Part shown: positions 1-47,555 of the stretch, piece by piece
How the letters are laid out: every line of letters starts with the position of its first letter
Numbering within the stretch: position 1 is the first letter of the stretch
Source: a bacterium
Lineage (GTDB): Bacteria; Actinomycetota; Acidimicrobiia; Acidimicrobiales; Bin134
NCBI GenBank assembly: GCA_026709815.1
Contig: JAPOSH010000044.1
Location: 1-47,555 of the forward strand
Direction: 5' to 3'
Length of the DNA stretch: 47,555 bases
Translations under genes and position numbers: made by a program
The notes under the pieces: generated by a model
Databases searched by the model: none
Seen by the model: only the letters and a program-made list of their open reading frames with translations
Told to the model about the DNA's origin: nothing

Positions 1-234
1 CCGGTAGCCCAGTGCGCCGACCACCAGCGAGCGGGCCCCTTCAACCGCGCGGCTGGGATCGGTGGAGCGCTCGGGATTCCGATAGGTAAACGCCATCCCC
101 CCGTGCAGACCCTGTTCCCGGCGCCGGGCCAACACAGCTCGGGTGGACTCGAAGGGCCCGGCCGGCGCCACGCCGACGGCATCGAGCCCCGCCGCCAATC
201 CGGCGGCAACCACCTCGTCAGCACGGACGGCCAT
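1..234 (-). CDS. queG: Epoxyqueuosine reductase QueG, N-terminal fragment (runs off left edge)
   Basis: Minus-strand translation MAVRADEVVAAGLAAGLDAVGVAPAGPFESTRAVLARRREQGLHGGMAFTYRNPERSTDPSRAVEGARSLVVGALGYR resembles the QueG/DUF1730 N-terminus; ATG overlaps the stop of the upstream NYN gene (TGATG). Confidence 0.75.
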   Translation of the reverse strand, partial: MAVRADEVVAAGLAAGLDAVGVAPAGPFESTRAVLARRREQGLHGGMAFTYRNPERSTDPSRAVEGARSLVVGALGYR

Positions 235-1619
235 CACCGGTGTCCGAACATCGACCACCCGTCAGGATCCTCCACCTCCAGTCCCATGACCGTCAGGAGT
301 TTGCGGGGATGGACCAGATTGGCGCCCTGGCCGCGGGCTCGCTCTCGCACGTCGTTGTCCTCCGAAACCACTACCAGCGGCCTTCGGAGCGGGTACCCGC
401 TGCACAAGGCGATGATGCGGTCGTCGGCGGTCTCCTGCGACGGGGTGAACTGCACAGACACTCCCACCGAGCGGGGGGTGGTGGCAATGTAGTCGTAGTC
501 GGTAACGCTGCCGTCGAACACCACCACGAATTCGGAGCATGGGTACCGGGAACTCAACTCCTCGACGTTGCGCAGGAACCGGCGGCGCTGTTCTCGCAGC
601 GTCATCTCCGGCCATTTCTTGAAGGTCACGTTGTAGCCGTCGATCAGCACCACGACCTCAGGAACCGAGTGGAGCAGGTATTCAACCGCCTCCGGCGTAT
701 CGTTGAGCAGCCCCTTGGGCATCGGGACCGGCAGGCGCTTGGTGGGGGGCTCAGGGCCGCTGTCGGTGCCGGGGGCTGGTTCTGGCTGGGCCTCGAAGCC
801 GGCTTTCTCGGCCACCGCCAACCGGCGCTCGACGTCCGCCAGCTTGTTGGTCAGGCTGTTGATCTCCTCCTCATGGCGGCTGCGGGCGCCCTTCAGATCC
901 TTCTTCAGCTGTTCGTTGTGCGTTTGGGCCTTCTTGAGCTTCTCGTCAAGGCGACGCCGGGTGCGCTGGCTTTGCGTCAAGCTGGTCTGGGCTGAGTCGA
1001 GCGCAGCGCGGGCCTGCTCGAGCTCAGCGGCCAGCTGGGCGGCCTTATCCTCGGCCCGATGGGCCTCGGTGCGGGCCTGGGCGGCCTGCAATCGGGCCTC
1101 GTCGCGCTCTCGGGTGGCCCGGTCACGCTGGGCATCGGCCTTTTGTCGGCTCGCTTCAGCCCGCTGAAGCCGCTGCTGTTGGCCTTGACGCCTTTGAGCG
1201 TGAGCGGCCTGCTCAGACTCCTGCTCGGCCACCGAGGCGAGTTGCCGGCACTCCTGGCGCCAGCCATCCGGGCGAGTCAGCCACAGCCAGCCGATGCGGC
1301 CGATCTCCCCCTCGGCAGCTGAGGCCGCAGTCCGCTCCCGGAACTCGTCGTCGGCCTCCACGATCTCGCGCACCTGCTCCAAGGCCCGCCCCGAGAACTT
1401 CTTGAATGCCAGGATCTGCTTCAACCTCGCCGGCGGGTCGATCGGGGATTTCTCGCGCTGGCCGGCCCGAGCGACTTCGACCGACTTCAAGAGCGCTTCT
1501 CTCAGCTCCTGCGTTTTCGGGCCGTCCTCCGGACTCGGGCCCTCTTCTTCTCCTTCTGTGTTTACCATCGGCGGGTGGGACTGCTCGGGTGATGCCGCCG
1601 GACTGTCTTTTAAGCTCAT
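234..1619 (-). CDS. Coiled-coil protein with C-terminal NYN/YacP-like nuclease domain
   Basis: C-terminus VVVLIDGYNVTFKKWP...VVVFDGS...TADDRIIALC...VVVSEDNDVRERAR is NYN/PIN-like; long charged central coiled coil. Confidence 0.8.
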   Translation of the reverse strand: MSLKDSPAASPEQSHPPMVNTEGEEEGPSPEDGPKTQELREALLKSVEVARAGQREKSPIDPPARLKQILAFKKFSGRALEQVREIVEADDEFRERTAASAAEGEIGRIGWLWLTRPDGWRQECRQLASVAEQESEQAAHAQRRQGQQQRLQRAEASRQKADAQRDRATRERDEARLQAAQARTEAHRAEDKAAQLAAELEQARAALDSAQTSLTQSQRTRRRLDEKLKKAQTHNEQLKKDLKGARSRHEEEINSLTNKLADVERRLAVAEKAGFEAQPEPAPGTDSGPEPPTKRLPVPMPKGLLNDTPEAVEYLLHSVPEVVVLIDGYNVTFKKWPEMTLREQRRRFLRNVEELSSRYPCSEFVVVFDGSVTDYDYIATTPRSVGVSVQFTPSQETADDRIIALCSGYPLRRPLVVVSEDNDVRERARGQGANLVHPRKLLTVMGLEVEDPDGWSMFGHR

Positions 1620-1625
1620 GTCTGC

Positions 1626-1653
1626 CTTTTGGTCTCATGCTTTTGGTCTCATG
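1626..1653. repeat. Perfect 14-bp tandem duplication (cttttggtctcatg x2) just upstream of the NYN start
   Basis: Two adjacent identical 14-mers at 1626-1639 and 1640-1653; on the coding strand each carries an extra ATG. Confidence 0.9.
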
Positions 1654-1666
1654 TTGTCTTTCAAGT

Positions 1667-2731
1667 TTACCTTTGCCCTCCACCGGCCTGGGCCGCCTCA
1701 TTGGAAATCGATACGAAGCGCTCCAACACCCGACTGGCCCCGCCGTCGTCAATGGACGCCGAGGCGGCCTGAAGCCCCTCTTCCAGCGCGTCGCACACCT
1801 CGGCCACCACCAGCGCTGCGGCGGCGTTGAGCACCACGATGTCGCGATGGGCGCCTGGTCGGCCGTCGAGCAACCGCCGCAGATAGTCGGCGTTGAGAGC
1901 CGCTTCCCCGCCCACCAGATCTTCGGCCCGGGCGGGGGCCAGCCCAAAGGCGGCGGGGTCCACTGTGTGGTGGAAGATGCCGCCGTCTCGCAGCTCCCAC
2001 ACGTCGCTGGGAGCGGTGGTGGACAGCTCGTCCAAGCCGTCGCGACCGCGCACCACCATGGCCCGCTCCGACCCGGTGGCAGCCAGCACCTCAAGCATGA
2101 TCTCGGCCATCGACCGGTCGCTGACCCCCACCAGTTGGCGCTTCACCCTGGCCGGGTTGGCCAGCGGGCCGAGGAAATTGAAAACTGTGGCCACCGCCAG
2201 CTCCCGACGCGGCGGCCCGGCATGGCGCATGGCCGGATGAAACCGAGGCGCCATGCAGAAGCCGAAGCCGACCTCGGTGACGCATCGAGCCACCCCGGCG
2301 GGACCGAGGTGAATCGCCGCCCCCAGCGCCTCCAGCACATCGGCTGAGCCGCATTTCGACGAGGCCGACCGGTTGCCGTGCTTGCACACCCTCGCCCCTG
2401 CTCCGACGGCGACCAGCGCGGCCGCAGTGGAGACGTTGATGCTCCCGCTGTTGTCGCCGCCGGTCCCGCAGGTATCGATGAGACCGAGGCCGGCCGCATC
2501 GAGCGGGACCGGTGCTGAAGCCCTTCGCATGGCCCAGAGCAGGCCCACCAGCTCCTCTTGGGTCTCCCCCCTAGTCCGCAAGCCGATCACGAAGCCGGCG
2601 ATCTGAGCCGGGGTCGCCTGCCCGAGCAAGATCTCTGTCATCGCCGCGTCAGCGATCTCCGACGAAAGGCTGCCCCCCGCGGTGATCTGCCGGAACACTT
2701 CGGGCCATCCCCCGCGCTCGCCAAGGCTCAC
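1667..2731 (-). CDS. trpD: Anthranilate phosphoribosyltransferase (start uncertain: GTG at 2731 or 2770)
   Basis: GGWPEVFRQITAGGSLSSEIADAAMTEILLGQATPAQIAGF...DTCGTGGDNSGSINVSTAAALVAVGAG...KHGNRSASSKCGSADVLEALG...NFLGPLANPA are TrpD hallmarks. The 878-aa ORF extension runs antisense through glpK and is not real. Confidence 0.93.
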   Translation of the reverse strand: MSLGERGGWPEVFRQITAGGSLSSEIADAAMTEILLGQATPAQIAGFVIGLRTRGETQEELVGLLWAMRRASAPVPLDAAGLGLIDTCGTGGDNSGSINVSTAAALVAVGAGARVCKHGNRSASSKCGSADVLEALGAAIHLGPAGVARCVTEVGFGFCMAPRFHPAMRHAGPPRRELAVATVFNFLGPLANPARVKRQLVGVSDRSMAEIMLEVLAATGSERAMVVRGRDGLDELSTTAPSDVWELRDGGIFHHTVDPAAFGLAPARAEDLVGGEAALNADYLRRLLDGRPGAHRDIVVLNAAAALVVAEVCDALEEGLQAASASIDDGGASRVLERFVSISNEAAQAGGGQR

Positions 2732-2775
2732 CGCCTCTTCGGGCCATCCCCCGCGCTCGCCAAGGCTCACCGCCT
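2698..2775. repeat. Perfect 39-bp tandem duplication at the trpD start region
   Basis: cttcgggccatcccccgcgctcgccaaggctcaccgcct is repeated identically at 2698-2736 and 2737-2775; in frame with TrpD (AVSLGERGGWPEE/AVSLGERGGWPEV). Confidence 0.95.
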
Positions 2776-2815
2776 TAGTGTGGCCGATCACCGCTGTGGT
2801 GCCACAATCTCCTTT

Positions 2816-4255
2816 GTGAAGATCTGCGTCATCGACGTCGGCACCAGCAGCATCCGCTCTGCGGTCACCGACGGGCACCGGGTCATCTGCTTCCGCCAAC
2901 AGTCCACCCCACCCGACATGCCCGAACCGGGATTGGTGGAGTTCGACGCCGACGACATGGCCTCGGCCATCGTCCAGACCGCCACCGAGGCTGTGAATGA
3001 GGCTGGGGGGGTCGATGCCGTCGCCGTCGCCAGCCAGCGGGGCTCGGCGGTGGTGTGGGAGCGCAAGACCGGCCGGCCGGTGGCCCCGGCGCTGGGCTGG
3101 CAGGATCTGCGCACGGTGGGCGAATGCCTCCGGTGGCAAGCCGAGGGCCTGTGGCTGGTACCCAACGAGTCGGCCACCAAGCTGGTCTGGCTGCTCGACC
3201 AGCATGACCCCGGCCGAAACCGGGATCTTTGCTTTGGCACCGTGGACTCGTGGGCAGTCTGGTGCCTGTCGCAGGGCGCCGACCATGTGATCGACCCCTC
3301 CAACGCGGCCATGAGCGGCATGCTGGCCGACGACGGCCGCTGCTGGTCGGATGCGCTCGTCGAGCAGATCGGGGTTCCCCCCCGCTGCCTGCCTGAGATC
3401 GTGGACTCCACCGGAGTGGTGGGCGCCGCCGCCGCCCTGCCCGGAGCACCGCCGATTGCCGGCATCATCGGCGACCAGCAGTCGTCGCTTATCGGACAGC
3501 GCTGTGTGCTCGAGGGGTTGGCCAAGCTCACTTTCGGTACCGGCGCCTTTCTGAACGTCTTCACCGGCCCAGACCGCCTGATTGCTCAGAAGCGCAGCGA
3601 CCGGGGCACGTTTCCCATCGTGGCCTGGCAGGAGAACGGGGAAACCGCGTGGGGCGTGGAGGCCATGATGATCGCCGCCGGGTCGAACATGAACTGGCTC
3701 ATAGACGATGTGGGCTTGCTGGGTGATGCCTCGGAGTCGTCCGCGATGGCCGACAGCGTGGCCGACACCGGCGGGGTGGTGTACGTGCCCGCCCTCTACG
3801 GGCTGGGCACGCCCCACTGGGACTTCGGGGCCCGAGCCGCCCTGTTCGGCATGACCGGGGGCACCACTGCGGCCCACATCGTTCGAGCGGTGTTCGAAGG
3901 GGTGGCCAATCGGGCCGCCGATCTGCTGGAAGCGGCCGAGGCCGACAGCGGCTACCACATCGAGCGGATCCGGGCGGACGGCGGAATGTCGAAAAATCCG
4001 GTGTTCATCCAGATATTGGCCGACACCCTCGGGCGAACGGTTGAGCTGTGCCCGGTGCCAGAGGGGACCGCACTGGGGGCTGCCGTGCTGGCCGGACGCG
4101 CCCTGGGACAGTGGTCGAGCTGGCAGGAGGTGGCTGATTCCTGGTCGCCGCGGGCGGTGGTGGCACCGCAGGCAGCCGCAGACCGCCAGCGCTGGCACGA
4201 GGCGGTGCAGCGGGCCTCCCGCTGGTATCCCGAGCTGTCCGACATCGGCCTCTAG
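2816..4255 (+). CDS. glpK: Glycerol kinase-like FGGY-family carbohydrate kinase
   Basis: GTG start; VKICVIDVGTSSIRSAV..., GIIGDQQSSLIGQ, LTFGTGAFLNV, GLGTPHWDFGARAALFGMTGGTT, RADGGMSKNPVFIQILAD match FGGY/glycerol kinase motifs. Confidence 0.85.
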   Translation: MKICVIDVGTSSIRSAVTDGHRVICFRQQSTPPDMPEPGLVEFDADDMASAIVQTATEAVNEAGGVDAVAVASQRGSAVVWERKTGRPVAPALGWQDLRTVGECLRWQAEGLWLVPNESATKLVWLLDQHDPGRNRDLCFGTVDSWAVWCLSQGADHVIDPSNAAMSGMLADDGRCWSDALVEQIGVPPRCLPEIVDSTGVVGAAAALPGAPPIAGIIGDQQSSLIGQRCVLEGLAKLTFGTGAFLNVFTGPDRLIAQKRSDRGTFPIVAWQENGETAWGVEAMMIAAGSNMNWLIDDVGLLGDASESSAMADSVADTGGVVYVPALYGLGTPHWDFGARAALFGMTGGTTAAHIVRAVFEGVANRAADLLEAAEADSGYHIERIRADGGMSKNPVFIQILADTLGRTVELCPVPEGTALGAAVLAGRALGQWSSWQEVADSWSPRAVVAPQAAADRQRWHEAVQRASRWYPELSDIGL

Positions 4256-4320
4256 CGGTCCGGAGAGGTTGGGTTCGAAAACACTGCGACCGGTGCCCTT
4301 CAAGCTGACAGACTAGGGCC

Positions 4321-4697
<377 letters not shown>

Positions 4698-4734
4698 CCG
4701 GCCTCTTCAGGCTTCTTCAGAGCAGAAGGGGCGT

Positions 4735-5247
4735 TCAGCATCCTCGGGGGGGCCGCCGGCGATTGGCGCCCATTTGGGCACGATCCAGCCGGCCTTGGGC
4801 GCAGAACAGGCGGCGGCGTTCCCGGTCGGTCAGCCCGTAGCGATTTATCGCCCACGCCCCGACGGCCAGCCCGATCAGCTCCAGAGCGATCAGCGCGGGG
4901 GCAGGCTTGAATTCGGGGAGATCTCCGCGGCCCACCCTGACCCCGAGAGCCGGCCACCAGAGCAGCTCGGTGCGCAGCCACGCTCCGTCGAGCACCAGGT
5001 ACAGGAACAGCCCGATGGGCAGGCCCAGCCATCGGCGGCGGGCCAGCCGGCGGCCCCGGGTGGCCAGCATCACCGCCACCATCGCCACCAGGGGCGCCAA
5101 CAGGGTGTGCATCGCCCACGGACCCCCGGCCAGCAGCTCAGCCACCGGCAGCACCGAGCCGAGCATCACCACTCGGTAGTCAAGAGCCGGGCTGTCGAAC
5201 ACCAAGGCCACCAGCACGAAGCTGAGGGCCAGGAACCAGAAGAACAC
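4735..5247 (-). CDS. Hypothetical integral membrane protein
   Basis: 170-aa ORF with several hydrophobic segments; located between rnpB and the zinc-ribbon gene. Confidence 0.65.
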   Translation of the reverse strand: MFFWFLALSFVLVALVFDSPALDYRVVMLGSVLPVAELLAGGPWAMHTLLAPLVAMVAVMLATRGRRLARRRWLGLPIGLFLYLVLDGAWLRTELLWWPALGVRVGRGDLPEFKPAPALIALELIGLAVGAWAINRYGLTDRERRRLFCAQGRLDRAQMGANRRRPPRGC

Positions 5248-5262
5248 CGGCCGGCGGCCCGA

Positions 5263-5985
5263 TCAAGTCCGCACCAGGATGCGGCCGCATTCCTCGCAGT
5301 GGAGCAGCTCATCGGCCGGAGCATGGCGGATGCGGTCGAGCTCCATGGCCGACAGCGCCAGATGGCAACCCTCGCAGATGCCGTTGCGGAGCCGGGCCAC
5401 CGCCACGCCGCCCATGCGGGATCGCAGCCCGTCATAACCGGCCAGCGCGGCCGGCGGGACTCTTGCGGCCTCGGCGCAGCGGGCGGCTGACTGCTGATCG
5501 ATCTCGGCCTGCACCACCGCCTCCGCATCGGCGAGCCGGCGCCCGGCGGCGGACACCTCGGCTTCGGCCGCTTCAATATCCGACCCCAGGGCCTCCACCC
5601 GGGCGTCGATCTCCTCGATCGCCTCCATGAGCTCCAAGGCGTCGCTCTCCATGGCGGAGCAGCGGGATCGCAGTCCGTCCACCTCCTCTTGGAGGGTCAG
5701 CAGCTCCCGAGTGCCGGTGACCTCTCCTGAATACAGCCGGTCGTGCTCCCGCTTGGCCCGATCCTCCAGAGCGGCCAGCTCGTCCTCGTGTCGGTTGAGG
5801 GCCCGCTTGAGCTCCAGCTGCTCGACTTGCAAGGCCTCGCGCCGGCCCGCGACCTGTTCGCGATCCTGTTGCCGGGCAGCCAGAGCAGCCCGCTCGGCGA
5901 GGGTCTCATGGCGGTGGCGAAGCTGGTCGATTCTGATGTCGTGATCCTGCACCGACAACAGGAGCTGAAGCTGATCGTCGCTCAC
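5263..5985 (-). CDS. Coiled-coil protein with C-terminal C4 zinc ribbon (CT398/DUF164-like)
   Basis: Heptad-rich N-terminus; C-terminal GICEGCHLALSAMELDRIR...LLHCEECGRILVRT; GTG start overlaps the upstream PBP stop. Confidence 0.85.
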   Translation of the reverse strand: MSDDQLQLLLSVQDHDIRIDQLRHRHETLAERAALAARQQDREQVAGRREALQVEQLELKRALNRHEDELAALEDRAKREHDRLYSGEVTGTRELLTLQEEVDGLRSRCSAMESDALELMEAIEEIDARVEALGSDIEAAEAEVSAAGRRLADAEAVVQAEIDQQSAARCAEAARVPPAALAGYDGLRSRMGGVAVARLRNGICEGCHLALSAMELDRIRHAPADELLHCEECGRILVRT

Positions 5986-8366
5986 GGCTCGATATTAGGT
6001 TCGGTATCAGGTTCAGCCGCGCCCTGCGCCGCGGGACTGGCGGCGGGATCACCACCGGCGCCGGAGGCTGCCGGGGCTTCGCCTTCGCCGGGGCCGTCGA
6101 ATTCGGTGCTGCGGCCCACGCAGGTGTCGGCCACCCCGTCGTCGTCGGAGTCCAACGGGAACTGCCCGCTAGGGCACACCGCTTCTACAGGCTGTGGGGT
6201 GCCGCAGTACAGCGGAATGGGATCCCCGCCCTCCACTGCGAATTCGCTGAACCCGCAGGGCGCCAATCCCGTCGTTGCCAGCAGATCAGCGCACGCGTCG
6301 TGGATGCCGTCGCCATCGGTGTCCACTGGGACGATGACCGGCACGACCGCCTCGGGGTCTTCGGGCGCGATGGGCGTATCACATGGGACACCCACGGTGA
6401 ACACGTCCTCCAGCTCTATCAGATCGCCGAGCCTGGGCTCGCCGGGGCAGCCGGGAAAGTCCACCGGCACCCGGTCGGCGTGGTAGGCCGTCATGAACCG
6501 CCCCCACGCCACGGCCGGATAGGAACTGCCGGTCACGCCCCGCATGGGAATTCGCTCGTTGGGGTTCCCTAGCCACACCGCAGTGGCCAGATAGGGGGAG
6601 TACCCGACGAACCAGGCGTCGGCCGACTCCTCGGTGGTGCCGGTTTTGCCTGCTCCGACCTGATTGGGGATCTGTGCCCGCCGACCAGTGCCGTTGGCCA
6701 TGTTGTTCTCCAGCACTTCAGAGGCCCAGCAGGCCGATCGCTCCGTCACCACCCGTCGGCCTGAGAGCTCGTGGCGGTAGAGCACGTTGCCCTGGCGGTC
6801 GACGATCCTCTCGATGAAGTAGGGCTCGTAGCGGATGCCACCGGTGCCGATCACACCGTAGGCCGACGCCATGTCGATCGGGTGAACTTCCTCGGAACCC
6901 AGCGGCAGCGACGCTACCGGCTCCAGCTCGCTGGTCACGCCCATGATCGCGGCGACGTCGATAACCGGCTGGATTCCGGCCACCCGGCCCAGCCGCAAGA
7001 AGGCGCAGTTGGAGGACACCCTGATCTGGTCGGTGATGGTTTCCACCTGCCCGGGCGAACTGGCGAAGTTGTTGGCCACATAGGGATCAGGCACGCCGCC
7101 GGGGTTGGGGATCTGACACGGGCCCCGCCCGCTGACGAGGTCGCTGGGCTGGTAGCCCTGCTCGAACAGGGCCATCATAACGAAGGTCTTGAACGCCGAC
7201 CCCGGCTGGCGGGAGCCCTGGGTGGCCAGGTTGAACTCCTCTGTGTCCTGGGCGAACCCCGGCCCGCCCACCACCGCCCGAACCGCCCCGGTGTCAGGCT
7301 CCAGCGCGGCCAGGGCCATGGTGGCTTCCACCCCGCCGTGGCTGCCCTGGTCGTACTCGGCCAGGGTGGCCGACACTGCGGCCTCGGCCTGCCGTTGGGC
7401 CGCGGGGTCGAAGGTGGTGTGGATGCTGAGGCCGCCGTTGAACACCAGGTTGAAGCGATCCTCGGGGCTCCCGCCCAGATACCTGGGGTCGTCCAACAGC
7501 TGCTGCTTCACCTCCTCCACGAAGTAGCTCTTGGGGGGCAGCTCGATCTCGTTGACTGCTTCGGGCAGCGGCTGGAGATGGTAGGAGTCGGCCTGCTCGG
7601 AAGTGATGAAGCCCAGCTCGGCCAGCCGGTTCAGCACGATGCGCCGCTGGCGCAGCGCCCGGATGGGGTTGTTGATGGGATCGGTTCTGCTGGGGTTGCT
7701 GATGAGAGCGGCCAGCAGCGCGGCCTCCCCCCATCCCAACTCGGAGGCATCCAAACCCCAGTAAACCTCGGCTGCAGCCTGAACACCGTAGGCGCCCTGG
7801 CCGAAGTACACCGTGTTCAAATACAGGTTGAGGATCTCGTGCTTTTCCATCTGCCGCTCGAGGCGCTTGGCCATGGCCATCTCCTGGAGCTTGCGCTCGG
7901 CCTCGACCTTGTTGCCCACCACTAGGTTTTTGATGAGCTGCTGGGTGATGGTGGAGCCGCCCTGGGTGATCCCCCCGGCCCCCACGTTCTCCAGACCAGC
8001 CCGGAACACCGCGCTGAGATCGACGCCGGTGTGGAGGTAGAAGTTCTCGTCCTCGATGGCGAGCACCGCATGCTGTACTTCGTCGGAGATGTCGCCCAGG
8101 TCCACGAGCACCCGGTTCTCCACATAGCTGAATACGTCGATGACCTGGAGGTTCGAGTCGTATACGTACGAGCGGATGGCCAGCTCGTCCAGGCTCACGT
8201 CTTCAGTCAGGTTCACCTCCACCGGGGTGGACTCCCACGACTGGAGCACATCAGCAGTAGGCGGCCATACCACGAAAAGGGTGGCGGCCAAGGCCAGCGC
8301 CAGCATCGGCATGAGCACCGTCAGACGGAACAGGTGGGACAGCCACCTCAGCAAGTCCTTCACCAT
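5982..8366 (-). CDS. Bifunctional penicillin-binding protein (GT51 transglycosylase plus transpeptidase) with calcium-binding-like repeats at the C-terminus
   Basis: AVLAIEDENFYLHTGVD, GGSTITQQLIKNL, RKLQEMAMAKRLE, KHEILNLYLNTVYFGQGAYGV; GSAFKTFVMMALFEQG; AGKTGTTEESADAWFVGY; C-terminal DTDGDGIHDAC and DSDDDGVADTC. Confidence 0.93.
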   Translation of the reverse strand: MVKDLLRWLSHLFRLTVLMPMLALALAATLFVVWPPTADVLQSWESTPVEVNLTEDVSLDELAIRSYVYDSNLQVIDVFSYVENRVLVDLGDISDEVQHAVLAIEDENFYLHTGVDLSAVFRAGLENVGAGGITQGGSTITQQLIKNLVVGNKVEAERKLQEMAMAKRLERQMEKHEILNLYLNTVYFGQGAYGVQAAAEVYWGLDASELGWGEAALLAALISNPSRTDPINNPIRALRQRRIVLNRLAELGFITSEQADSYHLQPLPEAVNEIELPPKSYFVEEVKQQLLDDPRYLGGSPEDRFNLVFNGGLSIHTTFDPAAQRQAEAAVSATLAEYDQGSHGGVEATMALAALEPDTGAVRAVVGGPGFAQDTEEFNLATQGSRQPGSAFKTFVMMALFEQGYQPSDLVSGRGPCQIPNPGGVPDPYVANNFASSPGQVETITDQIRVSSNCAFLRLGRVAGIQPVIDVAAIMGVTSELEPVASLPLGSEEVHPIDMASAYGVIGTGGIRYEPYFIERIVDRQGNVLYRHELSGRRVVTERSACWASEVLENNMANGTGRRAQIPNQVGAGKTGTTEESADAWFVGYSPYLATAVWLGNPNERIPMRGVTGSSYPAVAWGRFMTAYHADRVPVDFPGCPGEPRLGDLIELEDVFTVGVPCDTPIAPEDPEAVVPVIVPVDTDGDGIHDACADLLATTGLAPCGFSEFAVEGGDPIPLYCGTPQPVEAVCPSGQFPLDSDDDGVADTCVGRSTEFDGPGEGEAPAASGAGGDPAASPAAQGAAEPDTEPNIEP

Positions 8367-8470
8367 GCCTCCGGGATTTCCGGTCTCGCTGCAAACATCG
8401 GGCTCACGCGGCCCGCATATGTACCCAGGCCCCTCACGCTAGCGGCTACGAGGCAAGGCAAGGGGCTCGC

Positions 8471-8935
8471 TCAGTAGCTGCCACCCAGTTTGGTGTGATC
8501 CCAGCTGACGGTCTTCTCGGCCTTGATCACTACCGCGGTGCGCTTCTGGGCCATGCTCTCGGCCGCTTCGGACAGCATCTCACGGTCGACGTCGGGGTTG
8601 TTGCGGGCCATCACCGCCAAGGCGTAGCGGTGGACCACCTCGGGGTCGGTGTGCAGTTCGGCATAGCCGTTGATCGCCACCCCCCTCAGCTTGTCGTATT
8701 CCAGGCCGTCCTCCATCAGCACGGCGATGCGGCCGTCCCGCTCCAAGTTCTTGATCTTCTGCGACTTGGTATAGGTCTCGAAGACGATGTCGCCGTCCAC
8801 CACCCCGAACCACAGTGTGCTCAGATGGGGGGTTCCGTCCTGGTTGATGGTGGCCACCTGGAGGCTCTTCTGCTCCTCGATGAAGGCTTCGAGCTCTTCG
8901 GGGGTCATGCGGATCTTCTCGCGTCGCTTCGCCAT
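8471..8935 (-). CDS. PPOX-class F420-dependent/pyridoxamine 5'-phosphate oxidase-like protein
   Basis: MAKRREKIRMTPEELEAFIEEQKSLQVATINQDGTPHLSTLWFGVVDGDIVFETYTKSQKIKNLERDGRIAVLMEDG; internal ATG preferred over the 215-aa extension. Confidence 0.85.
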   Translation of the reverse strand: MAKRREKIRMTPEELEAFIEEQKSLQVATINQDGTPHLSTLWFGVVDGDIVFETYTKSQKIKNLERDGRIAVLMEDGLEYDKLRGVAINGYAELHTDPEVVHRYALAVMARNNPDVDREMLSEAAESMAQKRTAVVIKAEKTVSWDHTKLGGSY

Positions 8936-9012
8936 GGGGTCAGCCTCCCACACCGGCTCGGCGCGTGCCTCGCCGTTTGACGCCGACTCCTTGGGGCGAT
9001 GTCGGCGACTGG

Positions 9013-9228
9013 TCAGACGATATCGGGCGCTGCCGCCCACCACCACCAGCCCAAGGCTGCGACTGCTCCTGCGAACAAGGCGAAAAACAACGCCCGCTTG
9101 GCCAGTTTGTACAAGCACACCACCGTGGCCAGCACGGCGACGATCACTGCGGCCAGCGCCAGCTCAGGGTTGACAGTGGCGAACTCGATCAGCTCGGGGG
9201 GTATGTCATCGCGCACCGACGATGGCAC
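9013..9228 (-). CDS. Small membrane protein
   Basis: 71 aa with a long hydrophobic stretch ELALAAVIVAVLATVVCLYKLAKRALFFALFAGAVAALGWWWW. Confidence 0.5.
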   Translation of the reverse strand: MPSSVRDDIPPELIEFATVNPELALAAVIVAVLATVVCLYKLAKRALFFALFAGAVAALGWWWWAAAPDIV

Positions 9229-9328
9229 GCAGTCAAGGGCCTGCTCGGGGATCTTGGCTATCGATCCCTCGCGCAGCTTCTCCAGCAGATGAGCGTCGAC
9301 GCAGTCCAGCCCGTCGGGGAGCCGCTGC

Positions 9329-9625
9329 TCACCGCTGCTCAGCGGCCCCTGCCTGATCCTTCAGGCGCCCTTCGAGGCGGCCTATCCTGCCGGCCAAATC
9401 CATGAGAAGACCGGTCAGCTGATCCAATCTCTGATGAACCCGGACAAATCCGGCCTGCGTCTCATCCCGGTAGGCCTTCAACTGCGCCTGCGTCTCATCC
9501 CGGTGAGCTTTCAACTGCGCCTGCGTCTCATCCCGGTGAGCCCTGAGATCGGCGCGGTGCGACCGGTCGAGGTACAGCATGAGAGCGATTACGACCCCCA
9601 GCATGGAAATGATGACTTGTTCCAC
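9329..9625 (-). CDS. Short membrane-anchored coiled-coil protein with tandem RDETQAQLKAH repeats
   Basis: N-terminal hydrophobic anchor followed by AHRDETQAQLKAHRDETQAQLKAYRDETQAGFVRVHQRLDQLTGLL. Confidence 0.6.
   Translation of the reverse strand: MEQVIISMLGVVIALMLYLDRSHRADLRAHRDETQAQLKAHRDETQAQLKAYRDETQAGFVRVHQRLDQLTGLLMDLAGRIGRLEGRLKDQAGAAEQR
9455..9547. repeat. 33-bp tandem repeat, about 3 copies, inside the coiled-coil ORF
   Basis: ctgcgtctcatcccggt... begins at 9455, 9488 and 9521 (33-bp period). Confidence 0.9.
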
Positions 9626-9688
9626 TTCGGTTCTCCCGAAAAGGTGCGAAATTGGGGAAGCAGCATCACTATACCGGGCCTCGGCCGA

Positions 9689-10804
9689 TCACCGGGCCAG
9701 ATCAGCGAGTTTGACCAACTCGGGCTCGATGCGCTCCACCGGTCCTGCGGGCAGGAAGAAACGCCAGAAGATGCTGCCCGCAGGGCGGCCCTCGGTGTCC
9801 AGCCAGTTGTCGACGCCGGGATCTTCGTGGGCGATCACCATCTTGAAGGCGCCGTCGGCCTCCAAGGTCGTGTTGGCCCGATTTCGGCTGGTGACTCGGT
9901 TGGCGTAGTCGTAGGTCTGGCCGAAGGCGGTCCACAGGCACACGTTCCCGAACTTGCACTCCGGCCACCGCCCGGTCATCACCAGGGCTTCGTCAGGGCC
10001 GAGCACATAGCGCCCCATGGTGTAGTAGGCGTCAAAGGCGGCAAAGCCCATCGTGCCGGGCGGCTGGGGGTCGGGCAGAACGTTGGGCTCTCGGCTGACC
10101 CATGCCGGGAGCGGATAAGTGCCGGGGACGGGCTGCTGCACAGTCTTGCCCAGCACATGGTTGGTCACCCGGCCGATGGCCGCAGCCACGGTCTCGTCAC
10201 CCCAGCGTGCGGCCGGGCCCACCGGCGAAAGGCACTCGATTGCCAGCGGGATGTGGAGCGACTCGTCGGCCGCCGCGGGCTTGGGGAACTCGAAGTAGTG
10301 GCGAGTGGTGATCCGGCCCGATTCGGGGGGCAAGTCCAGCCAGTTGCGGTCCCGGGGCGCGCCGCCCAAGAACACCTCATAGTTGCCCTCGGCGTCCACC
10401 TCGATGTCGTCGTCGTTGAGCACCCCGCCGGTGCCGGTGGCATATCGGCCCTCCGATGAGCCCAGCTCCACCGTGAACGACGTGTAGACCGCTCCGGCCA
10501 AATTGCCGGTGACCCGATAGGCCAGATCACTGCTCACCGGGGCCTCGAAGTACACCGCATCGGCATTGTCACCGGTGAACTTGCGGGTGGGCGACACAAT
10601 GCGGCGCCACACCGGGCGCTCAGGGTCGAACTCCGCGTGGGCGAACAGAGCCGACTGGAGGATGTGCAGCGCCAATCGGTGGCTGTCGGCGATGTCCTGC
10701 TCGCCGAACACCCCCCACTCCTCACCGCAAAACCGGTCGCTGGCTTGCGATAAGGCGTCAACCATGTCGGCCCACGCGGCCTGGGTCTTGGTCTGCTCTG
10801 CCAT
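9689..10804 (-). CDS. DUF1214/DUF1254-like protein
   Basis: 371-aa product from MAEQTKTQAAWADMVDALSQASDRF...; C-terminal DGAFKMVIAHEDPGVDNWLDTEGRPAGSIFWRFFLP is typical of DUF1214 proteins. Confidence 0.75.
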   Translation of the reverse strand: MAEQTKTQAAWADMVDALSQASDRFCGEEWGVFGEQDIADSHRLALHILQSALFAHAEFDPERPVWRRIVSPTRKFTGDNADAVYFEAPVSSDLAYRVTGNLAGAVYTSFTVELGSSEGRYATGTGGVLNDDDIEVDAEGNYEVFLGGAPRDRNWLDLPPESGRITTRHYFEFPKPAAADESLHIPLAIECLSPVGPAARWGDETVAAAIGRVTNHVLGKTVQQPVPGTYPLPAWVSREPNVLPDPQPPGTMGFAAFDAYYTMGRYVLGPDEALVMTGRWPECKFGNVCLWTAFGQTYDYANRVTSRNRANTTLEADGAFKMVIAHEDPGVDNWLDTEGRPAGSIFWRFFLPAGPVERIEPELVKLADLAR

Positions 10805-10901
10805 GGTCATATCCCCCTTCGGCTTCGCCGGGACGTTACCTCGGCACCTCGAGGCCCCCACCATCCACCATTGCGTCATCTCCCCTGGATATGGTCCAAC
10901 T

Positions 10902-11477
10902 GTGAGCACAGTTCTCGTAGACGCCGCGGCTGACGCCGTTTCGGATGCGACCCCGGACGGTGTCCCGGCGGCGGTGCCCCGGCTTCCCGTCCGCGTGATC
11001 CGCAGTCCGCGTCGGCGCAAGACGGCCGCAGCGAAGGTCCAGCCCGATTGCATCGAGGTGCGGGTGCCCGCGGGGATGACCCCGGATGCCGAAGCCGAGA
11101 TGGTGGCAAGTCTGGTGACCCGCCTCGAGCGCAAGCGGGCGGCCGAGGTCTGCGGCCCGAACCTGGCCGATCGGGCGGCCGAGCTCGCCTCTCGTTACGG
11201 CTTGGCCCAGCCGGAGTCGGTTACCTGGGCCGAGCAGAACGACCGCTGGGGATCGTGTACTTCGGCCCGGGGCACGATCCGCATCTCCACCCGTCTGGCC
11301 CGGGTGCCCGGCTGGGTGCTCGATGCCGTCATCGTCCACGAGCTGGCCCACCTCAGCGAGCCCAACCACGGCCCCGCCTTCTGGGAGCTGGCCAACCGCT
11401 ATCCCCGCCAAGAACGCGCCTCCGGCTTCCTCGAAGCCATGTCAGCCGGCCACTCCGACCCCCGCCACACCGTCTGA
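10902..11477 (+). CDS. M48-type (YgjP/DUF45-like) metallopeptidase
   Basis: GTG start; NDRWGSCTSARGTIRISTRLARVPGWVLDAVIVHELAHLSEPNHGPAFWEL (HELAH zinc motif). Confidence 0.9.
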   Translation: MSTVLVDAAADAVSDATPDGVPAAVPRLPVRVIRSPRRRKTAAAKVQPDCIEVRVPAGMTPDAEAEMVASLVTRLERKRAAEVCGPNLADRAAELASRYGLAQPESVTWAEQNDRWGSCTSARGTIRISTRLARVPGWVLDAVIVHELAHLSEPNHGPAFWELANRYPRQERASGFLEAMSAGHSDPRHTV

Positions 11478-11516
11478 GCCCCAAGATTATTCAAAACTAG
11501 AATTAAGGAGAGCCCC

Positions 11517-12602
11517 ATGCGCGGTGCCGTTTTGCACGCCAGCCCCGGCGAGTTGGTCGTCGAGAATCTCACCGTGGACAAACCCGATCCCAACGAGGTG
11601 CTCATCAATACCACCTATGCCGGCCTGTGCCACTCCGACCTGCACTTCATGGACGGCCATTGGCCGGTGGCGGCGCCGACGGTCATGGGCCACGAGTCGG
11701 CGGGCGTGGTGGCCGCGGTGGGCGAGGACGTGACGTATGTGAAGCCTGGCGACCACGTCATCACCTGTGTGTCGATGTGGTGCGGGGTGTGCAGCAAGTG
11801 TCTGGACGGCAAGCCCTACATGTGCCTCAACGCCGACTCCATGCGCTCGGGACGGCCAAGCCCCTCGCTGCAGCTCGACGACGGCCGGAGCTGCATCGCC
11901 TTCGCCGGGCTGGGGTCGTTCGCCGAGGAGCTGCTGGTACACGAGCGGGCGGTGGTCAAGATCCGCGACGACATGCCGCTGGACCGGGCTGCTCTGATCG
12001 GCTGCGGGGTCACCACCGGCCTGGGAGCCGTGATGCGCACCGCAGCAGTGCCCGCCGGATCGAGTGTGGTGGTGATCGGCTGCGGCGGCATCGGGCTGTC
12101 AGCCGTGCAGGGGGCCCGCATCGTGGGAGCGACGCCGATCATCGCAGTGGACGTGGCAGCATCCAAACTGGAGGCGGCGCGGCGCCTGGGCGCAACCCAC
12201 ACCGTCGATGCGTCACAGTCCGATCCGGTGGCCGCGGTCCACGAGATCACCGCGGGCGGCGCCGACTACTCGTTCGAGGCCATCGGCTTGACGGCCACCG
12301 TCGAGCAGAGCTGGGCCATGCTCGGTGCCGGCGGCACGGCCACCATCATCGGGATGCTGCCCATGACCAGCCAGGTGACCATTCCCGGCGGTGAGATCAT
12401 CTTGAGCGAGAAGAAGCTCCAAGGCTCGCTCATGGGGAGCAACCGCTTCCGGCTGGACATGCCCAAGTTCATCGACCTGTACCTTGACGGGCGGCTCAAG
12501 CTGGACGAGATGGTTTCGGCCACCATCGGCATCGACGAGGTGAACGACGGCTACGCGGCCATGAAGGCGGGCGAGACCCTTCGCTCGGTCGTAGCCTTCT
12601 GA
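11517..12602 (+). CDS. Zinc-dependent alcohol dehydrogenase (MDR superfamily)
   Basis: GLCHSDLHFMDGHWPVAAPTVMGHESAGVVAAVGEDV, Cys-rich structural zinc segment, VVVIGCGGIGLSAVQGARIVGA. Confidence 0.92.
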   Translation: MRGAVLHASPGELVVENLTVDKPDPNEVLINTTYAGLCHSDLHFMDGHWPVAAPTVMGHESAGVVAAVGEDVTYVKPGDHVITCVSMWCGVCSKCLDGKPYMCLNADSMRSGRPSPSLQLDDGRSCIAFAGLGSFAEELLVHERAVVKIRDDMPLDRAALIGCGVTTGLGAVMRTAAVPAGSSVVVIGCGGIGLSAVQGARIVGATPIIAVDVAASKLEAARRLGATHTVDASQSDPVAAVHEITAGGADYSFEAIGLTATVEQSWAMLGAGGTATIIGMLPMTSQVTIPGGEIILSEKKLQGSLMGSNRFRLDMPKFIDLYLDGRLKLDEMVSATIGIDEVNDGYAAMKAGETLRSVVAF

Positions 12603-12632
12603 TCCTCTCCCCCCGCCCCGCTCGTTGGGCTG

Positions 12633-13844
12633 CTAGCCCCGCAGGTTGGGCAGAACGTCGGCCAGGGCGTCTAACAGGGTGTCGATCTCATGGTCGGTGA
12701 TGACCAGCGGCGGGCAGATGGCCAAAGCCGACCCGATTGGGCGCAACACCACCCCCGCCTCCAACAGCCGCATCCGGGCGGGGGCGGCGTCGCAGCCCAA
12801 TTCGGCGGCGTACACCGCCCCGGTCCCCCGATAGCTCTGAATGATCCCGTCGGCTTGGAGGGCGCCCAAGCCCTCGGAGAGCCTTTCAGCCAGGTGCGGC
12901 ACCCGCTGAACCAGTTGCTCTTCTTCCATCAGGGCCAGATTGGCCACCCCTGCGGCCATGCACGCGGGGTGACCGGCGTAGGTGTAGCCAGTGCGCAGCG
13001 CATAGCCGGGCTGCTCCAGCAAGTCGCACACCGCCCGGCTGCAAATCACCCCTCCCACCGGCTGGTAGCCCGAGGTGACCCCTTTGGCGAACGTCATCAG
13101 ATCCGGGGTCACGCCGAAGTGCTGAGCCCCGAACCATTCCCCCAAGCGGCCGAACCCGCAGATCACCTCGTCGAAAATCAGCAGGGCGCCGTGCTGGTCG
13201 CACAGTCGCCGCAGCCCCTCCAAGTAGCCGTCAGCCGGCGGAAACACCCCTCCCGCGCCCTGTACCGGCTCGGTGATGACGGCTGCCACCCGGCCATAGT
13301 TGGCGGCCATGACGGTGCTGACCGCTTCGATGTCGTCGCGGGGCACCTCGACGAAGTGGGGCAAAAGGTCGCCCCACCCTTCCCGGTTGCCGGCAATGCC
13401 CTGGGCGGAGGTGCCCCCGAAGTTGGTGCCGTGATAGGCGTCGGTGCGCCGGATGACGACCTGCCGGTCGGGCTCGCCCCGGAGCTGATGTGTCGCCCGG
13501 GCGATCTTGAGGGCGGAATCCACCGCCTCGGAACCCGAGCCGCAGAAGAACACCCGGCCGTCGGTGAGCGGCGAACGCATCGCAACCATCGCGGCCAGCT
13601 CCTCGGCTGGCTCATTCGTGAACGGGGCGAATGTCTGATAGGCGTCCAATCGCCGCATCTGGTCGGCCACGGCGTCGATGATCTCGGCCCGGCCGTGGCC
13701 CACCTGGCAGTACCAAAGGCTGGCCATGGCATCCAGGTATCGTCTGCCGTGGTCATCCCAGAGCGTGCAACCCTCGGCCCGCACGATGGTGACGAAGTCG
13801 TCAGCCGCAGGCGGGGTGAACGGGTGCAAGAACTTCGTGGGCAC
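12633..13844 (-). CDS. Class III PLP-dependent aminotransferase
   Basis: GSGSEAVDSALKIARATHQLRG, DAYHGTNFGGTSAQG, LLIFDEVICGFGRLGEWFGAQHFGVTPDLMTFAKGVTSGYQPVGGV. Confidence 0.92.
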   Translation of the reverse strand: MPTKFLHPFTPPAADDFVTIVRAEGCTLWDDHGRRYLDAMASLWYCQVGHGRAEIIDAVADQMRRLDAYQTFAPFTNEPAEELAAMVAMRSPLTDGRVFFCGSGSEAVDSALKIARATHQLRGEPDRQVVIRRTDAYHGTNFGGTSAQGIAGNREGWGDLLPHFVEVPRDDIEAVSTVMAANYGRVAAVITEPVQGAGGVFPPADGYLEGLRRLCDQHGALLIFDEVICGFGRLGEWFGAQHFGVTPDLMTFAKGVTSGYQPVGGVICSRAVCDLLEQPGYALRTGYTYAGHPACMAAGVANLALMEEEQLVQRVPHLAERLSEGLGALQADGIIQSYRGTGAVYAAELGCDAAPARMRLLEAGVVLRPIGSALAICPPLVITDHEIDTLLDALADVLPNLRG

Positions 13845-13906
13845 CGTCGAATACTAACGACCGCTGATTCACCGGCATGTCACCGGGAGTGGGATAGTCG
13901 GGGCTT

Positions 13907-14977
13907 ATGAAGCTGGGAATCGGAGTGGACATCTGGAACCAGGCTAGGCTGGACCCCTCGCTAGCCCGAGAGGAGCTGGCCAGGGTCCAGTTGGCCGAGC
14001 GCCTGGGGTACGACTCGGTGTGGTCGGCCGAGATCTACGGCGTCGACGCCATCACCCCGCTGGCCTGGATCGCAGCCCACACCCGACACATCCGGCTGGG
14101 CACCGCGGTGTGCCAGGTGGCGGCCCGGCCGGCGGTGACCACCGCTATGCAGTTCGGCACCCTGGAGGCGCTGGCCGGTCCCGGTCGGGCCATCTGCGGT
14201 TTGGGCCTGTCAGGCCCCCAGATCGTGGAGGGGTGGTACGGCCAGCCCTGGGGCAAGCCCAATGCGCTGCTGCGCGACTACGTGTCCATCATCAAGAAGG
14301 TGTTCGCTCGCCAAGAGCCGGTGACCCACGGCGGACCGCAGATCAGCCTGCCCTATGCCGGCGACGGCGCCTTGGGCGTCGGCAAGCCGCTGAAGTCGAT
14401 CTTGCACATGAACCCCGACATTCCCGTGTTCCTGGCCACCGGCGGGCCGTCCAACACCGCGCTGATGGCCGAGCTGGCCGACGGGTGGCTGCCGCTGGGC
14501 TACACCCCGGACAGCGCCCACCTCTACACCGAGTCCATCCAGAGGGGGCTCGACCGTGCCGGGCGCACCTGGGACGACATCGAGATCCAAGCCGGAGCCA
14601 AAGTGTCGATCACCGACGACGTGCAGGGGGCCATCGACGAGGCCAAGCCCCAGTTCGCTTTTCTGGTGGGGGGCTATGGAACCCGGGAGCACAACTTCCA
14701 CCGAGACGCCATGGTGCGACGGGGCTTCGGCGAGGCCGCCGAGCGCATCCAAGAGCTGTTCATGGCCGGGCGCCGGGACGAGGCGGTGGCCGCAGTGCCC
14801 GACGAGTACATCGACGACGGGGCGCTGATCGGCTCCCGCCCGCGCATCAAAGAGCGCTTCGCCCGCTGGTGCGACACCAAGGCCACCGGCCTCACCATCC
14901 GGGCCGACACCGAAGAGGAGCTGGCCTACATCGCCGAGCTGGCCGAGGCCCGCCCCCGCACCGACCGCACTCCGTAG
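13907..14977 (+). CDS. LLM-class (probably F420-dependent) oxidoreductase
   Basis: MKLGIGVDIWNQARLDPSLAREELARVQLAERLGYDSVWSAEIYGVDAITPLAWIAAHTRHIRLGTAVCQ. Confidence 0.9.
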   Translation: MKLGIGVDIWNQARLDPSLAREELARVQLAERLGYDSVWSAEIYGVDAITPLAWIAAHTRHIRLGTAVCQVAARPAVTTAMQFGTLEALAGPGRAICGLGLSGPQIVEGWYGQPWGKPNALLRDYVSIIKKVFARQEPVTHGGPQISLPYAGDGALGVGKPLKSILHMNPDIPVFLATGGPSNTALMAELADGWLPLGYTPDSAHLYTESIQRGLDRAGRTWDDIEIQAGAKVSITDDVQGAIDEAKPQFAFLVGGYGTREHNFHRDAMVRRGFGEAAERIQELFMAGRRDEAVAAVPDEYIDDGALIGSRPRIKERFARWCDTKATGLTIRADTEEELAYIAELAEARPRTDRTP

Positions 14978-14995
14978 GATTCACCGGAGCAGCCA

Positions 14996-15883
14996 GTGCC
15001 TCATCCGCCCTACCTGTGCACCGGTACGCTGGGCAGAGCGCCATGGGACGACAAGGCCCGGGCTGCTTCTGCCGCTGGATTCGCCCGGCTGTCGATCTAC
15101 GGGTGGGAGCACCGCAAACTGCAAGACCGCGGATGGGGCGACGCTCGCATCATGCGCCTCTTGAGAGCACTGGGCCTTGGGGTGGCCGAGTACGACGGGG
15201 CGGTTATGACCATGCGGTCACCGGAGGGTGCCGAGGAGACAGTGGCTTCAGCCGCGGCCCTGGACGCCCGGTCGATCACAGTGTTGGAGCATTCCCATTG
15301 GCAGCCGAGCCACCACATCGACCAGGCGGCGGCCACGCTGGCCGAGATCGCCGACCAAGCCGCCGAATACGGCATCCTGGCTTTGGTCGAGCCGTTCTCC
15401 TGGTCGCCATTGGACGATCATCGGGTAGCGGCTGAGATCGTCGAGCGGGCCGACCGCCCCAACACCGGCCTGCTCGTGGACACATGGCATCTGCAGCGGG
15501 GCCCAGAACGAGGCCTGCTCGATCCCGCCATCGACTCGGCCATGATCAAGGCCATCCAAATCGGAGACACTGGCCAAATCGGAGACACCGGCCCAGACCC
15601 CGCGGGCCAGCCAACCCCCCGAGAAATCGCCGACGAGTGCATACACCGTCGGCTCATGCCCGGCGATGGAACCAGTGATATTGCCGGATTGCTAGCTGGC
15701 CTGGCCGACCGCGGTGTCGATGCCCCCGTCGCCATCGAGGTGTTCTCTGACGAGCTGAACGCTCAGGAAATCAATGTGACGGCCCGCCAAGCGATGGAGT
15801 GCTTCAAGAAGCTTCGCCTCATCCCGGATGCCAACTGTCTCCAAAGGAACTCGTTGGAGGTTGGTGGATGGGAACAAATATGA
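14996..15883 (+). CDS. Sugar phosphate isomerase/epimerase-like TIM-barrel protein
   Basis: GTG start; ARAASAAGFARLSIYGWEHRKL...ALVEPFSWSPLDDHRVAAEIVERADRPNTGLLVDTWHLQRG...GLADRGVDAPVAIEVFSDELNAQ. Confidence 0.8.
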   Translation: MPHPPYLCTGTLGRAPWDDKARAASAAGFARLSIYGWEHRKLQDRGWGDARIMRLLRALGLGVAEYDGAVMTMRSPEGAEETVASAAALDARSITVLEHSHWQPSHHIDQAAATLAEIADQAAEYGILALVEPFSWSPLDDHRVAAEIVERADRPNTGLLVDTWHLQRGPERGLLDPAIDSAMIKAIQIGDTGQIGDTGPDPAGQPTPREIADECIHRRLMPGDGTSDIAGLLAGLADRGVDAPVAIEVFSDELNAQEINVTARQAMECFKKLRLIPDANCLQRNSLEVGGWEQI

Positions 15884-15995
15884 ATCTTGAACAGATCAAA
15901 AAGAAGATTGAGTTAGTCTGCGAAGTAGCGGACGCTAGTTTTGGTGCAAATTTTATTTTAATCGAAGAGTGAACATTGAGTTTATTTTCGCCGGT

Positions 15996-17234
15996 TCAGG
16001 CAGCGATGGAGGGTTGTCGCTGGGGCTGCTGGGGTGGGGGGTGGCTGTGGCGGGCTGGGGGATGGAGGGTGTGCCGGCGGGTCTGTTCGTTTTGTTCGAT
16101 GGTGTGGCCGTGTTTGTGGGCTTTGCGGTGGCAGCTAGGGCATAAGAGGACGAGGTTGTCGATGTTGGTGGACCCGTTGAGTTCCCAAGGCACGATGTGG
16201 TGGACATCGCAGGCTTGGAGTCGGATGCCGCAGCCGACGCAGCCGCGGTCTCGGCGGTACAAGGCCAGCTTCTGGGCTTTGGTGGGCGCCCGCTGGGCTT
16301 GACCCACATACAAGGGCTGTCCATCGGCGGAGAAGATCATCGGCACGATATCGGCATCACAAGCCAAGCGGCGGAACTCGTCCAAGTCGATCGGGGCTCC
16401 GTCGATGAGCCCGGCGCCGGCGAGCCGGCCCTCGATGGCGTCGTAATCGGCGGTCACCAAAAGCACCGTCTTCTGCGGGCGGACACCGCAGCACTCGCCA
16501 TCAGCCCCAGCTTTAGGGGCATCGGCGGGTTGTTGGGTGACGAGCGCCACCAGCGCGTCGGCGTTGCGCTGCTCGAAGGTGCGAACCGGATCGAAAGCAA
16601 TGTCATCGGCGAGCATCTTGTTGCTCATGGCACCGAGCGCAACCTTGACCCGATCACCGGCTATCTGGTCCAGCTCGGCGTGCAACACGACCATGCCGCC
16701 CGCCCCATCGAACACCTTGAGGGACCGGCGGGCCCGTTGCTGCTCAGAACGGCTCATCCCGTCGGCGGCCCGGCGCTGGTCCTCGCGGGCGGCCACGGTC
16801 TTCTTGTACTCATCGTGGTTCTGCCAGCCGCCCAGCTCCAACAGCTCCTGCTGGTCTTGGACGCTCATCGGCGCTCTTTTATGTGACTCCGCCACCATGG
16901 CGCCCTGCTCCGCGGACAGGCGCCCCTGCTGCACCGCGCCCAGCACATCCGGCAGCGCCTTCAGCCCTTCGGCGGTGCGGGCCAGTTGGCGGGCTTTGTG
17001 GGCGCTGATACCGAACTGATGGCACACCGACGCCGCCGCACTGCGCCCCTCGAGCTCGCCGTAACGGGCAATGAGACCAACCAGGTACCCTTCCGCTCGA
17101 CGGCGAACCGAATCAGCCTCACCCATCAAACCCAACAACTCCGAAGCGCTCAACTCAGAGAAATCAGGAAACCTGAAACCCCCGGCAACACCGGTATTAC
17201 TATATCTTTGACCGGGGTTTATTCCGGATATCAT
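15996..17234 (-). CDS. DUF222 / HNH endonuclease domain protein (13E12-repeat-like family)
   Basis: N-terminal DUF222-like region and C-terminal HNH: RRDRGCVGCGIRLQACDVHHIVPWELNGSTNIDNLVLLCPSCHRKAHKHG. Confidence 0.9.
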   Translation of the reverse strand: MISGINPGQRYSNTGVAGGFRFPDFSELSASELLGLMGEADSVRRRAEGYLVGLIARYGELEGRSAAASVCHQFGISAHKARQLARTAEGLKALPDVLGAVQQGRLSAEQGAMVAESHKRAPMSVQDQQELLELGGWQNHDEYKKTVAAREDQRRAADGMSRSEQQRARRSLKVFDGAGGMVVLHAELDQIAGDRVKVALGAMSNKMLADDIAFDPVRTFEQRNADALVALVTQQPADAPKAGADGECCGVRPQKTVLLVTADYDAIEGRLAGAGLIDGAPIDLDEFRRLACDADIVPMIFSADGQPLYVGQAQRAPTKAQKLALYRRDRGCVGCGIRLQACDVHHIVPWELNGSTNIDNLVLLCPSCHRKAHKHGHTIEQNEQTRRHTLHPPARHSHPPPQQPQRQPSIAA

Positions 17235-17423
17235 ACATCAAATTATACCGGACCCAGTGACAACAACCACCCAAAATAAGAAAAAATATAGCCAAAATCG
17301 GAAAAATTATAGAGCTTTTCTCTAGAAATCGAGATGGACTGGACTTTATCGGGACCGCCTTGGCGAAATCTTCGTCGGCGAGCAAGTGGCCTACCTCAGG
17401 GGATTGAAGGCTAGATTTAGCCT

Positions 17424-18623
17424 GTGAGCGCTGATGCCATCCCTCAAGAAGTCGACGACGCCATCGACACCCTTTTGGCCGAGCACGACCCCGCTGCCAT
17501 GTCAGTGGAGGAGTTCCGGGGCCACCAGTACGACGCCGGCCTGGCCTGGGTCCACTTCCCAGCGGGTTTCGGCGGCCTCGGACTGGCCCCCCGATTCCAA
17601 CGCCACATCGAAGCCCGCCTGCGCGACGCAGGCGCCGGTCCGCCTGATCCGGGCACGTTCTTCTTCACCCTGGCCGGACCGACCATCGTGACCCATGGCA
17701 CCGACGAGCAGAAGCGCCGGTTCCTGCGGCCTATGTTCACCGGAGAAGAGCGCTGGTGCCAGCTGTTCTCCGAGCCCGGTGCGGGCAGCGACTTCGCCGG
17801 TCTGGCTACTCGGGCGATCCGCGACGGCGACGTCTGGACCGTGGACGGCCAGAAGGTGTGGAACACCATCGCCCACCTGGCTGACTGGGGCATGCTGGTA
17901 GCCCGAAGCGACCCCGATGCCCCCAAGCACCGGGGCATGACCTACTTCGCTTTGGACATGCACGCCGAGGGAGTAGAGGTGCGTCCCTTACGCCAGATCA
18001 CCGGCGAAGCCGAGTTTAACGAGGTCTATATGACGGGCGTGCAGGTGCCCGACGCCAACCGCATCGGCGATGAAGGAGGCGGCTGGGGGGTGGCGCTCAC
18101 CACGCTGATGAACGAGCGCACGGTTATCGGGGGCGGCGGCTCGCCCAAGCGGGGCTCGGGCAGCATCGCCGAACTGGTACGGGTGTGGTCGGAGCTCTCC
18201 GATGAGCAGCGCACCTCAGCTCGTCTCGACCGGGTGATGAAACTGTGGAGCCAGGCCGAGACGCTGCGGCTCACCAATATGCGGGCCTCGCAGAACCGCC
18301 GGGCCGGCAACCCCGGACCCGAGGGCTCGGTGGCCAAGGCCATACACGCCGAGCTGAACAAGTCCGTCTTCGAGGAGTGCGTGAATCTCCAGGGGCCCGC
18401 CGGGTCGGTGGACTTCGACTACACCTTCCGCCGGCCCGAAGCGGTGTCGGTAACCGGCGTTGAGAACGGGGTCGGGCACGCCTTTTTGCGATCCCGAGCC
18501 AACTCCATCGAGGGCGGCACCACCGAGATCATGCGCAACATCCTGGGCGAGCAGATCCTCGGCCTGCCCGGCGAGCCCCGGGTGGACAAAGCCATCCCGT
18601 GGAACGAGGTCCCCCGCAACTAG
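17424..18623 (+). CDS. Acyl-CoA dehydrogenase
   Basis: WCQLFSEPGAGSDFAGLATRAIRDGDVWTVDGQKVWNTIAHLADWGMLVARSDPDAPKHRGMTYFALDM; C-terminal SIEGGTTEIMRNILGEQILGLPGEPRVDK. Confidence 0.95.
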   Translation: MSADAIPQEVDDAIDTLLAEHDPAAMSVEEFRGHQYDAGLAWVHFPAGFGGLGLAPRFQRHIEARLRDAGAGPPDPGTFFFTLAGPTIVTHGTDEQKRRFLRPMFTGEERWCQLFSEPGAGSDFAGLATRAIRDGDVWTVDGQKVWNTIAHLADWGMLVARSDPDAPKHRGMTYFALDMHAEGVEVRPLRQITGEAEFNEVYMTGVQVPDANRIGDEGGGWGVALTTLMNERTVIGGGGSPKRGSGSIAELVRVWSELSDEQRTSARLDRVMKLWSQAETLRLTNMRASQNRRAGNPGPEGSVAKAIHAELNKSVFEECVNLQGPAGSVDFDYTFRRPEAVSVTGVENGVGHAFLRSRANSIEGGTTEIMRNILGEQILGLPGEPRVDKAIPWNEVPRN

Positions 18624-18694
18624 GTCCGAACCTGCGGTCAAGCCAGCCGATCACCGTCTCAGCGGCGGCTGCTGCCGGTTAGCCTGTCGGCCAA

Positions 18695-19741
18695 GTGCCA
18701 GTCGCCGATTCGCTGTTGTCCGTTGAGGGCGTGTGCAAGTCGTTCGGCGCGACCGAGGTGCTGGCGGACTTCGATCTGGCGCTGAACGCAGGTGAGATGC
18801 TGTCGCTGCTGGGGCCGAGCGGGTGTGGCAAGACCACGCTGCTGCGGCTCATCGCCGGCCTGGAGCAGGCCGACCGGGGCAGGGTCGTGCTGGACGGAAC
18901 CGCCGTAGACGGCGACGGTGCCTGGAGCAGGCCCGAGGACCGCCAAGTAGGCATGGTGTTCCAAGACTGGGCGCTGTTTCCGCATTTGGATGTGGCCGGC
19001 AACGTGGGCTACGGGGTTCCCCGCCGCCAGCGGACCGCAGAGGTATCCAAGACCCTGGAAATGGTGAACCTGCCGAGAACCCAAGACCGCATGCCCGACA
19101 CCCTCTCCGGCGGCCAGCAGCAGCGGGTGGCGCTGGCCCGGGCCATCGCCCCCAAACCCAAGGTCTTGTTGCTGGACGAGCCTTTTTCCAACCTGGACGC
19201 CGCTTTGCGGCGCGAGGTCCGAACTGAGGTGCGCGAGCTACTCCAAGAGGCCGAGATCACCGCGGTTTTCGTCACCCACGACCGAGAAGAGGCGCTGGCT
19301 CTCGGCGACCGGGTGGCGGTGATGAACGCCGGGCGAATCGTGCAGGAAGGATCGCCATCGGAGGTCTACCGGCAGCCGGCCAATCCGTGGGTGGCAGGGT
19401 TCGTGGGGGGGGTGTCGATGTACCCCGCGAGCGCCGCCGGAAACGTGGCCCACGCCGACTTCGGCGCCATTCCCCTGCTCAAACCGGACCAGGGCGCCGT
19501 GGAAGTGGCGGTGAGACCCGAGAATGTGGACCTGCTTCCCGACGGCAACCGCGCCGCCACTCATATCGTGGAGCGCCTGGAGTTCCAAGGGGCTGATTCC
19601 ATGGTCACGGTGGCCAACTCAGCCGGCGTCCGCCTTCAGGCCCGAGTCAGCGGCACGCAGAGCATCAAACCCGGAGATCGGGTGCTGCCGGTGTTCTCCG
19701 GATCGCCCGCGACGGCCTTTGCCCGGTCCGACGCCGACTGA
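18695..19741 (+). CDS. ABC transporter ATP-binding protein (ferric/FbpC-like)
   Basis: Walker A LLGPSGCGKTTLLRL, signature LSGGQQQRVALARAIA, Walker B VLLLDEPFSNLD, C-terminal TOBE-like segment. Confidence 0.93.
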   Translation: MPVADSLLSVEGVCKSFGATEVLADFDLALNAGEMLSLLGPSGCGKTTLLRLIAGLEQADRGRVVLDGTAVDGDGAWSRPEDRQVGMVFQDWALFPHLDVAGNVGYGVPRRQRTAEVSKTLEMVNLPRTQDRMPDTLSGGQQQRVALARAIAPKPKVLLLDEPFSNLDAALRREVRTEVRELLQEAEITAVFVTHDREEALALGDRVAVMNAGRIVQEGSPSEVYRQPANPWVAGFVGGVSMYPASAAGNVAHADFGAIPLLKPDQGAVEVAVRPENVDLLPDGNRAATHIVERLEFQGADSMVTVANSAGVRLQARVSGTQSIKPGDRVLPVFSGSPATAFARSDAD

Positions 19742-19833
19742 CCTCCGGCGGCCGACGGCCTGCTCAGCAGAGGCGGCAAAGAATGTAAAGCAAGCTTCAC
19801 GGATGGCGGGGCCAGCCGGTAAAGTCGCTCTTC

Positions 19834-21432
19834 GTGGGGCCCACGACAATCCGGTCTTCAGCCATTTTGCGGGCCGCCGCCATCGTCGTCACGGTTGGCT
19901 TCGCCTTCCCGGCGGGCTACTTGGTTTGGCGCAACTTCACCTTCCACAGCGACCCATTGGGCGTGCTCTTCTCCCAGCGCACCCAGGGGCCGCTGCTGCG
20001 CACGCTGCGGCTGGCCGCGCTGGTCTCGGTTTCCACCGCGGCGCTCGGCACCTCCCTGGCCTGGTTGACCACCCGGTGCGACATCCCTCTCCGGCGGATG
20101 TGGCAGGCGCTGTTGCCGCTGCCGCTGGTGTTCCCCACCTTCATCGGCGCGGCGGCGCTGATCCGCACTCTCAACCCCGGCGGCCTGCTGTCGGACTGGC
20201 TGGACAACCTGGGGCTGGTGTGGGACGTGGAGATACAGGGCCTGTTCGGCGCATGGCTGGCGCTCACCCTCTTCACCTACCCCTACGTTTACCTGCCGGT
20301 GGCCGCCCGGCTGCGGCGCCTGCCCGGCTCGGCGGAGGAGACCGCCCGGCTGTTGGGCGACAGCCCGCCGGCGGTCATCAGGCGGGTGGTGCTCCCCCAG
20401 ACGGCAACGGCCATCAGCGCCGGCACCCTGCTGGTGTTCCTGTATGCCATCAGCGACTTCGGCGCGGTCCAGCTCATGCGCTATGACACGCTCAGCCGGG
20501 CCGTCTACACCACCCGGCTCAACAACCAGCCGGTCTCCATGGCACTCAGCGTGGTCCTGCTGGTACTGGCCGCCGCAGTGGTGCTGGCAGAGCGGGGGGC
20601 CACCCGCCGTTTCGAGCACGCCGCCCCGGTGCGCTCGCAAAACCCGGTGGTCTATCGGCTGGGCCGGACCAAGCCAATCGCCGTGGCTTTTTTGGCCAGT
20701 TCGGTCGCGCTGGCCCTGTTGGGGCCGCTGGCGTCGTTGGCCGACTGGACAATCGACGGGATCAGGCTGGAGGCCTCTGGGGGGCGGGATCTGCTCGTGG
20801 GATGGGAAGACGTGTGGTCGCCCGCCTGGCACACCGCCTATGGCAGCATTCTGGCCGCGGCGGCATCGGTGGCCATCGTGCTGCCGGCGGCCTACCTCGT
20901 GGTGCGCCACCGGTCTCGCATCGGCACATTGGCCAATGCGGTGATCGTGTCGGCGTTCGCCCTGCCGGGAATACTCATCGGGCTGGCACTACTGTTCTGG
21001 ACGCTCCAAACCGACGTCGGCAGCCATCTCCGCAACACCCTGGTGTTGCTGGTTTTCGCTTACATCGTGCGATTCGGAGGCCAGACGATGCGCACCTCCC
21101 AAGTGGCGGTGGCCGCGGTGTCGTCCCGGCTGACCGACGCCGCCCGCACCCTGGGCGCCGGCGGGCTGCGTCGATTCCGGTCTCTGGAGCTGCCGCTCAT
21201 GGCCCCGGGGCTGCTGGCCGGGGGCGGGCTGGTGATGCTCTCGGTGATGAAGGAGCTGCCCATCACGCTGCTCATCGCCCCCTTCGACTTCCCCACGCTC
21301 ACCACCAAGGCGTTCAACAGCATCGAGGAGGCCTTCGTGGCCGAGGCCGGCATCTGGTCGGGCGCGCTCGTCGTGCTGTCGGGCGCGCTCACCTGGCTCT
21401 TCATCGTCCGCCGGTCCGACTACTTCGACTAG
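19834..21432 (+). CDS. ABC transporter permease, fused double-domain (FbpB-like iron(III) type)
   Basis: About 12 hydrophobic segments; two EAA-type loops (SAEETARLLGDSPPAVIRRVVLPQT and LTDAARTLGAGGLRRFRSLELPLMAPG). Confidence 0.9.
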   Translation: MGPTTIRSSAILRAAAIVVTVGFAFPAGYLVWRNFTFHSDPLGVLFSQRTQGPLLRTLRLAALVSVSTAALGTSLAWLTTRCDIPLRRMWQALLPLPLVFPTFIGAAALIRTLNPGGLLSDWLDNLGLVWDVEIQGLFGAWLALTLFTYPYVYLPVAARLRRLPGSAEETARLLGDSPPAVIRRVVLPQTATAISAGTLLVFLYAISDFGAVQLMRYDTLSRAVYTTRLNNQPVSMALSVVLLVLAAAVVLAERGATRRFEHAAPVRSQNPVVYRLGRTKPIAVAFLASSVALALLGPLASLADWTIDGIRLEASGGRDLLVGWEDVWSPAWHTAYGSILAAAASVAIVLPAAYLVVRHRSRIGTLANAVIVSAFALPGILIGLALLFWTLQTDVGSHLRNTLVLLVFAYIVRFGGQTMRTSQVAVAAVSSRLTDAARTLGAGGLRRFRSLELPLMAPGLLAGGGLVMLSVMKELPITLLIAPFDFPTLTTKAFNSIEEAFVAEAGIWSGALVVLSGALTWLFIVRRSDYFD

Positions 21433-21478
21433 CAGCGCCAACGCAAGCGCCAACGCAGATCTGTGACACGCTGCGGGG

Positions 21479-22648
21479 GTGAGCATCGAGCCGTTCGAGA
21501 TCTGCGTCCCCCGAGCCGACCTAGACGACCTACACCAGCGTTTGTCCATGACCCGTTGGCCCGACACCGTGAGGCCGGGTTGGGCCGACGGCGCTTCGGT
21601 GGCTTACATGCAAGATCTGTGCCGACACTGGGCCGACGGCTACGACTGGCGGGCCCGGGAGACCTACCTCAACGCCTTCCCCCAGTTCACCGCCACTGCG
21701 GCCGGCGAGCGGGTGCACTTCTACCATGTGCGCTCCCCAGCGACCGATGCGCTGCCCATGGTGATGATCCACGGGTACATGGGCTCGGTGGTGGAGTTCC
21801 GCGAGATGATGGGACCGCTGTCCGATCCGGCGGCTCACGGCGGCGATCCGGCTGACGCCTTCCACCTCGTGGTCCCGTCGCTGCCCGGCTACGGATTCTC
21901 CGGCCCGACCGCCAACCCCGGCGTAGACGTGCACCGCTGCGCCGAGGCCATCGCCGGGGTCATGGAGCAGTTGGGCTACGAGCGCTACATCGTGCAGGGG
22001 GGCGACTGGGGGGCGCTGGTCACCCGGCGCATGGCGGAGGCCTTCGGCGACCGGCTCATCGCCGCCCACTTCAACATGCTCTTCGCCCAGCCCACGGCGG
22101 AGGAGGCCGCCGAGCAGGCTGAGATGATGGAAGGGGTGACCGAGGCCGAACAGGCGGCCATGGCCCGCTCGCTGGAGGTGATCGCCGACGGCACCGGCTA
22201 CATGGCCATGCTCTCCACCAAGCCCCAAACCCTGGCCGTGGCCCACAACGACTCCCCCGCCGGTCTAGCGGCGTGGTTCATGGAGAAATACCAGCACTGG
22301 TGCGACCTGGAGAACGGCGATCTCGAGAGCGTGTTCACCAAGGACCAGCTACTCGACAACGTGATGCTGTACTGGATCACCGCCACCGCGGCGTCATCGG
22401 GGCGGCTGTATCTGGAGTCGGCCCGCACCGGCACGTCGGCGCTGGACTCCTGGGCCGGTCGGGTGGAGGTGCCCACCGGCCATGCCGTCTACCCTCGGGA
22501 GCTGCTGCAAACCCCGCGGGTGTGGGCCGAGCGCCGCTACAACATCGTTCACTGGGCCGTGCAGCCCAAAGGCGGCCACTTCGCCCCCTTCGAGCAGCCC
22601 GAGCTGTTCACCGACGACCTGCGAGCCTTCGGGCGCCTGTTCCGCTGA
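21479..22648 (+). CDS. Epoxide hydrolase (EHN domain, alpha/beta hydrolase)
   Basis: IEPFEICVPRADLDDLHQRLSMTRWPDTV (EHN), GGDWGALVTRRMA nucleophile region, KGGHFAPFEQPELFTDDLRAF. Confidence 0.92.
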   Translation: MSIEPFEICVPRADLDDLHQRLSMTRWPDTVRPGWADGASVAYMQDLCRHWADGYDWRARETYLNAFPQFTATAAGERVHFYHVRSPATDALPMVMIHGYMGSVVEFREMMGPLSDPAAHGGDPADAFHLVVPSLPGYGFSGPTANPGVDVHRCAEAIAGVMEQLGYERYIVQGGDWGALVTRRMAEAFGDRLIAAHFNMLFAQPTAEEAAEQAEMMEGVTEAEQAAMARSLEVIADGTGYMAMLSTKPQTLAVAHNDSPAGLAAWFMEKYQHWCDLENGDLESVFTKDQLLDNVMLYWITATAASSGRLYLESARTGTSALDSWAGRVEVPTGHAVYPRELLQTPRVWAERRYNIVHWAVQPKGGHFAPFEQPELFTDDLRAFGRLFR

Positions 22649-22651
22649 GGG

Positions 22652-23215
22652 CTACGCGAACCGGGCGGAGCGCATAGCCAAGATGTCGTCCTCGCCGCGG
22701 CCCTCGGTGGCCTCGAGCGCCTCTTCGGGGCCTTTCATGCGCAGCGGGCAGGAAACCGACACGTCCATCACCTGATTGACGCGGCCGAAGGCGATCCAGC
22801 AGCCGATGGACAGGGTCATGTCCATCATCAGCTCGTCGCCGAAGTGCCCGACCATGCGGTCCATGAACGCCTGGTCGATGGCCAGATGGTCGGTGGCGTA
22901 CTTCTCGCAGTACTCCAAGGCATCCCGCTCGGCCTCGCTGTAGCCGTGGTATTGGTCTCGATTGCCGACGTTGAGGTAGTCGTCCTCGCTCAGATCATGT
23001 TGCGCCAACGACGCAACCCGGGTGTCCAGTCAAACCACGCAGTGGTTGATCTGGGCGATCCTCATCCTCAGCAGCTCCCGCAGCCGCACCGAGAGCTTGC
23101 TCTTGTTGTACACCGCCGCGCTGAATGCCGACGCCGGAGCGGTCAGCTCCGGGCACAGCATCCACAGCCGATGCAGCTCCTCGGCGGGGCCATCGGGGAT
23201 CTTGATTCGCGCCAT
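22652..23215 (-). CDS. Candidate selenoprotein: carboxymuconolactone decarboxylase/AhpD-like protein read through an in-frame TGA (Sec) at 23030-23032
   Basis: Track ORFs 23030..23215 and 22652..23008 share one frame separated by a single TGA: ...LRELLRMRIAQINHCVV[TGA]LDTRVASLAQHDLSEDDYLNV...YSEAERDALEYCEKYATDHLAIDQAFMDRMVGHFGDELMMDMTLSIGCWIAFGRVNQVMDV. The TGA falls at the second Cys position of the family's CxxC. Confidence 0.7.
22999..23017 (-). promoter_or_regulatory. SECIS-like hairpin 12 nt downstream of the in-frame TGA
   Basis: Coding strand TGA-CTGGACACCCGG-GTTGCGT-CGTTG-GCGCAAC: 6 Watson-Crick pairs plus one U-G, 5-nt loop with G at position 2 followed by U. Confidence 0.5.
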
Positions 23216-23353
23216 GCCTCCTCCTCGGCCGGAATGCCAAGACTGTACAGTCCCAGACGCCTCCCAGCTCGCACAGTCGCTTCACGAGCAGGCGTTCGGG
23301 CCCGTTGCCGCGACTTGCGGCTGTGCTGCTCGCCGCGGCCTCGGCCTTTTCCG

Positions 23354-24241
23354 TCAGCCCAGATCAGCGTGATTCTTCGGACGGGTGGTGGCGATGGTGC
23401 CGTAGAACACACCGACGAGCACGATGACCGCGCCAACGGCGGCGACAGGGCGGGGGAACTCGCTGAAGAACGCCGCGGCCCAAACTGTGCCCGCCACCGT
23501 CTCGATGGGTGAGAACAAGGCCACATCGGCCACCGGGGCGAAGCGAGGCGCGTTGGACAGTGCCAGTCGGCCGAAAGGGTTGAACACCAGCCCCATGGCG
23601 GCGATGGACAGATAGGCCCGGGCGTCCAACGAAAGCGGCGACGCCCAGTACATCAGCGCCGCCACGGTCAGCACTCCGCCGATGGACAACCCCACCAGCC
23701 GGCTCATGTCGGGATACCGGCGCCACATGGTCAGGCTCACCGAGAAGCCCACAATGGCCACCACGCCCAGCAGGTCGCCCGAGAGGGTGGGCTCGCCCAC
23801 CGAGCTGAACACGATGGCCACGATGCCCGCCAGGGTGATGGCGATGGCAATGGCGATGGCGCGGCTTATGCGCTCCTTCAGCCATATCCAGGCGCTCACC
23901 GCGGACAGCAGCGGCACCGCCGACACGATGGCCACCACATTGGCCACCCGGGTCTCGGTGACGGCGATCACGAAGCAGAGCTGGCTGCCTCCGCTGAGCG
24001 CCCCAATGACCAAGTGCTGCCACCGGTGGCTGCGGAACGCCTCCAGCGGCCCGCAGCCGTCCACCCGATGGCTCAGGCCGGTGTAGAGGGGTACCGAGCA
24101 GCACGCGACCCAGAAGGAGACATCCACGGCATCGGCCTCCGAGAGCCGGATCCAAAGCGAATCGGTGGAAACCGCCAGCATCCCCACTCCGGCGAGCAAC
24201 CAGCCCAGCCGCCGTTGATCATTGGCCCGGGCGGCATCCAT
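23354..24241 (-). CDS. EamA/DMT-family transporter
   Basis: About ten TM segments; internal duplicated EamA-like halves (VVAIVSAVPLLSAVSAWIWLKERISR ... VALFSPIETVAGTVWAAAFFSEFPRP). Confidence 0.85.
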   Translation of the reverse strand: MDAARANDQRRLGWLLAGVGMLAVSTDSLWIRLSEADAVDVSFWVACCSVPLYTGLSHRVDGCGPLEAFRSHRWQHLVIGALSGGSQLCFVIAVTETRVANVVAIVSAVPLLSAVSAWIWLKERISRAIAIAIAITLAGIVAIVFSSVGEPTLSGDLLGVVAIVGFSVSLTMWRRYPDMSRLVGLSIGGVLTVAALMYWASPLSLDARAYLSIAAMGLVFNPFGRLALSNAPRFAPVADVALFSPIETVAGTVWAAAFFSEFPRPVAAVGAVIVLVGVFYGTIATTRPKNHADLG

Positions 24242-24245
24242 TCGG

Positions 24246-24319
24246 TGGGCCGTAAGGGACTCGAACCCCTGACCCCCTGCGCGTCATGCAGGTGCTCTAG
24301 CCAACTGAGCTAACGGCCC
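24246..24319 (-). tRNA. tRNA-Val (GAC)
   Basis: GGGCCGT-TA-GCTC...GAGC-A-CCTGC-ATGACGC-GCAGG-...-GGTTCGAGTCC-...-ACGGCCC-A cloverleaf; anticodon GAC; CCA not encoded. Confidence 0.93.
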
Positions 24320-24422
24320 GCGGCGAGCTAGGTTAGCAGGAGCAGCCGCACAGCCGTGAACGGCTTTCAAGCTGCTTGGGCTCGACCGCCTCAAGGGCAG
24401 CAGATGCTGCCGCTCGACTTGC

Positions 24423-25256
24423 TCACCCAGCGCTCACTTCGATCCACAGCCGGCAGTGGTCGCTGCTCCCCCACTGTCCGGGTTCGTTCATGGCTCGCAC
24501 AGTGACGCTCTCGTGGAAGCCACGCGAGGCGAAGGCATAGTCGAGCTGGTTCTCGGCAGTTTCCGGTGACCTTCTGGAGGTGTAATAGGTGGGGACGTTT
24601 TTGGTGTCTCCCGGCAGGCCTTGGGGTGTCGGACTGGCTCGTCTGCCATTGGGAAACTGCGGGCCCAGAAACTCCAATCCGAGCGCGGCCATCCTGTCGA
24701 TGACAGTGCGCTCGCGCGCTGGAAGCGACAGCCGATTGTTGTCAGCGGCTCCGTAGATCATATTGAGATCGCCTGCGGCCAAAATGCGATGGGTGCTGGG
24801 GTTGGAGCTGCCGGCGAACGCCGAAAGGTCCGAGACGATCCGGTGAGCTGAGCCATCGGAATAACCGACCCCCCACGTAGTTCCAGTCGAGGAGTGAGGG
24901 ATGATCCAGCGGGCATACATGGAAACCACGATGAACGGGTCTGCGTCTCGCGGGATGACGCGCGCCGCGGCGACGGTGCTCACGTCACTGACTGGGATCT
25001 CCAGCTCTGCAGGCTCATGCATGAGACCCACCGGCTTGAACCACTCAACCTCTACCCGGTCCGACAGCTTCACCACCATCGGCCAGCGGTCGTAGAGGTC
25101 GTCGGGTCGGTCTGCACTGGCGATTTCAACTTGACCGGCGACGTCTTCTGGCACCTGACCCGCCTCTTGCAGCAGGGCCACATCGGCGTCCATGCCCACG
25201 AGTTCGCGCCAAGGCTCATGGCGCTTGGCGATGTTCCAGGAGACGACTCTCGTCAC
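24423..25256 (-). CDS. Endonuclease/exonuclease/phosphatase family protein
   Basis: TRVVSWNIAKRHEPW, VALLQEAGQV, RILAAGDLNMIYG, WGSSDHCRLWIEV. Confidence 0.85.
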   Translation of the reverse strand: MTRVVSWNIAKRHEPWRELVGMDADVALLQEAGQVPEDVAGQVEIASADRPDDLYDRWPMVVKLSDRVEVEWFKPVGLMHEPAELEIPVSDVSTVAAARVIPRDADPFIVVSMYARWIIPHSSTGTTWGVGYSDGSAHRIVSDLSAFAGSSNPSTHRILAAGDLNMIYGAADNNRLSLPARERTVIDRMAALGLEFLGPQFPNGRRASPTPQGLPGDTKNVPTYYTSRRSPETAENQLDYAFASRGFHESVTVRAMNEPGQWGSSDHCRLWIEVSAG

Positions 25257-25297
25257 CGAATCTTCCTCTAAGTAAGACAGGACATGGAATAGATCGG

Positions 25298-25609
25298 TCA
25301 GCGTCTGTGCTGTGCTCTTGAATCAACTGGCTCGCGGATGACAACGTCACCGCTCTCATCCAACTCGGCAAATGGGAGACCCTGGGCAACGAACTCCGTC
25401 TCCAAATCAAGCGATTCGCGCCAGAGCTTCATCTCCTCAGCCCACACGGTCCGCACAATCGCCTGAGCGCAGGGGTCGTCAAGGTGGTCGTAGTGGGTTT
25501 CGCCTTTGAGAACAGCAGCGATCTCGCTGTGGGGTATCTCGCGCGACCTCTCCATCTCTCGGCCGATCCTAGCCCAATGGGAAACCTGCAGGGCGGCGCT
25601 GCGGTCCAT
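25298..25609 (-). CDS. ParD-like antitoxin family protein, apparently lacking the N-terminal DNA-binding strand
   Basis: RSAALQVSHWARIGREMERSREIPHSEIAAVLKGE resembles the middle of ParD-like antitoxins (RSxxxQIxHWARLGRxxE); ORF begins within about 30 nt of tRNA-Cys. Confidence 0.55.
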   Translation of the reverse strand: MDRSAALQVSHWARIGREMERSREIPHSEIAAVLKGETHYDHLDDPCAQAIVRTVWAEEMKLWRESLDLETEFVAQGLPFAELDESGDVVIREPVDSRAQHRR

Positions 25610-25636
25610 AGCCGGGGCCGCTGTCGACCCTCTTGG

Positions 25637-25710
25637 AGCGCCGGACGGGATTTGAACCCGTGAATCATGGCTTTGCAGGCCACTCCCTTAGTCCGCTCGG
25701 GCACCGGCGC
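25637..25710 (-). tRNA. tRNA-Cys (GCA)
   Basis: GCGCCGG-TG-...-GTGGC-CTGCAAA-GCCAT-...-ACGGG-TTCAAAT-CCCGT-CCGGCGC-T; anticodon GCA. Confidence 0.93.
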
Positions 25711-25791
25711 AAGGTTGGCCGCCGAGGCGGCCGACCCTGACAGTGTATGGGATCGACCCGGCTGCATCACACGGGGGTTTAGAGTTTCCCC

Positions 25792-26742
25792 ATGACTGAG
25801 ACCGGCGAGCGCCTGCTGAGCTCCGAGGAACTGGCCAAGCTCAGCCAGCCGCCCCGAGCCGATCTGGCCGACGCGCTGGCCGAGGGCCCCGAGGCCGCAG
25901 TCAAGACCTTTCGGCGCATCGACCGGGCCTATCGGAACTTCATCGACGGGTTCGGAGCGTGGGTCGCCCAGACCCAGGCGTTCGCAGCCGAGCGCTACGG
26001 CGCTGACGGCCTGGAGCGGTTGGTCTCGGCCGACGACGCCTACCGGTCGGTGCTCTTGCACTCGCTGACCGATGAGGACATCACCGGCCGCCACCAGAGC
26101 GATCGGGCTGACCGCATTGCCGGGCTGATCGATCAAGGCGACCACCAGGCCGCGCTGGCCGCTTTCGATGCCTTGGAGGCCAGCTATCGCCGGATCCACG
26201 ATGTGGAGCGCGACCGGGTGGCCTCGGTGCTGTCACAGGTGTACCGGGCCTGGGGTCCCGACGTGCTGGAGGCGAGCATCCGCTTCGCCGGCGAGCAGAC
26301 GCTGCTGGGATGGATGCCCCACGATGTGGTCCGACCGGCCGAGGTGCGGGTCCGCCAGTGGGCCGCCATGCAGAAGGGCAATTTCGCCGACATCACGGTG
26401 GAAGAGACCGACGACGCTTTCGTGATCACCGTCCACCTGTGTGGCACGTGCGGGCGCCAAGTGTCGGACGGCTGTTACGGCGAGACCATGAACCTGGCGG
26501 TGGTGGCCGAAGACCATCCCCTCACCTTCGGCCAAGGTCCCGCCCCCATCTACCGAACCCACGTGTCGGTGATGCACTTCATCGTGCCGATGGAGCGTAC
26601 CGAGGTGCCGTGGCCGGTGGTCCAGTGCCCTGCGGGGATGGACGCGGGGCCCTGTCGGATCATGCTCTACAAGAACCCGGCGGCCACCCCGCCGAAGGCG
26701 TATGAGTTCGCGGCTGGCGCTTTGGCTGCTGGGAGCGGATGA
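25792..26742 (+). CDS. Conserved hypothetical protein with Cys cluster (HLCGTCGRQVSDGCYG)
   Basis: 316-aa ORF with good coding character; family not recognised. Confidence 0.75.
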   Translation: MTETGERLLSSEELAKLSQPPRADLADALAEGPEAAVKTFRRIDRAYRNFIDGFGAWVAQTQAFAAERYGADGLERLVSADDAYRSVLLHSLTDEDITGRHQSDRADRIAGLIDQGDHQAALAAFDALEASYRRIHDVERDRVASVLSQVYRAWGPDVLEASIRFAGEQTLLGWMPHDVVRPAEVRVRQWAAMQKGNFADITVEETDDAFVITVHLCGTCGRQVSDGCYGETMNLAVVAEDHPLTFGQGPAPIYRTHVSVMHFIVPMERTEVPWPVVQCPAGMDAGPCRIMLYKNPAATPPKAYEFAAGALAAGSG

Positions 26743-26806
26743 CCGGGCTCGAACCGGCGACCTACACCTTGGCAAGGTGTCGCTCTCCCAACTGAGCTAC
26801 ATCCGC
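26734..26806 (-). tRNA. tRNA-Gly (GCC)
   Basis: GCGGATG-TA-GCTC...GAGC-G-ACACC-TTGCCAA-GGTGT-...-CCGG-TTCGAGC-CCGG-...-CATCCGC-T; anticodon GCC. Confidence 0.95.
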
Positions 26807-26854
26807 AGGAGGCCACAGCATAGCAAGCTGTCACCGGACGCCCACAGCAATAGC

Positions 26855-27463
26855 TCAACCGCCACCGCCGGCCGACTCCAGCAGGGCTGCGGCCCTCGGG
26901 TTCATCGCCAAGTCTTGGGCGATGAGGCGGGCCGATGGGCTCATTTTGGCCATGGTCTTGGCCAGCACTTCGGCCATGTGGGCGTCGCCGAGCTTGTCGG
27001 CTAGCTCATCGAACTGGGTTTGGAGGAAGACCAGGCAAAGGGCGTCCTCGTGGGTCTGCACCCGGGGGTCGGCGGCCAAGCCCTTCTTGGCCACGATGGC
27101 CGACACATCGGATGCGAAAGCCTCGTCGTAGCCCACCGAGATGACGATTTCGGCCACGTCGGCGGCGTGGCGCTTCGCTTGGGCGGTGCGCCAGCGCAGG
27201 TAGCCGGCCCGGCCCTCGGGATAGTCCGATCGGGGCAGCAGCCAGCGCCGCAGGTGGTGGGCCCGCGCCGCCACCAGCTGGGCATCATCGGCCTCGGAGT
27301 CGAGACGCTGTACCCACTGCGTCATCAACTCGGCATGGGCCTGCTCTTTGGGTCGGACTCGGCCGCCGATTCGGATGGTGTGGGGATCGCCAGCGTTGGC
27401 CGCATCGATGGCCGCCAATGCGGCCTGCAGCCGGTCGCCAGAGGTCACGGCATCGGTGGGCAT
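26855..27463 (-). CDS. DUF4202-like protein
   Basis: IDAANAGDPHTIRIGGRVRPKEQAHAELMTQWVQRL...ARAHHLRRWLLPRSDYPEGRAGYLRWRTAQAKRHAADVAEI. Confidence 0.85.
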   Translation of the reverse strand: MPTDAVTSGDRLQAALAAIDAANAGDPHTIRIGGRVRPKEQAHAELMTQWVQRLDSEADDAQLVAARAHHLRRWLLPRSDYPEGRAGYLRWRTAQAKRHAADVAEIVISVGYDEAFASDVSAIVAKKGLAADPRVQTHEDALCLVFLQTQFDELADKLGDAHMAEVLAKTMAKMSPSARLIAQDLAMNPRAAALLESAGGGG

Positions 27464-27471
27464 CGCCGGGT

Positions 27472-27702
27472 TCAGGAGTCAGCAGGCAGACGCAAGTCCA
27501 CCCTCAGGACAAGAAACCCGTCCTCAATGGCGCCGACGGCATCGCCGATGACGGCGAAGTCCTGGAAGTCCTCCTGGGCTCGGCGGATGAACAGAGTCCG
27601 CTCTTCGCCCCCCACCGGCGGCAGCGGGCGGCTCCTCACCGCCTCAGCCCGCTCCCGGAACCGGTTTATCATCGCGTCCACGTCCAGCTCGTCAGCCATC
27701 AA
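27472..27702 (-). CDS. Small hypothetical protein
   Basis: MADELDVDAMINRFRERAEAVRSRPLPPVGGEERTLFIRRAQEDFQDFAVIGDAVGAIEDGFLVLRVDLRL; overlaps the stop of the upstream gene (coupled). Confidence 0.65.
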   Translation of the reverse strand: MMADELDVDAMINRFRERAEAVRSRPLPPVGGEERTLFIRRAQEDFQDFAVIGDAVGAIEDGFLVLRVDLRLPADS

Positions 27703-28055
27703 CCGAGCGTATCTTCTGATCCGGCGCTGTTCGGCGAATCTTCCCGGTCCGGGTGAGCGGTGTCGCCCGTTCGCACCCAGTAGACGAACGTGCCCAGCAG
27801 TGCGATCACCGCCACCGCGATCAGCAGCGCCATCACCAGCCGGATTTCGTCGTCGGAGTCAGACGGCGCGGCCAAGGCCCCGTTTTCGGGCCGATCGGAT
27901 TGGGCCGCCGAGTCAAACAGATCGGAAGCCTCGGCCACATGAGCGGGGGCGACCGTCCCCCACACGACCGCCAGGAACAGCACCCCGAGCAACAGCCGCT
28001 TCAAATGCACTGTTCTCAGTCTCGCGCGGTGCCCGATCCCAGCAGAGTCGGTCAT
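27699..28055 (-). CDS. Small secreted/membrane protein
   Basis: MTDSAGIGHRARLRTVHLKRLLLGVLFLAVVWGTVAPAHVAEA signal-like N-terminus plus a second TM; internal ATG at 28055 overlapping the fpg-like stop. Confidence 0.65.
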   Translation of the reverse strand: MTDSAGIGHRARLRTVHLKRLLLGVLFLAVVWGTVAPAHVAEASDLFDSAAQSDRPENGALAAPSDSDDEIRLVMALLIAVAVIALLGTFVYWVRTGDTAHPDREDSPNSAGSEDTLG

Positions 28056-28849
28056 CGCTGATGCCGAGGACAAGAGTAAGTGGTGCGCCCGCCGATGGTC
28101 CGCCGGTCCAGCAGCTCGCCGTCTCGGGGACAGGAGCCGCCCCGGACTCGGGCCAAGTGGAGGTCGCCGGTGTGCGAGCCGCCCCGCTCGGCCAACTCGG
28201 CCGTCGTCGAGCGGATGGCCTCGGCCAGCTGCTTCTGCTCGACCTCGTCGAGAGACCGGGCCTCGCGAGCCGGGTCCAGCCCGGTGCGCCACAGGATCTC
28301 GTCAACCAGCAGGTTGCCCAACCCGGCCACCCGCCGCTGGTCCAGCAGTCGGGCTTTCAGCGCATTGCGGCCCCCTTCCAAAGCGGCGGCCAACTGCTCA
28401 TCAGCCACCTCGAAGGCATCAGGGCCGAGTCGGGAGTCATCGGGGTTCAGCTCCACGCCGCCCAGGCGGCGGGGATCGACCACCGCCAAGGATCCTTCGT
28501 CGTCGAAGCGCAGTTCGAAACGGCACCATTCGGGAAGAATCCGAGCGCTGGAGTACTCCAGCCTCTCAATTGCGGCGAGATCGTCCATCACCAGCCTGCC
28601 AGTCATGCCGAAGCGAAGGCCCAGCACCGCTCCGAGCCGTCCGTCGGGACCACCGAAGTCCATCATCAGGAGCTTGCCCGTCCGGCGCAACCCGGCAACG
28701 GTTTGGCCCGCCAATGCAAGATCCAGCGCACCAGCGTCGGCGCCTCCCTTTATGAACCAGTCGTCGGGGGCGCGAACCGCCGACACTGCGCGACCCACCG
28801 CAGCCGCTGCGGCCCGGCGGTAGTACTCGACCTCGATGATCTCAGGCAG
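28052..28849 (-). CDS. Fpg/Nei-family DNA glycosylase; probable CTG start giving (M)PEIIEVEYYRR
   Basis: In-frame upstream sequence CTG-CCT-GAG-ATC-ATC-GAG-GTC gives the catalytic Pro-Glu N-terminus; TGKLLMMDFG, LRFGMTGRL, DPRRLGGVEL, QRRVAGLGNLLVDEILWRTGLDPARE; C-terminal zinc-finger-like segment. Confidence 0.85.
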   Translation of the reverse strand: MPEIIEVEYYRRAAAAAVGRAVSAVRAPDDWFIKGGADAGALDLALAGQTVAGLRRTGKLLMMDFGGPDGRLGAVLGLRFGMTGRLVMDDLAAIERLEYSSARILPEWCRFELRFDDEGSLAVVDPRRLGGVELNPDDSRLGPDAFEVADEQLAAALEGGRNALKARLLDQRRVAGLGNLLVDEILWRTGLDPAREARSLDEVEQKQLAEAIRSTTAELAERGGSHTGDLHLARVRGGSCPRDGELLDRRTIGGRTTYSCPRHQR

Positions 28850-28900
28850 CGACCCCGACCTCTCGAGGCATCAGACGAGCACTGAGGTCTCCTCGAAACA

Positions 28901-30139
28901 TCAGGCGGACTCCGCGGTGGCTTGGTCGATTGCGCAAACAAGGTCGGCGACCACGTCGTCTCCGTGCTCCAGGCCCACCGACACGCGGATGGTGCCCGGG
29001 CCGATTTCCGCGGCCGCCAGCTCCTCGGGCGCCAGCCCGGCGTGGGTGGTGGACGCCGGATGGGCGACCAGCGTCTCGGGGCCGCCCAGCGACGTCGCCA
29101 CCTGGGCCAGCCTCACCGCATCGATGAATCGACTCCCCGCTTCCCCGCCTCCCGCGAGGTCGAAGGCCAGCAGCCCTCCGAACATCCTCATCTGCCGTTT
29201 GGCCAGTTCGTGCTGGGGATGGGAGGCCAACCCGGGGTAGCGCACCGTCTCCACTGCGGGATGATCCGACAGAGCCTCAGCCAACCGCTGGGCGGTGGCG
29301 CTCTGGCGCTCGAGGCGGACTCCCAGGGTGCGCAGGCCCCGCAGTCCGTTCATGGCGTCGAACGGCGCGGCGTTGGCCCCCTGCAAGACGGCGAACCCCC
29401 AAAGGGAGGCAACCAAATCGGCGCTGCCCGACACCACTCCCAGAGTGGCGTCGTTGTGGCCGCCGAGGCCTTTGGTGGCCGAGTGCAGGCTCAGATCCAC
29501 GCCGTAGTCCAGCGGCCGGGTGACGCACGGCGGGGCGAAGGTGGAGTCCACTGCGGTCAGCGGGCCCCGAATGGCCCCCAATTCCCCCAGATCAACCAGG
29601 TCGAGGCGAGGGTTCGCCGGGCTCTCGGCGAATACCAGCATGGTCCGGCCCGGTCGGACCGCAGCTTGGAACGCCCCTGCCTCAGTGCCGTCTACAAAGG
29701 TCACGTCGATCCCGAAGCGGGGGCACACCGCCTGCAGCAGGAACTGGGTGCCGGAGTAGAGCTGTTGCTGGGCCACGATGTGATCGCCCGAGGAGCACAA
29801 GCCGAGGATGACACAGGTCGCCGCGCCCATGCCCGACGCGAAGGCCCGCGAGGCCTCCGCCCCCTCCAGGACGGCCATGGCCTCCTCAAACGCGACCACG
29901 GTGGGATTGCCGTTGCGGGTGTAGTAGCGGCTCTCCGTCGGATCCAGCGCCATGCGCCGGCCGACCTCCAACGACGGAATGCGGAACGTGGTGGTGGGAA
30001 ACAGGGTCGGGGCCAGCTCAGCCCCGCCGGAGCGTCGTCCGGCTAAGACCGCCAGGGTGTCGGGATGGGAGAACCCTGCGGGGTCGGGGGCGGCAACCGC
30101 CTCCCGGCCTCGCACATCCCCGCCCGAATCAGCAGACAC
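28901..30139 (-). CDS. Cys/Met metabolism PLP enzyme (O-acetyl/O-succinylhomoserine sulfhydrylase or cystathionine gamma-synthase)
   Basis: YTRNGNPTVVAFEEAMAVLEGAE, SGMGAATCVIL, VDSTFAPPCVTRPLDYGVDLSLHSATKGLGGHND; GTG start overlaps the metX stop. Confidence 0.9.
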   Translation of the reverse strand: MSADSGGDVRGREAVAAPDPAGFSHPDTLAVLAGRRSGGAELAPTLFPTTTFRIPSLEVGRRMALDPTESRYYTRNGNPTVVAFEEAMAVLEGAEASRAFASGMGAATCVILGLCSSGDHIVAQQQLYSGTQFLLQAVCPRFGIDVTFVDGTEAGAFQAAVRPGRTMLVFAESPANPRLDLVDLGELGAIRGPLTAVDSTFAPPCVTRPLDYGVDLSLHSATKGLGGHNDATLGVVSGSADLVASLWGFAVLQGANAAPFDAMNGLRGLRTLGVRLERQSATAQRLAEALSDHPAVETVRYPGLASHPQHELAKRQMRMFGGLLAFDLAGGGEAGSRFIDAVRLAQVATSLGGPETLVAHPASTTHAGLAPEELAAAEIGPGTIRVSVGLEHGDDVVADLVCAIDQATAESA

Positions 30140-31385
30140 TGCTCGCCTCTTTTTCCAGGAAGTCCTTGATGGCCTGGCCCACCGCTTCGACCTCCAGCAA
30201 AAACCCATCGTGGCCGTGGGGGCTGTCCACCACCGTGTACACGCAGCGACCGCCTGCAGCCACCACCGCGTCGTGCAGCTCCCGCTGCTGGCGAGGCGGG
30301 TAAAGCGTGTCGCTGGAAATGCTCAGCGAAAGCACCGGCGAGGTGATTCTGGAGATGGCTCGGGCGATGCCGCCCCGGTCCCGGCCGATGTCGTGCAAGT
30401 CCATCACCCGGTTGAGCACCAGGTAGGTGTTGGCATCGAACCGGCGGACCAGCTTCTCCCCGTGATAGTCCAGGTACGACTCCACCTGGAACCGGTCCCA
30501 GGCGCCGTACACCGAGCGGACATCGAACAACTCCCGGCCGAAGCGGTCTTCGAACACCTCGTCGGACCGGTAGGTGATCTGGGCCAGGGAACGGGCGATG
30601 GCCAATCCGGCATGGGGTCCCTGGCCGGGCGGATTGTCGTAGTAGTCGCCTCCCCGCCAGTTGGGGTCCAGCGCCAGCGCGGTGCGGCCTACCGCCGACC
30701 AGCCGACCTGCTGGGCGCTGGCCGCCATGCAGCCGGCCAGCGCGCACACCGAGCCCACCCGGTCGGGGAACATCACCGCCCACTCCAAGGCCTGCATCGC
30801 CCCCATGGAGCCTCCCACCACGGTCAACCACCGCCCGATGCCAAGGTGGTCGGCCAGCCGGCGCTGGGTGCGCACGATGTCGCGCACCGTCACGGTGGGA
30901 AACGAAGAGCCGTAGGGGTCGCCGGTTCGGGGGTCGGGCGAGGACGGCCCGGTAGTGCCCTGACACCCGCCCAGCACATTGGCGCACACCACGTAGAGAG
31001 AATCGGTGTCCAGCGTCTTGGCCGGGCCTACCATCTCCCCCCACCAGCCGGGTGTGGGGTGGGCGTGGCCGGCGTCGCCCGAGACGTGCGAGTCGCCGGT
31101 GAGGGCGTGGCAGACCAGCACGGCGTTCGATCCGTCGGCGGCCAGTTCGCCCCAAGTCTCATAGGCCACGGTCACATCCCGGAGCGATCCACCGCCCTCG
31201 AGCTCAAAGGTGTGAGGGCGTTGCAAGGTGAAGAACCGGCGGTTGCCGCGAGGGTCACCGGGCCGCCACGCGCCGGTTACCGGCAGGTCGGCGGAATAGC
31301 CCCGAGGATGGGGCGCGGGAATTACGCCATCGGTGGTCGACGCGACAGGACTGCTCAAAGGCTTGCGGGTCTCGCTTGCCGGCAT
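30129..31385 (-). CDS. metX: Homoserine O-acetyltransferase
   Basis: VTVAYETWGELAADGSNAVLVCHALTGDSHVSGD, PTPGWWGEMVGPAKTLDTDSLYVVCANVLGGCQGTTGPSSPDP, VVGGSMGAMQALEWAVMFP. Confidence 0.96.
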   Translation of the reverse strand: MPASETRKPLSSPVASTTDGVIPAPHPRGYSADLPVTGAWRPGDPRGNRRFFTLQRPHTFELEGGGSLRDVTVAYETWGELAADGSNAVLVCHALTGDSHVSGDAGHAHPTPGWWGEMVGPAKTLDTDSLYVVCANVLGGCQGTTGPSSPDPRTGDPYGSSFPTVTVRDIVRTQRRLADHLGIGRWLTVVGGSMGAMQALEWAVMFPDRVGSVCALAGCMAASAQQVGWSAVGRTALALDPNWRGGDYYDNPPGQGPHAGLAIARSLAQITYRSDEVFEDRFGRELFDVRSVYGAWDRFQVESYLDYHGEKLVRRFDANTYLVLNRVMDLHDIGRDRGGIARAISRITSPVLSLSISSDTLYPPRQQRELHDAVVAAGGRCVYTVVDSPHGHDGFLLEVEAVGQAIKDFLEKEASSVC

Positions 31386-31429
31386 GGTCCTCCCTTCGCC
31401 TTGGGCTCAACCTTTTGCTCCCTGATCAC

Positions 31430-32596
31430 TCAGACGGGCTCAGCTACCGGATCCCATTGGTCGAGGGCGTCTAGGCGATCGTCGTTGGAGAACATCTCCA
31501 CGATAGGCAGGTCCAACGAGAGCCGGCGCTGAAGCCGCTTGACTTCGAGCTCCTCGTTCCAAAGCGACAACGTCACCGCCATCCCCTTCTCCCCCGCCCG
31601 GGCAGTGCGCCCCGAGCGGTGCAGATAGGTCTTGTGGTCGGGCGGCGGGTCGTAGTGAATCACCACGTCCACATCATCGATGTGCAGACCCCGGGCGGCC
31701 ACGTCGGTGGCCACCAGCGCCTGGATCTCGCCCGACGCGAATCGCTCCAGCGACCGCTCCCGGGCCTTTTGGCGCAGGTCGCCGTGGATAGGCTCGGCTC
31801 GCACGCTCTCCGCTTTCAGCTTGCGGCTGAGGCGGTCGCAACCGTGGCGGGTAGCGGAGAACACCAGTGTGCGCTTGGAGGCCTGGATAATGGCCGCGGC
31901 CACCTTGACCTTGTCCATCTCGTGCACGGCCACAAACCGGTGCTGCATCTCGTCCACCGTCACCTGCGGAGATTGAACCTCGTGGCGAACCGGGTTGTGC
32001 TGGTAACGACGGACCAGGGCGTCTACCACCCCGTCGAGGGTGGCGGAGAACAGCAAGGTCTGATGGCGGGAGTCCACATGGCGCAGGATCCACTCCACCT
32101 GGGGCAAGAAGCCCATGTCGGCCATGCGATCGGCCTCATCCACCACCACCATCTCCAGCTTGGCCACCGACACTGCCTTGCGGTCGATCAGGTCGATGAG
32201 GCGCCCGGGCGTGGCCACGATGATGTCCAGCCCGGATTTGATCTTGTTGATCTGGGCCTCCATCGGGGCACCGCCGTAGACCGGGGCCAGGTCGAGATCC
32301 CGGCATCGGGCCAGTGGATGGAGCTCTTCGGCCACCTGCACGGCCAGCTCCCGGGTGGGAACCAGTATCAGGCCGCGCACCCAATGGGAGTCGGCCCGGG
32401 ACAGATTCTCCACCAGGGGCAGGCCGAAAGCCAGGGTTTTTCCCGACCCGGTCTTGGCCTTGCCGCACACGTCTTTGCCGGCGAGGGCATCGGGGATGGT
32501 GAGGACTTGTATGGGGAATGGGGCGTGGATGCCCCGTTGGCTGAGCGCTGCCACCAGATCTGAGGCCACGCCCAATACGCGGAATTCTTCTGTCAT
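31430..32596 (-). CDS. DEAD-box RNA helicase
   Basis: AKTGSGKTLAFGLPL, PTRELAVQVAEEL, VVDEADRMADMGFLP, FSATLDG, ATDVAARGLHIDDVDVVIHYDPP, HRSGRTARAG. Confidence 0.96.
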   Translation of the reverse strand: MTEEFRVLGVASDLVAALSQRGIHAPFPIQVLTIPDALAGKDVCGKAKTGSGKTLAFGLPLVENLSRADSHWVRGLILVPTRELAVQVAEELHPLARCRDLDLAPVYGGAPMEAQINKIKSGLDIIVATPGRLIDLIDRKAVSVAKLEMVVVDEADRMADMGFLPQVEWILRHVDSRHQTLLFSATLDGVVDALVRRYQHNPVRHEVQSPQVTVDEMQHRFVAVHEMDKVKVAAAIIQASKRTLVFSATRHGCDRLSRKLKAESVRAEPIHGDLRQKARERSLERFASGEIQALVATDVAARGLHIDDVDVVIHYDPPPDHKTYLHRSGRTARAGEKGMAVTLSLWNEELEVKRLQRRLSLDLPIVEMFSNDDRLDALDQWDPVAEPV

Positions 32597-32685
32597 CTGT
32601 GATTCGGGCGGCGGAAGGAAGCGGAAATATCGCCAGCCCGCTTCCCCAGGATAACGGGTTTACCCGTCCGAGGAGATGTTTTTCG

Positions 32686-33507
32686 CTAACGTCTCGCCAG
32701 TTTCCGGCTCAGGATCCACATCGCCCTCGCCGCCACGACCCCAAAGCAGTAGGCCGCCGAGCCGATGATCAGCGCCAGCATCACCCAGATGTTGACCCGC
32801 ACCCCGGCCAGCTCGCTGGCGAAGTCCACCCGGATGAACTCGATCCACAGGCGTCCCAGGGAATAACCCAGCACATACAGCCCGAACAGCCGGCCCGGCT
32901 TCAGCGTGAAGCGCTTGGCGACCCACAGCAGGACCCCGACCAGCGCCAGGTTCCAGATGCATTCGTAGAGGAACGTGGGATGGAAGGTTTCTCGGTCGAG
33001 GTATTGGAATCGGCGATGCTCGGGGTCGATCTCCAGGGCCCAAGGCACGTCGGTGGGCCGCCCGTACAGCTCCTGGTTGAACCAGTTCCCCCATCGGCCG
33101 ATGGCCTGGCCCAGCGGCAGCGCCGGAGCCGCCGAGTCGGCGATGCCGGACAGCGGGATGCCTCTTCGGCGGGCGTATGCCCACACGACCAAAGCGGCGA
33201 CCATGACCGCGCCGGGTATGCCCAGGCCTCCCTCCCAGATCTGCCAGGTTTCTCCCCAGTTGCCCTCGTAGGTCTTCCAGTCGGTGACCACATGGTAGGC
33301 ACGGGCGCCGATCAGCCCGGCGATCACCGCCCACGCGGTGATGGAGCTGGCCAACTCTTGAGAGTGGCCCCGCTGGGTGAACCGCCGGGTGAAGAGCCAA
33401 GCGGCGGCAACCACACCGAGGGCGATCATCAAGCCGTAGGCCCGAAGTTCCAGAGAGCCGATCTCCAGACTGTCGGCGCCCGGACTGGGAATCGCTGCTG
33501 GCATCAC
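32686..33507 (-). CDS. lgt: Prolipoprotein diacylglyceryl transferase
   Basis: GARAYHVVTDW, GGLGIPGAV, LPLGQAIGRWGNWFNQELYGRPTDVPWALEI, FHPTFLYECIWN. Confidence 0.95.
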   Translation of the reverse strand: MMPAAIPSPGADSLEIGSLELRAYGLMIALGVVAAAWLFTRRFTQRGHSQELASSITAWAVIAGLIGARAYHVVTDWKTYEGNWGETWQIWEGGLGIPGAVMVAALVVWAYARRRGIPLSGIADSAAPALPLGQAIGRWGNWFNQELYGRPTDVPWALEIDPEHRRFQYLDRETFHPTFLYECIWNLALVGVLLWVAKRFTLKPGRLFGLYVLGYSLGRLWIEFIRVDFASELAGVRVNIWVMLALIIGSAAYCFGVVAARAMWILSRKLARR

Positions 33508-33586
33508 CGCTCCACTCTGCCACGCGACGGCGCCGATGGCTCAGCTCTGCTGCGGACGCGGCGCGTGAGCGGATTAGATTCAGCTT

Positions 33587-34042
33587 ATGACCGACAGCGC
33601 TCGACAAATTGAAAACCTGATATACACCTACGCTGAGCGGATCGACTCCGGAAACCTGGAGGGGGTGGCCGACCTGTTCGCCAACGGGCGGATTGTGGCT
33701 TCCCCCGGCGCGACGATGGAAACCACAGTGGCCGGGCGCGACGAGGTGCTGGAGATGTACCAGGGGTCCACCCGCATCCACCCTTGCGGCACCCCCCGCA
33801 CCAAGCACGTCACCACCAACGTCATCATCGAGGTCGACGACGACGCCGGCACAGCCGCGGCCCGGTCGTATTTCACCGTCTTCCAACAGCTCGACGACTT
33901 CCCGCTCCAGCCCGTCATCACCGGCCGCTACCACGACGCCTTCCACCGGATCGAAGGGGTGTGGTGGTTCGACCAGCGGACCATGCTGGTAGACCAGCTC
34001 GGCGACCTCAGCCGCCACCTGCTGTTCGAGTTGAAGCCGTGA
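33587..34042 (+). CDS. SnoaL-like/NTF2-like protein
   Basis: IENLIYTYAERIDSGNLEGVADLFANGRIVA...HVTTNVIIEVDDDAGTAAARSYFTVFQ...ITGRYHDAFHRIEGVWWFDQRTM. Confidence 0.85.
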   Translation: MTDSARQIENLIYTYAERIDSGNLEGVADLFANGRIVASPGATMETTVAGRDEVLEMYQGSTRIHPCGTPRTKHVTTNVIIEVDDDAGTAAARSYFTVFQQLDDFPLQPVITGRYHDAFHRIEGVWWFDQRTMLVDQLGDLSRHLLFELKP

Positions 34043-34082
34043 GACCAATTTCGCACTCGCCCCGCACCGAAAGAAGGAACCC

Positions 34083-34868
34083 ATGACCGACTTGACTCCC
34101 GCCAACCTCTTCAGCCTTGAGAACAAGGTCGCCCTGGTCACCGGAGGGGGGCGGGGCATCGGCGCCATGTTCACCGAAGGACTCCTGGGCGCGGGCGCCC
34201 GGGTGATCATCTCCTCCCGCCGACAGGATCAACTCGACGAGGCGGTCAAGGAGATGGGGAGCATCGGGCCCATCGAGGCCATCGCGGCCGACCTGTCCAC
34301 CGAGCAGGGCTGCCTGGGGTTGGCCGAAGCCGTCGGCCAGCGCACCGGGCGGCTGGACGTCTTGATCAACAACGCCGGGGCCACTTGGGGAGCGCCGATA
34401 GCAGAGTTCCCCGATGCGGCCTGGGACCGGGTGATGAGTCTGAACGTCAAGGGGGTGTTCCAGCTGACCGCAGCCCTGATTCCCCTGCTGGAGGCAGCGG
34501 CGGATGCCGATGATCCCGCCCGGGTGATCAACGTGGGCTCGATTCATGGACTCCAAGCCCCCGAACTCGATAACTACTCCTACTCGGCCAGCAAGGCTGC
34601 GGTGCATCACATGACCCGGGTGCTGGCCAAGAAGCTGGCCCCCCAGCACATCACGGTGAACTGCATCGCGCCCGGGGTGTTCCGCACCAAGATGATGGCC
34701 CACACCCTGGACACCTTCGGCGACGAGATCGTGGCCGACACCCCGCTGGGAAGGATCGGGCGACCCGAGGACATGGCCGGAGCAGTGCTGTTCCTGTCGG
34801 GGCGGGGCGGGGCTTATCTGACCGGCGCGGTCATCCCCGTGGAAGGCGGCTACGCCACCACCCTCTAG
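34083..34868 (+). CDS. SDR-family oxidoreductase
   Basis: VALVTGGGRGIGAMFTEGLLGAGA, LINNAGATWGAP, YSASKAAVHHMTRVLAKKLAP. Confidence 0.95.
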   Translation: MTDLTPANLFSLENKVALVTGGGRGIGAMFTEGLLGAGARVIISSRRQDQLDEAVKEMGSIGPIEAIAADLSTEQGCLGLAEAVGQRTGRLDVLINNAGATWGAPIAEFPDAAWDRVMSLNVKGVFQLTAALIPLLEAAADADDPARVINVGSIHGLQAPELDNYSYSASKAAVHHMTRVLAKKLAPQHITVNCIAPGVFRTKMMAHTLDTFGDEIVADTPLGRIGRPEDMAGAVLFLSGRGGAYLTGAVIPVEGGYATTL

Positions 34869-34875
34869 CCGCGGC

Positions 34876-36525
34876 TCATAGCCGTGCCCCCGGTGGTCGT
34901 CGAAGTCCCGAATCGGCGTCCGGCACCCGAATAAGAAGCACCCCTTCGGGAGCATCGAGCACGATGGCCGAGGTGATGGCGGCCCCCGCGGGCCGCCGCG
35001 AGGAGAAAGCCAACCGCCACTGACCGGGCGGAAGCTGGAACTCAGCCGGGACGTCGCCCGCGTTGAGAGCGCACACGGTGTCGCCCCGCCGGAAGCCGAT
35101 CACCGAGCTTGTCCGGCCGGTCAGCCACTCCAGCCCCTCGGCGTGCAGGTCGTGCCGCTCTCGTCGCAGGGCCAGCAGCTTTCGATACTTGTGCAGGATT
35201 GAGCCCTGCTCGCCGCGTTGGACGGACACGGTTTCTCCGTCTTCGCGGGCTGCAGGCAGCCACGACTCGGCGCCATCGGTAAAGCCAGCGGCGGGCCCCG
35301 GCGACCACGGCATCGGAGTGCGGCATCCGTCGCGCCCGTCAGCGGGGTTCTGGTTGCGAATGGCCACCGGGTCTCGGCGCTGGTCCAGTGGCACGTCTAC
35401 ATCTTCCAGGCCCAGCTCGTCACCCTGATACAAAAAGGGCAGGCCGGGCAGGGCGAACAGCATCACGCTGTAGGCCAGCGACCGCGACTGGCCCATCTCG
35501 CCGCCGCCCAGCCGGGAGGGCGCCCGGGGGTCGTCGTGGCTGCTGATTGCCCAGGACAAATCCCGGGGGGCGGCATCCAGCGCGTCCCGGAACGTAGACC
35601 ACATAGCCGACGGCTCCCAGGGAGTGTGCATGGGCGCGAAGTAAAACGCCCGGTGCAGCCCGTCTTGGGCCGACACATATCGGCTGACCCGGTCGGGGTT
35701 GTTCTCCCTCAGGTAGACCTCCCCCAAAAGGAGGGCGTCGTAACGCTCGGCGATGGCCCGCCAACGTCGATAGATGGAAGCATTGCCCGACTGGTCGAGG
35801 TCATAGCGGTGCTCGTAGCAGCCGAATACCTGGCGGGGGCTCATGCCGGGAGCAGTCGCAAAGCGCTGGGGATTGTCGGGCATGAGCATGTTCTTGACCA
35901 GGCCGTGCGCCACATCGATCCGGAATCCGTCCACTTCTCGGTCGAGCCAGAACGCCAGCACGTCGTCGAACTCCCGCACCAGGTTCGGGTTTGACCAGTT
36001 CAGATCGGGCTGCTCCGGCAAGAACAAGTGCAGGTAGTACTGCTGCGAGGCCTCGTCAAAGGTCCACGCAGACCCGCCGAAGTGCGATACCCAGTTGTTG
36101 GGCGGGCCTCCTCCCACCGCCGGATCCCGCCAGTGGTAGTAGCCCCGCTTGGGGCTGTCGGGGTCGGACCGGGAGGCTTGGAACCACGGGTGCCGGTCAG
36201 AAGAGTGGTTGGGAACCAAGTCGATGAGCACCCGCAGGCCCAGCTGATGGGCTTGGGCGATGCAGTCGTCGAAGTCGTCCAGCGTGCCGAAAAGGGGGTC
36301 GACCCCGGTGTAGTCGGCCACGTCGTAGCCGAAGTCGCACATGGGCGATGGGTAGAAGGGGGTGATCCACACGATGCCGACTCCGAGCCAGGCCAGATAG
36401 TCCAGCTTCTCGGTGAGACCGGGAAAATCGCCGACCCCGTCGCCGTCGCCGTCGGCGAACGACCGGATGTACACCTCATAGCCCACCTCGCGGTCCCACC
36501 AGCGCAAGCTGCCGTCGGCCATCAC
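34876..36525 (-). CDS. GH13 alpha-glucosidase/alpha-amylase family protein
   Basis: DFPGLTEKLDYLAWLGVGIVWITPFYPSPMCDFGYDVADYTGVDPLFG, VLIDLVPNHSSDRHPWFQ, VDGFRIDVAHGLVK, SSHDDPRAPSRLG. Confidence 0.95.
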   Translation of the reverse strand: MMADGSLRWWDREVGYEVYIRSFADGDGDGVGDFPGLTEKLDYLAWLGVGIVWITPFYPSPMCDFGYDVADYTGVDPLFGTLDDFDDCIAQAHQLGLRVLIDLVPNHSSDRHPWFQASRSDPDSPKRGYYHWRDPAVGGGPPNNWVSHFGGSAWTFDEASQQYYLHLFLPEQPDLNWSNPNLVREFDDVLAFWLDREVDGFRIDVAHGLVKNMLMPDNPQRFATAPGMSPRQVFGCYEHRYDLDQSGNASIYRRWRAIAERYDALLLGEVYLRENNPDRVSRYVSAQDGLHRAFYFAPMHTPWEPSAMWSTFRDALDAAPRDLSWAISSHDDPRAPSRLGGGEMGQSRSLAYSVMLFALPGLPFLYQGDELGLEDVDVPLDQRRDPVAIRNQNPADGRDGCRTPMPWSPGPAAGFTDGAESWLPAAREDGETVSVQRGEQGSILHKYRKLLALRRERHDLHAEGLEWLTGRTSSVIGFRRGDTVCALNAGDVPAEFQLPPGQWRLAFSSRRPAGAAITSAIVLDAPEGVLLIRVPDADSGLRRPPGARL

Positions 36526-36566
36526 CGATCGTGCCTCTCTAGGTGCCGAGCCGGGGCGGAGTTCGC

Positions 36567-39275
36567 TCAGGAGCAGCCGGAGGTGGCGCCGCAGCTGGGG
36601 CAGGCGTGGCAGCTTCCGGCCCGGACCATGAGGATCCCGCAGTCAGAGCAGAACGGGGCGCTGGCATCCAGGGGGCGCCGGCGGGTGAAGGGGGACGGCG
36701 GGTCGGGCTCCACGATGTCACCGGGCACGGTCACCGGCACCTGCTCTTCCACTCCGGGCAGGGTCGGCTGGCTCCGCTCGTCAGTGGTGTAGACCCCCAG
36801 CCCGAACCGTTCGCTTTGGTCGAGGTACTCCACCGCCAAGCGCCGGAACAGGTAGTCGATGAGGCTGGTGGCAATGCGTATGTCGGGGTCGTCGGTCATC
36901 CCGGCCGGTTCGAAGCGCATGCCTTTGAAAGCATCCACATAGGCCCGCAGCGGCACCCCGTACTGAAGGCCGTGGCTCACCGCCATGGCGAACGCGTCCA
37001 TGGCCCCGGCCAGCGTCGAACCCTGCTTGGACACCCGGATGAATATCTCGCCGGGGCTGCCGTCCTCGTACTCCCCGACGGTGGCGAAGCCCTTGCAGTC
37101 GGCCACCCGGAACTCGAAGGTGCGGCTGGTGCGGGACCGGGGCAGCCGACGGCGCTCCGGCTGAGCTGGCGCCGGTGCCGAGTCCGGGACCGGAGCGCCC
37201 GATACCGACAGGGGTTGGCCCAGCTTGCAGCCGTCCCGGTAGACGGCCAGAGACTTGACGCCCATTTGCCAGGCGTCCACGAACAGCTGCTGGATCTCCC
37301 CTGCAGTGGTGCTCTCCGGGACGTTCACCGTCTTGCTGATGCCCCCCGAGAGCCACGGCTGCACCGCGGCCATCATCTTCACATGGCCGCTGGGGGAGAT
37401 CACGTTGTCGCCCATCGAGCAGGCGAACACCGGCAGGTGGGCGGGGTGCAGATGGGGGGCGCCCACTATGGAGCTCCGTTGGTGCACATAGGCCTCGATG
37501 TCAGCGGCTTGCTCCGCGGTGTAGCCCAAGCGGCGCAGCGCCCGGTCGACCGTCCGGTTGAGGATCGGCATGGTGCCGCCCCCCACCAGCTTCTTGGTCT
37601 TGACCAGGCCCAGGTCGGGCTCAATGCCGGTGGTGTCGCAGTCCATCATGAACGAGATCGTGCCGGTGGGGGCCAGCACCGTGGCCTGTGAGTTGCGGAC
37701 GCCGACCGCGTCCCCCCACTCCACTGCGGCATCCCAGGCCGACCGAGCCGCATCCAGCACCCCGGTGGGCACCGGTTCGGCTTCCAGCCTGCTCAGCGCA
37801 TCCCGGTGCATTCGCAGCACCCGCTGAGTGGGCACCATATTCTCCTCGAAACCCTCGAACGGTCCGAGGCGTGCGGCCATGCGACCCGACGTCTCGTAGG
37901 CCACCCCGGTCATCAGCGCAGTGACGGCGGCGGCCAGGCCCCGGCCCTCATCGGAGTCATAGGCCAGACCCAGGGCCATGAGCGTCGCCCCCAGGTTGGC
38001 GTAGCCCAGGCCCAGCTGTCGGAACCGCCGGGTGGTGGCGCCGATCTGCTCAGTGGGATAGTGCGACGGACCGACCAAGATCTCCTGGGCCAGGGTCATC
38101 ACTCTGACTGCGGCGCTGAAACCCTCCACGTCAAACTCGCCGCCGTCGCCGACGAACGAGAGCAAGTTCAAACTGGCCAAGTTGCAGGCCGAATTGTCCA
38201 GGTGGAAATACTCCGAACAGGGGTTGCTGGCGGTAATCCGGCCCGTTTCAGCCGCGGTGTTCCACCGGTTGATGGTGGTCTCGAACTGCACCCCGGGATC
38301 GGCGCACTCCCACGCAGCCTCGGCGATCTGGGCGAGAAGCGACCGGGCCGACATCGTCTCCAGCACCTCGCCGTTGGTGCGGGCAGTAAGTTGCCAGTCT
38401 TCGTCGTCGACCGCCGCCGACATGAAGGCGTCGCTGAGCCGCACCGAGTTGTTGGCGTTCTGGTACTGGATGGAGTGGACATCGGCGCCGTCTAGATCCA
38501 TGTCGAAGCCCGCGTCGCGCAACGCCCGGGCCTTGCGCTCCTCAACCGCCTTGCACCAAATGAACACGGCAATGTCGGGGTGGTCGGCATCGAGCACCAC
38601 CATCTTGGCCGCCCGCCGGGTCTTTCCTCCCGATTTGATGGTGCCCGCGGAGGCGTCCGCGCCCCGCATGAAGCTCACCGGGCCGCTGGGGGCGCCTCCG
38701 CCGCTCATCTTCTCCTGCCGCGACCTGATCCGGCTCAAGTTGACGCCGGCACCTGAGCCGCCCTTGAAGATGCGGCCCTCCTCGCCGTACCAGTCGAGGA
38801 TCGACTCCATCGTGTCGTCCACCGCCAGGATGAAGCAGGCCGACGACTGGGGTACCGCGTCGGGAACCCCGAGGTTGAACCACACCGGCGAGTTGAACGC
38901 GGCGCGCTGGCGGACCAGCAGCCAGCGGAGTTCATCGGCGAAGATCGCCGCCTCCTCGGGTTCGGCCAGATGCCCTGAGCCAACACCCCAATCCACCAGC
39001 GTGTCCACCACTCGATCGATCACCTGACGAAGAGAAGTCTCTCGCTCCGGGGTCCCGAGACCCCCGCGGAAGTACTTCTGAGTCACGATGTTTCCTGCGT
39101 TGACCGACCAGACCACCGGGAACTCCACATTGCTCTGCTCAAAGGCCACCTCGCCGTCCGAGCTGGTTATCCGGGCGTCGCGGCGGTGCCACTCAACCTG
39201 GTCATAGGGGTGGGCATCGGCGCGGCTGAAGTGGCGGCTCAGACCGATCCTGGTGCAATCAGATGCCAGAGCCAT
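36567..39275 (-). CDS. nrdJ: Adenosylcobalamin-dependent (class II) ribonucleotide reductase
   Basis: QKYFRGG...REtSLRQVIDRVVDTLVDWG, RQRAAFNSPVWFNLGV, ACFILAVDDTMESI, GSGAGVNLSRIRS, NPCSEYFHLDNSACNLASLNLL; C-terminal Cys-rich CSDCGILMVRAGSCHACPSCG. AAGGAG RBS favours ATG at 39275 (track start is 39281). Confidence 0.95.
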   Translation of the reverse strand: MALASDCTRIGLSRHFSRADAHPYDQVEWHRRDARITSSDGEVAFEQSNVEFPVVWSVNAGNIVTQKYFRGGLGTPERETSLRQVIDRVVDTLVDWGVGSGHLAEPEEAAIFADELRWLLVRQRAAFNSPVWFNLGVPDAVPQSSACFILAVDDTMESILDWYGEEGRIFKGGSGAGVNLSRIRSRQEKMSGGGAPSGPVSFMRGADASAGTIKSGGKTRRAAKMVVLDADHPDIAVFIWCKAVEERKARALRDAGFDMDLDGADVHSIQYQNANNSVRLSDAFMSAAVDDEDWQLTARTNGEVLETMSARSLLAQIAEAAWECADPGVQFETTINRWNTAAETGRITASNPCSEYFHLDNSACNLASLNLLSFVGDGGEFDVEGFSAAVRVMTLAQEILVGPSHYPTEQIGATTRRFRQLGLGYANLGATLMALGLAYDSDEGRGLAAAVTALMTGVAYETSGRMAARLGPFEGFEENMVPTQRVLRMHRDALSRLEAEPVPTGVLDAARSAWDAAVEWGDAVGVRNSQATVLAPTGTISFMMDCDTTGIEPDLGLVKTKKLVGGGTMPILNRTVDRALRRLGYTAEQAADIEAYVHQRSSIVGAPHLHPAHLPVFACSMGDNVISPSGHVKMMAAVQPWLSGGISKTVNVPESTTAGEIQQLFVDAWQMGVKSLAVYRDGCKLGQPLSVSGAPVPDSAPAPAQPERRRLPRSRTSRTFEFRVADCKGFATVGEYEDGSPGEIFIRVSKQGSTLAGAMDAFAMAVSHGLQYGVPLRAYVDAFKGMRFEPAGMTDDPDIRIATSLIDYLFRRLAVEYLDQSERFGLGVYTTDERSQPTLPGVEEQVPVTVPGDIVEPDPPSPFTRRRPLDASAPFCSDCGILMVRAGSCHACPSCGATSGCS

Positions 39276-39289
39276 CAGCACTCCTTACA

Positions 39290-39316
39290 GGAATGCGCCT
39301 CGAAAGGGGGCATTCC
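39290..39316 (-). promoter_or_regulatory. Strong hairpin just 5' of the nrdJ ribosome-binding site
   Basis: ggaatgc-g-cctc-gaaa-gggg-gcattcc: 7-bp plus 4-bp stems separated by a one-base bulge; AAGGAG follows directly on the minus strand. Confidence 0.45.
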
Positions 39317-39628
39317 ACCTTGGCGGGTCAACGGTTTCGATTGAGGCTGCGGCATGAGCGGCCAGGTCAAAAGGGCCTCCGAATAAGGCATGTCTTCACC
39401 AGACACGCCAGCCTGGACAAACGCCGGGCTGAACCCCTCAAGGAGTCGCCTGAACCCCACTTTGGTTGTCGGCGCCAACCACCATTCCGGACGCTCACGC
39501 CGCAGCGGTAGATCACGGTAGATGATGGTGCCTGTGGACGGTAAGGAGGACAAGGGGGATTCCCTGTGGATTTCGCGTGAATATCCCAAGACGTGCCGGG
39601 CTAGCCTGCCTGCTACCGTCGCGCGCCG

Positions 39629-40363
39629 GTGGATCAGCTGTTCCCTCGGTTCGTCTCGGACATCGATCCGGTGGCGGTCTACGCCTCCGACAGTCGGCCT
39701 GCACGCCCCGACCGGCCGTGGCTGATGCTGAACATGGTCACCTCTCCGGACGGCGCCACCTCGATCGACGGCGTCTCGGGGGGCCTGTCGAGCCCCGAAG
39801 ACCGCCAGGTGTTCGCAGCCATCCGGGGGGTGGCCGATGTGATCCTGGTCGCAGCCGAGACCGTGCGCCGGGAGGGCTACGGACCGCCGAAGACGGCCCC
39901 GGCGGCGGTCGCCGCCCGGACGGCCCGGAACCAAGCGGCCCGGCCCCGCGTGGCAGTGGTGAGCGCCTCGCTGGATCTGGACTTCACCGCCCCGGTATTC
40001 CAAGACCGCCCGCCTCCCCTGGTGCTCACCGTGGAAGCGCCCCCGGCCGACCGGCTGGCCCAGGCTGAGTTGGCGGCCGAGGTTCACCGCACGGGCATCG
40101 ACCGGGTGGATCCGGTTGAGGCGATGACCCGAATGCGGCAGACAGGAGCTGAAGTGGTGCTGGCCGAGGGCGGACCGAGCCTCAACGGCCAGCTCCTGGC
40201 TGCCGGACTTCTGGATGAACTGTGCTGGACGATCTCGCCTGCGCTGGCGGGCGGCGAGTCCACCAGGATGGCCGACGGCGCGCCACCCCTGCTTCAGCGT
40301 CTTCGGCTGGAGCGGATACTGGTCCACGGCCACACCCTGTTCTTGCGCTACCTCCGCCACTGA
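39629..40363 (+). CDS. RibD C-terminal-like (pyrimidine/dihydrofolate-type) reductase
   Basis: PWLMLNMVTSPDGATSIDGVSGGLSSPEDRQVFAAIRGVADVILVAAETVRREGYGPPK; EVVLAEGGPSLNGQLLAAGLLDELCWTISPALAGG. Confidence 0.9.
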   Translation: MDQLFPRFVSDIDPVAVYASDSRPARPDRPWLMLNMVTSPDGATSIDGVSGGLSSPEDRQVFAAIRGVADVILVAAETVRREGYGPPKTAPAAVAARTARNQAARPRVAVVSASLDLDFTAPVFQDRPPPLVLTVEAPPADRLAQAELAAEVHRTGIDRVDPVEAMTRMRQTGAEVVLAEGGPSLNGQLLAAGLLDELCWTISPALAGGESTRMADGAPPLLQRLRLERILVHGHTLFLRYLRH

Positions 40364-40367
40364 TCGC

Positions 40368-40664
40368 CTATCGACCGTCGGGGCTTACCGGCAGCGCGGT
40401 GTCGCCCACGACCACGTATCCCGGCTGCGGCTGGACATGCCCGGCGGGGTTCTCCGGAGACAGCGCCCAGCCGAATTCTGCGGCCAGAAGCGAGCTGGCC
40501 CACAGCGCCAGCAAGAAAAGAGCAGCAATCAGCGTCCGGCGGAACCAGTACACCGATGCAGGCCGCCGGGGGGTGACAGGAAGGCGGCGCCGCGTCGGTG
40601 CGCCATTGGGAACCAAGGCCAACGCCGGGCGGGCTTGGGGGTGGTCGTACAGGGGTAAAGCCAT
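40368..40664 (-). CDS. Small single-TM protein, possibly a truncated LysM-type protein
   Basis: FRRTLIAALFLLALWASSLLAAEFG TM; ends ...PQPGYVVVGDTALPVSPDGR, reminiscent of the start of a LysM repeat (YVVxxGDTL). Confidence 0.5.
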   Translation of the reverse strand: MALPLYDHPQARPALALVPNGAPTRRRLPVTPRRPASVYWFRRTLIAALFLLALWASSLLAAEFGWALSPENPAGHVQPQPGYVVVGDTALPVSPDGR

Positions 40665-40745
40665 GCGACCATTCTCCAGACGACGGTGACAGTTTGTGTA
40701 AAAACCCCCGTCAAGCTGGACTTTTGCGAATTTCAGGGATGTTTT

Positions 40746-41810
40746 TTACCCGCTGGTGAGGAGCGCCTTGAGGGTGCTGTGGTAAGCCTCTAGCGCGGTT
40801 CGGGCCACCCGCTCTTCGGCAGTGTGGGCCAGGGTCGGGTCGCCGGGCCCGAAGTTGGCCGCGGGGATGCCCCGTTCGGCGAAGAAGGCCACATCGGTCA
40901 ATCCCAGCTTGGCCCGGATCTCGAGGTTGTGGCGGCCGACAAGTTGTTGCAGCACGGGATGGCTCAAACCCGGCGGCGCCGCGGGGGCTCGCTCGACCAC
41001 CTCGAAAAGATCATCGTCGCCCAGCGCGGGGGCGATCAGCGCTCGAAAGGCGGCTTCGGCGGTTGCCGCGTCTTGATCGGGGGCGAATCGGTAGCCCAGC
41101 GTCACCCCGGCGCGGTCGGGCACCACGTTGCCCGCCACGCCGCCTTCGACCGCCACCGCCTGAAGCGACTCCCGATACTGACAGCCGTCGATCACCGGTG
41201 TGCGGGGCTCGTAGGCGTCCACCAGCGACAGCAGCGGCCCCAATCGGTGAATGGCGTTGACCCCCATCCAGGGCCGCGCGGTGTGAGCGCGCAACCCGGC
41301 CAAGGTGACCACCGCCCGCAGCACCCCCTGGCAGCCGGCTTCCACCACTCCCCCTGAGGGCTCGCCCAACAAGGCGACGTCGGCGGCGAGCAAATCGGGG
41401 CGAAACTCGAACAGCTCGCGCAGTCCGTTGTCGGCTATTCGGACTTCCTCGCGGGCGTAGAAGAGCCAGGTGACGTCCACTGCCGGTTCGTCCACCGCGG
41501 CGGCCAGGTCCAGCATGACCGCCAGCGCCGACTTCATGTCGGCTGCTCCGAGACCCCATACCACGTCGCCCTCTATTCGGGCGGTGGCGTTGCCGTTGGG
41601 GGGGACGGTGTCGGTGTGGCCGCCGACGAGCACCCGAAGGGGCCGGCCCAGCTCGGTCCGGGCCACCAGGTTGTCTCCCACCCGTTCCACGACCAGTCCG
41701 GGCACCGACCGCAGCCGAGCCTCGATGAGGTCCACGATGGGCTGCTCCTGATAGGACACCGATGCCACGTTGATCAGCTCGGCCGTCTTGGCCAAAAGGT
41801 CAGCAGTCAC
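40746..41810 (-). CDS. dapE: Succinyl-diaminopimelate desuccinylase
   Basis: LVGGHTDTVPPNGNATARIEGDVVWGLGAADMKSALAVMLDLA, FYAREEV, DVALLGEPSGGVVEAGCQG, DVAFFAERGIPAANFGPGDP. Confidence 0.93.
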   Translation of the reverse strand: MTADLLAKTAELINVASVSYQEQPIVDLIEARLRSVPGLVVERVGDNLVARTELGRPLRVLVGGHTDTVPPNGNATARIEGDVVWGLGAADMKSALAVMLDLAAAVDEPAVDVTWLFYAREEVRIADNGLRELFEFRPDLLAADVALLGEPSGGVVEAGCQGVLRAVVTLAGLRAHTARPWMGVNAIHRLGPLLSLVDAYEPRTPVIDGCQYRESLQAVAVEGGVAGNVVPDRAGVTLGYRFAPDQDAATAEAAFRALIAPALGDDDLFEVVERAPAAPPGLSHPVLQQLVGRHNLEIRAKLGLTDVAFFAERGIPAANFGPGDPTLAHTAEERVARTALEAYHSTLKALLTSG

Positions 41811-41821
41811 GGCCCTGCTCC

Positions 41822-42658
41822 TCAGGTCGTGGCGCCGTGGTCTCGGAGCACATCGTTCAGCTGGGCCTTGTCGTGACGTTCGCCGGGCGCCAGGTGGCGA
41901 ATCACGAGTACGCAGGGCATGCCGAAGGTCCCTCCGTCGAAGACGCGGGGGCGAGTGGCCGACACGGCTACCGTCCAGTCGGGGACCACGCCGCGTCCGA
42001 GCTCCTCGCCGGAGGCCGCGTCGATGACCGGAATTGAGCCGGTGAGCACGCAGCCCGCCCCGAGCACCACACCGTCGCCCACCCGGGCGCCGTCAGCCAC
42101 GATGCAGCGGCTCCCGATCAGACAGTCATCGCCAACGATGACCGGCGCGGCTTGAGGGGGCTCCAGCACCCCGCCGATGCCGACCCCGCCCGAGAGGTGG
42201 ACGTTGGCCCCGATCTGAGCGCACGAGCCCACCGTGGCCCAGGTGTCAACCATGGTGTTGGCCCCCACCCGGGCGCCGATGTTCACGTAACTGGGCATCA
42301 TGATCACGCCTCGGTCCAAGAACGATCCCCAGCGGGCCGACGCGCCCGGCACCACCCGCACCCCGGCCGCCTGATAGCGGCGTTTGAGGGGTATCTTGTC
42401 GGCGTACTCGAACGGCCCCAGCTCCACGGTCTCCATCTCGGCCATGGCGAACAGCAGCAAGATGGCCTGTTTGAGCCATTGGTTCACCACCACTTCCCCG
42501 TCGTCGCCCACCTCGGCCACCCGGGCTGCGCCAGCGTCGAGCAAGCCGATGGCCTCCTCCACAGTCGCCCGGGCCTCGGGGTCGCCCCGATCGATGGGCG
42601 CCCGGTCGACCCACAGCTCCTCGATCCGGGCTTGCAGATCACTCATGCTCTCAGCCAT
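41822..42658 (-). CDS. dapD: Tetrahydrodipicolinate N-succinyltransferase
   Basis: MMPSYVNIGARVGANTMVDTWATVGSCAQIGANVHLSGGVGIGGVLEPPQAAPVIVGDDCLIGSRC, hexapeptide repeats; resembles the E. coli-type DapD. Confidence 0.95.
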   Translation of the reverse strand: MAESMSDLQARIEELWVDRAPIDRGDPEARATVEEAIGLLDAGAARVAEVGDDGEVVVNQWLKQAILLLFAMAEMETVELGPFEYADKIPLKRRYQAAGVRVVPGASARWGSFLDRGVIMMPSYVNIGARVGANTMVDTWATVGSCAQIGANVHLSGGVGIGGVLEPPQAAPVIVGDDCLIGSRCIVADGARVGDGVVLGAGCVLTGSIPVIDAASGEELGRGVVPDWTVAVSATRPRVFDGGTFGMPCVLVIRHLAPGERHDKAQLNDVLRDHGATT

Positions 42659-42727
42659 TTCTCCCCTGATGATGCCATTGGCCCCCTTGGAGGCTGTCGA
42701 CGACTGCGAAAGCGCTCATGGCCGCGC

Positions 42728-43864
42728 TCATTTCCCCACGGTATCGCCGCGCCGAGCAGCCATACGTTGTTCTAGCAAGTCAATCCGGGATTCGGGGGCC
42801 ACGGCGGCCACCCGGATGTGGCCGGACCCAGACGGGCCGTAGAACTCGCCGGGGCTGACGAGCGCTCCGATCTCGCCGGCCGCCCGGCGAGCCAGTGCCC
42901 AGCCGTCGCCGTCGGGCGCCGCCACCCACAGATACAGCCCGCCGCCGGGAAGGGCAGCCTCGGGGTCATAAACCGAGAAGATCTCCCGCAAGCGGTTCAG
43001 CCGAGACCGATAGACGGCCCGCTGAGCATCGACGTGGGCGTCGTCTCCCAACGCGGCCGCCGCCGCGGCTTGCACGGGACCGGGAACCATCATCCCGGCG
43101 TGCTTGCGGACCTCTGACAAGTAGCCGACCAGATCGGGGTCGCCGGCGTAGAACCCGGCCCTGATCCCGGCCAGATTGGACCGCTTGGACAGGGAGTAGA
43201 CCGCCACCACCCCCGAGGCGCCATGGTGCAAGATGCTGGCAGCGGCGGCGCCCCAAGTGAACTCGATGTAGCACTCGTCGCTGAGCACCGGCACGCGGTG
43301 CTCCCTGCCCCATTGGGCGATGGCCGCCAAGTCTTCGAGACCACCGGCGGGGTTGCCCGGCGTGTTGACCCACAGGCACAGGGAGCGGGCGGCATCGTCG
43401 GGATCAATGGCAGCCAGGTCGAGGCGCCACCGGCGATCCACCGGCACGGCCACCGCCCGGCAGCCGGCCAGAGCCGCTCCCATGGCGTAGGTGGGGTAGG
43501 AGACCGCCGGGTACAGCACGGTGTCGCGGCTTAGATCGCGCAGGTGCAGAAAACGGGGCAGCGAAGCCACGAACTCCTTGGTGCCCACGCAGGCGGCCAC
43601 CGCGGCATCGTCGGCCTCGATCCCGAACCGCCGGCTCAGCCAGCCCATTGCCGCATCCCGATAGCGGCGCGACCCGATCGACGCCGGATAGCCCCGCTCC
43701 GCATTCGAAGCCGACAGAGCAGCCACTGCCTCCACAGGGGGCGGGTCGGACGGCGCCCCGATGGACAGGTCCACGCAGCCGCCTTCGAAGCCGTCAGCCA
43801 CCGCCCGCAGTTCATCGAGCCGGTCGTAGGGGTATGGCGGAGGAATGAACCCGCCTGCTACCAC
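42728..43864 (-). CDS. dapC: Succinyldiaminopimelate transaminase
   Basis: Class I/II aminotransferase: DLSIGAPSDPPP, YPASIGSRRYRDAAMGWLSRRFG, NTPGNPAGG, SLSKRSNLAGIRAGFYAGD; adjacent to dapD/dapE. Confidence 0.9.
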   Translation of the reverse strand: MVAGGFIPPPYPYDRLDELRAVADGFEGGCVDLSIGAPSDPPPVEAVAALSASNAERGYPASIGSRRYRDAAMGWLSRRFGIEADDAAVAACVGTKEFVASLPRFLHLRDLSRDTVLYPAVSYPTYAMGAALAGCRAVAVPVDRRWRLDLAAIDPDDAARSLCLWVNTPGNPAGGLEDLAAIAQWGREHRVPVLSDECYIEFTWGAAAASILHHGASGVVAVYSLSKRSNLAGIRAGFYAGDPDLVGYLSEVRKHAGMMVPGPVQAAAAAALGDDAHVDAQRAVYRSRLNRLREIFSVYDPEAALPGGGLYLWVAAPDGDGWALARRAAGEIGALVSPGEFYGPSGSGHIRVAAVAPESRIDLLEQRMAARRGDTVGK

Positions 43865-43868
43865 GGCG

Positions 43869-45179
43869 TCACCCCACTACCCACTCGGACAACCGAGAAG
43901 CCGACGCCGCGTCGAGGCGAGCCTGCACCCGATATCCCTGCTCATCGGGGTCGGTGGCCAGCACATGGCCGGCGCGTTGCACCGCGGCCAGCACCTCACC
44001 CCGGGCATAGGGCACGCGCAACTCGACGATGATCCCATCGGAGCGCAGTTCGTCGGCCACGGCGGCCAGGAGCTTGTCGGTTCCCTCGCCGGTGGCCGCC
44101 GAGACCATGACGGCGCCTTTGTTGACTCCTGGGAGGATGCCGCGACCGGCCAGCCGATCGCACTTGTTGTACACCAGCAACTCCGGCACTGCTGCGGCCC
44201 CGATCTCCCGCAGCACTCGGCGCACGGCGGCGATGTGAGCGTCGGGGTCAGGGCCGGAGGCGTCCACGATGTGCAACAGCAGGTCGGCCTCGGCCACCAC
44301 GTCGAGGGTGGAGCGGAAGGCCTCCACCAGCTGGTGGGGAAGCTTCTGGATGAAACCGACGGTATCGGTGAGCAGCACCCGCTCCCCGCCGGGCAGATCG
44401 AGGCGCCGGGTGGCGGCGTCGAGGGTGGCGAACAGTCGGTCCTGCACCAGCACGCCCGAATCGGTGAGCCGGTTGAGCAGCGTGGACTTGCCTGCGTTGG
44501 TGTAGCCGACGATCGCCACTGCGCTCTGGGCCGAGCGGCGGCGGCTCCGGCTCTGCACGCCGCGGTTCTTGGCGATGTCTTGGAGTTGGGCCTCCAGTTT
44601 GTGGATGCGCCGCTGGATGCGCCGCCGATCCACCTCCAGCTGGGTCTCTCCCGGTCCCCGGGTGCCGATCCCGCCCGCCTGCTGGCTGAATCCCCGACCC
44701 CGCCGCAGTCGGGGCAGCCGATAGCGGAGCTGGGCTAGCTCCACTTGGGCCTGGCCTTCTTGGCTGCTGGCATTCTGGGCGAAGATGTCGAGGATCACCG
44801 CGGTTCGGTCGATGGCCGTGCGGCCGAGAATCTTCTCCAGGTTGAACTGCTGGGCCGGGCTCAGCTCGTCGTCGAACACCACCGTGTCGGCGTCGACCCG
44901 CTCGCACAGGGCCAGAATCTCGTCGGCCTTGCCCTTGCCGATGTAGGTGGAAGGATCAGGAGCGCGGCGACGCTGGACCAGCCGCCCCACCTCGTCAGCC
45001 CCTGCGGTGTCGACGAGCTGGGCCAACTCGTCGAGGTCGGCCCCGGTGCGGGTCGGTTCGCGGCCGCTGAGGGCCACCCCCACCAGCACGATCCTCTCCC
45101 GAAACGCCCGTTCGATGAAGGCGCCCGACTCACCGCCGTGAGTCCCGAATCCCCCTCGGTGCGTCTCGCTCTCAGTCAC
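43869..45179 (-). CDS. hflX: GTPase HflX
   Basis: STYIGKGKADEI, VVFDDELSPAQQFNLEKIL, DRTAVILDIFAQNASSQEGQAQVELAQLRYRLPRL, GIGTRGPGETQLEVDRRRI, VGYTNAGKSTLLNRLT. Confidence 0.96.
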   Translation of the reverse strand: MTESETHRGGFGTHGGESGAFIERAFRERIVLVGVALSGREPTRTGADLDELAQLVDTAGADEVGRLVQRRRAPDPSTYIGKGKADEILALCERVDADTVVFDDELSPAQQFNLEKILGRTAIDRTAVILDIFAQNASSQEGQAQVELAQLRYRLPRLRRGRGFSQQAGGIGTRGPGETQLEVDRRRIQRRIHKLEAQLQDIAKNRGVQSRSRRRSAQSAVAIVGYTNAGKSTLLNRLTDSGVLVQDRLFATLDAATRRLDLPGGERVLLTDTVGFIQKLPHQLVEAFRSTLDVVAEADLLLHIVDASGPDPDAHIAAVRRVLREIGAAAVPELLVYNKCDRLAGRGILPGVNKGAVMVSAATGEGTDKLLAAVADELRSDGIIVELRVPYARGEVLAAVQRAGHVLATDPDEQGYRVQARLDAASASRLSEWVVG

Positions 45180-45972
45180 AGTCCACCGTCGCAATGAACT
45201 CCGCTGGGCCGAGGAGGAACACCGGATCGCCCAACTCCACCACCACGTCTCCCCCTGGCATGCAGACTCGCACAACCGGGCCCGCCAACCCCCAGCGGTG
45301 GGCGGCTTGAGCGGCGGCGCAGGCCCCGGTCCCGCACGCCTCTGTCACCCCCACCCCCCGCTCCCACACCCGCAGGTTGATGCCGTCGGGCATGCCGCTG
45401 ATGAACTCCACGTTGATTCCCCCCGCCAGCCGGGAGAGCTCGGATCCGCTCCGGGCTGCATCGACCTGATGAACGTCTTGCACCCCGATGACCAGATGAG
45501 GATTGCCCACGGTCGCCGTTGCGAACTGATCGGCGAACCCGTGATGGCGGAGATAGCGGAGAACATCCCCGTCCCCAAGTTCCGGACCGGTGCTGACGGG
45601 GCCCATATCCACCCGAGCCTGCACTACCGCGGGGTCATCGGTTGCGGTCACGCTCACCGTGCGCACACCGGCGTCGGTGCCGATTCGGAGTGCTCCGTCA
45701 AGGCTTGCCCCTGCCTGGACCAGTGCCTGGGCCAGACAGCGAATTCCGTTGCCGCTCATCTCCGCCCGGCTCCCGTCGGCGTTGAACAGCACCATGGCGG
45801 CATCGGTGCTTGCGTCGGAATTGCCCGGCAAGGCGAGAATCAGGCCGTCGGCGCCTACTCCCCGATTGCGATGGCACAGCCCCCGGGCCAGCGATGGAGC
45901 ATCGTCGGGTAACACATCAACCGACCCGACCAAAAAGTCGTTCCCCAAGCCGTGGTGCTTGGTCAACCGCAT
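45172..45972 (-). CDS. dapF: Diaminopimelate epimerase
   Basis: MRLTKHHGLGNDFLVG, FNADGSRAEMSGNGIRCLAQ, ATVGNPHLVI, VWERGVGVTEACGTGACAAAQAAHRWG. Start at 45972 preferred; track extends to 46026. Confidence 0.95.
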   Translation of the reverse strand: MRLTKHHGLGNDFLVGSVDVLPDDAPSLARGLCHRNRGVGADGLILALPGNSDASTDAAMVLFNADGSRAEMSGNGIRCLAQALVQAGASLDGALRIGTDAGVRTVSVTATDDPAVVQARVDMGPVSTGPELGDGDVLRYLRHHGFADQFATATVGNPHLVIGVQDVHQVDAARSGSELSRLAGGINVEFISGMPDGINLRVWERGVGVTEACGTGACAAAQAAHRWGLAGPVVRVCMPGGDVVVELGDPVFLLGPAEFIATVDCD

Positions 45973-46010
45973 CGCCCGCTCCCCAAGCCGCGGGTCTTGG
46001 TCAACCGCAT
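45943..46010. repeat. Imperfect tandem duplication (38-bp offset) spanning the dapF start codon
   Basis: ccccaagccgtggtgcttggtcaaccgcat (45943-45972) versus ccccaagccgcgggtcttggtcaaccgcat (45981-46010), 27/30 identical. Confidence 0.9.
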
Positions 46011-46059
46011 GGTTCCAGTCTGGCAAGTCCTGCTCCTGTGGCCGCGCCCCATTTCAACT

Positions 46060-47049
46060 TCAGTCTCCAACACCGAATTGCGGGAAGCGGGACAGCACCT
46101 CGTCGGCCAGAGCCTCGGCGCCGGCGGCAGCGTCGAGCCAGACGATTCGGGGGTCGCGGCGGAACCAACGCTCTTGGCGGCGGGCGAACCGCCGGGTGCG
46201 GGAGACGGCCAGCGCCACCGCCTCGGCCCGCGAGATCCCGCCGCGGACACAATCCAGCAACTCCTTGTAGCCCAGCGCCTGCGACGCCGTGCGCGACAGC
46301 GGGGGTTGGCGAGCAGCCAGCGCTTCCACCTCGGCCAGAAATCCGTCGGCCATCTGCCGGTGGTAGCGCTGCTCGATGAGGCGGTCAACCTCGGCTCGGG
46401 CCCGCCACAGGCCGACTTGCACGATGCCGCGAGGAGGATACTCGCCCAGACCCGGACCGTAGGAGGAGAACGGGCGGCCGCTTCCCACGGTGACCTCCAG
46501 TGCCCGCAGGGTCCGGCGACGGTTGGCAGGCTCTATGCGGGATGCGGCTACTGGATCAAGCTCGGCCAAGCGGAGGTGCAGCGCTGCAGTGTCGGGCTCT
46601 TGCTCCAGCACCGCCGCCGTATCGGGGAAGCGGCCGGGGATGTCGAGGTCGTCTATCACCGCCCGGTAGTAGAGCCCGGTGCCGCCCACCAGCACCGCAT
46701 GCCGGCGCCGCGCCCCGATGTCGGCCCGGGCCCGGCGGGCGGCGGCTTGGAACATGGTCAGGGAGTAGTCCTCGGAGGGGTCGGCCACGTCGATGAGGTG
46801 GTGGGGCAGCTCATCTCGCACCGAAGCAGGCGGCTTGTCGGTGCCGATGTCCATTTCCCGGTAGACCTGCATGGAGTCCACCGAGATGATCTCGGCATTT
46901 CCCAACCGCCGGGCGATGGCCGCCGCCGCAGCCGACTTTCCGCTGGCGGTGACCCCCACGATGGCCAGGGCGCTCGGAACGCCTCGGTGGGAAGCGACGG
47001 TAAGCGGCAAGCCGCTCAGAGCGCCGCTACCGGAATCCTGGTGCGCCAC
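46060..47049 (-). CDS. miaA: tRNA dimethylallyltransferase
   Basis: AIVGVTASGKSAAAAAIARRLGNAEIISVDSMQVYREMDIGTDKPP, HHLIDVADPSEDYSLTMFQ, VGGTGLYYRAVIDDL. Confidence 0.96.
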   Translation of the reverse strand: MAHQDSGSGALSGLPLTVASHRGVPSALAIVGVTASGKSAAAAAIARRLGNAEIISVDSMQVYREMDIGTDKPPASVRDELPHHLIDVADPSEDYSLTMFQAAARRARADIGARRRHAVLVGGTGLYYRAVIDDLDIPGRFPDTAAVLEQEPDTAALHLRLAELDPVAASRIEPANRRRTLRALEVTVGSGRPFSSYGPGLGEYPPRGIVQVGLWRARAEVDRLIEQRYHRQMADGFLAEVEALAARQPPLSRTASQALGYKELLDCVRGGISRAEAVALAVSRTRRFARRQERWFRRDPRIVWLDAAAGAEALADEVLSRFPQFGVGD

Positions 47050-47555
47050 CGGGGCCGCGCGGTGATCTCAGCCGACTCGCCCCGCAGGTGATTGGCACCG
47101 GCCGCCGCCACCTCTACTGTGGCGAAGGTTCCCGGCTTCAGCGCCTGCGCCGAGGGGAAGTGAACCAGGCGGTTCTGCCTGGTCCGCCCGGTGAGCAGGC
47201 CTGGATCCTTCTTGGACGGACCCTCCACCACCACTTCCTCGCAGCCTCCCACCCGGGCCTGATTGGCCCGCCGGCTGGAGCGCTCCACCACCGTCCGAAG
47301 CCGCTCGAAGCGATCCCGCACCTCGTCGGGATCGCAGAACTCCTCGACCATCTCCGCGGCCTCCGTGCCCGGTCGGGGCGAGTAGACGAAGGTGAACGCC
47401 GAGTCGAACTCCGCCGCCGCCGCGACCTGGAGGGTCTGCTCGAAATCATCCTCGGTCTCGCCGGGAAAACCCACGATGATGTCAGTGGACACCGCCAGGT
47501 CGTCCACTGCGGCCCGGGCGGCCTGAAGCCGCTCCAAATACCGCTCAGCGGTGTA
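47016..47555 (-). CDS. miaB: tRNA-2-methylthio-N6-dimethylallyladenosine synthase, C-terminal part (runs off right edge)
   Basis: YTAERYLERLQAARAAVDDLAVSTDIIVGFPGETEDDFEQTLQVAAAAEFDSAFTFVYSPRPGTEAAEM...TGRTRQNRLVHF (TRAM). Confidence 0.94.
   Translation of the reverse strand, partial: YTAERYLERLQAARAAVDDLAVSTDIIVGFPGETEDDFEQTLQVAAAAEFDSAFTFVYSPRPGTEAAEMVEEFCDPDEVRDRFERLRTVVERSSRRANQARVGGCEEVVVEGPSKKDPGLLTGRTRQNRLVHFPSAQALKPGTFATVEVAAAGANHLRGESAEITARPRWRTRIPVAAL

Follow-up and report, generated by a model that had tools for sequence, protein, structure and literature searches.

A CMD-domain gene with an in-frame UGA codon

The window analysed here is a 47,555-nucleotide contig from an Acidimicrobiia draft genome. 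On its minus strand, positions 22652-23215 form a reading frame that begins with ATG and ends with TAG, and in which a TGA at codon 62 (23032-23030) is the sole internal stop. The features of the locus are as follows.

22652..23215, minus strand: CMD-domain candidate selenoprotein gene, 187 residues, CVVU motif (direct reading, PF02627 and homologs)
23217..23226, minus strand: Shine-Dalgarno-like GAGGAGGAGG ahead of the ATG (read directly)
23039..23041, minus strand: Cys59, first residue of the CxxU pair and putative resolving partner (invariant in 96 homologous sequences)
23030..23032, minus strand: UGA codon 62, second position of CxxU, predicted to be read as selenocysteine (Sec) (TGA at 34 and TGC/TGT at 36 loci in the homologous column)
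22999..23017, minus strand: bSECIS-like hairpin with an 8-bp stem, arms 23017-23010 and 23006-22999, loop GUU 23009-23007 (position and covariation)

The coordinates and translation given for this gene in the initial annotation are correct, except that its 188 codons include the terminal stop, leaving a protein of 187 residues. The GAGGAGGAGG stretch upstream of the ATG is purine-rich. When the joined sequence was compared with the Pfam CMD model (PF02627), as had been proposed, the match ran across the TGA (residues 22-102) and scored 35.4 bits (cut-off 23), which places the protein in the family. This match, together with the presence of TGA at the same codon in 15 other genomes of the genus, indicates that the open frame is not due to chance. 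An epoxide hydrolase gene with an EHN domain (21479-22648) converges on the CMD gene with a gap of 3 bp, and this arrangement is kept across the genus. Viral contigs searched with the locus gave no matches, a plasmid search gave distant matches only (identity below 60%), and the Rfam matches to the locus were chance matches only.

The host encodes the selenocysteine machinery

We searched the host draft genome (2.8 Mb, 88.9% complete, 244 contigs) for selA, selB, selC and selD, the genes that the initial annotation had singled out for checking, and all four are present. The tRNA-Sec gene scored 67.5 bits against a cut-off of 47 and was called tRNA-SeC(tca) by ARAGORN. Because the tRNA-Sec model gave weak matches to other tRNAs in every control genome, only matches above the cut-off were counted. 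SelB (258 bits) and SelA (392 bits) both scored above their cut-offs and are encoded on the same contig as the tRNA-Sec gene. SelD (358 bits; locus L060, contig C235:258-1202) has an in-frame TGA of its own within the motif SHGAGU, at the position where SelD proteins have Sec or Cys; host SelD is thus a selenoprotein candidate too.

Three other genomes of the genus (G003, G009 and G016) have tRNA-Sec and selA, yet no copy of the CMD gene was detected in them. This indicates that the CMD gene is not universal in the genus, and the machinery in these three genomes is presumably sustained by other selenoproteins.

Sec and Cys exchange at codon 62 among homologs

The CMD gene or a relative was found in 59 of 198 related genomes. 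At the column of codon 62, the 70 homologous loci in the order have TGA (34), TGC (31) or TGT (5), and neither TAA nor TAG occurs; the motif pattern used for this column allowed C or U only, and it rejected none of the loci. The homologs therefore have Cys or Sec at this position and nothing else, which bears out the proposal that the TGA lies where the second Cys is expected. Every same-genus copy that spans the site has the TGA (16 of 16, the host and 15 further genomes; G004 has only a fragment, cut off ahead of the site, and is outside this count). The codon is thus retained in close relatives, and the gene shows no decay. All 27 loci read in a phylum-wide search are Cys forms, and Sec forms of this lineage were observed only within the window's own order. 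A tree of 87 proteins requires five changes between Sec and Cys, at least four of which are forced by well-supported branches.

The Sec form is associated with selA, which was found in 26 of 28 Sec-form genomes versus 15 of 30 Cys-only genomes (Fisher p = 4e-4), the genomes being phylogenetically non-independent. Outside the genus, 11 of 12 Sec-form genomes have selA (p = 0.015). There are two exceptions, Sec-form genomes in which selA was not matched: tRNA-Sec is present in G013, and in G187, which is 83% complete, neither selA nor a tRNA-Sec above the cut-off was detected.

Some genomes have more than one copy of the gene. Two distinct Sec-form CMD paralogs (L020 and L067) occur in G001, and G096, G131, G162, G062 and G097 also have two CMD paralogs each.

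A covarying bSECIS-like hairpin follows the UGA codon

The initial annotation had suggested a search for a SECIS element, and 3' of the UGA there is indeed a hairpin that covaries and conforms to the bSECIS model. It starts 12 nt past the UGA, with its loop 20 nt past it. Among 21 distinct Sec forms, 7.2 of the 8 stem positions pair (90% of cells paired). In the Cys forms (n = 36), 2.9 of 8 positions pair, which is the level at shifted positions, and the hairpin is absent. Two-sided changes that keep the pairing occur in six of the eight pairs. In the alignment, which consists of coding sequence of related genes, covariation was 0.43, compared with 0.19 after shuffling (0 of 500 shuffles reached the observed value) and 0.04-0.11 for slid partners. 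RNAalifold recovered six of the hairpin pairs unprompted. The loop opens with an invariant G, and its second base is G or U; the loop G and the 20-nt spacing from the UGA match the published bSECIS model (PMC13188914).

The hairpin region folds at -15.0 kcal/mol over 45 nt. Folding 58 nt of the window sequence alone favoured a different structure, which was not better than shuffles (z -0.39), and mean folding energy of single sequences, relative to synonymous-codon shuffles, did not distinguish the Sec forms from the Cys forms. The backing for the hairpin is its position and covariation, not energy. It is poorly kept or altered in three Sec forms (L078, L086 and L087). Each of these three loci directly follows a gene for an ABC transporter ATPase.

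Selection and alternative explanations of the UGA

Pairwise dN/dS between the gene and its relatives is 0.03-0.30 upstream of the UGA and 0.18-0.45 downstream of it, where the hairpin codons are constrained as RNA too, which may lower dS somewhat. The downstream values show that the part after the UGA is translated and constrained. Both halves of the gene are under purifying selection, in line with the earlier impression that each was intact and constrained.

We considered whether the TGA might be a nonsense mutation that inactivated what was once a CxxC gene, which would take only a single base change from the TGC or TGT found at 36 homologous loci. The TGA is, however, common to 16 genomes of the genus and to other families, its flanks are intact, dN/dS downstream of it is below 1, and there are no frameshifts or extra stops, so that a pseudogene is highly improbable. 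The window comes from a fragmented draft of 244 contigs, in which a one-base sequencing or assembly error could be imagined, but independent assemblies, the single-contig genomes G006 and G014 among them, have TGA at this codon too. This contradicts an error of that kind, a possibility named in the initial annotation, and we consider its probability negligible. A frame that remains open past the UGA would also be seen if the codon were read as another amino acid, either by genome-wide reassignment or by leaky readthrough with a Trp or Cys tRNA. Such a reading is very unlikely, as the neighbouring EamA gene (23354-23356) and several homologs end in TGA as a normal stop; moreover, it would not explain why the codon is linked with Cys, selA and the hairpin.

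The apparently broken CMD gene is almost certainly intact, and its interpretation as a selenoprotein gene in the initial annotation is strongly supported. The gene structure, host machinery, Sec/Cys exchange, covarying hairpin and purifying selection were all obtained directly. From these we infer, with near certainty, that the product is a selenoprotein belonging to the CMD (PF02627) superfamily, with UGA-62 decoded as Sec.

Relationship to AhpD and to known selenoproteins

On the conserved CMD helical hairpin the protein has E47 ... C59xxU62 ... R66. In Mycobacterium tuberculosis AhpD the residues corresponding to E47, C59 and U62 are Glu118, Cys130 and Cys133. The proton-relay His (His137/His55) has been called invariant in the AhpD-like family (PMC3141380). 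M. tuberculosis AhpD and PA0269 share with E47, C59 and U62 the spacing of Glu and CxxC on a helical hairpin, but the protein described here differs from both in having Sec for the second Cys and Arg for the catalytic His. The AhpD proton-relay His is replaced by Arg66 in every one of the 96 homologous sequences (a few are duplicates). The protein therefore lacks one element, the His relay, of the combination of Glu, CxxC (or CxxU) and His that marks AhpD and AhpD-like peroxidases. The AhpD-core (TIGR00778) and peroxidase-related (TIGR01926) models scored under their cut-offs (20.6 versus 27.8 and 19.1 versus 81.8, respectively). The description of the gene as CMD/AhpD-like thus holds for the CMD domain, matched by PF02627, and fails for AhpD in the strict sense, given the Arg for His and the scores of the AhpD models.

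The best NCBIfam match, aligned over the same region, is NF053654 (YciW-related (seleno)protein), at 39.7 bits and far under its equivalog cut-off of 310; other Sec forms score up to 68 bits. NF041047 (GSU3128) scored 13.1 bits against an equivalog cut-off of 110, and NF041238 (AhpD-related (seleno)protein; equivalog cut-off 175 bits) gave no match. The debrominase Bmp8 (6ohi) is a relative in the PDB that is detectable by sequence, with a weak match (E 0.0011). An AlphaFold model built from a 10-sequence alignment had a mean pLDDT of 45.8, a quality too low for use in fold searches.

CMD-like CxxU (PF02627) and AhpD-like 2 (pfam02627, CxxU) selenoproteins are present in selenoproteome surveys (PMC13188914, PMC2398784), as the initial annotation had noted. 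By their published descriptions they have the same Pfam domain, the same Sec position in CxxU and Cys homologs. CMD/AhpD-like CxxU selenoproteins are therefore already known, and the host gene is a new lineage of that kind. In the literature collection searched, no paper dealt with the selenoproteins of Acidimicrobiia.

Proposed mechanism and function

SelB and Sec-tRNA(Sec), aided by the downstream hairpin, would decode UGA-62 as Sec, and the product would carry a C59-V-V-U62 redox pair on the CMD helical hairpin. The AhpD-type CxxC proteins serve as the analogy for the chemistry: the selenolate of U62 would probably attack an oxidised substrate, Cys59 would then resolve the intermediate as a selenenylsulfide, and a cellular thiol system would reduce the latter. 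These catalytic roles, like the nature of the substrate, are predictions. The most likely role of the protein is selenol/thiol redox: the spacing of Glu, Cys and Sec is matched, but with Arg66 for His and the AhpD models under cut-off, thiol/selenol redox is likely and peroxidase activity unproven.

Two more specific functions can be weighed. The protein might be an AhpD-like peroxidase in the true sense, or a peroxiredoxin adaptor, in which Sec replaces the second Cys. Its Glu47, Cys59 and position 62 are spaced as are Glu118, Cys130 and Cys133 of M. tuberculosis AhpD, and it has sequence matches to the solved AhpD-like structures 2gmy, 2ijc and 2o4d; the replacement of the relay His throughout the 96 homologous sequences and the low scores of the AhpD-core and peroxidase-related models count against this function, which we regard as possible but doubtful. 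A redox or dehalogenating enzyme in a catabolic pathway (terpenoid, steroid, aromatic or halogenated), and not in general antioxidant defence, is an equally tentative proposal. It draws on the convergent epoxide hydrolase gene that adjoins across the genus, on the genes for P450, Rieske oxygenase, SDR, CoA-transferase, CoA-ligase or nitroreductase near other Sec forms, and on the weak match to Bmp8. The neighbours vary, however, few are on the same strand and near enough for an operon, and the Bmp8 match is marginal, so the genes beside the Sec forms give a weak hint of catabolic roles. It is conceivable, though we think it improbable, that the Acidimicrobiia, including sponge-associated members, hold a Sec/Cys-switching CMD lineage with the motif E...CxxU...R that acts in degrading natural products that are oxygenated or halogenated, and not in peroxide reduction.

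Selenol/thiol redox remains the reading that we favour for this protein, and since its active site departs from that of AhpD, its chemistry cannot be taken from AhpD. The CMD gene is split into two ORFs by automatic annotation and missed by every curated NCBIfam selenoprotein model, which implies that the selenoproteome of such bacteria is under-counted. The Sec/Cys exchanges on the tree, at least four in number, offer a natural series for asking what an enzyme gains from Sec.

Follow-up and report, generated by a model that had tools for sequence, protein, structure and literature searches.

On the minus strand of the window (the whole stretch of DNA analysed here, 47,555 nucleotides), a reading frame of 187 codons carries a TGA at codon 62 and, shortly after it, a small hairpin; the question that this locus raises is whether the TGA ends translation or is read as selenocysteine, and what part the hairpin plays in this. 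Judged from sequence comparison, the hairpin is a real signal that almost certainly makes this actinobacterium insert selenocysteine in a redox protein. The features concerned are:

22652-23215, minus strand: predicted carboxymuconolactone-decarboxylase (CMD)/AhpD-like selenoprotein gene of 187 codons, one of them an in-frame TGA (from translation, PF02627 and genus orthologs)
23216-23229, minus strand: Shine-Dalgarno-like GCCGAGGAGGAGGC directly upstream of the ATG (read from the sequence)
23039-23041, minus strand: TGC codon 59, the conserved Cys that partners codon 62 in CVVU (every homolog compared has TGC or TGT)
23030-23032, minus strand: in-frame TGA, codon 62, predicted selenocysteine in the second position of CxxU (TGA or TGC/TGT in orthologs)
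23018-23029, minus strand: spacer of 12 nt from UGA to stem, CUGGACACCCGG (from sequence; just as long in the TGA orthologs aligned in A1, below)
22999-23017, minus strand: predicted bSECIS hairpin GUUGCGUC-GUU-GGCGCAAC (from fold, covariation and loss in Cys homologs)
22654-22652, minus strand: the real stop, TAG (from translation)
21479-22648, plus strand: epoxide hydrolase, neighbour
23354-24241, minus strand: EamA transporter, neighbour

The two neighbours suggest no particular pathway, and a search against plasmids found no match. Elsewhere, the window contains a bacterial class A RNase P RNA (4325-4697, plus strand; Rfam RF00010, 225.9 bits).

Read on the minus strand, the sequence runs UGA (23032-23030), CUGGACACCCGG (23029-23018), GUUGCGU-CGUUG-GCGCAAC (23017-22999), with the letters and the 12-nt distance from the in-frame TGA that a preliminary description had given. 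The six Watson-Crick pairs and one U-G pair noted there are correct; RNAfold closes one C-G pair more, which gives 8 bp and a GUU triloop, the alternative being 7 bp with the 5-nt loop CGUUG, at an energy of -9.6 kcal/mol. Published rules for bSECIS elements call for a loop of 3-9 nt with G in position 1 or 2, a stem of 4-16 bp, an apical loop 16-37 nt from the UGA and an energy at or below -7.5 kcal/mol; the loop pattern is N1-G-[G/U]-N-N2. Here the loop begins after 19-20 nt from the UGA and reads C-G-U-U-G, with a pairable outer C-G and with its first G as the 21st nucleotide past the UGA, as described earlier; stem length and energy also lie within the published limits. The earlier impression that spacing and loop fit a bSECIS is thus borne out by all sequence and energy rules checked. 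Rfam reports no family at the hairpin.

Such a fold also arises by chance. When the 16 downstream codons are recoded synonymously, an equally stable, rule-compliant hairpin appears in 0.575% of 20,000 trials, and a comparable hairpin lies downstream of 52 of the 1116 TGA triplets in the window, counted on both strands and in any frame (4.7%); the caveat of the preliminary description, that short hairpins are frequent in GC-rich DNA, is therefore right. By its stability, the hairpin is merely suggestive, and folding by itself was judged insufficient as proof at a background of 4.7%. Eight other frames in the window that combine a TGA with a hairpin were set aside, as they look non-coding (rich in Arg, Pro and Gly and without a Cys context). 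The same background is what speaks for taking the TGA as a plain stop, or as a mutation that disables the gene, so that a pseudogene or a 61-residue fragment is all that is left and the hairpin has arisen by chance in GC-rich coding DNA. We nevertheless consider this very improbable, on account of the protein downstream of the TGA, the residues that replace the TGA in homologs, and the evolution of the stem.

The TGA stands where the second Cys of a CxxC motif is expected (...QINHCVVU-LDTRVASL...); codon 62 aligns with this functional Cys in homologs, including the solved CMD proteins 2gmy and 2ijc. The product belongs to PF02627 (35.4 bits against a gathering score of 23; 1e-8) and scores 20.6 bits with the AhpD core domain TIGR00778, under its cut-off of 27.8. 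In the AhpD motif, a His lies four residues past the second Cys (C-x-x-C-x-x-x-H); in this gene and in nearly all homologs listed, the position is occupied by Arg. From the core score and this Arg, we classify the predicted protein as AhpD-like rather than AhpD. With the AhpD alkylhydroperoxidase of Mycobacterium tuberculosis it shares a redox centre of CxxC type and a related domain family, differing in the same two respects. The best NCBIfam match is NF053654, a YciW-related (seleno)protein family (E 4e-10, residues 28-149), to which it is a relative and not a member, its 39.7 bits falling far short of the cut-off of 310.

Of the 22 genus genomes, 15 have a full-length ortholog, 78-94% identical, with TGA at codon 62 in every case; 14 of these 15 contain selA. 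Where records of close orthologs carry a name, they are MAGs of Acidimicrobiia, for example Candidatus Poriferisocius aerobius. Over the 100 codons past the TGA, protein identity is 81-94% and dN/dS 0.14-0.39 in all ten pairs compared; the downstream part is therefore under selection as protein, and this conservation already contradicts an ordinary stop. In two smaller, near-complete genomes of the same genus (G006 and G017, 1.8 and 2.2 Mb), selA is present and a CMD selenoprotein of this type was not detected.

At the level of the class, where homologs at E 1e-20 or better turn up in 65 of 345 sampled genomes, codon 62 is either TGA or TGC/TGT in the homologs examined, an exchange of CxxU and CxxC that is hard to reconcile with a stop. 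Stem covariation was followed in 17 distinct TGA homologs sharing one common register (alignment A1); stems shifted by one base (L040, L041, L062) and a second subfamily (GCUUCGC-AGGU-GCGAAGC) are left out of it, though the hairpins that these form are just as good. In A1, 93.4% of cells are paired, compensatory changes on both sides occur at five of the eight pairs, and the covariation score is 0.539, against 0.282 +/- 0.035 in shuffles and 0.05-0.11 when the partners are slid by 1-3 columns. Among genus members a single stem pair varies, and the covariation comes mostly from homologs of 37-50% identity. In 16 Cys homologs (alignment A2), 40.6% of cells are paired, equal to shuffles.

The contrast is sharper still by position. 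Under a strict rule (loop 16-21 nt past the codon, -7.0 kcal/mol or lower), a hairpin is found in 38 of 39 TGA genes and in none of 30 Cys genes among 69 homologs; the sole TGA exception, L080, has a weak one (-4.9 kcal/mol). Sec homologs thus keep the structure, and Cys homologs do not. The preliminary description had proposed to compare stem covariation in TGA orthologs with the fate of the hairpin in Cys orthologs, and this comparison proves decisive in favor of its SECIS reading; neither of the outcomes that it had named as counting against it, a hairpin equally conserved in Cys orthologs or one absent from other TGA orthologs, occurred. Taken together, covariation and the distribution between TGA and Cys genes raise the hairpin far above chance, and they also stand against the ordinary stop.

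On a tree of the 69 homologs for which the Sec/Cys residue was masked, about 9 switches of the label are counted, at least 4 of these being forced by well-supported branches. The supported independent contrasts number 4; on average, hairpin and codon change together in 3.8 of them, and in none do they go opposite ways. So small a number cannot bring a sign test to significance.

The in-frame TGA inside a conserved reading frame could also be accounted for by genome-wide reassignment, with TGA read as Trp or Gly, or as Cys through a suppressor tRNA, and without a SECIS. This we regard as scarcely credible: TGA is a normal stop elsewhere in the host genome, as in selB and the neighboring epoxide hydrolase; the window's tRNA-Cys carries the usual anticodon, GCA; the hairpin confined to TGA genes would stay unexplained; and the genome contains a full selenocysteine system. 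In this genome, which is 88.9% complete, selA is directly adjacent to selB, a tRNA-Sec with anticodon UCA lies on the same contig, and selD is present, so that SelA, SelB, SelD and tRNA-Sec(UCA), the equipment on which the SECIS reading depends, are all encoded. The frame of the host selD (L100, G000:C235:258-1202, minus strand) also contains a TGA (GAG-U-AGKL), with a strong hairpin after it; the loop of this hairpin, CCG, has its G at position 3 and so departs from the loop rule that bSECIS elements usually follow. Extending the selB frame brings in a TGA that was weighed as another selenocysteine codon; as it is simply the normal stop of selB, this candidate was rejected. That the hairpin is conserved for another role, such as translational pausing or mRNA stability, of which hairpins as such are capable, has a negligible probability, given that it never accompanies a Cys codon (0 of 30 genes) and that its distance to the UGA is fixed.

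With high confidence, then, we take the best explanation to be a bSECIS element that lies within a CMD/AhpD-like gene, in an Acidimicrobiia bacterium of sponge-associated type, and is predicted to direct selenocysteine insertion at codon 62. With the ribosome at this UGA, SelB-GTP carrying Sec-tRNA(Sec) would bind the apical loop CGUUG of the hairpin that follows 12 nt later and would deliver selenocysteine; translation would then yield not a peptide cut short at 61 residues but a protein of 187, with Cys-Val-Val-Sec as its redox centre. The protein would then probably reduce a peroxide or disulfide substrate via a Cys59-Sec62 selenenylsulfide, a thiol-dependent reaction of this kind being the likeliest chemistry.

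CMD selenoproteins with CxxU have been known since 2005, when one with PF02627 was described from the Sargasso Sea (PMC1088965); an AhpD-like 2 selenoprotein with pfam02627 and CxxU followed from the Global Ocean Sampling in 2008 (PMC2398784), and the type is tabulated in a 2026 review (PMC13188914). As far as descriptions allow the comparison, the present gene resembles the Sargasso Sea protein in Pfam domain, CxxU and a bSECIS directly past the UGA, and AhpD-like 2 in domain and motif. The Sargasso Sea sequences are unassigned metagenome reads, whereas the present gene comes from an actinobacterial lineage with Sec machinery and has tested covariation. Since the type was described earlier, we count the gene as a new example of it, and a well-supported one by its sequence.

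Across the class, selA exceeds its curated cut-off in 228 of 345 sampled genomes, so that selenocysteine use is common in Acidimicrobiia. Of the sampled genomes that have a Sec-CMD, 16 of 17 contain it, compared with 13 of the 27 that have a Cys-CMD (Fisher p 0.0026, uncorrected for relatedness); in G003 and G208, two incomplete assemblies with Sec-CMD, no selA was detected. A covariance model of the SECIS finds no second copy in the host genome; the model is specific to its own subfamily and cannot count the selenoproteome. The second CMD-like selenoprotein subfamily, from the same genus (L030 at G000:C169:10064-10480, L024, L028-L036), is about 24% identical and has the motif CNIU and its own SECIS, given above. 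One genus genome has a further Sec-containing CMD paralog (L026, G015:C8:103607-104080; 37% identical) with the SECIS GCUGCGU-CGGGA-ACGCAGC.

Standard annotation would probably give a truncated ORF here or lose the second half of the gene; with the Sec codon and SECIS recognized, a redox enzyme conserved in most genomes of the genus is recovered. This agrees with the reported enrichment of selA and selB in sponge-symbiont genome bins (PMC5649159), the only paper that the literature search found to name both Acidimicrobiia and selenocysteine. Wide selenocysteine use and repeated Sec/Cys switching form a more interesting context than the single gene, and the switching, with Cys genes devoid of the hairpin, makes a clean case for comparing how SECIS elements evolve. 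On balance, we lean towards the view that Acidimicrobiia have a broad selenoproteome, hardly described in the literature searched, with CMD/AhpD-like selenoproteins of no fewer than two subfamilies, one of which shows repeated exchange between Sec and Cys in both directions, the SECIS following the codon. If this is true, the class would constitute a natural series for the evolution of SECIS elements inside coding DNA.
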